Positions 1 through 39,495 of a stretch of DNA of 39,495 nucleotides are shown piece after piece (position 1 is the stretch's first letter; the number at the start of each line of letters is the position of its first letter). Under the pieces are notes generated by a model. It had not been told where the DNA came from. It searched no databases and saw only the letters and a program-made list of their open reading frames with translations. The stretch is taken from NCBI GenBank assembly GCA_002729235.1, contig PBTY01000012.1, positions 30,558 through 70,052 of the forward strand, given 5' to 3'. The stretch comes from Rickettsiales bacterium. Its GTDB lineage: Bacteria; Bacteroidota; Bacteroidia; Cytophagales; Cyclobacteriaceae. The position numbers and the translations under genes are program-made.

Positions 1-1062
1 TGCAACAACGGCATTGCGAATTGCCCGATTAACTCTGCCTCCGTTGAATAGATTGAAGCTTAGGGTAAAATTAGCAAAATAGGTACCTGAATTAGAAACC
101 AAAGGCTCTGGTGGATTTTGATAATCTGGATTAGGACCATTATAGGACGCATTGGTGAGATCAGACACATTTCTATTCCAATTATATCCCCCATTGAAGC
201 TTAAAGTTGGATAAAGGTCTGCTTTGTTCTGTTTAACCTGTGCTTCCAAAATGGATTGAGAAATGTATATTTTCTTGATGTCTACATTTTCCGATAGCAT
301 AGCCTTACTTAGTTCATCAAATTGATATTGCTGCTCCTCAAATTCCAAATCATCTGTAAATTCATAGTTCTGATTTAAATCTTCGCTCACCAGTAAAACA
401 TTCAAGCTTCTTACAGCATTTCTATAGATCAGGCCCTGATTAATGAAGTTTGTCGAATCGGTCAAATAATTATTTTCTTCCAAAAGCACGTCGCTCGTAA
501 CCGCACTCCCTAATTGATATTTAGTGTCTGTGTATCGAAAGCGATCTCTGCTCAAGCTCAATTGTGTCTGATAAGCATCTAGACGATCTTTTTCCAAAAC
601 CGCATTGTAATACGCCAAAATGATTGCCTGCAGTGTATTAGCAATAACCACATCTGCATTCTGCATAGATTCTGCTTCCAATTGCTCCAATCGCCTTTTA
701 CTAATGATCGCCTTATTACCTTGAAAAATCGTCCAATTAATATTTAGAGAAGGAGTAAGTCCGTATGTTCTCTGATCATCTAGCTCAAACCCCGGGAATA
801 ATTGTCCACCAAAAAACTGATTATCGGATTGTTGATTTCGGATATTATTCTGACTGGCAACATCCAATCTTATGGTCGGAAGAATCCCCGCCTCTCCCCA
901 ACTATTGTTGTTTTGTGAGGTGATGACATTCTTTTGTTCTATTCGAATATCATAATTCCTTTCCAACCCAATCTGTATGGCGTCAGATAGTGACAGAGGT
1001 TGCTGAGCAAATAAACTCCCAGCGCCACATAATATGGTGATTAATAAAGTGAAGTACTTCAT
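1..1062 (-). CDS. TolC-family outer membrane efflux channel (C-terminus cut by window edge)
   Basis: The reading frame is open from an ATG at 1062 down to base 1, giving at least 354 residues, and continues outside the window. The N-terminus is a signal peptide (MKYFTLLITILCGAGSLFAQ) followed by PLSLSDAIQIGLERNYDIRI, the usual opening of the TolC/OEP fold, in which a long helical region alternates with short beta-barrel strands. The protein would form the outer-membrane exit duct of a tripartite pump. It starts 25 bases after the stop of the RND pump gene and follows the adaptor and pump on the same strand, so the three form an operon. Substrate cannot be read from the sequence. Confidence 0.85.
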   Translation of the reverse strand, partial: MKYFTLLITILCGAGSLFAQQPLSLSDAIQIGLERNYDIRIEQKNVITSQNNNSWGEAGILPTIRLDVASQNNIRNQQSDNQFFGGQLFPGFELDDQRTYGLTPSLNINWTIFQGNKAIISKRRLEQLEAESMQNADVVIANTLQAIILAYYNAVLEKDRLDAYQTQLSLSRDRFRYTDTKYQLGSAVTSDVLLEENNYLTDSTNFINQGLIYRNAVRSLNVLLVSEDLNQNYEFTDDLEFEEQQYQFDELSKAMLSENVDIKKIYISQSILEAQVKQNKADLYPTLSFNGGYNWNRNVSDLTNASYNGPNPDYQNPPEPLVSNSGTYFANFTLSFNLFNGGRVNRAIRNAVVA

Positions 1063-1087
1063 TATAAATTTCTTAGGTTAAAATGAT

Positions 1088-4000
1088 TTAAGCAGATTCT
1101 CTGTATTCTTCCAGGCGCTCTTCATCCATTAGCACTCGTTCTACCTCTTCACGGCTTGGTTTTTGCCCCGTCCAGAGCCATTTAAAGGCTCGTCTTACAT
1201 CGTTGAAGAATAATATGAGCACTGGAAAAAACACCAGAATAATAAAGGTTCCTATCAAAACTCCATAAGCAACAGAGATCGCCATTGGAATCAGGAACTG
1301 TGCCTGGAAACTTGTTTCCTTAATCAATGGATATAGCCCCAAAACAGTGGTCAACGAAGTGAGCATAATGGCTCTAAATCTTGAAAGACCAGCTTCGTAG
1401 GCAGCCTCATAAACGGTATACCCTTCATCTTTGACCAGCGAATTGAACTTTGATAAGAAAACCACCGCATCGTTGATAATTACGCCAGACAAAGCCACCA
1501 TTCCCCAAACCGACAATAAGGATACTGGCAACTCTCTATTACTAATCCATGATTCTATTCCATGACCAAACATAGCTCCAAACCATCCAAGCGGGATCAT
1601 CAACGTAATAAGCAAAGCCTGATAGAATGACCTAAAAGTGATCATTAGAATAAAGAAAATCAGCAGAAATGCTCCACCAAAGAACATCCCGATTTCCTTA
1701 CCTGCTCTGGCACTCTCCTTGGATTGTCCGCCATAGTCCACACTCACAGTTGGAAACTGAGCCTGAAGTTGTGGTATGATTGTGTTCTGGATTTTCTCTA
1801 AAATTGGAGGCACTTCAGCGAATGGATCTTGAAGATCTGCCTCCACAGTTACAGCACGAGAGGAATTAAAGTGTTTGATCCCGCTCACGCCTCGCTCTAT
1901 TCGGTAGTCAGCCACTTGATTCAATGGAAACTCTTGACCTGATGATGTCTTCACTTTGATATCCTCCACCTGACTAATGCTCTGACGATCACTTTTTGGG
2001 TATCTCACCCAAACGCGCAGTTCATCATCACCTTTCATAAAACGCTGTGCTTCCTCACCAAAGAATCCTTGTCGTAGTTGATTGGTAATGTCATTGTGCG
2101 TTAACCCAAGGAAATAGGCCTCTGGTCTCAAGTCAAACAACATTTCTCTCCTACCAATTGGTACGTTATCCTGAATTTCCTTTAAGTCAGGAATATTAGC
2201 CAATTCCTTTTTCAAAAATTCTTTCGCCTCTCCAAGCTCTTCATAGTTTTTACCAAGAAGCATTACTGAAACTGGCTTACCCCAGCGGTTACCGCCACCA
2301 ATACTGAATTTCTCAGCCTCTGGAACCGGACCAATCTCCTTTCGTATTTTATTGATCAAGTCGAACTGATTGATTCCATAAGGATCTAGTTCGTCATACA
2401 TTACATTCACATTACCCGCATGAGAACCACTCTCACCATCACCAGAGAAGCCAACGTTGGTGAATGTATAAGTGACGATATCATTATCTACTTCGAATTC
2501 CTGCTTCAGTTCATCATTGACTTTCCAAACAGCATCGTTAAATCTCTCTAAATAGGCTTCAACTTTTTGCTCACGTTCACCAGGTTTGAAACTAATATTG
2601 ATATTGAAGCTATTGAATGGGATCTGTGGGAAGAAGGTGGCTTTTATTTGACCTCCCCTAAGTAGCCCAACAATTACAACCAAAAAACCTACCAGTACCG
2701 ACATAGAAACCAAACGATGCTGCATCGCGAAACTCAAAGTCCTACCATAGATTTTGATACGCATGTAATCAATGAATCCATTCAGCACCTTTCTGATTTT
2801 ATAGCTTCGTGTGTCTTCTTTCTTCACACTTAGCACCTTCTTACTGGCCAAATGAGCTGGCAGAATGAAGAATGCTTCCAACAGTGAAAAGGCTAAACTG
2901 AAAATCACCACATAAGCCATGTCTTTTAAGAACTCAAACCCGCCAGTTAACAATAAAAGAGGAAGGAATGCAACGATAGTAGTAAGTACCGAAGTAAACA
3001 CTGCAGGAACCACTTCCAAAGTACCACGTACAGCCGCTTGAATAGGGTTTTTACTCTTCTCAAAATGGGTATAAATATTCTCCGCAATTACAATTCCATC
3101 ATCTACCAAAATTCCAATTACCAGAATCATCCCAAATAGCGAAATCATATTTACTGTTAGCCCAACAAAGGAACCAAGAATGAACATCCCTAGAAATGAG
3201 GATGGAATTCCCCAAGCCACCCAAAACGATAATCGTAAGCTCAAGAACAAACCCAATGAAATCAGAACAAGCACTAGTCCCACAATACCATTAGAAGTCA
3301 ACAAGTCAAGGCGCTGATTCAGCATATTGTTGAAATCCCAGGTGGTAGTAAGTTCCACTGCATCATGTTCATCATTGAACTTCGTCACGTATTCACTTAC
3401 AGCTTCAGAGATTTGAGTCAAATCTTCTGTCTCCAATTTTCTTACTTCAAGAAAAACCGCTTCCCGGCCGTTGAGCAGGCCTTTACTAGGTTCGTCTGCA
3501 AACTGCTCTTTAATAGTAGCAATGTCTCTAAGGCGAAGTTTGGTACCATCTGTATTGCTTCTTACAATAATATCAGCGATATCATCTGCATCTGTTTGTT
3601 TCGCTTTGGATCTGATCAAGATCTCTTCCTTGCTTCCTTTAATCGACCCAGCGGAAATATCCCGGTTGTTTAACCGTACCGCACTTACTACCTGATCAAA
3701 GGTTAGATTGTATCTTCTCAATGTTTCCTCCGAAACTTCAATAGAGATTTCTAATGCCGGGAAACCAGAAACATTTATCTGACTTATAAAACCAGTCGCC
3801 ATTAGGTCATCCTCAATCTGTTCAGCATACTCCTTTAAGGTTTTCAAACTCACATCTCCTGTGAGTCCTAACCATTGTGCTGTAGATCGCTGACGTTGCT
3901 TGAAAATAATAGGTTTCTCTGCTCCTGCAGGAAAAGACGAAATGCCGTCTACTGCATTCTTGACTTCCGTATAGATTTCATCAATATCATAATTATCAAG

Positions 4001-4297
4001 GGTCAGAATGCTAATGCTCGCTACATTCTCTGATGAAGTAGAGGTCAACTCATCAATACCAGCTGTAGATTTAAGCGATTCCTCAATCTTAGTAGTCACC
4101 CCTTCTTCCATCTCCTCAGGAGAGGCACCCGGATAAGCCACAGTGATATTGATCACTCTGTCCTTTGCCGTTGGGAAAAAAGACATTTTGGTATTTAAAA
4201 AACTTACTACTCCTCCGATGATCGTTAGAGCAATAAGAATGTTTGCCAGTATTGGGTACTTTACAAAATAGGCAACTAAACCTTTTATAGAATTCAT
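1088..4297 (-). CDS. RND-family efflux pump, inner-membrane subunit (AcrB/HAE1-like)
   Basis: This 1069-residue protein has the size and layout of a complete RND permease: an N-terminal membrane helix (about residues 8-30), a large periplasmic porter/docking domain, helices from about 333, a second periplasmic domain and a second helix bundle to the C-terminus. Helix 4 carries ILVDDGIVIAEN with the Asp pair D399-D400 that relays protons in AcrB. The second half has the matching GVIINDAVVFLSKF segment. It exports substrates from the periplasm or inner leaflet using proton influx. It lies 12 bases after the adaptor gene and before the TolC-like gene. Drug, lipid or metal specificity is unknown; there is no obvious methionine-rich metal motif. 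Confidence 0.92.
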   Translation of the reverse strand: MNSIKGLVAYFVKYPILANILIALTIIGGVVSFLNTKMSFFPTAKDRVINITVAYPGASPEEMEEGVTTKIEESLKSTAGIDELTSTSSENVASISILTLDNYDIDEIYTEVKNAVDGISSFPAGAEKPIIFKQRQRSTAQWLGLTGDVSLKTLKEYAEQIEDDLMATGFISQINVSGFPALEISIEVSEETLRRYNLTFDQVVSAVRLNNRDISAGSIKGSKEEILIRSKAKQTDADDIADIIVRSNTDGTKLRLRDIATIKEQFADEPSKGLLNGREAVFLEVRKLETEDLTQISEAVSEYVTKFNDEHDAVELTTTWDFNNMLNQRLDLLTSNGIVGLVLVLISLGLFLSLRLSFWVAWGIPSSFLGMFILGSFVGLTVNMISLFGMILVIGILVDDGIVIAENIYTHFEKSKNPIQAAVRGTLEVVPAVFTSVLTTIVAFLPLLLLTGGFEFLKDMAYVVIFSLAFSLLEAFFILPAHLASKKVLSVKKEDTRSYKIRKVLNGFIDYMRIKIYGRTLSFAMQHRLVSMSVLVGFLVVIVGLLRGGQIKATFFPQIPFNSFNINISFKPGEREQKVEAYLERFNDAVWKVNDELKQEFEVDNDIVTYTFTNVGFSGDGESGSHAGNVNVMYDELDPYGINQFDLINKIRKEIGPVPEAEKFSIGGGNRWGKPVSVMLLGKNYEELGEAKEFLKKELANIPDLKEIQDNVPIGRREMLFDLRPEAYFLGLTHNDITNQLRQGFFGEEAQRFMKGDDELRVWVRYPKSDRQSISQVEDIKVKTSSGQEFPLNQVADYRIERGVSGIKHFNSSRAVTVEADLQDPFAEVPPILEKIQNTIIPQLQAQFPTVSVDYGGQSKESARAGKEIGMFFGGAFLLIFFILMITFRSFYQALLITLMIPLGWFGAMFGHGIESWISNRELPVSLLSVWGMVALSGVIINDAVVFLSKFNSLVKDEGYTVYEAAYEAGLSRFRAIMLTSLTTVLGLYPLIKETSFQAQFLIPMAISVAYGVLIGTFIILVFFPVLILFFNDVRRAFKWLWTGQKPSREEVERVLMDEERLEEYRESA

Positions 4298-4309
4298 TTG
4301 CTTGAAGAT

Positions 4310-5476
4310 TTAGTTTGATCCTGCACTACTACTTAACTCCATATTGATGTCCTTCTTCTCAGATTTGAACACCACCATATTATTATGTGCATTGACCAAA
4401 GGCTCAACCACAAGGTCTTCACCTTCATTCAACCCACTGATAACAACATTCTCTTCCATGGTTCTATGTACAAAAACCTGTTTGACCTTAAGCAGTGTAT
4501 CTTCAACTACATACACCTCATTGGTATTGTAAAGCACATTTCTTGGGATGAGCATTCCGTCTGTCACTGTACTCGCTGGAATGGCTGACTGTAGGAATTG
4601 CCCGTCATAGATTTTCTGCTTTCCTGGATCAATTGTCAAATAGACATCCACTGATTGGGTATTTTGATTGACAAAGTCACTGATTCGCGCTACCTCTCCA
4701 GTCCATTTCTGTTGTGTCTCACTGGAGTAAATCTCCGCAGGAGCTCCTACCTGAACCCAAGGAATATCTCTGGTTTCCACCGCTACTTTCAGTTCGTGCA
4801 ATCCTGTTCGGATGATTGTCCCAATCTTAGTCCCAGGATTAATAAAGGCACCAGACTCCATGTTTACCTCAGAGATACTTCCATCAAATGGTGCATAATA
4901 TCTGTGTTTTCGTAGACGTTCTTCAGCACTCTTAATCGTGTAATAAGTAGAATAAATTCCTTTGGTTGCCAGGAAGGTCTTTTCCTTGTTTGATTTCAAT
5001 TCTGGTAACTCTGGCAGATTTTTCTCAATATCTATACTGGAGAAGTAAGTCTCCCAATTACTAAAATTATCGTTGTAGTCAATCTTTAAATCAGGCAGTA
5101 TTGCGGCTATGTCTCTAAGAAAATTACTTTTCTGTGACTTCAAAGTCAACGATGCCTCTGTATCATCTACATAAAACAACAGAGTGCCCTTCTTGAAATT
5201 TTGACCTTCTTTCAATCGGATATTTCCTTGAAACATGCGTCCAGACACCTCCGACAAAAGATCAAGTGACTGTGCCGTTTCCACTCTACCAAAAGCGGAG
5301 ATATAGGTTTTAATATCATTGTAGGCCACCGCCTTTGTCTCCACATACTTTTTTGAAACAGGTGCTTTTTTTACTTCGGGAGCCTCTTTCAAGCTTGCAA
5401 AAAATTGAGAAAGAACAAATGCAAACACCAAAATCCCAGCGGGAACGCTTAGGATTATCCATTGCCTCTTCTTCAT
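4310..5476 (-). CDS. RND efflux periplasmic adaptor (membrane fusion protein)
   Basis: The 388-residue product starts with a membrane anchor (about residues 7-28, no lipobox) and continues into the HlyD/AcrA-type order: a barrel-sandwich lipoyl half (around 60-105, SGRMFQGNIRLKEGQNFKKG), a helical hairpin (about 108-195), the second lipoyl half (YYAPFDGSISEVNMESGAFI), a beta-barrel domain and a membrane-proximal domain. It would join the pump at 1088-4297 to the TolC-like channel. It is the first gene of the operon and starts head-to-head with msrB at 5632; the roughly 155-base gap must hold both promoters. The hairpin part is short and unusual in sequence, so the class is clear but the closest subfamily is not. 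Confidence 0.88.
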   Translation of the reverse strand: MKKRQWIILSVPAGILVFAFVLSQFFASLKEAPEVKKAPVSKKYVETKAVAYNDIKTYISAFGRVETAQSLDLLSEVSGRMFQGNIRLKEGQNFKKGTLLFYVDDTEASLTLKSQKSNFLRDIAAILPDLKIDYNDNFSNWETYFSSIDIEKNLPELPELKSNKEKTFLATKGIYSTYYTIKSAEERLRKHRYYAPFDGSISEVNMESGAFINPGTKIGTIIRTGLHELKVAVETRDIPWVQVGAPAEIYSSETQQKWTGEVARISDFVNQNTQSVDVYLTIDPGKQKIYDGQFLQSAIPASTVTDGMLIPRNVLYNTNEVYVVEDTLLKVKQVFVHRTMEENVVISGLNEGEDLVVEPLVNAHNNMVVFKSEKKDINMELSSSAGSN

Positions 5477-5571
5477 GTCGTTCAGTTCGTGTTAGTGATT
5501 TTTCAAAAAGTCATGTGATTTAAAGGATTTTGGAATTTTTGTTGCGAAAAAATGTACATTATTGATAAACG

Positions 5572-5601
5572 GGCAATTTTCAGTTGCGAACCGTAGATTT
5601 G
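5572..5601 (+). promoter_or_regulatory. Bacteroidota-type promoter for msrB
   Basis: TTG at 5572-5574 is followed after 19 bases by TAGATTTG at 5594-5601, a full match to the TAnnTTTG -7 element of Bacteroidota. It predicts a transcript start near 5608 and a short leader before the ATG at 5632, which also argues against the upstream in-frame TTG at 5584 as start codon. Confidence 0.6.
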
Positions 5602-5631
5602 ATATTCATAAGGCACGAGAGAATTACATCA

Positions 5632-6036
5632 ATGGACAAGATTAAAAAATCAGAAGAGCAGTGGAAACAAGAGTTAACCTCTGAGCAATATCGTATTTTG
5701 AGAGAAAAAGGAACCGAGAGAGCGTGGACCGGAGAATTGCTTGACAATAAAGAATATGGAAAATATTCTTGCGCTGCTTGTGGAAATGAGCTTTTCGTTT
5801 CAGATACCAAGTTTGATTCAGGCTGTGGATGGCCGAGCTTCTTTTCACCTGTTGCGAAAAATGCCGTAGAGTATCATATGGACAAATCCTTTGGAATGAT
5901 TCGTACCGAGGTTACCTGCGGTAAATGTGACGGTCATCTTGGGCATGTCTTTCATGATGGACCTCCCCCAACCGGCGAAAGATATTGTATGAACAGTGGA
6001 GCATTGATATTCACGCCAATATCTGACCGTTCGTAA
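5632..6036 (+). CDS. msrB: Peptide-methionine (R)-S-oxide reductase MsrB, cytosolic
   Basis: This 134-residue MsrB reduces the R-epimer of methionine sulfoxide in proteins. Visible features are the zinc pair C47-x2-C50 (SCAAC) and C96-x2-C99 (CGKC), the resolving-cysteine region [10 protein letters not shown] with C65, and the catalytic C119 in GERYCMNS. There is no signal peptide, so it acts in the cytosol. The frame is open upstream to a TTG at 5584, but the protein family begins near the ATG at 5632 and the promoter overlaps the upstream part. A second MsrB, a lipoprotein, is encoded at 10571; the pair would cover both compartments. There is no MsrA in the window. Confidence 0.93.
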
Positions 6037-6100
6037 AACTTATTTTCAGAACGAGTGAAAGTTGGATACTTTTATTGGTCACACACCCAATGTAACCATT

Positions 6101-9100
6101 ATGAAGTTGAAAGTATCTGTTTTCACCCTTTTAGCAATTCTTATAATTCTAGGAGCGGAAGCTCAAAAGCGCAAGAAATCACCAAGTAGTACACTCTCCT
6201 ATCCTGAGGAACTTTATGGAGGTCTGGAGTGGAGAAATGTTGGTCCCTTCCGAGGTGGACGTTCAGCAGCGGTAACCGGTGTTCCCGGCAAACCAAACCT
6301 CTACTATTTTGGATCCACTGGCGGTGGTGTCTGGAAGTCAAATGACGCAGGAAATACCTGGGAAAATATTTCGGACGGCTACTTCGGAGGCTCCATAGGA
6401 GCTGTGGCGGTTAGTGATTGGGATCCCAATGTAATTTATGTTGGTGGTGGTGAAAAAACCGTACGAGGTAATGTATCCTATGGCTATGGCATGTGGAAGT
6501 CAGTTGATGCTGGTAAAACCTGGTCCGAAATTGGTTTAAAAAATTCCAAACATATTCCTAGGATTAAAATTCACCCTAAAAATCCTGATCTTGTTTATGC
6601 TGCAGTTTTAGGTGATTTATTCAAACCTACTTCTGAGAGGGGTATTTACAGATCCAAAGATGGAGGTGTGACCTGGGAGAAAATCTTATTTGCAAATGAT
6701 AACGCTGGTTTTGTAGACCTGGTAATGGATCCAACCAATCCTCGCGTATTGTATGCATCAAGCTGGAGAATCAAGAGAACACCTTATAGCCTGGAAAGTG
6801 GAGGTGAAGGTTCTGCCCTTTGGAAAAGTACCGATGGTGGCAATACATGGACCAATCTTTCCAAAAATGACGGTTTGCCAGAAGGTATCTGGGGGATTTC
6901 GGCGGTGACGATATCCCCTATGAACTCAGACAGGGTGTGGGCACTAATTGAAAACAAAGATGGAGGAGTATATCGATCTGATGATGCCGGCAAAACATGG
7001 AGAAAAACGAACAGTAGTCGCTCACTTAGACAGAGAGCTTGGTATTACACCAGAATCTACGCGGACACTCAGGACGAAAACATGGTTTACGTCTTGAATG
7101 TTAATTATCATGTATCCAAAGATGGTGGAAAGACCTTTGAAGCAAGTAATGCACCTCATGGCGATCATCATGACCTCTGGATTGATCCATCTGACAATCA
7201 GCGTATGATTATTGGAGATGATGGTGGTGCTCAAATATCATTCGATGCAGGTAAAAACTGGTCGACTTACTATAATCAGCCTACATCACAATTCTACCGG
7301 GTGGTAACAGACAATGCATTCCCATATAGAATTTATGGAGCGCAGCAGGATAACTCAACAGTGAGAATTGCTCATAGAACTTCTGGCCGCTTCATTGGTG
7401 AAAGTGATTGGGAATCCACCGCAGGTGGTGAGAGTGCTCATCTAGCAATAGACCCTACCAATGATGAAATCGTGTATGGTGGAAGCTATGATGGCTTTTT
7501 AACCCGCTACAACCATGAAACTGAAGAAACTCAGGCCGTAAATGTGTGGCCCGACAATCCAATGGGATGGGGTGCAGAAGGAATGAAGTATAGATTTCAA
7601 TGGAACTTCCCAATCTTCTTCTCTCCTAACAACCCCAAAAAGCTATACGCTGCCTCCAACCATTTACACATGACAACTGATGGTGGAAACTCATGGGAAC
7701 TGATCAGTCCTGACCTTACAACCAACGACACCACTAAATTAGGATCATCAGGTGGCCCGATTACCAAAGACAACACTTCAGTCGAATACTACTGTACCAT
7801 TTTTGCTGCAGCCGAATCCCAGCATGAAGAAGGAGTTATTTACACAGGATCTGATGATGGTTTGATACACCTCACCAAAGATGGAGGTACTAACTGGAGC
7901 AATATTACTCCTCCAGACTTACCAAAATGGACAATGATCAACAGTATTGAGGTCGACCCTTTCAACAAAGGGGGGATGCTATTTGCAGGTACAAGATACA
8001 AGCTAGGAGATTACCAACCTTATCTGTACCTGACTAAAGATTATGGAGCTACATGGACTAAAATCACTTCAGGTATTCCATCAGATCATTTTACCCGGGT
8101 AGTAAGAGCTGATCCAGGAAGAGAAGGTTTACTATATGCCGGAACAGAAAGTGGCATGTACATCTCGTTCGACTATGGAGCATCATGGAAACCGTTCCAA
8201 ATGAACCTTCCTATTGTGCCTATTACAGATCTAACAATCAAAAACAATAACCTAATAGCTGCAACACAAGGTAGAGCCTTTTGGATGATAGATGACCTCA
8301 CTCCGCTTTATCAATTAAATGATCAGGTAACTCAATCCTCTTTCCATTTATTCAAACCGTTGGATTCTTATCGTATGGGCGGCGGCAATGGCAGAACTTC
8401 TAAAACTGCCGGAACTAACCACCCTGGAGGGGTATTAACCTATTTCTTCCTGAAAGACACTTCTTCCGTGGATACATTAGCACTTTCTTTCAAAGAATTG
8501 GATGGGTCTATCATCAAGACTTTTAGCAACTATCCGGATAAAAAAGCAAATGAAGAGAAGCTCGAGTTCAAAGAAGGCATGAACATGTTCAATTGGGACA
8601 TGATTTATGAGGATGCCAAGACATTCGATGGCATGATCCTCTGGTGGAGCAAAACAAGTGGCCCTATGGCAAGCCCAGGAAAATATACAGTAGAATTAGC
8701 TGTCAACGGCCAAACTCAATCACAGCAATTTGAACTAATCAAAGATCCAAGAAGTAGTGCTACAGAGGCAGACTTACGGGCTCAATTCGATTTCTTAATT
8801 GAGGTAAGAGACAAACTCAGTGAAACACATGAAGCAATTACCAACATTCGTAAAGCCAAAGCTAAAATCAACGACGTTACTAAATCATTGGATTCTGAAG
8901 AACATAAAGAATTGTTAGGCAAATCAAAAGATGTGGTGAAACGCATGTCTGCGATTGAAAAGGAACTTTATCAGACCAAAAATGAAAGTCGGCAGGACCC
9001 GCTGAATTTCCCTGTTAAATTGAATAATAAATTGGGTCACCTAGCTGCCTTGGTTTCTTATGGTGACAATGCACCAACGAAACAAGACTATGAATTCAAA

Positions 9101-9226
9101 GAGGAAATCATTGCAAAAATTGATATTCAACTGGAGGAATTATATGAAATTTTCAATAAAGAAATCAGCGAGATCAATCAATTAATAATTGAAAACAAAA
9201 TTCAGCTAATCGAGCTAGATGAATAA
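6101..9226 (+). CDS. Secreted BNR/sortilin-type beta-propeller protein
   Basis: The 1041-residue product starts with a signal peptide (MKLKVSVFTLLAILIILGAEAQ). The first about 720 residues contain at least ten Asp-box motifs of the S-x-D-x-G-x-T/S-W type (SNDAGNTW, SVDAGKTW, SKDGGVTW, STDGGNTW, SDDAGKTW, SFDAGKNW, TTDGGNSW, TKDYGATW, SFDYGASW), which build the VPS10/sortilin or exo-alpha-sialidase-like propeller. A beta-sandwich-like part follows, then a charged helical tail (about 890-1040). Bacteroidota have many such proteins, often labelled glycosyl hydrolase, but the repeats alone do not show an active site and a binding role is equally possible. An in-frame TTG at 6062 is rejected because the signal peptide starts at the ATG at 6101. 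Confidence 0.85.
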   Translation: MKLKVSVFTLLAILIILGAEAQKRKKSPSSTLSYPEELYGGLEWRNVGPFRGGRSAAVTGVPGKPNLYYFGSTGGGVWKSNDAGNTWENISDGYFGGSIGAVAVSDWDPNVIYVGGGEKTVRGNVSYGYGMWKSVDAGKTWSEIGLKNSKHIPRIKIHPKNPDLVYAAVLGDLFKPTSERGIYRSKDGGVTWEKILFANDNAGFVDLVMDPTNPRVLYASSWRIKRTPYSLESGGEGSALWKSTDGGNTWTNLSKNDGLPEGIWGISAVTISPMNSDRVWALIENKDGGVYRSDDAGKTWRKTNSSRSLRQRAWYYTRIYADTQDENMVYVLNVNYHVSKDGGKTFEASNAPHGDHHDLWIDPSDNQRMIIGDDGGAQISFDAGKNWSTYYNQPTSQFYRVVTDNAFPYRIYGAQQDNSTVRIAHRTSGRFIGESDWESTAGGESAHLAIDPTNDEIVYGGSYDGFLTRYNHETEETQAVNVWPDNPMGWGAEGMKYRFQWNFPIFFSPNNPKKLYAASNHLHMTTDGGNSWELISPDLTTNDTTKLGSSGGPITKDNTSVEYYCTIFAAAESQHEEGVIYTGSDDGLIHLTKDGGTNWSNITPPDLPKWTMINSIEVDPFNKGGMLFAGTRYKLGDYQPYLYLTKDYGATWTKITSGIPSDHFTRVVRADPGREGLLYAGTESGMYISFDYGASWKPFQMNLPIVPITDLTIKNNNLIAATQGRAFWMIDDLTPLYQLNDQVTQSSFHLFKPLDSYRMGGGNGRTSKTAGTNHPGGVLTYFFLKDTSSVDTLALSFKELDGSIIKTFSNYPDKKANEEKLEFKEGMNMFNWDMIYEDAKTFDGMILWWSKTSGPMASPGKYTVELAVNGQTQSQQFELIKDPRSSATEADLRAQFDFLIEVRDKLSETHEAITNIRKAKAKINDVTKSLDSEEHKELLGKSKDVVKRMSAIEKELYQTKNESRQDPLNFPVKLNNKLGHLAALVSYGDNAPTKQDYEFKEEIIAKIDIQLEELYEIFNKEISEINQLIIENKIQLIELDE

Positions 9227-9267
9227 ACGAAATTGGTCATATTTGTGTGCAAACACAATATTTGATC

Positions 9268-10467
9268 ATGTATAACGTTGTAATAATTGGTGGTGGAATA
9301 GTGGGATTGGCTTCGGCTTTGAAGATCAAAGAGGCCAACCCCAAACTACGTGTAGCTGTAGTGGAGAAGGAGAAAGACCTTGCCATGCACCAGACAGGAC
9401 ATAACAGTGGAGTGATCCATTCTGGACTCTACTACAAACCTGGTAGCTTAAAAGCGAAGAATTGCGTAGATGGCTATAATCAACTGATCAGATTCTGTGA
9501 TGAAGAGGAGATTAATTACGAGCTCTGTGGCAAAATTGTAGTTGCCACGAATGAAGCCCAACTTCCTACTTTGAACATGCTTTATGATCGAGGTGTACAG
9601 AATGGACTTACTGGAATGAAAAAACTGGTGAGGGATGAACTGAAATCCTATGAACCATATGTGAATGGAGTGCAGGGTATTTTTGTTCCTCAAACTGGAA
9701 TCATTGATTACAAAGCAGTAGCCTACAAATATGCGGAGAAGATCAGGCATTTCAATGGTGATATTTTCCCTGACAATAAGGTTACTGACATAAAAGAAAC
9801 AAATGGTTTTATTCAGGTAGTGACTAACAGACAAACACTAACTACTCGACTGGTTATTAACTGTACAGGACTCTTTTCTGATAAAATCGCCAAATTAACT
9901 GGCGTTCCAGTAAACTATCGAATTATACCTTTCAGAGGCGAGTACTTTAAAATCAAGCCTGAAAAGCAGCATTTGGTTAAAAACTTAATCTATCCGGTTC
10001 CAGACCCTAATTTCCCATTCCTTGGTGTACACTTCACACGGATGATTAATGGAGGAATTGAAGCAGGTCCTAATGCGGTTTTAGCGTACAAAAGAGAGGG
10101 ATATACTAAAAGTGATATCAGTCTTGGAGATCTTGCTGGTAGCCTTGGTTGGAAAGGATTCCGAAAAGTAGCAGGTAAATATTGGAAAACAGGTCTGGGA
10201 GAATTCTACAGATCATATTCCAAAAATGCATTTACCAAAGCGCTACAAGAGTTATTACCTGATATACAAAAGTCTGACTTGGAACCGGGTGGATCTGGTG
10301 TTAGAGCCCAGGCTTGCGATCGTGATGGTGGTCTAATTGATGATTTCTTGATACTAGAAAGTGAAAAGGTAATCAATGTAGGTAATGCCCCATCGCCTGC
10401 TGCTACTTCGTCACTAGCGATTGGTGATCACGTTGCAGGATTGGCATTGAAGCGATTTGATCGCTAA
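9268..10467 (+). CDS. lhgO: L-2-hydroxyglutarate oxidase/dehydrogenase (FAD)
   Basis: The 399-residue protein is a DAO-family flavoenzyme. Its N-terminus has the dinucleotide-binding motif VVIIGGGIVGLASALK and an FAD-ribose acid further on (VVEKEKDLA). The segment HQTGHNSGVIHSGLYYKPGS is the hallmark of L-2-hydroxyglutarate oxidases, and GSGVRAQACDRDGGLIDDF and NAPSPAATSSLAIGDHVA near the C-terminus also fit. It oxidises L-2-hydroxyglutarate, a by-product of malate dehydrogenase, to 2-oxoglutarate and passes electrons to the respiratory chain. The frame is open to a GTG at 9247, but the ATG at 9268 leaves the flavin-binding strand directly at the N-terminus, as is usual. It lies 41 bases after the propeller gene on the same strand. 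Confidence 0.93.
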   Translation: MYNVVIIGGGIVGLASALKIKEANPKLRVAVVEKEKDLAMHQTGHNSGVIHSGLYYKPGSLKAKNCVDGYNQLIRFCDEEEINYELCGKIVVATNEAQLPTLNMLYDRGVQNGLTGMKKLVRDELKSYEPYVNGVQGIFVPQTGIIDYKAVAYKYAEKIRHFNGDIFPDNKVTDIKETNGFIQVVTNRQTLTTRLVINCTGLFSDKIAKLTGVPVNYRIIPFRGEYFKIKPEKQHLVKNLIYPVPDPNFPFLGVHFTRMINGGIEAGPNAVLAYKREGYTKSDISLGDLAGSLGWKGFRKVAGKYWKTGLGEFYRSYSKNAFTKALQELLPDIQKSDLEPGGSGVRAQACDRDGGLIDDFLILESEKVINVGNAPSPAATSSLAIGDHVAGLALKRFDR

Positions 10468-10570
10468 TAAAAGTCTTATAACTGACCTTTAGTTAAAAAA
10501 TCAACTAATTGATAAAACCTTTACCCATCTCTTTGCTGTTACTGAGAATGTAACCGATTAAAAGAAGAGA

Positions 10571-11071
10571 ATGACATTATCCAAACAATTCATTATTTCT
10601 GCGCTATTGGCTCTTTCACTAGCTGCATGTGCTCAAAATAAGAAAGCAGATAAATCCAACTCATCTAGTAGTTCTATTGACAAAATAGAGCTCTCTGAAG
10701 ATGAGTGGAAAGAAAAACTGACCGCAGAGCAGTTTTATGTATTGAGAAAAGAAGGCACCGAGAGAGCTTTCACAGGTAAATACTGGAATAACAAAGAGAC
10801 TGGCACCTATGTATGCGCCGCTTGTCAATTACCACTATTTACTTCCAACACCAAATACCGATCCGGTAGTGGCTGGCCTAGTTTCTATGAACCAATAAAT
10901 GATACCAATGTTGGGGAGGAAAATGACACTTCATTAGGTATGACCAGGACTGAGGTACATTGTGCGCGATGTGGAGGTCACCTTGGACATGTTTTCCCTG
11001 ACGGACCGGAACCTACTGGGCTTAGATATTGCATCAATTCCGTCTCATTGGATTTCGTCAAAGAAGACTAA
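10571..11071 (+). CDS. msrB: Lipoprotein MsrB (periplasmic peptide-methionine (R)-S-oxide reductase)
   Basis: The 166-residue protein has a lipoprotein signal (LSLAAC, lipidated C20), a Ser-rich linker (28-36) and a complete MsrB domain. Zinc cysteines are C82/C85 and C131/C134 and the catalytic cysteine is C154 in LRYCINS. Unlike the cytosolic paralogue, the position of the resolving cysteine is serine (SGSGWPSF, S100), so the sulfenic acid must be reduced by an outside thiol, as in other one-cysteine MsrBs. It would repair oxidised methionine in the periplasm or outer membrane. A purine-rich stretch (AAAGAAGAGA) precedes the ATG. Its stop overlaps the stop of the convergent YheT gene by 4 bases. 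Confidence 0.92.
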
Positions 11072-12030
11072 AGGTCAAATTTCTCAAGAAGAAACTGTTG
11101 GGCCCTCAACTCCATATAGCTAGGGCCCTTTTTATTAATAGTAAACCCTACATGTCCACCTTTCTCTGGAATCTCAAGTGTAACATATTCACTAGATTCT
11201 GCGATTTGCTTTGGGTAACATCCATCTCCCAGCATTGGATCATTGGCAGCATTTACAATTAATACTGGCCGATCAACTAAGTGAAGGAATTGATCACAAG
11301 TAGCTTTTTCAAAGAACTCTTCTTTGGATGAATAGCCATGTAAAGGAGCCGTATATTTATCATGAAACTCATCAAAGTCTTTCATTTGATCTAGACCAGC
11401 AGCAGACACTTGGTCTGGAAACATTTCTGCTTTAATTCGGATTTTATTCAATAATTTTTCCAAAAAACGCTTTTCATAAAATCTATTCCTTGGTTGCTTC
11501 AATTGTACAGCGCTATCTCTGAGATTACATGGCACACTAAAAACACATGCACCCAGAATTCTTGGATCTCTTTTACTCTCTCCAAGATACTTCAAGGTCA
11601 TGCTCCCTCCCATGGAATAACCGAATAACAAGACTTGTTCATAATCTCCTTTTAGAACTTCAGAAACTATAGCGTGTAAATCTGGTGTATCTCCATGATG
11701 GTAAAACCTTGGTAATCGGTTCATCTCCCCGCTACAACTTCTACAGTTCCAGGAAGCCACATCCCATCCCAGCTCCTTGAAAAACTTCGCCGTGCGTTTC
11801 ATGTAATACCTCCCACTATCCCCTTCGAGTCCATGAGTAAGCACAACACAGCGTTTATTATTTGCTCGTATCCAATCAATATCTAGAAAATCACCATCTT
11901 CTAACTCGAGACGAGTTCGTTCATATAATTTGTCCCTCACTTTGAAAAATAAGGATGGAATCACTGTCTCCCAATGCCCATTGAGCATATAAAAAGGAGT
12001 ATGACTGTAGGAAGATGGTACTATTGGCAT
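11068..12030 (-). CDS. YheT-family alpha/beta-hydrolase
   Basis: The 320-residue protein matches the YheT/COG0429 branch of alpha/beta-hydrolases: an N-terminal segment with [12 protein letters not shown], the oxyanion strand [18 protein letters not shown], the nucleophile elbow GYSMGG with S139, an acid in NAANDPML and the histidine in KGGHVGF. Members act as esterases or short-chain lipid hydrolases with poorly known substrates. No signal peptide is seen, so it is cytosolic. It starts 6 bases after the SprB/cytochrome-like gene on the same strand and is probably cotranscribed. Its last codons carry, on the opposite strand, the terminator of the lipoprotein msrB. Confidence 0.88.
11100..11133 (+). 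terminator. Intrinsic terminator of lipoprotein msrB inside the antisense YheT gene
   Basis: GGGCCCT (11100-11106) pairs perfectly with AGGGCCC (11122-11128) over a 15-base loop and is followed directly by TTTTT. It lies 29 bases after the msrB stop and within the last codons of the convergent gene. The loop is longer than usual, so efficiency is uncertain. Confidence 0.55.
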
Positions 12031-12036
12031 TTAAAC

Positions 12037-12834
12037 TTAATTATCTGGAGCACCATCATTGGCCCAGCAAGCTATTTGATCAATTTGTTCTTGTGTCAAA
12101 GGAGTTCTCCCCGCTGGTGGCATCGTTCCGGCGGAAGTTCTTACTCCAATCCTACTCGCACTAGCCATTACCGCGGCTTTCGTATTTAAAACTGGTTGTT
12201 GAGATGTACCATGACAACCATTTACAGCACAATTAGCCTCAATAATTGGCATAACCTCATTGGCAAGACTTGTTCCAGTCAGAATATCGAAAGTTCCATC
12301 ATCAGAACAGCCAGAACCATCTTTTACAATGAAGGTATGACTTCCTGATTCAAGACCTTCAATGGTAGATGAACTTGCAAAGTCACCACCATCTACACTG
12401 TATTGATAGTTTTCATCTCCACCAGATGCAGTTAATGTTATTGCTCCCTGATCGCCTCCACATCCTGATGCTAATGAAGAAACAACAGCCCCTACAACAC
12501 TGCCATCATCTGCGCCAATGGTTCCTGGAACTGACACGACACATCCTGCTATGTCTTTTACGTAAAAAGTATAACCACCGGCAGATAAGCCATCGAAAGT
12601 TGGTGATGATTGAAAGGTATTACCATCAAGACCATACGAATAGCCTCCCTGTCCACCTGAACCCAAAAGTTCTACTTCTCCAGGAGTCTCGCATTTGGCA
12701 TTTATTGTTTCAACGATTTCTAACGACAGGCTTGTTTGCGAACAATCTGGAAGTAAATCTCCTTCCTTTTCAGAAGAACAATGGGTAATTGTTATTAGCA
12801 ATAACAGAATCAGTGAAGACGGTAATAATTTCAT
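12037..12834 (-). CDS. Lipoprotein with two SprB-type repeats and a C-terminal cytochrome c-like segment
   Basis: The 265-residue product has a lipoprotein-like leader (LLITITHCSSEKEGD; C19, with an unusual His before the Cys and an acidic/lysine tail typical of surface export in Bacteroidota). Two repeats of about 75 residues follow (about 36-105 and 118-186), each with a glycine-rich strand, a Y-S-x-D-G core (YSYGLDG, YQYSVDG) and a YTFYVKDIAGC or HTFIVKDGSGC end, as in SprB repeats. The C-terminal 75 residues hold IIEANCAVNGCHG (C202, C207, H208), then TMPPAG with M238, and IACWANDGAP. This resembles c-type cytochrome domains with a Cys-x4-Cys-His site instead of CxxCH. A redox or surface role is inference. 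The gene precedes the YheT gene with a 6-base gap. Confidence 0.75.
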   Translation of the reverse strand: MKLLPSSLILLLLITITHCSSEKEGDLLPDCSQTSLSLEIVETINAKCETPGEVELLGSGGQGGYSYGLDGNTFQSSPTFDGLSAGGYTFYVKDIAGCVVSVPGTIGADDGSVVGAVVSSLASGCGGDQGAITLTASGGDENYQYSVDGGDFASSSTIEGLESGSHTFIVKDGSGCSDDGTFDILTGTSLANEVMPIIEANCAVNGCHGTSQQPVLNTKAAVMASASRIGVRTSAGTMPPAGRTPLTQEQIDQIACWANDGAPDN

Positions 12835-12896
12835 TTAGATACTTTATGATAATCTACGTAGAAATAAAACTAATCAGTTTTTCAAACCTGAAAAAA

Positions 12897-13352
12897 TCAC
12901 TCTTCATCATCTAATACTTCCCAGGTGTGGTCTGATAAAAGTCTGACGCTTCCAATGTAATCTGACCACTTTTTGGACCTACCCCACTCAGAAGGAGTAA
13001 TCATGGATAAAAAATCGGTACCATTCTCTCTGGTATATAGATGATATGTCTGACCGATCACTGGTGAAAACCCCATCTCACTCTGATAAATTCTTTCAGA
13101 CATTTCCACCCTCTTCTTTAATTGATTGGCCTGATCCAAAAGAGTTTTCATTTGACCAAAAATTTGATCAAACTGTCTGGTTGTTTGATCTTGCATAGCT
13201 GCCATTGCCTGACCTTTGATCTTGCCTTTATCCTCAGGCTTCACCAAAGCTCCTCCTACTGTATGAGCATATTCTATCAGCCCGGGTAGGTCAGCTATTT
13301 TCTCTTTTTCTTTTTCGAGATCAATTTTCGAAATATCAATCTTATTACTCAC
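12897..13352 (-). CDS. DUF2452 protein
   Basis: The 151-residue soluble protein fits the DUF2452 family (also found in eukaryotes as C1orf50-like proteins). The family-like core is GLIEYAHTVGGALVKPEDKG, followed by a helical part and the C-terminal YHLYTRENGTDFLSMITPSEW. No catalytic residue pattern or signal peptide is evident and the function is unknown. Translation starts at a GTG (13352) that overlaps the last 8 bases of the upstream 47-codon gene, which suggests coupling; no ATG gives a sensible alternative start. The next gene on the strand begins 62 bases downstream. Confidence 0.78.
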   Translation of the reverse strand: MSNKIDISKIDLEKEKEKIADLPGLIEYAHTVGGALVKPEDKGKIKGQAMAAMQDQTTRQFDQIFGQMKTLLDQANQLKKRVEMSERIYQSEMGFSPVIGQTYHLYTRENGTDFLSMITPSEWGRSKKWSDYIGSVRLLSDHTWEVLDDEE

Positions 13353-13488
13353 TCTCAGAAATTCTTTCTTTCAAATTCTTTTTTGCCCCGGGCCAGGTAG
13401 TTCTGGTACTCATATCATATCCAATAATGATCATGATGATCAGAAAAATTGCCGCAATTACAAAAAAAATCTTCTTTGATCTTTTCAT
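13345..13488 (-). CDS. 47-residue single-span membrane peptide upstream of DUF2452
   Basis: An ATG at 13488 opens a 47-codon frame ending in TAA at 13345. The product begins MKRSKKIFFVIAAIFLIIMI, i.e. a basic N-terminus followed by one membrane helix (about 7-24), then the soluble tail GYDMSTRTTWPGAKKNLKER. The short cytosol- or periplasm-facing tail has an RTTWPG motif that looks like a conserved feature rather than chance. The frame overlaps the GTG start of the DUF2452 gene by 8 bases. Function is unknown. Confidence rests on the clear positive-inside/TM layout, the ATG start and the overlap; it has not been compared with homologues. Confidence 0.65.
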   Translation of the reverse strand: MKRSKKIFFVIAAIFLIIMIIIGYDMSTRTTWPGAKKNLKERISESE

Positions 13489-13534
13489 ATCCTAATATCG
13501 AACTGCAAATTTGAGCAATAGTTTAAAAAGAGAT

Positions 13535-13915
13535 ATGACGATAGACGGTAAATTAATAGAGAAATCTAACACACAAGAGGTAAGCAACAGTTTTAAGAAG
13601 CGAGAATTCGTAGTGGAATATGCTGAAAACCCTCAATATCCAGAGTTTGTTAAGTTTGAATTGATTCAAAGCAATTGCCAGCAGCTCGATTCTTTCAACA
13701 TCGGAGATGAAATGACCATATCTTTCAACCTGAAAGGAAGAAAATGGACAGACCCAAAAGGTGAAGTAAAATATTTCAACAGTCTGCAAGCATGGAGACT
13801 TGAAAAGAAAGCCGGCGGTGGTCCTGCATCTCCTAGCTCATCAGAAACTCCTCCTCCACCCTCAGATGATTGGATGAAGGAAGATTTCTCTTCGGATGAA
13901 GATTTGCCGTTCTAA
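13535..13915 (+). CDS. DUF3127 protein with SSB-like acidic tail
   Basis: The 126-residue product consists of an OB-fold-like DUF3127 domain (about 1-90: TIDGKLIEKSNTQEVSNSFK to FNSLQAWRLEK), a Gly/Pro/Ser-rich linker (about 93-115) and the acidic C-terminal tail SSDEDLPF. This overall plan is that of bacterial single-stranded-DNA-binding protein, whose DDDIPF tail docks repair and replication partners. A nucleic-acid role is therefore likely but not shown. The frame is open to a TTG at 13511; the ATG at 13535 is preferred because it follows AAAAAGAGAT, a usable ribosome site, and the domain starts there. It shares its stop bases with the next, convergent gene. Confidence 0.8.
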   Translation: MTIDGKLIEKSNTQEVSNSFKKREFVVEYAENPQYPEFVKFELIQSNCQQLDSFNIGDEMTISFNLKGRKWTDPKGEVKYFNSLQAWRLEKKAGGGPASPSSSETPPPPSDDWMKEDFSSDEDLPF

Positions 13916-14175
13916 GAATTTCTTTTCTTACGGAATGTAATAGGAATGTAATCGTCAGTTGGCAGACCAATATGAGCAAGATCCCAGTTCTTGTCATAGT
14001 TATTGATCAGCTGACGAATGCATTCGACTCTATCCTCCGTTGGATAAGGGCATTCATCCCAGTAAAAAATCTCAACACGATAATTGTATTGTTTTTTAAT
14101 TCCATTTACTCTTACCTCAACCTCTATATCTTGTTCTTCGTTAAGTTGAGGGATTTCAATTCCTATAATTCCCAT
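13912..14175 (-). CDS. Conserved-looking small soluble protein, 87 aa
   Basis: I do not recognise a named family. The product starts MGIIGIEIPQLNEEQDIEVE, continues with beta-rich sequence ending YRVEIFYWDECPYP, and ends with a helical and strand part (RQLINNYDKNWDLAHIGLPT, then DDYIPITFRKK). The alternation of strands and a C-terminal helix suggests a compact alpha/beta domain; there is no signal peptide or membrane segment. The stop overlaps that of the convergent DUF3127 gene by 4 bases (CTAA read as TAA one way and TAG the other). The start faces the DUF2911 gene across a 119-base gap. Confidence 0.65.
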   Translation of the reverse strand: MGIIGIEIPQLNEEQDIEVEVRVNGIKKQYNYRVEIFYWDECPYPTEDRVECIRQLINNYDKNWDLAHIGLPTDDYIPITFRKKRNS

Positions 14176-14294
14176 AAGTCTGTCGGTTTAGTCTATATTA
14201 GATATCAAAAAATATACCCAAATACGCAACCATCTTTAAATCAATGAGTTAATAAAATCTCAGGATTTTCATATGACCGATTAAGAACACTTAT

Positions 14295-14822
14295 ATGTTC
14301 AAAAATAGAATTTTAGACACCTTTATTGCTTCTACCTTTGTTGTAGCTTTCTGTTGCATTTCTTGCTCAGGTAAAAAGGAAAAAAGACCATCTCCATTGG
14401 TTGTAGATAGCATTCAAGTAGAAAACACTACCATTAAGATTGAATATAGCAGTCCTGCAGTCCGTAAGCGTAAGATATGGGGAGAACTGGTGCCTTACGG
14501 CGAGATTTGGAGAACTGGAGCCAATAGAGCCTCGTTTATCGAACTGGATGGTGATCTGGTTATGGAAGGAAAGAAAATACCTGCTGGCAAATACTCTATT
14601 TTCACAATCCCTACAGATTCGTCATGGACGATAATTTTCAATGAAGATTGGGATCAATGGGGTGCTTTCAATTACAACCAGGAGCTTGATATCATTAGAT
14701 GGAACATCTATCCCCAAAAGTCTAGTTTTGATGAACGAATGAAATTCACGCTAGATAATAATGCTCTGAAATTTGATTGGGAAGAATTGAGTTGGTCCTT
14801 GCAATTCGAGCCAAAACTATAG
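14295..14822 (+). CDS. DUF2911 lipoprotein
   Basis: The 175-residue product has a hydrophobic leader ending in a lipobox-like ISCSGKKEK and one DUF2911 domain, recognised by IEYSSPAVRKRKIWGELVPY, GEIWRTGANRASFIEL, the GKKIPAGKYSIFTIP segment and IIFNEDWDQWGAFNYN. The family is common in Bacteroidota, probably anchored at the periplasmic side or outer membrane, and has no assigned function. It is a single gene: head-to-head with the 87-aa gene and tail-to-tail with the DUF302 gene, the latter with a 6-base overlap of the stop codons (CTATAG). Confidence 0.88.
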   Translation: MFKNRILDTFIASTFVVAFCCISCSGKKEKRPSPLVVDSIQVENTTIKIEYSSPAVRKRKIWGELVPYGEIWRTGANRASFIELDGDLVMEGKKIPAGKYSIFTIPTDSSWTIIFNEDWDQWGAFNYNQELDIIRWNIYPQKSSFDERMKFTLDNNALKFDWEELSWSLQFEPKL

Positions 14823-15269
14823 CTGGCGCAAAGCGTCCATGGTTACTTTCGTCATCACTGAAGTCAGTGATACGATGGTTTCTTCACAATCTGTGATCAT
14901 AAACCTACGTTTCATAAACTTGGGATCCATGAAACCAATGTAAACATCTCCGTACTCTTCCCATACGATGATTTCTAATGGAAGATCTAATGCGGCTGTG
15001 GGCTGACACTGAAGTAATTGTGTGGTCAAGTTTGGCTCCTCGAATAGAATACTACGAGTAGAGTCCAGTTCCATCCCTCTTTCACGAGCAATCTCATCAT
15101 GTGAAACCGTCTCAAAATAGATCAGTTCTTCATTTGTTTTGATTACTTCAATCAATTTTGCAACTGTTTGCTCTACTCCTTTCTCACTTCTATATACAGT
15201 AAGATTCTGTCCAAAGCCAAAATTCATTAGGACAAACAGGCCAGCTGCGAGTAACAAAGGTTTAAGCAT
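14817..15269 (-). CDS. DUF302 protein, exported
   Basis: From the ATG at 15269 the product has 150 residues: a signal peptide (MLKPLLLAAGLFVLMNFGFG) and a DUF302 domain with the typical core AALDLPLEIIVWEEYGDVYI and a preceding LFEEPNLTTQLL. DUF302 proteins are small, often periplasmic, and of unknown role. The frame is open 45 codons further upstream to 15404, but this stretch has no signal-like start and the export signal begins at 15269, so the shorter form is preferred. It is head-to-head with the HAMP-PP2C gene over about 205 bases. Confidence 0.8.
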   Translation of the reverse strand: MLKPLLLAAGLFVLMNFGFGQNLTVYRSEKGVEQTVAKLIEVIKTNEELIYFETVSHDEIARERGMELDSTRSILFEEPNLTTQLLQCQPTAALDLPLEIIVWEEYGDVYIGFMDPKFMKRRFMITDCEETIVSLTSVMTKVTMDALRQL

Positions 15270-15439
15270 ATCTCGTATTACGGTGAAATCAACCGCTAAA
15301 AAACTAAATATTGACTTGGGAAGAAAGCATTCGTATAAGAAAAACACACTTTGGACGCAAAATTTCGCAAAATCACCTATAATCGTTAATAAAATAGAAT
15401 ACAATTGCCTCAGTTTATTTAGCTTGTTTCAAAGTCTAT

Positions 15440-15447
15440 TACTTTTG
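15440..15447 (+). promoter_or_regulatory. -7 element before the SiaA-like phosphatase gene
   Basis: TACTTTTG at 15440-15447 matches TAnnTTTG; a TTTA at 15418-15421 lies 18 bases upstream as a weak -33 element. The start codon follows at 15475, so the leader would be about 20 bases. Confidence 0.5.
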
Positions 15448-15474
15448 TGTAAGTAGAAATCAACCTAATACCAA

Positions 15475-16752
15475 ATGAACATATACGCCAAACTCACCCT
15501 TCTTTGTGTTGTGCTAGTTGTCATCACCTCGTCGGTGGTTTATTTCCTGGTAAATATGGAGTTGGAAAATGCCTTTGGTAGTGAAGCTATCCAGGCAATG
15601 GCTGATAATCCTGCAACGATATCAACTACTGTGCAGAATACCATAGATGGCATACAGACTAAACTTATCTGGACGGTCTTAGCGGTAATTGCAGGCTCAA
15701 TTGTTCTAGCTCTTGCTGTTGCAAACATGTTTGTAAAACCTATTTTAAAAATTACGAAAGCAGCTGAATCAATCGCTGCTGGTAATTTAGAAACAGAAAT
15801 ACCAGTCAACTCCAATGATGAGCTTGGCAAACTAGCAGACAACCTAAATAAAGCATCAAAAGGATTAATCAAGCGTTTGGCTGAGCAGCGAAAATTCAAT
15901 GAGACACTCGAGGCTCAGAAGGATGAAATTCATTCTCAAAAACTTAAAATAGAGGAAGTAAACAATCAGATTTCGGATAGTATAGTCTACGCACATAGAA
16001 TTCAGAAATCAATACTTCCGGAACTTAATGTCATGTCTCGTTTGGTTAAAGATGCTTTTGTCATCTATAAGCCAAAAGATGTAGTATCGGGGGACTTTTA
16101 CTGGTTTGAAAGAGTAAGACAAGGAAGAAATGAATACTTGATTATTGCGTGTGCGGATTGTACTGGCCACGGTGTACCGGGGGCTATCATGTCCATTATG
16201 GGAAGTAATCAGCTGACAAATATTGTTTATTACCAAAATTATTTGGACCCAATTAAAATACTCGCTCGTCTGGATAAGGTAATCAAGTTTGAGCTTCAGC
16301 GTGATGACAATGATGAAAAACATAGTCGTGACGGTATGGAAATCGGCATTTGTGTAATCAACCTTGATGATTTGTCCATGGAGTTCGCAGGAGTTGGGAT
16401 TCCTCTATACATTATTAAAAACGGGGCTACTGAACTCGAAACGTACAAAAGCCCTAAAATGATGGTTGGTGGAATTGAAGGAGATGAAAAAGAGGTGTCT
16501 GAGCAATTGGAAAAGCAAACCATCCAACTGGAAGAGGGCGACAAAATATTCCTGGCTTCTGATGGCTATCAAGACCAATTTGGAGGAGACAATGACAAGA
16601 AGTTCATGACGAAGAATTTCAAAAAGCTAATTGAAGATGGAGCTAAAAGCCCTATGTCAGACCTTAAAGAATCTCTTGAGACAGAATTTGACAACTGGAA
16701 AGGAAACACACCTCAAACGGACGACATTGTCGTACTGGGAGTAGAAATTTAG
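15475..16752 (+). CDS. SiaA-like membrane PP2C/SpoIIE phosphatase with HAMP domain
   Basis: The 425-residue protein has two membrane helices (about 5-26 and 64-87) around a very short periplasmic loop, a HAMP domain (about 87-140), a coiled-coil linker with ISDSIVYAHRIQKSILPE, and a SpoIIE/PP2C phosphatase domain (about 195-425). All metal-binding acids are present: D207 in VSGDFYW, D228 in ADCTGHGVPGA, D363 in ASDGYQDQ and D416-D417 in TDDIVVLG. It should remove phosphate from Ser/Thr of a regulator. The domain order equals SiaA of Pseudomonas, whose substrate is SiaC; a SiaC and a SiaB are encoded 4-6 kb downstream. The short loop argues against a large ligand-binding sensor domain. A perfect terminator follows. 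Confidence 0.88.
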   Translation: MNIYAKLTLLCVVLVVITSSVVYFLVNMELENAFGSEAIQAMADNPATISTTVQNTIDGIQTKLIWTVLAVIAGSIVLALAVANMFVKPILKITKAAESIAAGNLETEIPVNSNDELGKLADNLNKASKGLIKRLAEQRKFNETLEAQKDEIHSQKLKIEEVNNQISDSIVYAHRIQKSILPELNVMSRLVKDAFVIYKPKDVVSGDFYWFERVRQGRNEYLIIACADCTGHGVPGAIMSIMGSNQLTNIVYYQNYLDPIKILARLDKVIKFELQRDDNDEKHSRDGMEIGICVINLDDLSMEFAGVGIPLYIIKNGATELETYKSPKMMVGGIEGDEKEVSEQLEKQTIQLEEGDKIFLASDGYQDQFGGDNDKKFMTKNFKKLIEDGAKSPMSDLKESLETEFDNWKGNTPQTDDIVVLGVEI

Positions 16753-16780
16753 AATAATAGCATTTAACTGAATACTAAAG

Positions 16781-16810
16781 AAAAAGGACTCTATCGCTAG
16801 AGTCCTTTTT
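16781..16810. terminator. Strong bidirectional intrinsic terminator
   Basis: AAAAAGGACTCTA (16781-16793) and TAGAGTCCTTTTT (16798-16810) form a perfect 13-bp stem with a 4-base loop TCGC, with T-runs on both strands. It sits 28 bases after the phosphatase gene and 24 bases past the stop of the convergent 79-aa gene, so it can end both transcripts. Confidence 0.9.
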
Positions 16811-16834
16811 TATTTGTTTCTGAAAGTTTCCTAC

Positions 16835-17074
16835 TTAGTAGCGTACCAGGAGTTCCTCATCTACAGATAATTCGTACAATTCTCCCAGAGCATTATTTAA
16901 GGAAGTTAACAACTCGTTATCCAAATCTATATCTGGATCTAGTTCTTCCATCTGCTTCAAAGTCATCCCTCTTTCACGAACCTGATCTAAGCATTTTAAG
17001 CATATCCTGGTCCAAGATTGAGGACTTATGTTCTCCGTACACCAATTTTTAAAATTGCTAGCCTTTACTGCCAT
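16835..17074 (-). CDS. Unrecognised 79-aa protein, last gene of the kinase/pseudophosphatase operon
   Basis: I do not recognise a family. The sequence has an N-terminal helix (SNFKNWCTENISPQSWTRIC), a CxxC pair (C25-LK-C28, with C12 before it), and an acidic C-terminal half (EELDPDIDLDNELLTSLNNA) that looks helical. No membrane segment or signal peptide is present. It starts 9 bases after the stop of the receiver/PP2C gene, with TAAGAG as a possible ribosome site, so it is very probably translated from the same messenger. Its position suggests a partner or small regulator of that protein, but this is only context. Confidence 0.7.
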   Translation of the reverse strand: MAVKASNFKNWCTENISPQSWTRICLKCLDQVRERGMTLKQMEELDPDIDLDNELLTSLNNALGELYELSVDEELLVRY

Positions 17075-17083
17075 ATTTTACTC

Positions 17084-18331
17084 TTAAAGCTTAAAGCCAA
17101 TTATTGAAATATCATCATTCAAACCACTATCACCCTTCCAATCATCAATCGTTTGACTTAAAAACTGGTATTGCTCATTTAAAGGTTTCGTGTGTATCGA
17201 TTTAAGCATCTCTTCAAATTTCTCCTGAGAGAACTTCACACCATCTTGATTTTCCTGATTGTAATAACCATTCGAGAACATATAGTAGGTAGAACCTTCT
17301 GTGATCTCTATTTTATCTGCCATTAAATCGTAAGCATGTTCTGGGGATTCACCTTCCAATACCACCATTTCTTCTCCATCAAAGATGATCATATCCTGGT
17401 TGATTCCACTGAACTGTAATGTCTTCGCATTATTATCAAACAAAGCTACAGAAACTTTCATTTCACACTGCAATTCCTTGGAACCTGCGGCATCCAATTC
17501 TTGAGTAAGTTCTTTAATGATATCTCCAGAATGGAAAATCTTCCGATCCTGAATCAAATCATTTAGTACAGAATCTGCTATTAAAGTCTTCAAGGAACCA
17601 ACGATACCCTTACCATCAAACTCAATGACAGCAACAACAGTATAGTCCTCCGATCTGAAATTCAAACTGGTGGTCCAAATGAACTCTTCACTAAACAGGT
17701 ACTTGCTTCTGTACATAACAAAGTGATCAGCAAATATTCTATTTAAATACCGCTCATTTGGAAGCATAGACTGCTGCAGCAGACCTGCATATCTAATGCT
17801 ATCAATCAAGCGTTTGTTGATCTTATTAATCTCCTCTGTACGTTCTTTTACTCTGCGCTCAAGCTCTGTATTGGTATCTTCTAATTCCTTCAGGTGCTCC
17901 TCACTGTCTTGAGACTTTTGATACGTCTCCATTGCTCTGTCGAGCACACCTTTCATTTCATCAAAATTCCAGGGCTTGGTGATGTATTTATAGATACCAC
18001 ATCTATTAATCCCATCCTTGATTGCTTCGATATCCGTAAATCCAGTTAAAATGATCTTGATCATATCTGGATAGTCAGGAAGAATTTTCTCCAACAACTC
18101 AGTCCCTGTCATTTCAGGCATTCGCTGATCAGTCACGATTACCTGTATTTCATTCTCTGCCAGTATATCAATAGCTTCAATGGGGCTTGCCGTAGTATAT
18201 ACATTAAAGAACTTTCTAAAGTTGGATTTAAATACCCTTAAGTTAGTGGTTTCATCGTCCACATAAAGCAAAGAGTATTTCTTCTCCTTCTTCCCTTGTC
18301 TTAATTCTGCAGTCTCTTGAATTTCTTCCAT
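17084..18331 (-). CDS. Response regulator with degenerate PP2C/SpoIIE (pseudophosphatase) output
   Basis: Numbering from the ATG at 18331 (415 residues; a GTG lies one codon upstream). Residues 19-135 are an intact receiver: D25-D26, phospho-acceptor D68 in VIVTDQRMPEMTG, T96 and K119 in YITKPW. A coiled coil (about 142-190) leads through LIDSIRYAGLLQQSMLPNE to a SpoIIE-like domain. Compared with the neighbouring active phosphatase, the metal-binding motifs are altered: SGDF reads SEEF (E215-E216), ADCTGHG reads IEFDGKG (E237) and SDG reads SNG (N354); only DD (D406-D407) is kept. Catalysis by the usual two-metal mechanism is therefore unlikely. It may bind a phosphoprotein or SiaC without dephosphorylating it. 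The gene follows the histidine kinase by 48 bases. Confidence 0.88.
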   Translation of the reverse strand: MEEIQETAELRQGKKEKKYSLLYVDDETTNLRVFKSNFRKFFNVYTTASPIEAIDILAENEIQVIVTDQRMPEMTGTELLEKILPDYPDMIKIILTGFTDIEAIKDGINRCGIYKYITKPWNFDEMKGVLDRAMETYQKSQDSEEHLKELEDTNTELERRVKERTEEINKINKRLIDSIRYAGLLQQSMLPNERYLNRIFADHFVMYRSKYLFSEEFIWTTSLNFRSEDYTVVAVIEFDGKGIVGSLKTLIADSVLNDLIQDRKIFHSGDIIKELTQELDAAGSKELQCEMKVSVALFDNNAKTLQFSGINQDMIIFDGEEMVVLEGESPEHAYDLMADKIEITEGSTYYMFSNGYYNQENQDGVKFSQEKFEEMLKSIHTKPLNEQYQFLSQTIDDWKGDSGLNDDISIIGFKL

Positions 18332-18379
18332 CACTCTAATGCTAGGCGTTCTTTATAAAGTTTGAGTTGGTTATTTGAA

Positions 18380-20284
18380 TTATTTGCTTTCTGCAACTTT
18401 CGTATTTGAATCTTTGTTTGCTTCTCTTACAGATTTTGGAAGAGTAATTACAAACTCAGTACCTTGATTTTCTTCACTCGTAAATTCAATCTTACCTCCG
18501 TGCTTTTCGATGATACCATAGGTAATCGACATCCCTAATCCGGTACCAACACCCACCGCTTTCGTAGTGAAGAAAGGTTCCCAGATTCTATTCTTAATCT
18601 TTTCAGGAATACCAGAGCCATTATCCTTAAGTCTTATTACTACTTCATCTTCAAGCTCCTCAGTGTAAATCGTGATTTCACCGTCCTTCTTGTCTTCAGG
18701 TATCGCTTGGATTCCATTGTTCAGAATGTTCATGAATACCTGGTTCAACTGACCAGGATAACATTCAATCTCATTCATCTTCTCATCATAGTACTTAGAT
18801 ACTTTGATTCTATTCTTGGTCTTGTTTCTAAGAAGTGTCAGGGTCGCATCAATATTTTCATTGACATTAGCCTGCTTAACTTCCTCTTCATCCAATCTTG
18901 AGAAGACTCTAAGACCTTTTACAATCTCAATTGTTCTGGTTACACCGTAGTTTACGTCCTTGATCAACTCATCAAGCTCTTCCATGATCTCTTCGTACTC
19001 ATGCTCCTCCTTCAGCTCTTTGATGTTCTCAATGACTTCTTCAATGTCAGCGTCTCCCTCGTCTAATTTGGAGTATTCTTCTGCAATTTCTCTCAATGAC
19101 TCAATGGACATCTTAATAGAAACCATACCAGAAGAAATGAAGTTAATCGGATTATTGATCTCATGGGCAATACCAGCTGTCAACTGACCAAGTGATGCCA
19201 TTTTCTCAGAGTGAACCAACTGAGACTGGGCTCCTTTCAAGGACTCCAGTGCGTTGTTGAGTTCTTCCTTAGAATCCTGCTCTTTCTTAAGTGTTTCTTT
19301 CAACTTTTTCTCCGCTAAGAACAGTTTCTCATTATCGAGCAATTGCTTATCAGCGAGCTCTCTAATCTCTTCTTCAGAATCCTGTAATTTCTTGTAGGCA
19401 TCGTTCAGATCATCCTGTGCTTTGATCAATTTCTCATTGATTCTAATTTGCTCTTCAGATGACTTTAACAACTTAGCCTCGGAATCCTGTAATTTCTTGT
19501 TGTTCTCTTCCAACTCTTTTCGAGATTGGTAAAGCTTTTTGTTAATGAGTTTTTGTTTCTGGAAGTTGACTTTCAATTGCTCCTCAGACTTCTTCACCTT
19601 GATATAGGCCTTGTTTGCAGATAAGTAGTTATCGCCAGCAAGTTTTACCAACGGTCTGAATACGAAGAATCCCTGAATCAATAGGAAACCAAGGAAAACA
19701 CCGAATACAATCTTTTCGATGAGACTGTAACCTGTCTTGTATGATTGTGACTCTCCCACCCAAAATTCTGTGATTTTTTCAGATGCTGTCTGGTAATTTC
19801 TAATGGTTGTAATGAGCGTAACAATACTGCTTCTGAGTGCTAATGCATTCACATCAGCTTTGTTTTCAGTGTATACCACATCCAGTAGATTACCGGCATT
19901 GGTATTCATCTCATTGAAATAGAACTTTAGATTATTCTGTAGTTCGTTGTATTCAGCTCCAGCAGAAAAGGGCTGTATGCCTAAATCTGCATCACCATTT
20001 AGTAAAGCCTCGTGACCTTTTCTCCAAATCGGCAATACCCTACCTATCTCTGCTTGCCAAATGGAAAAGTTTCGTTCAGTATTGGCATACCCCATACCCA
20101 GGGCCGCTTTTACTATTTGTTGCCCCATGGCCGATTGATCCGCTGCAACTTTCACCGCTATTGGGTCATCGTTGAAGTTATCAATCAAGTCTTTCTGAAC
20201 GAAGAAGATGTAATAAGCTACCGAACCTGCAACAAACAATGCTGTCAACACGTAGGCTATAGCGTAAAGATCCTTCTTTAACAT
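18380..20284 (-). CDS. Membrane sensor histidine kinase with PilJ/NarX-like input and repeated coiled-coil tether
   Basis: The 634-residue kinase has a membrane helix (about 8-29), a periplasmic helical domain (about 30-190) with ADQSAMGQQIVKAALGM and IWRKGHEALLNG, which resembles the PilJ/NarX-type four-helix input, and a second membrane helix (about 191-209). A long charged coiled coil (about 225-360) contains three full 35-residue repeats. Then come HisKA with H374 in GIAHEINNP and an HATPase domain (FMNILNNGIQAI; DNGSGIPEKI; GTGLGMSITYGII), so the kinase should be active. It is first in an operon with the receiver-pseudophosphatase and the 79-aa gene; that receiver is its likely partner. 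It is transcribed away from siaB across a 480-base gap. Confidence 0.92.
   Translation of the reverse strand: MLKKDLYAIAYVLTALFVAGSVAYYIFFVQKDLIDNFNDDPIAVKVAADQSAMGQQIVKAALGMGYANTERNFSIWQAEIGRVLPIWRKGHEALLNGDADLGIQPFSAGAEYNELQNNLKFYFNEMNTNAGNLLDVVYTENKADVNALALRSSIVTLITTIRNYQTASEKITEFWVGESQSYKTGYSLIEKIVFGVFLGFLLIQGFFVFRPLVKLAGDNYLSANKAYIKVKKSEEQLKVNFQKQKLINKKLYQSRKELEENNKKLQDSEAKLLKSSEEQIRINEKLIKAQDDLNDAYKKLQDSEEEIRELADKQLLDNEKLFLAEKKLKETLKKEQDSKEELNNALESLKGAQSQLVHSEKMASLGQLTAGIAHEINNPINFISSGMVSIKMSIESLREIAEEYSKLDEGDADIEEVIENIKELKEEHEYEEIMEELDELIKDVNYGVTRTIEIVKGLRVFSRLDEEEVKQANVNENIDATLTLLRNKTKNRIKVSKYYDEKMNEIECYPGQLNQVFMNILNNGIQAIPEDKKDGEITIYTEELEDEVVIRLKDNGSGIPEKIKNRIWEPFFTTKAVGVGTGLGMSITYGIIEKHGGKIEFTSEENQGTEFVITLPKSVREANKDSNTKVAESK
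19274..19588 (-). repeat. Three tandem 105-base (35-codon) repeats inside the kinase gene
   Basis: Kinase residues 233-267, 268-302 and 303-337 are consecutive 35-residue units. Each starts Ser-Glu, has Asn-(K/E)-Lys-Leu at unit positions 16-19 (NKKL, NEKL, NEKL) and ends K-K-(L/E)-Q-D. A fourth, partial unit begins at S338 (SKEEL) and runs into the H-box helix. The DNA keeps the spacing: the bases CCTG of the repeated Gln-Asp codons recur on the plus strand at 19276, 19381 and 19486. Thirty-five residues equal five heptads, so units can be added without changing coiled-coil register. Confidence 0.85.
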
Positions 20285-20764
20285 ACTCGTTAATGGTTGG
20301 TTAGAATTGGATTAACTCAGCAATCTTAAATTTAATCAATCTTTTTAAATCGCTTGAGTCCTAGAATAATCCACTAAGTGAATTACAAAATAAAGCCTTA
20401 TTCGGCTTTTTCTCAAAACTTTGACTGGTTAAGTTCAAAACCACTGGTATCAACTGAAATACTGCCTATCACAAAATATTCCAAATTGAAACATCATGCA
20501 TTTTATCCATAATTTCTGATTCTGACAACATTTGAAAAAGCAATTAGATATCATTTGGTATAAAAAAAGAATCAATCAGCATTATATTGCAGTCAATAAG
20601 AGCACAGTGCAGCTATATCCCAACCTATAACTCGCTGTATTTTAATCATTTGACATTTAAATAATTAAAGATTTGGTTTAATCCATAAATAGTCTTTACT
20701 TTTCGAATTCGAAGCGGACTGTTTTTTGATTACAGCCATAAGTGAATTATCACATTTAAATCGC
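20285..20764. other. 480-base divergent intergenic region between the kinase operon and siaB
   Basis: This is the largest gap in the window. It is AT-rich, has no convincing reading frame and must hold the start sites of both the kinase operon and siaBC. I could find one plausible promoter, for siaB, near its right end. I could not see a perfect palindrome, a tRNA or a recognisable riboswitch; a small RNA or several regulator sites could hide here. Confidence 0.6.
20672..20704 (+). promoter_or_regulatory. Putative promoter of the siaB-siaC operon
   Basis: TTTG at 20672-20675 is followed, after 21 bases, by TACTTTTC at 20697-20704, one base off the TAnnTTTG element. The predicted leader to the ATG at 20765 is about 55 bases. 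Confidence 0.4.
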
Positions 20765-21325
20765 ATGGATTACCTAAGAAGTTATAAGAACATTTATGAT
20801 CAAAATATAATTTTGATGTACAAGGGTGAATTGACCTTTGACTTAGTAACTTCTATGATCGCAACTCTTGAAGAGAGATTGGAGGAATTAGAGGAAAATA
20901 GAAAGGTGAAAAAGAAGTTTTACAATGTGGCAACTGAGTGCATTCAAAACTTATATTATCACCTGGATGAAGTAAACGCAGATGAAATCAGAATTAGTAG
21001 TTATGATTCCAGATCTGCACTAATTTTAATAGCAGCAAGAAAAAGATTTTATAGTCTACAGACTGGAAACTACGTTCCTACTGAGAAAATAGGCGAAATA
21101 AAATCCAGACTTGATGATATAAATTCGGTAGAACCTGATGAACTTCGTGCTTTGTACAAAAAAGCGTTGAACGAACAAGAGTTTTCTGACAAAGGAACAG
21201 GAGGACTTGGTTTTATTGATATCGCAAGAAAAACAGGCGGACAGAAGTTAAGATATAAATTTCAACCAGTGACCGACAATGTAACCTATTTTACATTGCA
21301 GGTAAGATTGCCTAGAGAAGTATAG
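20765..21325 (+). CDS. SiaB-like protein kinase (DUF6272, GHKL-type fold)
   Basis: From the ATG at 20765 the product has 186 residues and no membrane segment. The N-box-like stretch VATECIQNLYYH (E58, N62) and the glycine loop DKGTGGLGFIDIARKTG (144-149 GTGGLG) match the ATP-binding signs of the SiaB/DUF6272 family, a GHKL-related group of Ser/Thr kinases akin to anti-sigma-factor kinases. In Pseudomonas, SiaB phosphorylates SiaC. Here the next gene, 33 bases on, is a SiaC homologue, which makes the assignment firm. An in-frame TTG at 20726 would add 13 residues; the ATG is preferred because MDYLRSYKNIYD starts the conserved part. Confidence 0.82.
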   Translation: MDYLRSYKNIYDQNIILMYKGELTFDLVTSMIATLEERLEELEENRKVKKKFYNVATECIQNLYYHLDEVNADEIRISSYDSRSALILIAARKRFYSLQTGNYVPTEKIGEIKSRLDDINSVEPDELRALYKKALNEQEFSDKGTGGLGFIDIARKTGGQKLRYKFQPVTDNVTYFTLQVRLPREV

Positions 21326-21358
21326 GCTACTGAGCAGAAAAAGCTGTGAAACAACCTT

Positions 21359-21745
21359 ATGGAAAAGTTTTTTATTGAGCCAACGAGGGTAACACCATTA
21401 GTAAACTTTGATCCGGAAGAGGGTATTCTGGAGGTAAAGGGTCGATCGAGCCCTGAAAACTCTATATTATTCTATCAGAAGATCATTGATAGTTTAGATG
21501 AATTTGCTGAAAGCGGTGGAGATGAATTCACTGCCAATTTCTCTTTCGAATACTTTAACACGAGTTCATCAAAATGCTTGTTTGATGTGTTCAAAAAGTT
21601 GAGTAAAATCAACGATGAAGGCAAAGAGCTGACTATCAACTGGTTTTATGAAGAGGATGATGAGGATATGATGGAAGCTGGTGAGGATTATGCAGACTTA
21701 CTAGATCTAGATTTCAACTTCCGCGAAATCGAAGAATTTGATTAA
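21359..21745 (+). CDS. SiaC-like regulatory phosphoprotein (DUF1987)
   Basis: The 128-residue protein covers a single DUF1987/SiaC domain: IEPTRVTPLVNFDPEEGILE, the GRSSPENSILFYQKI segment, the phospho-site strand SFEYFNTSSSK, and the C-terminal EEDDEDMMEAGEDYADL. The fold is related to STAS-type anti-anti-sigma factors. Thr68, in YFNTSS, falls at the position phosphorylated in Pseudomonas SiaC, where the unphosphorylated form activates the diguanylate cyclase SiaD. The gene follows siaB by 33 bases and precedes a coiled-coil membrane protein by 14 bases; SiaB, a SiaA-like phosphatase and a pseudophosphatase are all encoded nearby. No GGDEF protein is in the window. Confidence 0.88.
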   Translation: MEKFFIEPTRVTPLVNFDPEEGILEVKGRSSPENSILFYQKIIDSLDEFAESGGDEFTANFSFEYFNTSSSKCLFDVFKKLSKINDEGKELTINWFYEEDDEDMMEAGEDYADLLDLDFNFREIEEFD

Positions 21746-21749
21746 GGAG
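21744..21749 (+). promoter_or_regulatory. Strong Shine-Dalgarno overlapping the siaC stop codon
   Basis: AAGGAG begins inside the siaC TAA and lies 10 bases before the ATG at 21760. Such a clear ribosome site is uncommon among the genes of this window and suggests coupled, efficient translation of the third gene. Confidence 0.65.
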
Positions 21750-21759
21750 TCCGTAGTAG

Positions 21760-22320
21760 ATGGAAAGACCTAAGGAACTTTACCATGAGGAAATAAAACG
21801 ACTGAAGGATTTTAGATCCAAGCTAGATACACATGCTATCTACAAACAAGATCTTGAATCCTTTGGCGATGAATACGAAGAGCTAGTCGCTCAAGCCAAA
21901 GTGATTACCAGAGTTTCAGATAGACTACAGAAGAAACTCGATAATGCCAATATCCAGATTCGTGAACAAAACGATGAAATCACGGATAAAAATGTCCAGC
22001 TTGAAACTACAATCTCTGAACTAGCTGAAGCTAAAGTAGGACGAAGAGCTACCACTGCCCTATTCTTTTTAGCCATAATCTTATTCTTGGGGGAAGAACT
22101 GTTCGTAGAAGATGCTATTCAAAACTATCTCTCCTCAGTAGATCTGGGCAACTTCTTCAATAGCTTGAAAGATTATGTAGGTCTTTTCATCAAACTATTG
22201 CTAGCTATTGGATTGAAATTCTTTGAAGGTGGTTTGGAATCATTCCTTTTGAATCAAGAGAAGAAAAAAATCATGAAACAAGAGAAAAAGGAGCAACTAA
22301 GAGCCTCTCCTGCTTCATAA
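21760..22320 (+). CDS. Coiled-coil protein with two membrane segments, in the siaD position of the sia operon
   Basis: The 186-residue product is a long charged helix (about 1-95) followed by a hydrophobic segment (about 97-111), a short amphipathic loop, a second hydrophobic segment (about 138-153) and a basic tail (EKKKIMKQEKKEQ). Within the helix, DEYEELVAQAKVITRVSDRL (37-56) resembles the stalk or signalling-helix that precedes GGDEF, adenylate-cyclase or SpoIIE domains in other proteins, but no such output domain follows. It is the third gene of the siaB-siaC operon, 14 bases after siaC with a strong ribosome site. It may be the membrane target of SiaC. I do not know a named family for it. 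Confidence 0.75.
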   Translation: MERPKELYHEEIKRLKDFRSKLDTHAIYKQDLESFGDEYEELVAQAKVITRVSDRLQKKLDNANIQIREQNDEITDKNVQLETTISELAEAKVGRRATTALFFLAIILFLGEELFVEDAIQNYLSSVDLGNFFNSLKDYVGLFIKLLLAIGLKFFEGGLESFLLNQEKKKIMKQEKKEQLRASPAS

Positions 22321-22418
22321 TCTTGTTGGTCACTTCGATTTTCCCTAAACAGCATAATTAATTTCATTTTTTTGAAAAAATAGGATTCAAATTTTGAATT
22401 CGGCAATTTCATATTGCA

Positions 22419-22426
22419 TAAGTTTG
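22419..22426 (+). promoter_or_regulatory. -7 element before the symporter gene
   Basis: TAAGTTTG at 22419-22426 matches TAnnTTTG, with TTTG at 22393-22396 upstream; the 22-base spacing is slightly long. The ATG follows at 22469. Confidence 0.45.
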
Positions 22427-22468
22427 GGGCTCTCATTAAAATGCAATTTTTAAATCATATCTAGCACT

Positions 22469-24082
22469 ATGGATTTTTCAACTGCGGACATTATTGTCTT
22501 TGTAGGATATTGTCTTTTGATCGTTGGGGTTGGACTTTGGGTCTCCCGAGATAAGAAAGGACATGAAAAGAATGCAGAGGATTATTTCCTCGCAAGTAAA
22601 TCATTACCCTGGTGGGCTATCGGAGCCTCGCTTATTGCGGCAAACATCTCTGCCGAACAATTTATTGGCATGTCAGGTTCGGGATTTGCCAGTGGTCTGG
22701 CAATCGCGTCATATGAATGGATGGCAGCAATCACATTGTTAATTGTAGGTAAATACTTCCTTCCAATTTTCATTGAAAAAGGACTGTATACCATCCCTGA
22801 ATTTGTGGAAAAAAGGTACAGTACCCAACTAAAAACCATACTAGCTGTCTTCTGGATCGCTTTGTATGTATTTGTGAACCTAAGTTCGGTATTGTATCTA
22901 GGTGCTTTGGCACTAGAAACCATCATGGGAATACCCATGATGTATGGAGTAGTGGGTTTAGCACTATTTGCTGCAGCATACTCCTTATATGGAGGTCTAT
23001 CTGCTGTAGCATGGACCGATGTAGTACAGGTAGTATTCCTTGTATTAGGTGGACTTTTGACTACATATCTTGCTTTAGATATTCTTTCTGATGGCAAAGG
23101 TGTAATAGCTGGCTTCAACCAAGTGGTGGATGCGGTGCCTGAAAGATTTCACATGATCCTCGATAAGTCCAATCCGGAATTCATGAACCTTCCTGGGATT
23201 TGGGTATTGATTGGTGGAATGTGGGTAGCTAATCTATACTACTGGGGATTCAACCAATATATCATTCAAAGAACTTTAGCTGCCAAGTCGTTAAAAGAGG
23301 CACAGAAAGGTATCGTACTAGCTGCTTTCTTGAAATTATTGATCCCGTTCATCGTAGTGATTCCAGGTATTGCGGCATATGTAGTAGTAAATGATCCTGA
23401 GATCATGGCTCGATTGGGTGAACTTGGAACTTCTAATGTCCCAGGTCCTGGACAATCTGACAAAGCATACCCCTGGTTGCTGCAACTTCTGCCTGTAGGA
23501 TTGAAAGGTATTGCATTTGCAGCCCTAGCTGCGGCGGTAGTATCATCTTTGGCATCCATGCTAAACTCTACCTCTACCATCTTCACTATGGATATTTACA
23601 AGCAGTATATTAACAAAACTGCTAATGATAAAACTACTGTAAACGTAGGTAGAATCTCTGCCGCGGTTGCTTTGGTTGTAGCTTGTGTGATGGCACCTCT
23701 ATTGGGAGGTATTGATCAGGCATTCCAGTTCATTCAGGAGTACACAGGCATTGTTAGTCCTGGTATTCTTGCGGTATTCTTGCTTGGACTGTTCTGGAAG
23801 AAGACAACCAATGCAGGAGCTATTTGGGGAGCACTACTTTCTATTCCAATTGCTGCAGGATTTAAGTTCTTCCCATCAATTCCATTTATGAATCAAATGG
23901 GTCTAACGTGCCTATTATCCATGTTGGTAATTGTGATAGTAAGCCTTATGGATGGCAAAGGTGAGGACAATTCAAAAGGCATTAATTTGACTTCAGGGTT
24001 GTTCAAAACAAGCCCACAATTCAATATAGGCGCATTTGCTATATTGATTATTTGTACAGCATTATATGCCTTATTCTGGTAA
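22469..24082 (+). CDS. Na+/sugar symporter of the SSS family (vSGLT-like)
   Basis: The 537-residue, all-membrane protein with the LeuT-type fold imports a sugar with sodium. It is strongly similar over its length to the Vibrio galactose transporter vSGLT, as I recall that sequence: IGASLIAANISAEQFIGMSG, ASYEWM, GKYFLPIFIEKGLYTIPEFV, NLYYWGFNQYIIQRTLAAKS, LASMLNSTSTIFTMDIYKQY and SPGILAVFLLGLFWKKTT. The sugar-contact residues Q64 and E83 (vSGLT Q69 and E88) are kept, while the position of vSGLT S91 is Ala (A86), so the sugar may differ. It has its own promoter-like element and is followed after 3 bases by the DUF4442 gene. No sugar-catabolism gene is adjacent. Confidence 0.92.
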   Translation: MDFSTADIIVFVGYCLLIVGVGLWVSRDKKGHEKNAEDYFLASKSLPWWAIGASLIAANISAEQFIGMSGSGFASGLAIASYEWMAAITLLIVGKYFLPIFIEKGLYTIPEFVEKRYSTQLKTILAVFWIALYVFVNLSSVLYLGALALETIMGIPMMYGVVGLALFAAAYSLYGGLSAVAWTDVVQVVFLVLGGLLTTYLALDILSDGKGVIAGFNQVVDAVPERFHMILDKSNPEFMNLPGIWVLIGGMWVANLYYWGFNQYIIQRTLAAKSLKEAQKGIVLAAFLKLLIPFIVVIPGIAAYVVVNDPEIMARLGELGTSNVPGPGQSDKAYPWLLQLLPVGLKGIAFAALAAAVVSSLASMLNSTSTIFTMDIYKQYINKTANDKTTVNVGRISAAVALVVACVMAPLLGGIDQAFQFIQEYTGIVSPGILAVFLLGLFWKKTTNAGAIWGALLSIPIAAGFKFFPSIPFMNQMGLTCLLSMLVIVIVSLMDGKGEDNSKGINLTSGLFKTSPQFNIGAFAILIICTALYALFW

Positions 24083-24085
24083 TAA

Positions 24086-24589
24086 ATGACAGAACTAAGC
24101 CCCAAACAAGAAAAGCTCAAAAGACAGGTAACAAGCCCATTTAAATTTGGGCTTTTCTTGTTAACTCAACTTCCTATGGGACTCGTGGCTGGAATGCGAT
24201 TAAGGGAACTTGATGAAAACAAATGTGTGACCTCCGTCCCATTCAAATGGCTCACTAAAAACCCATTTAAAAGCATCTATTTTGCGGTGCAAAGTATGGC
24301 AGCAGAACTTTCGACAGCTACCCCTTGCCTACTAGCCATAGAAGGACACAAGCCATCTATAGCTTTTATCATTGTAGACCTAAAAGCTACTTTTGGCAAA
24401 AAAGCAACTGACAGAGTTTACTTCACTTGTGAGGATGGAGCTAAAGCATTTGATGCTGTAGAAAAAGCCATTGCAACCGGTGAATCTCAAATGGCTACTT
24501 TCAAAACAGTTGGAAAAATGAAAGATGGCACCATTGTTTCGGAGTTTGAATTTACCTGGTCTTTTAAACAAAGAAGTAAGAAATCATAA
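24086..24589 (+). CDS. DUF4442 hotdog-fold protein (thioesterase-like)
   Basis: The 167-residue soluble protein fits DUF4442, a hotdog-fold family related to acyl-CoA thioesterases: FGLFLLTQLPMGLVAGMRLR, KWLTKNPFKSIYFAVQSMAA and a C-terminal strand set ending VSEFEFTWSFKQ. No classical catalytic acid is clear, so activity on acyl-thioesters is inference. Its ATG is 3 bases after the symporter stop, so the two are probably co-transcribed, but a hairpin followed by a T-rich stretch lies within its first 25 codons. Its stop overlaps that of the convergent YihY gene by 6 bases. Confidence 0.8.
   Translation: MTELSPKQEKLKRQVTSPFKFGLFLLTQLPMGLVAGMRLRELDENKCVTSVPFKWLTKNPFKSIYFAVQSMAAELSTATPCLLAIEGHKPSIAFIIVDLKATFGKKATDRVYFTCEDGAKAFDAVEKAIATGESQMATFKTVGKMKDGTIVSEFEFTWSFKQRSKKS
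24133..24159 (+). terminator. Possible leaky terminator inside the start of the DUF4442 gene
   Basis: AAGCCCA (24133-24139) and TGGGCTT (24148-24154) form a perfect 7-bp stem with an 8-base AT loop and are followed by TTCTT. It lies 50 bases after the symporter stop and would lower, but not abolish, read-through into DUF4442. The stem may instead be a coding coincidence. Confidence 0.35.
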
Positions 24590-25915
24590 TTCCAATATCT
24601 TCTTATTGGATTGAGCACTTCTGAATGACTCATCGATATCATCAATGATGTGTTCGATTTCCTTAAATCCTTCATTCTGATATGCTTGTGGAAGACTACC
24701 CATACCAATATCCTGCAGGCGATCGTACACGGTGTAAATATCCATTTTATGAATATCCATACCAGGCATGAGTATTTCCTCCTCGGACTCATTATTTAAA
24801 CGCCTCACCAGCTTGGAGTGAACCAAATCTTCCAATACCTCTCGAATGAAACGGCGGGGTACTTCAAGTTCTTCACAAATCTGTTCAAAGGAGATCGAGT
24901 CATCATACTTCTCAAAGTGGCGAACAATCTTCCTTAGGACTAACAAGGTCATCTTCCGCTTAGTTTTCAAGTTCATCGTAAGCTTTTCATTGTCATAAGC
25001 CCAAGTACCTACGCTCTGAACTGCGAAAGCAAACTCAGCTCCAAAAAGAAGAATCGTCCAGCTAAGTTGAAGCCAAATCAAGAATAACGGAAGTGCAGCA
25101 AATGTCCCGTACACCACGCTATATGTTGTCAGATAAACCTGACCTTTCACCCAAAGCAATTGAACGATCTGGTAAACCGTACCGGCCAATATACCTGCTA
25201 TTAACGCTGGCTTAAGTTTGACGGTGGTATTTGGGAAAACGAGATAGAAAAGAAACAACAGAAACCAAATTAGTGTGTATGGAATGAGCTTGATCAAGAA
25301 CAAAATAACTGGTTTAAAAAAACCAATAAAGCTAATCGACTCTGTGAGTGACTCAATGCTTGTAGTGATATAGACGGTGGCTGAACTGGACATGATGAGG
25401 ATAATTGGTCCCAAGAGAATCACACTCATGTAATCTGTCACTTTTCTTTTCAGTGTCCTACCCTTTTTGGTATTCCAGATACTATTGAAAGACATTTCAA
25501 TATTATTGAGCAGACGGCCTACGGCATAAAATAAGAATACGGTACTAATCCCAGTGATCACTCCCCCGCTCGTATTGGCAAGCATTTTATCGGAAAATCC
25601 TTTGACGAATATGTATACATCGTCCTGACCATTGAAATAATTTTGTAGCTCTCTTTCCAAATAATCGTCTAGTCCAAAACTCTGAGCAATTCCAAATGCC
25701 ATGGCAATAACAGGAACGAATGAGATCAAAGAGAAATAAGTCAGAGCAGAAGCCTTTTCCCCACACTTATCTTTGTTGAACTCCGAGATGGTGATCACCC
25801 AAATCCTTAACTGTTGAAAAAGAAAAGCTTTTCGCTTAGGAAGTGTCTTAATCTTGATCTTCCATAAATCTTCCTCAATGAACTGCTGGATATTTTGAAT
25901 ATAGGTTGATAGCAT
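24584..25915 (-). CDS. YihY/UPF0761-family inner-membrane protein with winged-helix tail
   Basis: From the ATG at 25915 the protein has 443 residues (a TTG three codons upstream is also in frame). The YihY domain (about 40-300; once misnamed RNase BN) has six predicted membrane helices and the motifs EKASALTYFSLISFVPVIAM, the GRLLNNIEMSFNSIWNTKKG segment and YSVVYGTFAALPLFLIWLQL. The cytosolic C-terminus (about 310-380) looks like a winged helix (ISFEQICEELEVPRRFIREV) and is followed by a charged helix. Function of the family is unresolved (membrane homeostasis or lipid-linked roles have been suggested). It is a single gene facing DUF4442 tail-to-tail. Confidence 0.88.
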   Translation of the reverse strand: MLSTYIQNIQQFIEEDLWKIKIKTLPKRKAFLFQQLRIWVITISEFNKDKCGEKASALTYFSLISFVPVIAMAFGIAQSFGLDDYLERELQNYFNGQDDVYIFVKGFSDKMLANTSGGVITGISTVFLFYAVGRLLNNIEMSFNSIWNTKKGRTLKRKVTDYMSVILLGPIILIMSSSATVYITTSIESLTESISFIGFFKPVILFLIKLIPYTLIWFLLFLFYLVFPNTTVKLKPALIAGILAGTVYQIVQLLWVKGQVYLTTYSVVYGTFAALPLFLIWLQLSWTILLFGAEFAFAVQSVGTWAYDNEKLTMNLKTKRKMTLLVLRKIVRHFEKYDDSISFEQICEELEVPRRFIREVLEDLVHSKLVRRLNNESEEEILMPGMDIHKMDIYTVYDRLQDIGMGSLPQAYQNEGFKEIEHIIDDIDESFRSAQSNKKILEL

Positions 25916-26123
25916 TGGAATCAAAAGTCAAATTGGATAATCGAAATTAATCAAAATCTATTACCCTTGATTTAGTATTCTCCAATCTTATTATTTCAGA
26001 CAATTAATTTGAACTATTAGATGAATGCACAAATTTCTACTGCCAATTTTAGAACAAACTAACGAACTTTGTGTTACCTTGATCAACCCATCATCTTAGC
26101 AGCGACTTCTTGAGAAAAGTCGT

Positions 26124-27821
26124 ATGAAAAGAGTTTTAAAGTACTATTTAAGGAATCTAATTCCAGCCATTATAATATTGATATTAGTTGGTTTGTTATT
26201 TGAATATCTGCTTACAGAATATTCTAAAAAACAAAATACTGAGAACAATAGTCATATAATTGATCTGGAGTTTAGAAATCTTAGTAAGCTACTTCAAGAG
26301 CCTCTTGCCGATCTGTTTTTTATAAGTAATCGAAGGAACGTAAGCACTGAGGATTATATCATTTTCCTCAAAAGTGATTTTTTCGTCTTTTCCCAATCAA
26401 GGGAGTATTATCAAATAAGATTGTTAGATACTCTCGGTAATGAAATGGTACGGGTGGATTATAAAGACGGGAACCATGTTATCATACCAGACAGCCTTCT
26501 ACAAGATAAAAGCCATCGCTACTACTTCAAAGAATCCAGGAAACTCCAAAAAGATCAGGTTTACATTTCTAAACTTGATTTAAACCAGGAAAACGGTCAA
26601 GTCGTAAGTCCATTAGAATTTGTGATCAGACTTGTAAGCCCTATTTATGAAAACAACCTAAAAGTTGGGTACACAATCATCAATGTCAACATGAATGACT
26701 TCATAGAGAATTTGGTTCAAGGTGTGGAACTAAAGAAAAAACTACTGGTGTTTAATCAGGACAGTATCAATATGAGTGTAATGGCTTGCCCTGAATGCAC
26801 CTATTATGAGACCACTGCTGAAACACCAATATTCGATGAATTAACAGAACGCTATACGAGAAAGGCTCTTGACTTTAGGAAGGTTGTCGAAGACTTCAAT
26901 CAACACCATAAAACAAATATCGCATTGCACAATAAAGGATGGATATCCCTGGTGGCCGACAATAAAATCGATAAAGAGAAAATTTGGATCTATCGTGTGA
27001 TTATATATTCCATATTAACCATCATCCTGTTGTCATTCTATTCCTTCCTTGTAACTGTAAGAGTGCAGACAACGGATCACAAATTGAACCGATCCATGAA
27101 AGAGGTCTTAAAGAATGAACAACTGTTATCAATAAAAAACAGCCAATTAGAAAGTTTTGTGCGAATTGCGTCTCATGACCTAAGAGAGCCTTTAGCGACC
27201 ATTAAAAGCACCACCAAGTCTCTTCTGGACTATGAGAATAAAAAGACCGACAAAATTTTCCCGAAATATATTGATTTTATTGTGAGATGTGTCGACCGCA
27301 TGGATGGTTTAACTAAAGGAATTCTGGATTATGCCATCACCGGCAAGTCTTCCAACATAATCAGAATTGACATGAACAAACTTGTTCATGAAATCAAATT
27401 AGACTTGCATTCTACCATCAAAGAGAAAAAAGCTAAAATCAAGCACGGTCATCTACCTACAATTTCTGCATATCCGCTAGAATTAAAACAAGTCTTTCAA
27501 AACCTCATTTCCAACTCCATTAAATATTGTAGAAATGATGTACCTCCTGTAATTAAAATCGAATATATTGAGACCGCTGAATTTCATTCATTTCATATAA
27601 TAGATAATGGTATTGGGATAAGCGAATCAGATCGAGAAAGTATTTTCGAGATGTTCTCACGTCTTGAAAAGAAACCAGAAGAAGATGGATTAGGCATTGG
27701 TCTGGCAATCACCCAAAAACTTGTAATGCTGCATCTTGGAAGTATTTCGATAGACTCCAATGATTTAGGAGGTAGTACTTTTACATTCACTATCTCCAAA
27801 TCTCTGGATAGCGTCGTTTAA
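26124..27821 (+). CDS. Orphan sensor histidine kinase with Cache-like periplasmic domain (paralogue A)
   Basis: The 565-residue kinase has membrane helices at about 11-31 and 289-311 enclosing a periplasmic domain whose YYQIRLLDTLGNEMVRVDY and FVIRLVSPIYENNLKVGYTI segments fit a double-Cache (PDC) ligand sensor. HisKA carries H351 in RIASHDLREPLATIKS; the HATPase has FQNLISNSIKYC, DNGIGISESD and DGLGIGLAI. The phospho-acceptor and ATP site look intact. The periplasmic part also has a C-x2-C (ACPEC, about 221-225) missing from its paralogue at 33587. No response regulator is adjacent, so it is an orphan. Its stop overlaps that of the porin-like gene by 4 bases (TTAA). Confidence 0.9.
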   Translation: MKRVLKYYLRNLIPAIIILILVGLLFEYLLTEYSKKQNTENNSHIIDLEFRNLSKLLQEPLADLFFISNRRNVSTEDYIIFLKSDFFVFSQSREYYQIRLLDTLGNEMVRVDYKDGNHVIIPDSLLQDKSHRYYFKESRKLQKDQVYISKLDLNQENGQVVSPLEFVIRLVSPIYENNLKVGYTIINVNMNDFIENLVQGVELKKKLLVFNQDSINMSVMACPECTYYETTAETPIFDELTERYTRKALDFRKVVEDFNQHHKTNIALHNKGWISLVADNKIDKEKIWIYRVIIYSILTIILLSFYSFLVTVRVQTTDHKLNRSMKEVLKNEQLLSIKNSQLESFVRIASHDLREPLATIKSTTKSLLDYENKKTDKIFPKYIDFIVRCVDRMDGLTKGILDYAITGKSSNIIRIDMNKLVHEIKLDLHSTIKEKKAKIKHGHLPTISAYPLELKQVFQNLISNSIKYCRNDVPPVIKIEYIETAEFHSFHIIDNGIGISESDRESIFEMFSRLEKKPEEDGLGIGLAITQKLVMLHLGSISIDSNDLGGSTFTFTISKSLDSVV

Positions 27822-28942
27822 TAACTATATTTCAACCGCAAATACAAGGCTTGAGCATCACTTTGATCGCTGTAATACAGTTGACCAATTACATCCAAAT
27901 CCAAATTATCTATAATAGAATAAGTGATTGTTGGATTGATAAAATAAGATCCATCGGATGGAAATATCATCAACGCTATTCCAGCATTTAACAGTGGGTG
28001 AATCGGATAAGCTGATTGCAGGAAAGCGGACCACTTATAAGGAGAAATGGAGCGAATATCCAAATTGGATGAGGTATTCACTAACCCAAAATAAGGCTCT
28101 GAAAGACCATAACTATTGTACAATCCGGAAGCATTGAAGTACAATGAATTCGGCAACATATAGTCCAAAGAAACACTTGTCAAAACTCCCGAATTGGAGC
28201 TATCCAATTCATTGAGGTAGGTTACTTCTCCTTTGAAACCCATACCTCCGATACTGCCTGCCCAGCCACTACCCAAGGCCAAATTATTTTTCATCACTCC
28301 TCCAATGAATTGGATGTCATAGTTCCACTTGTTGATCAGGTACTTGATCGCTGTGGTCATCTCTTCGAAAGAATCAGCCGCTTTGATGGCAAACTCAATC
28401 TCCGAGGCATAACCCGTGTACTTTCTTATTCTCAAGGCATCACTTCCCGGTCGCTCCTCGTAATCAAAGTCAAAGAAGGAATAGCTATTAAACAAGTCAT
28501 TTGGATTCCAGGCGAGATTCACTCCCCAATTCAATCGCTGCCTACCTAATGTGATTTCCCAGTCATTTTTATTCCATTGAACAAAGGCTCGATCAATCAT
28601 GCTGTGAATAACAATTTTATTGTGATTCACAGGCATGTAGGACAGGTCAAAATAGTCGTTATTAACATCTATAAGACTCCCATAGTTCGGAACTAGCCTC
28701 ACTAAATCACCAGTAAATACACGATTCCTAAATTCCAGTTTTGCTGTGAAATGATCCGAAGGGTAATAGGCAATATTCAACCGATGATGGATCAGATTAT
28801 CAATTAATGTAGAGTCTGATCCTGCGAAATTGAAGGTTACCATATCCTTCACATAACCCTTGACAATCAACTTAGGCTCTTGGTCATCCTGAGCCAGAAC
28901 CATCATTGGCATCAATAGTATTAGAACTAAGAATCGTTTCAT
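27818..28942 (-). CDS. Outer-membrane beta-barrel protein, last gene of the ABC export operon
   Basis: The 374-residue protein has a signal peptide (MKRFLVLILLMPMMVLAQ) and alternating aromatic/polar strands to a C-terminal YLRLKYSY, typical of outer-membrane barrels. The stretch WEITLGRQRLNWGVNLAWNP, then NDLFNSYSFFDFDYEERPGS, recalls DUF1302/alginate-export-like porins. No TonB box or plug domain is visible. Its ATG overlaps the stop of the ATPase gene (ATGA), so it is translated together with the ABC transporter, and it probably supplies the outer-membrane step or receives the exported compound. Confidence 0.75.
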   Translation of the reverse strand: MKRFLVLILLMPMMVLAQDDQEPKLIVKGYVKDMVTFNFAGSDSTLIDNLIHHRLNIAYYPSDHFTAKLEFRNRVFTGDLVRLVPNYGSLIDVNNDYFDLSYMPVNHNKIVIHSMIDRAFVQWNKNDWEITLGRQRLNWGVNLAWNPNDLFNSYSFFDFDYEERPGSDALRIRKYTGYASEIEFAIKAADSFEEMTTAIKYLINKWNYDIQFIGGVMKNNLALGSGWAGSIGGMGFKGEVTYLNELDSSNSGVLTSVSLDYMLPNSLYFNASGLYNSYGLSEPYFGLVNTSSNLDIRSISPYKWSAFLQSAYPIHPLLNAGIALMIFPSDGSYFINPTITYSIIDNLDLDVIGQLYYSDQSDAQALYLRLKYSY

Positions 28943-29622
28943 CGATGCTCCTCACTAATCACCTTACCATCTTCCAGAGTAATTACTCTTCTTGCCTTAT
29001 CAATTACTCGTTGATCGTGTGTTGAGAAAACAAAAGTCGCTCCCTCTTCCTGATTCATTTTGGCCATGATGTCCAAGAGTGCACTGGTACTGGTTGAGTC
29101 GAGGTTGGCAGTAGGTTCATCAGCCAGAACAAACTCAGGCTTGGAAGCCAATGCACGAGCGACAGCCACACGCTGCTGTTGACCACCAGACAATTGAGAC
29201 GGGCGCTGACTGGCTTTATCTTCTATTCCCATTTCCTCCAGTAGTTGCATAGCTCTGGCATCACGTTCCTGTTTGGACCGCTTTTGCAACAGCATGATGA
29301 ACTCTACATTTTCCATGGTTGTCAAGACAGGGATCAGATTATATGCCTGAAATACAAATCCTATGTGCTTCAGACGATAATCAATCAATTCTGAATCCTT
29401 CAGTTTTGTAATCTCTGTATCTCCCACAATTACTTTACCTGAAGATGGATTATCCAATCCTCCTAGTATATTCAGTAATGTTGTCTTACCACATCCTGAA
29501 GGACCAACGATGGCCGTGAATTCTCCTTTAGTAATCTCAATGTTCACATCACTTAATGCGTGAACAGGAATGGTCTTCTCATTATAGACCTTGTTAATAT
29601 TTTCAGCTTTAATGACACTCAT
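28939..29622 (-). CDS. ABC transporter ATPase (LolD/MacB type)
   Basis: The 227-residue ATPase has Walker A GPSGCGKT (40-47), Q-loop FQAYNLIPVL, signature LSGGQQQRVAVARAL (144-158), Walker B FVLADEPTANLDS (164-176) and H-loop STHD (H202). All catalytic elements are intact. The sequence type and the two FtsX-like permeases upstream place it in the LolD/MacB (type VII) group, which drives periplasmic extraction of lipoproteins or hydrophobic substrates rather than transport through a membrane channel. It starts 22 bases after the second permease gene. Confidence 0.92.
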   Translation of the reverse strand: MSVIKAENINKVYNEKTIPVHALSDVNIEITKGEFTAIVGPSGCGKTTLLNILGGLDNPSSGKVIVGDTEITKLKDSELIDYRLKHIGFVFQAYNLIPVLTTMENVEFIMLLQKRSKQERDARAMQLLEEMGIEDKASQRPSQLSGGQQQRVAVARALASKPEFVLADEPTANLDSTSTSALLDIMAKMNQEEGATFVFSTHDQRVIDKARRVITLEDGKVISEEHR

Positions 29623-29644
29623 TGTATTTGCTCATTAATTGTTT

Positions 29645-30856
29645 TTAAATCTTGTGAAGCGCCTCTACAGGCTTTAATCTAATTGCTTTCCAGGCAGGAT
29701 ACACTGCCCCGACAAATGCGGTGATAACTACAGCGATGGCAATGGTCATGTAGGTGGAATCTTCTATGTATGGATAAAGAATAGAGCTATATCCAAACGA
29801 CTCCAAACCTTCTGAGTAAGCACTTAGGTCTATGCCATGGCTTGTATAATACAGCATGGTCAACCAGCCAAACAGCAAACCAATTGGAGCCCCTAAAACA
29901 CCTATAAAGAGTGTTTCCAGAAGTACCATTCCAAACACTTTGATCCTGGCCATACCCACAGCCATCAGCATCCCCAACTCCTTGAAACGCTCCAGTACTG
30001 CCATCAGCATCGTATTCAGAATACCAAAAACCAGTGCGATCATCACTATGGTAATCAGCACATAGAGCATACTGGAATACATCTCCTGTATCAATGCCAA
30101 CTCGGGTGCTATTTCTTTCCACGTTTCTGGAAGATCAGATGGGTATGCTTCTTTATATTTTGCAACAATCGTTGCCTCATCAATCTGTGGATCCGTGAGT
30201 ACAGCAATTTCATGAACATCCTGAATGCCCAGTAAGCGGGTCAAATCAGATTGTTTGACAAAGGCATAACCTTCGTTGAGGTTTAGGGATGAACTCTCAA
30301 TGATTCCAGCAATACGAAAGGCTGCTGAAGTAAGGTTCAAGTTCGCATCAGTAAAAGTTAAAACCACTTTGGATTTCACTCCCACACCTAGTTTCTCTGC
30401 GAGCTTCTTACCTATTAGAATAGGATTTCGCTTGATCCCTTCAAAATAAGTTCCTTCACCTATCAAGGAATCCAGTTGAGTAACTTGAGATTCCTCCGCC
30501 GGATCAATCCCTCTTATTTGCACTCCCGAAGCTTTTTTAGGTGATGCAATCATTCCATTTACCAACACTCTTGAAGTGGCTGCTTTAACTCCAGCCCAAC
30601 TCTCAATGGTTTGTACCTTACGTTCTCCCTCGACAATGACATATTGAACTTCCTTATCCTTTTTGAACTCAGGATTATGAATCTGGATACTTGATATATC
30701 GTGATTGATGATATCTGCCATGTAGCCAACGATAAACCCATTCATGAAACCAACAGCAGAAACTAAAGCCCAAATACCTACAACTATTGACCCCAGAACC
30801 ACAAGACTCCTGCCTCGGCTTCTCCAAATATTTCTCCATGCAATTTTTACTAACAT
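29645..30856 (-). CDS. FtsX/LolC-like ABC permease 2
   Basis: The 403-residue permease shows the MacB/LolC topology: the start MLVKIAWRNIWRSRGRSLVV with one membrane helix, a periplasmic MacB_PCD-type domain (about 45-255), then three helices in the FtsX domain (about 265-400) with FGILNTMLMAVLERFKELGM, the motif contacting the ATPase. It is clearly related to the next permease gene upstream, so the pair probably forms a LolC/LolE-like heterodimer. It follows that gene by 19 bases. Confidence 0.9.
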   Translation of the reverse strand: MLVKIAWRNIWRSRGRSLVVLGSIVVGIWALVSAVGFMNGFIVGYMADIINHDISSIQIHNPEFKKDKEVQYVIVEGERKVQTIESWAGVKAATSRVLVNGMIASPKKASGVQIRGIDPAEESQVTQLDSLIGEGTYFEGIKRNPILIGKKLAEKLGVGVKSKVVLTFTDANLNLTSAAFRIAGIIESSSLNLNEGYAFVKQSDLTRLLGIQDVHEIAVLTDPQIDEATIVAKYKEAYPSDLPETWKEIAPELALIQEMYSSMLYVLITIVMIALVFGILNTMLMAVLERFKELGMLMAVGMARIKVFGMVLLETLFIGVLGAPIGLLFGWLTMLYYTSHGIDLSAYSEGLESFGYSSILYPYIEDSTYMTIAIAVVITAFVGAVYPAWKAIRLKPVEALHKI

Positions 30857-30875
30857 AACTTTATATGGTTGAGTA

Positions 30876-32099
30876 TTAAATAGCTTCGCGCATGGCTTTG
30901 ACTGGCTTCAGTTTTCGAATAACATACAATGGATAAAATCCAAGAATTAAAGCCATGATGAATATGACCCAGGCTTGATTGTAGAACAATGAAGGTTCCA
31001 GAGAGAAAAAATAAGCAGCCTCTACACCAAACTTCTCAATGGCTTCCGCAGAATCTCCGGTAAAATAGATCGGATGATAGTAGCTGTAAATCAAGAATGG
31101 CAGAGATATCCCAATTCCTGCAATTACGCCAATTGAAGTCATCATTAACATCTCTAAGAACACAGTAAACTGCATAACCAACCGCTTCATTCCGATGGAC
31201 ATCATGACCCCAAACTCATACATGCGCTCGGCGGTCATCATTAGGAAGGTACCAAACATCCCAAAGCCGATAACAGCATAAAGGATCCAAACCATGATTT
31301 GACCACTAATGCTATCAATCTCGATACTCTGCACTAAATCAGGCATCAACTCCCTCCAACCGAGCACTTCCAATTGATCTGTATCAATACGGCTAGAAAT
31401 GTCTGAAACTATTCGATCTGTGTGTTTCGCCTCGTCTATCACCAAAGCCAGACTTGTCAGACGGTCCTCCAGTGCATAGAACCATTGAGCTTCTTTTAAT
31501 GGAATGAAAATCGTTCCATCGTTCTGTGCAGGAGAAGGGAATTTCATGATTGCCTTAACTGGATAGATCCCTGCCGCATTGGCGCCATGAAACCCTTGAC
31601 TTATCAACACTAGCGTATCTCCAACCTGAATATTCAGATACTCAGCTAATCCCTCGGAGATCATTGCAGCGGCATCATCAGCCAAAAGATCTTGTCCAGA
31701 AACAATTTTCTCTCGATACTGCGTCAGGTCGTCTTCCCTATCCGGGTCAATCCCAACTACCAAACCGCCTTTTGTTTTTTGACCAAAAGAAGCCAATGCA
31801 AAAGACTCTACTCTTGGAACTACTTGTTCCACGCCCGCCACCTCACTTACGGTGGCTATTAGGTCATTATCTATCTGAAAGCTATTATCAATGGTCTGAT
31901 CTTCCCAGTATCCATTTTCATGTACTTGAATGTAACCGGTATAGAACCTTACTGCCGTTTCGATCATTCGATCGTATGATCCAAGTTGCATTGATCGCAT
32001 GCTACAGGCCAATAAAACCGCAAAGGTGATGGAACCAATGGTAATTAAGCTTCTTCGCTTATTCCTCCAAATGTTTCGCCAGGCTAGTTTTAAATACAT
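30876..32099 (-). CDS. FtsX/LolE-like ABC permease 1
   Basis: The 407-residue permease begins MYLKLAWRNIWRNKRRSLIT, has a periplasmic domain (about 45-265) and three C-terminal helices with ERMYEFGVMMSIGMKRLVMQ, the coupling-helix region. The N-terminal and C-terminal parts match the neighbouring permease, while the periplasmic domains differ more, as in LolC versus LolE. Its ATG overlaps the stop of the LolA-like gene by one base (TAATG), which indicates coupled translation. Confidence 0.9.
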   Translation of the reverse strand: MYLKLAWRNIWRNKRRSLITIGSITFAVLLACSMRSMQLGSYDRMIETAVRFYTGYIQVHENGYWEDQTIDNSFQIDNDLIATVSEVAGVEQVVPRVESFALASFGQKTKGGLVVGIDPDREDDLTQYREKIVSGQDLLADDAAAMISEGLAEYLNIQVGDTLVLISQGFHGANAAGIYPVKAIMKFPSPAQNDGTIFIPLKEAQWFYALEDRLTSLALVIDEAKHTDRIVSDISSRIDTDQLEVLGWRELMPDLVQSIEIDSISGQIMVWILYAVIGFGMFGTFLMMTAERMYEFGVMMSIGMKRLVMQFTVFLEMLMMTSIGVIAGIGISLPFLIYSYYHPIYFTGDSAEAIEKFGVEAAYFFSLEPSLFYNQAWVIFIMALILGFYPLYVIRKLKPVKAMREAI

Positions 32100-32842
32100 T
32101 ATCGTACACGTTTCATGTTTTGAATAGAAAAGAAATCTGGCTTAATACCTGTATCAAATTCCAATGAATTGTAAATGATGATCGTCTTTTGATCAGGATT
32201 CTCTGCTGGAATCATCTCCAGCCTGGATGGCACCACCCTTCCTCCCATTTTTTTCATTTCAGAAAGCACCATGGTATTGATCAGATAGTCATCCTCATCG
32301 TAGTACTTGAATAACAGTTGTAGGTAGTCCCCCTGGCCTATATAAGCTTCTATTTTACCCCAAACTACAGCAGCCTCCTCCTTTGGAGTCATGAGTATTT
32401 TCCAGGCCTTAAATTCACCAATGGTCGTATCCTTGAGTATTTCATGATCATAATCCTGCACGATGGAAGACTCCTTCACCAAATCATCATTGGTAAAATC
32501 AGATCCCATCCAGGATTGCATCATCATCGATGGAGGCATTTTGATCACACGATCAATCGTCGGTTGCCAATTCCAAAGCTCCTTCTCTCTTTTCAAAAAG
32601 GCAGCTCCTTTGTCTCTGGCAGGTGCAGTGATAAGCACCAGACTATATTCGGTGCCCATCGCCCAACTCTTCATAGTAATCTCTCGTGTCCAGGTAGGCC
32701 TAACTATCTTCATCTGCATTTCTGCCGTATTGGACTCTCCCTGCATTCGTTTGTCTGCCTTGTCGATGATTTCTCTTGCTGTTTGGGCAAGAGATAAGAA
32801 AGGGGTCATTCCCAATAATAAGCTGGTTATTAGTGCTCTCAT
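32099..32842 (-). CDS. LolA-like periplasmic carrier (outer-membrane lipoprotein-sorting protein)
   Basis: The 247-residue protein has a signal peptide (about 1-19, ending FLSLAQ), and a LolA/LppX-type half-barrel domain: AREIIDKADKRMQGESNTAE, EITMKSWAMGTEYSLVLITA, KGAAFLKREKELWNWQPTID, then SMMMQSWMGSDFTNDDLVKE. Such proteins shield an acyl chain or other hydrophobic ligand in the periplasm. In this operon it would take the substrate from the FtsX-type permeases towards the outer-membrane barrel. It overlaps the tetR stop by 4 bases (ATGA). Confidence 0.88.
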   Translation of the reverse strand: MRALITSLLLGMTPFLSLAQTAREIIDKADKRMQGESNTAEMQMKIVRPTWTREITMKSWAMGTEYSLVLITAPARDKGAAFLKREKELWNWQPTIDRVIKMPPSMMMQSWMGSDFTNDDLVKESSIVQDYDHEILKDTTIGEFKAWKILMTPKEEAAVVWGKIEAYIGQGDYLQLLFKYYDEDDYLINTMVLSEMKKMGGRVVPSRLEMIPAENPDQKTIIIYNSLEFDTGIKPDFFSIQNMKRVR

Positions 32843-33435
32843 GTTGTTTGGTTTGATTGTTTAACACAATATTTATTAATGAGCATTTGCTCTACTTCAT
32901 CCATAGGATAATCCTCTTTCATCATCATAATGTGAAGAGCGATTCCATCAAAAAGCGTCGCCAATATTCTGGCTTCTGTCTTGTAATCACTAAATCCGAT
33001 CTCTTTCAACAGACTTTCAAGCATGACCAGATATCCATCCATCTTATTTTTGGCCATGTCATGAACAAACTGAAATCGATCTATTTGCGTAGATAATCCA
33101 ATGAGTAATCTGTTGAGTTTGTCATTCTGTCTGAACCACTCAAAAATGATTTGAATAAGATTCTTCAAGGTTTGGTCAGGTTGATCAGACCAAATCTGCT
33201 CTACCATTTCGTCTCCTACTGAGACCAAGTCGTGAATCATAGATTCCAGCAGTGCTTCCTTACTTTCGAAATAGTTGTAGATCAATCCCTTACTGATTCC
33301 AGCACTTTTGGCAATTTGGGCAATGGAGGTTGCTTCAAACCCTTTTGTACCAAATAATTCAAGACTAGCATCAAAGATTTTTCGCTGACTGGCTTCTCTT
33401 ATTTCTTCAAATTGTTGTTTAGATCTTGGACTCAT
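32839..33435 (-). CDS. TetR-family repressor of the ABC export operon
   Basis: The 198-residue regulator has an N-terminal TetR helix-turn-helix (about 14-60: KIFDASLELFGTKGFEATSI, AKSAGISKGLIYNYFESKEA) and a helical ligand domain. It is the first gene of the operon tetR-lolA-like-permease-permease-ATPase-barrel; all joins are overlaps or short gaps. A palindromic operator lies just before its start codon and next to a promoter-like element, so autoregulation of the whole operon is expected. The inducing ligand is unknown; a hydrophobic compound handled by the transporter is a natural guess. Confidence 0.9.
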   Translation of the reverse strand: MSPRSKQQFEEIREASQRKIFDASLELFGTKGFEATSIAQIAKSAGISKGLIYNYFESKEALLESMIHDLVSVGDEMVEQIWSDQPDQTLKNLIQIIFEWFRQNDKLNRLLIGLSTQIDRFQFVHDMAKNKMDGYLVMLESLLKEIGFSDYKTEARILATLFDGIALHIMMMKEDYPMDEVEQMLINKYCVKQSNQTT

Positions 33436-33443
33436 ATTATGAC

Positions 33444-33457
33444 TGAACGGTCGGTCA
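33444..33457. promoter_or_regulatory. TetR operator palindrome
   Basis: TGAACGGTCGGTCA reads on the other strand TGACCGACCGTTCA; the symmetric positions are TGAnCGnnCGnTCA (10 of 14 bases), a common TetR-family operator form. It ends 9 bases before the tetR start codon, between this and a -7-like element, where bound repressor would block transcription. Confidence 0.7.
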
Positions 33458-33461
33458 ATTA

Positions 33462-33469
33462 TAAAGTTA
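33462..33469 (-). promoter_or_regulatory. -7-like element of the tetR operon
   Basis: On the minus strand the bases read TAACTTTA, one base off TAnnTTTG, and lie 4 bases upstream of the TetR palindrome. The start codon is 27 bases downstream. Confidence 0.4.
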
Positions 33470-33586
33470 CAATAATATCAAAATTAATTACAGTATGAAC
33501 TCAAATATTTAAACTACTGATAATCATACTTTTCTATGGGATTATAATATATCTTTAGTAACTAGTAAAGAGACCTACCAGTCACT

Positions 33587-35362
33587 ATGAAACGTTACTT
33601 TCGCTACGTTGTACCCATTTTCATCCCCACGATGATCTTGATCTTAACGCTGGCTTACTTCATCAATGGACGCATTGTAAAATCTTCACTTCAAGATTTA
33701 ACTGAGCATCAATATGATTTGAACCAACGTGAAGCACAGCATCTATATGAATACTTGTATCCTGTCCTACTAGATAACTATTTCCTTGCCCAACAGGCTA
33801 ACAGTCAGAGTAGTGATTATAATGAGGTGATTGAAACCTTGAGAGATGAGTTTTTCATTTTTTCTAACGCCTCCAAATATGATCAAATTAGAGTCATTGA
33901 CACATTAGGATTTGAAATGTTACGAGTTGATTACACCGAAAATGGTGCGAAGATTATTCCAAGCGACTCTCTTCAAAACAAAAAGCATAGAGACTACTTT
34001 CAAATTGCTCGTAACTTAAGTATAGGTCAGATTTATTTCTCTAGAATTGACTTAAATAAAGAATTTAGGAAACTGGAGGTACCCTATCAGCCAGTAATTA
34101 GACTAATTAGCCCAATAGTTGAGGCTAACGACAACATATTAGGTTATTTAGTCATCAATTGCGACGCCCAGCGTATTTTAGAACCTGTTGATTCGGAAGA
34201 AAATTCAAGCTTCCTTTTGAACGATCGGGGCTATTGGTTAAATGATAACAGACTATCACCTGCTTTTGCTTTTGAATTTGATAGTTTGACAAACCAAAAT
34301 CTAGATGGTTTTGATTCTGATGCCTGGCAATCAATGCAGTCACAAGATTCTGGTGCTTTGGTTACTAACAATGGATTGTTCGTTTGGCAAAAGATTTCAT
34401 TCCATCCGCTTATCGATCGTTTCAATGAAGCGAAGGGAATTCATCTAAGCACTTTAAAACCCTCACAACTTTATCTTGTAAAATACATTAATTCACAAAA
34501 CCTAAATTCAGTACAGACCAAGCATTATCCACTTCTGATCCTCTGTAGTGTATCAGCTATTTTATTGATTTTCTCAATTTGGGTTTCAATTTCCATCTCT
34601 AATGTCAAAAAGAAAGACCTGGAATTACAAAAAAAGGTTAAAGAATTATCTCATAATTCCAAAGTACTGACCTTAAAGAATACTCAATTAGAGAGTTTTA
34701 TTCGAATTGCTTCTCATGACTTAAGAGAACCATTGGCTAGCATTAAAAGTGTTGCCAAATCTCTCGAAGAGTATCAGACTAAGCCTACTGATAAGTTCTA
34801 TGTTAGATACCTTGATTTTATTGTAGCTTGTACAGATCGCATGGACCGTCTCACTAAAGGCGTACTTGATTATGCTGTAACTGGAAGGTCTTCTAAATTG
34901 GAAAAAATTGATCTTAAAGTGATCATTGACAATATAAAAGATGATCTGTCTCACTCCTTCAACACTACCAATACCAAAATAACAATCAATGAATTACCGA
35001 CTATAACTTGCTATAAAATGGAGATTAAACAAGTATTTCAAAATCTCATTTCCAACGCCATTAAATACGCTAAAGACAACACACCACCAGAAATAACAAT
35101 CTCCTACAAAGAGAATTCTACCCATCACTTATTTCATATAAAAGATAACGGAATTGGGATCAGCGAGACTGATTCTAAAAAAGTCTTTCAAATGTTTAAA
35201 CGCCTCGAAACTAAAAAATCAGAAGATGGATTGGGTATTGGATTAGCAATAAGCAGAAAAATAATAGAACTACATCTTGGCGAAATATGGATAGAATCAA
35301 ATAAGGACTCAGGTACTACGTTCTCTTTCACTATTTCAAAGAACCTTTACAACGACCATTGA
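33587..35362 (+). CDS. Orphan sensor histidine kinase with Cache-like periplasmic domain (paralogue B)
   Basis: The 591-residue kinase has the same plan as the one at 26124: helices at about 8-27 and 313-336, a double-Cache-like sensor (YDQIRVIDTLGFEMLRVDY; VIRLISPIVEANDNILGYLV), HisKA with H377 in RIASHDLREPLASIKS and HATPase motifs FQNLISNAIKYA, DNGIGISETD and DGLGIGLAI. The kinase halves are very close to each other while the second half of the sensor domain differs, as expected of duplicated kinases with separate ligands. It is transcribed away from tetR and may share its control region of about 150 bases. No response regulator is adjacent. Its stop codon touches that of the metallophosphoesterase gene. 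Confidence 0.9.
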   Translation: MKRYFRYVVPIFIPTMILILTLAYFINGRIVKSSLQDLTEHQYDLNQREAQHLYEYLYPVLLDNYFLAQQANSQSSDYNEVIETLRDEFFIFSNASKYDQIRVIDTLGFEMLRVDYTENGAKIIPSDSLQNKKHRDYFQIARNLSIGQIYFSRIDLNKEFRKLEVPYQPVIRLISPIVEANDNILGYLVINCDAQRILEPVDSEENSSFLLNDRGYWLNDNRLSPAFAFEFDSLTNQNLDGFDSDAWQSMQSQDSGALVTNNGLFVWQKISFHPLIDRFNEAKGIHLSTLKPSQLYLVKYINSQNLNSVQTKHYPLLILCSVSAILLIFSIWVSISISNVKKKDLELQKKVKELSHNSKVLTLKNTQLESFIRIASHDLREPLASIKSVAKSLEEYQTKPTDKFYVRYLDFIVACTDRMDRLTKGVLDYAVTGRSSKLEKIDLKVIIDNIKDDLSHSFNTTNTKITINELPTITCYKMEIKQVFQNLISNAIKYAKDNTPPEITISYKENSTHHLFHIKDNGIGISETDSKKVFQMFKRLETKKSEDGLGIGLAISRKIIELHLGEIWIESNKDSGTTFSFTISKNLYNDH

Positions 35363-36598
35363 TCAGGAGTTTCTTAACTCAATAATAGTAATCTCAGGAA
35401 GAATCCCTACCCTACCAGGATAGCCTAAATAACCATATCCCCTGTTTACATACAAGTATTGATTACCCGACTGATACATATCTGCCCATTGTTTGTAGAT
35501 GTATTTGGAAGGACTCCATCTAAAGTCACCTATTTCGATTCCAAACTGCATACCATGGGTATGACCAGCAAGTTGCAAGTTGATATCTGGATAATCCAGC
35601 AATACCTGAGCTTCCCAATGACTCGGATCATGAGAAAGCAATATTTTAAACGGAGCCTCCTCGGTTCCTGTATACGTTTTTGCCAGGTCCCCATATTTTG
35701 AAAATCTACCTGCACCCCAGTTTTCCAACCCTAAAATGGCTAATTGTTCTCCATTTTGAGTTAGAATTCGATTTTCATTCAACAAAATGTCCCATCCCAT
35801 GTATCGATGCATTTCATGAAGTTGATTGATATCAGCTTGTTTCCCTTCAGGACTACCCCAACTTCGGTAATCACCATAATCGTGATTACCCATAGTGGAG
35901 TAAACACCTAATGGTGCTTTGATACTTTTGAAAATATCCAGATAGGGTTTTGCCTCATCACTTTGATTATTCACCAAATCCCCAGTAAAGAACACTACAT
36001 CTGGTTTCTCAGCAAGAAGCATATCCACTCCCCCTGCCACAGCGGTTTTATTGAAAAAACTACCCGTATGGATATCAGATATCTGAGCTAATCTCATCCC
36101 ATGAAAGGCTTTTGGAAGTTTAGAAGATGTTATCACCCTCCTCCTCACCCGATAATCATGAGCACCGGAAATAATTCCAAAGCTAAAAATGGCTATTGGC
36201 ACTGTACCGGCAACCAATGCTGTTTTAGAAAGAAACTCCGATCTCGATAGGTCGGGAGCTTCCTCCTTCTTATCAGGCACAAAGCTTGCAATCCAGGTAA
36301 CGAGTCTTCTCACGTCATCAAACAACACGAAAAGTGCGGCAATCAATTTACCAATCAGCGTAATGAAAAAGGCGGTGGTGATAAATAACCTCAGATTAGC
36401 AAACTGTTTGGGATCCAGCTGATTGTACATCATGATCCCAACGAACAGCACTCCAGATATGGCAAAGTACACCACACTCAACACTCTTCTCACCACGAGT
36501 GAATAATCACTCATCACCACTCTCAGTGCCTGAAAGATGTAGATATCAAAAGCTACATACAATACAGCCACAAATGCCATAAAATAGATTCTGCTCAT
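35363..36598 (-). CDS. Membrane-anchored metallophosphoesterase (YaeI/calcineurin-like)
   Basis: The 411-residue protein has three or four membrane helices in its first 140 residues (about 3-25, 37-58, 72-95, 123-143) and a calcineurin-like domain after about 165. Metal ligands are in QISDIHTGS (D175, H177), FTGDLVN (D207), MGNHDYG (N238, H239), LLSHDPSHW and AGHTHGMQFG. It may hydrolyse a lipid-linked phosphate or pyrophosphate, as its YaeI/LpxH relatives do, but the substrate is unknown. The helix before the domain is preceded by SRSEFLSK, a weak, one-arginine relative of a Tat motif. A terminator separates it from the RND gene upstream. Confidence 0.88.
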   Translation of the reverse strand: MSRIYFMAFVAVLYVAFDIYIFQALRVVMSDYSLVVRRVLSVVYFAISGVLFVGIMMYNQLDPKQFANLRLFITTAFFITLIGKLIAALFVLFDDVRRLVTWIASFVPDKKEEAPDLSRSEFLSKTALVAGTVPIAIFSFGIISGAHDYRVRRRVITSSKLPKAFHGMRLAQISDIHTGSFFNKTAVAGGVDMLLAEKPDVVFFTGDLVNNQSDEAKPYLDIFKSIKAPLGVYSTMGNHDYGDYRSWGSPEGKQADINQLHEMHRYMGWDILLNENRILTQNGEQLAILGLENWGAGRFSKYGDLAKTYTGTEEAPFKILLSHDPSHWEAQVLLDYPDINLQLAGHTHGMQFGIEIGDFRWSPSKYIYKQWADMYQSGNQYLYVNRGYGYLGYPGRVGILPEITIIELRNS

Positions 36599-36609
36599 AT
36601 TGAAAAAGT

Positions 36610-36635
36610 AAACCCTGACCGGATGGTCAGGGTTT
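36610..36635 (-). terminator. Intrinsic terminator after the second RND gene
   Basis: AAACCCTGACC (36610-36620) and GGTCAGGGTTT (36625-36635) form a perfect 11-bp stem with a GGAT loop. On the minus strand it is followed by TACTTTTTCA. It lies 7 bases after the RND stop and 11 bases before the metallophosphoesterase start, so it should end the RND transcript. Confidence 0.82.
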
Positions 36636-36642
36636 CAAGTTT

Positions 36643-39495
36643 TTAACTAATTCCTAATTTCCTGTTGACTTTAGCAAAGAACAAGTACATGACCGGTACT
36701 ATGACCAAAGTAAGGAATGTGGCAAATGTCAATCCGAAGATTATTGTCCAAGACATTGGTCCCCAGAATGCTACGTTATCTCCACCGTAGTAGAAGTCTG
36801 CATTGTAACTACCAAGGAACTTAATAAAGTCAATATTAATTCCAAGTGCAAGCGGTACTAACCCAAGAACGGTTGTCACAGCTGTCAAGATTACTGGTCT
36901 CAGACGAGTAGCTCCTGCATCCGCAATTGATTTGATGATCTCCTCGAAAGGCAATTTATCAACTCCAAGTTCTTGCCTTCTTCGCTCCCTACTCAACTCG
37001 ATAAAGTCAATCAATACAATGGCATTGTTCACCACAATACCTGCCAGTGAGATAATACCAATCATGGTCATGATCACAACGAAATTCATCTGGAATACTA
37101 CCAGTCCCATGAATACACCAATGGTACTCAACACTACAGACATCATAATAATGAATGGAGTTGTTACCTTATTGAACTGTGCAACTATGATCAAGAAAAT
37201 CAAACTTACAGCAATACCCAGGGCAGTACTCAAGAAGGCCATTTCCTCAGCCTGTTTTTCCTGCTCACCACCAAATTTGTATTCATACCCTTCTGGCATT
37301 TCATAGTCTGCAAGAAGCTCTTTGATCTCGTTATTGATGGCAGTTGCATTAAAACCTGCCTCCACGTTGGAACTGATGGTTACCACTCGATTCAGATCTT
37401 TTCTTCTTACTGAGCCGTAGGTAGAGCTCAACTCGGTTGTTGCTACTGCAGAGATAGGCACATTCTTAATCTGCCCACTAGACTGATCTCTAAAGATGAT
37501 ACTCTTATTCAATAACGCATCTGGATCGTTTCTATACTTCTCCATCAAACGAAGCTGCACTTCATAGTCATCTTCACCTTCTTTGTATTTGGAGATTTCC
37601 TTACCAAAAAGAGCCGTTCTAATTTCCATTGCAATGGAATTTGTAGACAATCCGAATCTTCTAGCCTTCTCACGATCGATATTAACAATCATCTCTGGCT
37701 TACCAGTCTCCAAATCGGTTTTTAACTTCTCAATTCCTTCGATCCCAGATTCATTGATGGTCTTCTTGATGTCTTCAGTAATATCAATCAACTCAGCAAA
37801 TTCATCACCAGATACTTCGATTGAAATTGGCTTACCAGCAGGAGGTCCATCAGCGTTCTGATCTACTGTAATAGCTACACCAGGATAATCTCCAATCGTA
37901 TTTCTAATCTCAGAGAGAATCTCTTTGGTATCAATCCCATTTCGATATTTGAACTCCTTAAAGTTTACCGTAATCCTGGCTTTGTTCGGCGTATCCTGTT
38001 GTCCGAAAGCGGATGGATCATTTGGATCGGAAGTTCCTTGACCAACATTGGCAATTATGGACTCAACAATGGATTCATAAGGCTTCACCGTCTCAAAAAT
38101 GATTTCCTCAATTTCAGCCGTGAAGTTGTTCGTGCGTTCAATATCGCTACCTACTGGATACTCAATGAAAACGTTGATGTACTTAGGATCTGTTTTTGGG
38201 AAGTACTCCACTTCAGGTGGAAAAATACCCATCAACATGATAGAGAAGACGAACATTATCACAGTCCCCCAGAAGAAGATCACGGGCTTCCATCCACTCA
38301 ACGCAAAGTTTAGTGTGGATTTGTACAGCCCTTCCATCCATGGTAAGAATGATTTCTGAAAGCTTCGAGAACCAGGTGTCAGTACATAGACATTGAGCAC
38401 TGTAATTAAGGCTGCAGCCAATAATAGGTTACCTAGCACTTTGGCTCCAGCCAATACCAATAATAGTCCGAAAGCAGCTCCTATCGCAACAAAAATCATT
38501 ATTCGTCTTTTGTTGATCTCGCCTGTATCCAGCTTCATGAAAGAAGCTATCAAAACCGGATTGATCACCAAAGCTACGAATAGAGATGAACTCAAAGTTA
38601 CGATCAAAGTAATTGGCAAGAACTTCATGAACTCTCCCATCATACCAGGCCAGAACGCCAATGGTAAGAAAGCAGCCAGTGTAGTGGCTGTGGAAGCAAT
38701 AATTGGCCAGGCTACCTCGCCGACCCCTTGTTTGGTTGCTTCAAAAGCACTTACTCCTTCTTCCATCAAACGATAAACGTTCTCTACTACCACAATCCCA
38801 TTATCTACAAGCATACCTAATGCCATAATTAGGGAGAACAGCACCATCATGTTGATAGATATTCCAAACATTCCCAAAATCATGAACGACATGAACATGG
38901 ACAAAGGAATCGCAATACCAACGAAAAGTGCGTTTCTAGAACCCAAGAAGAACAAAAGAACAAGCACCACAAGGATCACCCCAGAGATGATGTTATTTTC
39001 CAAAGAGCTTACTAGTTCACGAGTTTGTTCAGACTGATCGTTTGTCTTGGTGATAATCAGATCTTTCGGGAATTTGTTATTTGCTTGTGCTTCGTCCAAA
39101 ATCTCATTGATTTTCTCAGTTGCACTCAACAAGTTCTCTCCACTTCTTTTCACCACATCCAACATCACCACAGGGTTACCTCTCAATCGAGCATAGTCCT
39201 GAGCATCTTTGTAATCAAAGTCTACCTCAGCAATATCTCTCAAATAAACGATATTCCCTTTTTCGCTCTTTACTACGATATCCAATACTTCTTCTGGAGT
39301 TTCGAATTCTCCAACCACACGAACAGATCGTTTGATGTCACCTTGAGTGATACTACCACCTGATAGGGTAATATTCTCTGCTCTTACAGCATTTTCAATA
39401 TCACCAAAGTTGACTTCACGAGCTTCCATCTGGAATGGATCTACATTGATCTTCAACTCTTTTTCATTAATACCTCTAATCTCTACTTTCGAGAT
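36643..39495 (-). CDS. RND-family efflux pump, second system (N-terminus cut by window edge)
   Basis: The frame is open to the right edge (first codons in the window read ISKVEIRGINEKELKINVDP), so about 950 residues of an HAE1-type pump are present and the N-terminal part is missing. It shows the porter domain, two helix bundles and a final VPVMYLFFAKVNRKLGIS. In helix 4 the acid pair of AcrB is Asp-Asn (LGMLVDNGIVVVEN, about 38805), unlike the Asp-Asp of the pump at 1088; the pairing segment is GIVVNNAIVLIDFI. An extra hydrophobic stretch (about 315-350 of the visible part) lies between TM6 and the second half. Adaptor and channel genes would be upstream, outside the window. Confidence 0.9.
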   Translation of the reverse strand: MSKVEIRGINEKELKINVDPFQMEAREVNFGDIENAVRAENITLSGGSITQGDIKRSVRVVGEFETPEEVLDIVVKSEKGNIVYLRDIAEVDFDYKDAQDYARLRGNPVVMLDVVKRSGENLLSATEKINEILDEAQANNKFPKDLIITKTNDQSEQTRELVSSLENNIISGVILVVLVLLFFLGSRNALFVGIAIPLSMFMSFMILGMFGISINMMVLFSLIMALGMLVDNGIVVVENVYRLMEEGVSAFEATKQGVGEVAWPIIASTATTLAAFLPLAFWPGMMGEFMKFLPITLIVTLSSSLFVALVINPVLIASFMKLDTGEINKRRIMIFVAIGAAFGLLLVLAGAKVLGNLLLAAALITVLNVYVLTPGSRSFQKSFLPWMEGLYKSTLNFALSGWKPVIFFWGTVIMFVFSIMLMGIFPPEVEYFPKTDPKYINVFIEYPVGSDIERTNNFTAEIEEIIFETVKPYESIVESIIANVGQGTSDPNDPSAFGQQDTPNKARITVNFKEFKYRNGIDTKEILSEIRNTIGDYPGVAITVDQNADGPPAGKPISIEVSGDEFAELIDITEDIKKTINESGIEGIEKLKTDLETGKPEMIVNIDREKARRFGLSTNSIAMEIRTALFGKEISKYKEGEDDYEVQLRLMEKYRNDPDALLNKSIIFRDQSSGQIKNVPISAVATTELSSTYGSVRRKDLNRVVTISSNVEAGFNATAINNEIKELLADYEMPEGYEYKFGGEQEKQAEEMAFLSTALGIAVSLIFLIIVAQFNKVTTPFIIMMSVVLSTIGVFMGLVVFQMNFVVIMTMIGIISLAGIVVNNAIVLIDFIELSRERRRQELGVDKLPFEEIIKSIADAGATRLRPVILTAVTTVLGLVPLALGINIDFIKFLGSYNADFYYGGDNVAFWGPMSWTIIFGLTFATFLTLVIVPVMYLFFAKVNRKLGIS

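Follow-up and report, generated by a model that had tools for sequence, protein, structure and literature searches.

A Sia-type partner switch with a candidate membrane target and a linked two-component cassette in a relative of Marinoscillum

Introduction

In Pseudomonas aeruginosa, SiaB phosphorylates and SiaA dephosphorylates SiaC, and free SiaC activates the cyclase SiaD; it is as a cyclase activator that SiaC has been described (PMC7647112, PMC8457831, PMC7278518). A stretch of 39,495 nucleotides (the window) from a bacterium related to Marinoscillum contains genes of the same kind, and raises the questions of what such a switch acts upon when a cyclase is not at hand, and whether the two-component operon lying between its genes provides a further input. 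An earlier note on this DNA had proposed both an additional input and an output other than c-di-GMP. Judged from sequence, the locus probably encodes a Sia partner switch that works without c-di-GMP, acts on a membrane protein and takes a second input from a two-component system.

Organization of the locus

Every gene named in the earlier note was found where it had been placed, with the Sia genes on the forward strand enclosing an opposite-strand operon for a histidine kinase, a receiver fused to a pseudo-PP2C and a 79-residue protein, p79 (Table 1). Its list of parts lacked the 186-aa gene at 21760-22320, the product of which is likely to be the output of the switch. The siaB start was taken as the ATG at 20765, a longer reading frame being possible from a TTG at 20726.

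Table 1. Features of the Sia locus, in window coordinates
Feature	Position	Strand	Remarks
SiaA-like HAMP-PP2C phosphatase, 425 aa	15475..16752	+	Domain matches and intact catalytic motifs; short N-terminal sensor region
Terminator-like hairpin, bidirectional, where the genes for SiaA and p79 converge	16780..16811	.	Consensus scan only (7 terminator-like sites in the region, 4.5 in shuffles)
p79, conserved 79-aa protein, final gene of the opposite-strand operon	16835..17074	-	
REC-pseudo-PP2C	17084..18334	-	Phospho-Asp of receiver kept; three metal acids of the PP2C replaced (D-to-E, D-to-E, D-to-N)
Histidine kinase (HK)	18380..20284	-	H-box HEINNP and ATPase motifs kept
Intergenic region separating the divergent HK and siaB operons	20285..20764	.	
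SiaB family kinase (DUF6272)	20765..21325	+	
SiaC phosphoprotein	21359..21745	+	Thr68 codon 21560-21562, within YFNTSSSK
Stalk protein, 186 aa, two hydrophobic helices, proposed SiaC target	21760..22320	+	
RVSDRLQ codons (residues 51-57), putative SiaD-like SiaC-docking motif	21910..21930	+	Five of seven positions identical to RISDRYQ of SiaD
C-terminal two-helix membrane hairpin module of the stalk protein	22009..22317	+	

The three Sia proteins belong to the expected families and score below the corresponding equivalog cut-offs. The HAMP-PP2C (HAMP, PF00672, 9.6e-13; SpoIIE/PP2C, PF07228, 5.8e-21) had been credited with all its catalytic acids, and alignment bears this out, as the acids of the SGDF, DCTGHG, SDG and DD motifs are retained; against the SiaA equivalog NF038263 it reaches 216.7 of 700. 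SiaB scores 130.1 bits against the SiaB family NF038262 (curated cut-off 85) and 53.6 of 225 against the equivalog NF038264, and its E-x-x-x-N box, read by eye, aligns with that of P. aeruginosa SiaB. SiaC matches PF09345 at 8.8e-40 (135.6 bits, cut-off 24.5) and reaches 80.3 of 150 against NF038265. The threonine of YFNTSS is residue 68 by count on the sequence, as had been claimed, and both Thr68 and YFNTSSSK are invariant in 63 of 63 SiaC proteins at these loci. By alignment with the P. aeruginosa protein the contact residues Y65, N67, T68 and S69 are kept and E110 is replaced by Asp; I71, M75, D79, R103, L107 and D114 differ. The source genome holds eight SiaC proteins, with a ninth found in further searches, and two SiaB, so that partners may be mixed.

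A stalk protein with a SiaD-like motif

The gene directly behind siaC occupies the position that siaD takes in P. aeruginosa, and encodes a coiled-coil stalk followed by two hydrophobic helices. The stalk carries RVSDRLQ, which is identical at five of seven positions to RISDRYQ, the SiaC-binding motif of P. aeruginosa SiaD; the Ser and Gln of the latter contact Thr68 of SiaC (PMC7647112, PMC8457831, PMC7278518), and both are present in the stalk. The motif, single here and double in SiaD, lies within one continuous helix spanning residues 29-126 of the AF2 model. These features make the stalk protein a candidate membrane target with a SiaD-like docking motif.

Individual similarity searches link the stalk to SiaD weakly (E 0.0097, 0.75). 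Among NCBIfam families, SiaD is matched by the largest number of stalk proteins (10 of 21 with E no greater than 1; lowest E 0.002), with competing coiled-coil families at better E-values: down to 0.00069 for TIGR04211, which 8 of 21 members match, and 2.7e-5 for a second family. When the stalk was searched against the PDB, SiaD (7e6g) ranked fourth behind three unrelated chains, at E 0.75 and aligned on the docking motif, and a profile of the motif alone did not recover SiaD from the PDB at E 10. SiaD segment 48-100 was scored with three profiles. Among 20,000 of its own shuffles it ranked first with two of them and 13th with the remaining one; set against real ORFs, it was first of 1,254 whichever profile was used.

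A search with the whole protein returned 31 matches, of which 24 ORFs from 21 genomes (three from one genome, G032, and two from another, G044) were kept as homologues. The docking motif is present in 22 of these, and the two without it are receiver fusions. The seven matches left out are three coiled-coil matches within other long ORFs and four ORFs of 74 aa. Stalk-like proteins of 74 aa (L015, L040, L044 and L045), which read V-K-I-I-D-R-L-M and have no hydrophobic part, were not counted.

The two transmembrane segments were placed by visual inspection and with the help of the AF2 helices. The hairpin that they form has no family or fold match in Pfam, NCBIfam or Foldseek (best E 5.8), a negative that falls short of establishing a new fold because long helices make poor queries. 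The same module occurs in other proteins behind receiver domains and TPR repeats; L039 and L043 are receiver-hairpin fusions devoid of the docking motif, and L035 joins SiaC, stalk and hairpin in one chain. In a 43-row alignment Ala97 is invariant and Leu108, Phe109, Lys153 and Glu160 are kept in at least 90% of rows; a first-helix Glu and a second-helix Lys, invariant in 24 rows, fall below 90% in this larger set. Output through a gene further downstream was considered and rejected, since the genes after the stalk gene vary across 15 loci, with the exception of L124, L129 and L135, which by eye have a common gene there.

Conservation and linkage

The association of these genes is more than chance. 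The earlier note had staked its reading on a conserved neighbourhood, and the linkage of cassette and Sia genes recurs in three arrangements: the same seven genes stand in the same divergent orientation in the window and at 10 further loci; in three Reichenbachiella species gene order and orientation differ, the cassette following the stalk gene co-directionally; and the genus member G003 has a second copy with siaC immediately upstream of HK-REC-PP2C-p79. In Reichenbachiella no PP2C besides the receiver-PP2C was found in the flanks examined.

More widely, siaC adjoins the stalk gene at 61 of 70 homologous loci. Nine have no adjacent siaC, and in three Reichenbachiella genomes a SiaC of 56-61% identity is located elsewhere. 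As the 70 loci were found with a pattern built on the motif, conservation of the motif among them is circular, and some are short contigs on which a cassette could not be seen. The set overlaps with that of the 24 ORFs (L116 with L031, and L118 with L033, seem to represent the same genomes), and L065 and L126 very probably come from a single genome.

The two-component cassette

The kinase (HATPase, 1.1e-23) adjoins a protein with receiver (1.9e-17) and SpoIIE (7.4e-9) domains, and the phospho-acceptors of both are kept: HEINNP in 14 of 14 kinases, and the receiver aspartate, read by eye from the alignment, in 15 of 15. The PP2C part had been called inactive-looking, and alignment agrees, with the window protein changed at three metal acids (Table 1). 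In the 11 Marinoscillum-type copies, that is the window and 10 relatives, the DG aspartate is always Asn, the first acid always Glu, and the second Glu in ten and Ala in one. The acids are kept in 37 of 37 non-receiver PP2C rows and in four other REC-PP2C proteins (L084, L085, L086 and L126), those of the three Reichenbachiella species being intact; this alignment took in matches longer than 180 residues. The 11 degenerate copies form one clade on a long branch, in a tree rooted only at its midpoint, so that the direction from active to dead rests on parsimony. In L126, a kapabacterial protein, REC, PP2C and SiaB are joined in one chain. Between the window and L069, dN/dS is 0.026 for SiaB, 0.033 for SiaC, 0.032 for the kinase and 0.046 for the stalk protein; dS is saturated for most pairs, which leaves a few such ratios and the dN values as usable.

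The third member of the cassette, p79, has no match in Pfam or NCBIfam. The helical fold predicted for it is similar to that of the H-NOX N-terminal region, a likeness that was not significant in one comparison, and sequence and profile comparison revealed no kinship; a shortened H-NOX, suggested by the structure model, is therefore kept as a lead only. The protein ends at residue 79, whereas full H-NOX ORFs have 173-192 residues (n = 24 of 25 matches, L168 being left out of the alignment), and the haem-binding part of H-NOX (HNOB, PF07700) is absent.

Proposed mechanism and alternatives

In the mechanism that we infer, for the phosphorylations and the docking as for the action of hairpin and p79, SiaB would phosphorylate SiaC on Thr68 and the SiaA-like HAMP-PP2C would take the phosphate off. 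By analogy with SiaC-SiaD of P. aeruginosa, unphosphorylated SiaC may then dock through its Tyr-Asn-Thr-Ser segment on RVSDRLQ in the cytoplasmic coiled-coil stalk, altering the stalk and with it the membrane hairpin, an inside-out signalling step that would proceed without c-di-GMP. The kinase and the receiver-PP2C would form a second input, carried in Reichenbachiella by a receiver-PP2C with intact catalytic acids; in the Marinoscillum group the degenerate form would most likely act as a regulator under phosphorylation control, with SiaC or the active SiaA as its binding partner.

The earlier note had excluded a c-di-GMP output for want of a GGDEF gene, and its conclusion now has stronger support: no GGDEF match was found in six of six genomes of the genus (drafts, 98-100% complete), by a search that was positive in 8 of 14 controls, and the source genome has no match to SiaD, the diguanylate cyclase that is the output of SiaABCD. 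Control of c-di-GMP through a distant cyclase, to which only the likeness to SiaABC points, is scarcely credible against these results, and c-di-GMP was rejected as output. Greater weight, if still an unlikely place, goes to the view that the stalk protein is a mere anchor, or an outside-in sensor holding and releasing SiaC, with the real SiaC effector elsewhere in the genome. An anchor could be shared with receivers and TPR repeats as the hairpin is, and the missing family or fold match and the variable Glu and Lys agree with this. So do the siaC paralogues: in the five stretches of the source genome scanned, one regular expression found no motif-bearing gene next to them, which implies that SiaC has other partners. 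Set against it are the position of the stalk gene in the place of siaD, its motif, the one borne by a target that SiaC activates, and the conserved parts of the hairpin, which favour the stalk protein as output.

The opposite strand of the cassette and the terminator-like hairpin at its end would suit an independent two-component system that has come to lie between siaA and siaB by chance, as would L081 and L100, two close loci with siaA-siaB-siaC-stalk gene and no cassette within the flanks examined. Recurrence of the linkage in three arrangements, and fusion of the receiver to a SiaA-like PP2C and in L126 also to SiaB, render this rather improbable, and the additional two-component input put forward in the earlier note is supported on genomic grounds by that linkage and fusion. 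We give little credence to the view that the window REC-PP2C, for all its altered metal ligands, still works as a phosphatase and is simply a second SiaA: two of the three replacements only turn D into E, the glycines and the DD motif are retained, and dN between window and L069 is lower than for SiaA (0.028 against 0.075), yet the acids are changed throughout the 11 Marinoscillum-type copies and kept in the 37 non-receiver PP2C rows and the four other REC-PP2C proteins.

A wider reading, to which we give an even chance, sees in the SiaC-docking stalk of Bacteroidota an interchangeable adaptor driving a previously undescribed two-helix membrane output, which in other proteins is driven by receivers or TPR repeats. 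Sia switches would then act from cytoplasm to membrane without c-di-GMP, and what was once a receiver-phosphatase would, in the Marinoscillum group, have become a receiver-pseudophosphatase regulating SiaC. Should a membrane hairpin carry this same docking motif in bacteria that yield no GGDEF match, SiaB (still DUF6272 in Pfam) and SiaC would constitute a general switch, the target of SiaC could be read from a seven-residue motif, and its role in bacteria without c-di-GMP would be directly testable with two small soluble proteins. The degenerate PP2C would offer a pseudophosphatase from bacteria that can be compared with its catalytically intact equivalent from a related genus.

Comparison with known systems

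The window shares with SiaABCD of P. aeruginosa a HAMP-PP2C, a SiaB kinase, a SiaC with Thr68 and NTSS, and a gene after siaC for a coiled-coil stalk with an R-[IV]-S-D-R-x-Q motif. It differs in having a membrane hairpin in place of GGDEF and one docking motif in place of two, in the inserted HK/REC-pseudo-PP2C/p79 operon, and in scores under the SiaA, SiaB, SiaC and SiaD equivalog cut-offs. In RsfS-RsfR of Mycobacterium smegmatis a kinase and an adjacent receiver-PP2C likewise set the phosphorylation of an antagonist, a role that the window pair may hold by analogy; in that system the PP2C is active and a sigma factor stands at the end of the pathway (PMC10950880), whereas here the PP2C has lost catalytic acids and SiaC would be the antagonist. 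HptB-HsbR-HsbA-HsbD of P. aeruginosa, CrsR-CrsA and SypE-SypA combine receiver, PP2C and kinase on one protein, for which REC-PP2C-SiaB of L126 may be compared; their antagonists are HsbA, CrsA and SypA and their targets FlgM, HsbD, RpoS and biofilm, and the parts of these sources consulted describe neither a SiaB/SiaC pair nor a membrane hairpin (PMC6482189, PMC3610818). The claim of a new variant is thereby divided: with RsfSR, HsbR and SypE known as receiver-driven PP2C switches, its two-component half is less new than the earlier note had thought, while the membrane target has gained a concrete candidate.

Gene content of the locus

The seven-gene system delineated by ORF, Pfam and NCBIfam annotation of the window, with four genes on the plus strand and three on the minus strand, probably works like SiaABC but differs from the SiaABCD pathway of Pseudomonas aeruginosa because the cyclase is absent. 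SiaD was not found in the 6.55 Mb source genome, where the window lies on contig C13, and a GGDEF domain was found in 0 of 6 genus genomes by a search that was positive in 8 of 14 controls, supporting the output other than c-di-GMP that an earlier note had proposed. The genes and coordinates of that note were correct, each being recovered in place, while the gene for the 186-aa stalk protein was missing from its list of parts. The genes for SiaB, SiaC and the stalk protein form one tight plus-strand run, and the minus-strand cassette sits between the HAMP-PP2C gene and siaB.

Genes of the Sia-like system and their positions in the window
Gene product	Position	Strand
HAMP-PP2C phosphatase, SiaA-like	15475-16752	+
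SiaB	20765-21325	+
SiaC	21359-21745	+
186-aa stalk protein	21760-22320	+
Histidine kinase (HK)	20284-18380	-
Receiver-PP2C (REC-PP2C)	18334-17084	-
p79, 79-aa protein	17074-16835	-

Among the loci of a motif-based scan, the nearest named relative is Marinoscillum pacificum (stalk protein 91% identical). SiaA is 425 aa long in the window and in M. pacificum (L069) and lacks much the greater part of its N-terminal sensor region; in the cassette relatives it measures 640-646 aa in 8 of 10 and 460 aa in L071.

Eight SiaC matches, with a ninth by profile, and only two SiaB were found in the source genome. The NTS triplet is lost in four of the nine SiaC, and some of these paralogues may therefore be insensitive to phosphorylation. 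By eye, one paralogue with MFNTSSAK (L010, 9508-9909 of contig C43) lies in a chemosensory-like operon, among ORFs that resemble CheA, CheB, CheW and receptors; a receptor-like gene likewise adjoins the corresponding paralogue of M. pacificum (L147).

The stalk protein and SiaD

In P. aeruginosa, SiaB phosphorylates Thr68 of SiaC, SiaA dephosphorylates it, and phosphorylation blocks SiaD binding (PMC7278518; PMC7647112); structural work places SiaC on a long helical stalk of SiaD, Thr68 hydrogen-bonding Ser82 and Gln86 (PMC8457831). The docking motif, read from the PDB-search alignment as R80-I-S-D-R-Y-Q86, has the counterpart R51-V-S-D-R-L-Q57 in the 186-aa protein, and an Asn seven residues past the motif Gln is common to this protein and both SiaD repeats. 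An AlphaFold2 model from 43 sequences (mean pLDDT 83.8, pTM 0.49; motif block mean 96) has a short helix followed by two long ones: the first (29-126) passes through the motif and continues as far as the first hydrophobic segment, and the other covers 132-182. Judged by eye, both hydrophobic segments would span the membrane.

The window protein matches the NCBIfam SiaD model at E 0.0097, and this model matches 10 of 21 stalk homologues (best E 0.002), the most members of any family, although some homologues have lower E-values to other coiled-coil families, which match fewer of them (TIGR04211, 8 of 21, best 0.00069). Among 177,635 PDB sequences SiaD ranks fourth at E 0.75, aligned on the motif and below three unrelated chains; the motif-only profile did not recover it in the PDB at E 10. 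Tested against 20,000 shuffled versions of itself, SiaD segment 48-100 ranked first with profiles A2 and A4 and 13th with A5, the motif-only profile; among 1,254 sequences, the others being real ORFs, each of the three profiles ranked it first. Apart from the motif-only PDB search, which speaks against the link, these separate searches, each weak, agree in direction and suggest a similarity between stalk protein and SiaD.

Distribution of the stalk protein, hairpin and cassette

A whole-protein search of 59 genomes (the source genome and relatives) gave 31 matches in 23 genomes, the source included; ORFs of at least 150 aa that phmmer matched were kept, 24 in all and drawn from 21 genomes. In this set, siaC lies inside the 1.5 kb flanks of 20 of 24 homologues, and [VI]-[SG]-D-[RK]-L-[QH] occurs in 22. 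In the two motif-less homologues, L039 and L043, a receiver domain precedes the hairpin (Pfam 6e-16 and 4e-27), and siaC is absent from both flanks. TPR repeats precede it in L066 and L067 (Pfam run on L066), and L035 carries SiaC, motif stalk and hairpin in a single protein. One Glu and one Lys, one per hairpin helix, are invariant in the 24-row alignment but not in the 43-row alignment. At E 0.001 the hairpin was found in 5 of 395 genomes sampled over the phylum, the source included, and is therefore not widespread.

The motif-based scan of GTDB species genomes returned 70 loci, with siaC adjoining the stalk gene at 61 and siaB at most 1.5 kb from it at 59; SiaC YFNTSSSK is invariant (63/63, window included). 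The Sia genes at loci filed under Bifidobacterium breve (L112) and Thalassovita (L115) are of Bacteroidota type; these two loci are probably metagenome contigs assigned to the wrong bin. Four genus loci (L015, L040, L044, L045) encode a soluble 74-aa protein with VKIIDRLM that resembles the N-terminal part of the stalk, possibly as a relative or as a chance coiled coil; at L015 its gene is beside a priA-like gene, by eye.

Linkage of the Sia genes to the cassette, whose conservation the earlier note had proposed as a check, recurs at 13 of the 70 loci, and a second copy in genome G003 (L184) has the order siaC, HK, REC-PP2C, p79. Ten of the 13 are window-like, on the opposite strand with siaA and siaB on either side; the other three, from Reichenbachiella species, have the cassette on the same strand directly 3' of the stalk gene. 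REC-PP2C itself, irrespective of linkage, is present in 6/6 genus genomes at 82-100% identity. At a Kapabacterial locus (L126) a single gene encodes receiver, PP2C and SiaB, and siaC and the stalk gene come next; the cassette was not seen at L081 and L100 within the sequence available around them. Each of the three Reichenbachiella genomes has a SiaC elsewhere (56-61% identical to the window SiaC). In two Reichenbachiella genomes another siaB-siaC pair precedes a histidine kinase (L154, 80-2654; L157, 749-3304), an additional case of Sia genes beside two-component genes. A two-component cluster at L188 (5587-9568, G011:C154), comprising two HKs, a receiver, a receiver-hairpin fusion and a full H-NOX, is possibly an NO-responsive system with the same membrane hairpin as output.

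Altered metal acids of the receiver-PP2C

The HK H-box is kept in 14/14 and the receiver Asp in 15/15. Across the window and its ten cassette relatives, the first metal Asp of REC-PP2C is Glu and the DG Asp is Asn in 11/11, and the second metal acid is Glu in ten and Ala in one. All acids are intact in the three Reichenbachiella REC-PP2C, in L126, by eye in L184, and in 37/37 non-receiver PP2C rows of the alignment; no further PP2C was found in the 16.5 kb examined around the Reichenbachiella locus. The degenerate copies form one clade (100/100) in a PP2C tree that does not fix the root. The simplest history is that an active receiver-phosphatase ceded catalysis to the HAMP-PP2C in the Marinoscillum group and was kept as a regulator. 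Between the window and M. pacificum (L069), dN is lower for REC-PP2C (0.028) than for SiaA (0.075), so REC-PP2C is under constraint. Behind the second p79 of L184, a 390-aa protein (8462-9634, G003:C70) with a partial PP2C keeps GGDFFW and TDG, has TDCHIENKSG in place of DCTGHG, and is perhaps another degenerate phosphatase.

Proposed mechanism and comparison with known systems

The genomes establish which parts are present and that they are conserved, that the stalk carries the motif and the REC-PP2C has lost acids, and that no GGDEF was found. We propose that free SiaC would bind the stalk and then act on the hairpin, that HK and receiver would modulate SiaC or SiaA by way of the pseudophosphatase, and that p79 would be an accessory of the HK/receiver branch.

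Within the open-licence library searched, family-level names of SiaB and SiaC, including DUF6272 and DUF1987, occur in the eLife structure paper only, and no title among the matches listed concerns this system. Control of a partner switch by a receiver-PP2C has already been described for RsfSR (PMC10950880), HsbR/CrsR (PMC6482189) and SypE (PMC3610818).
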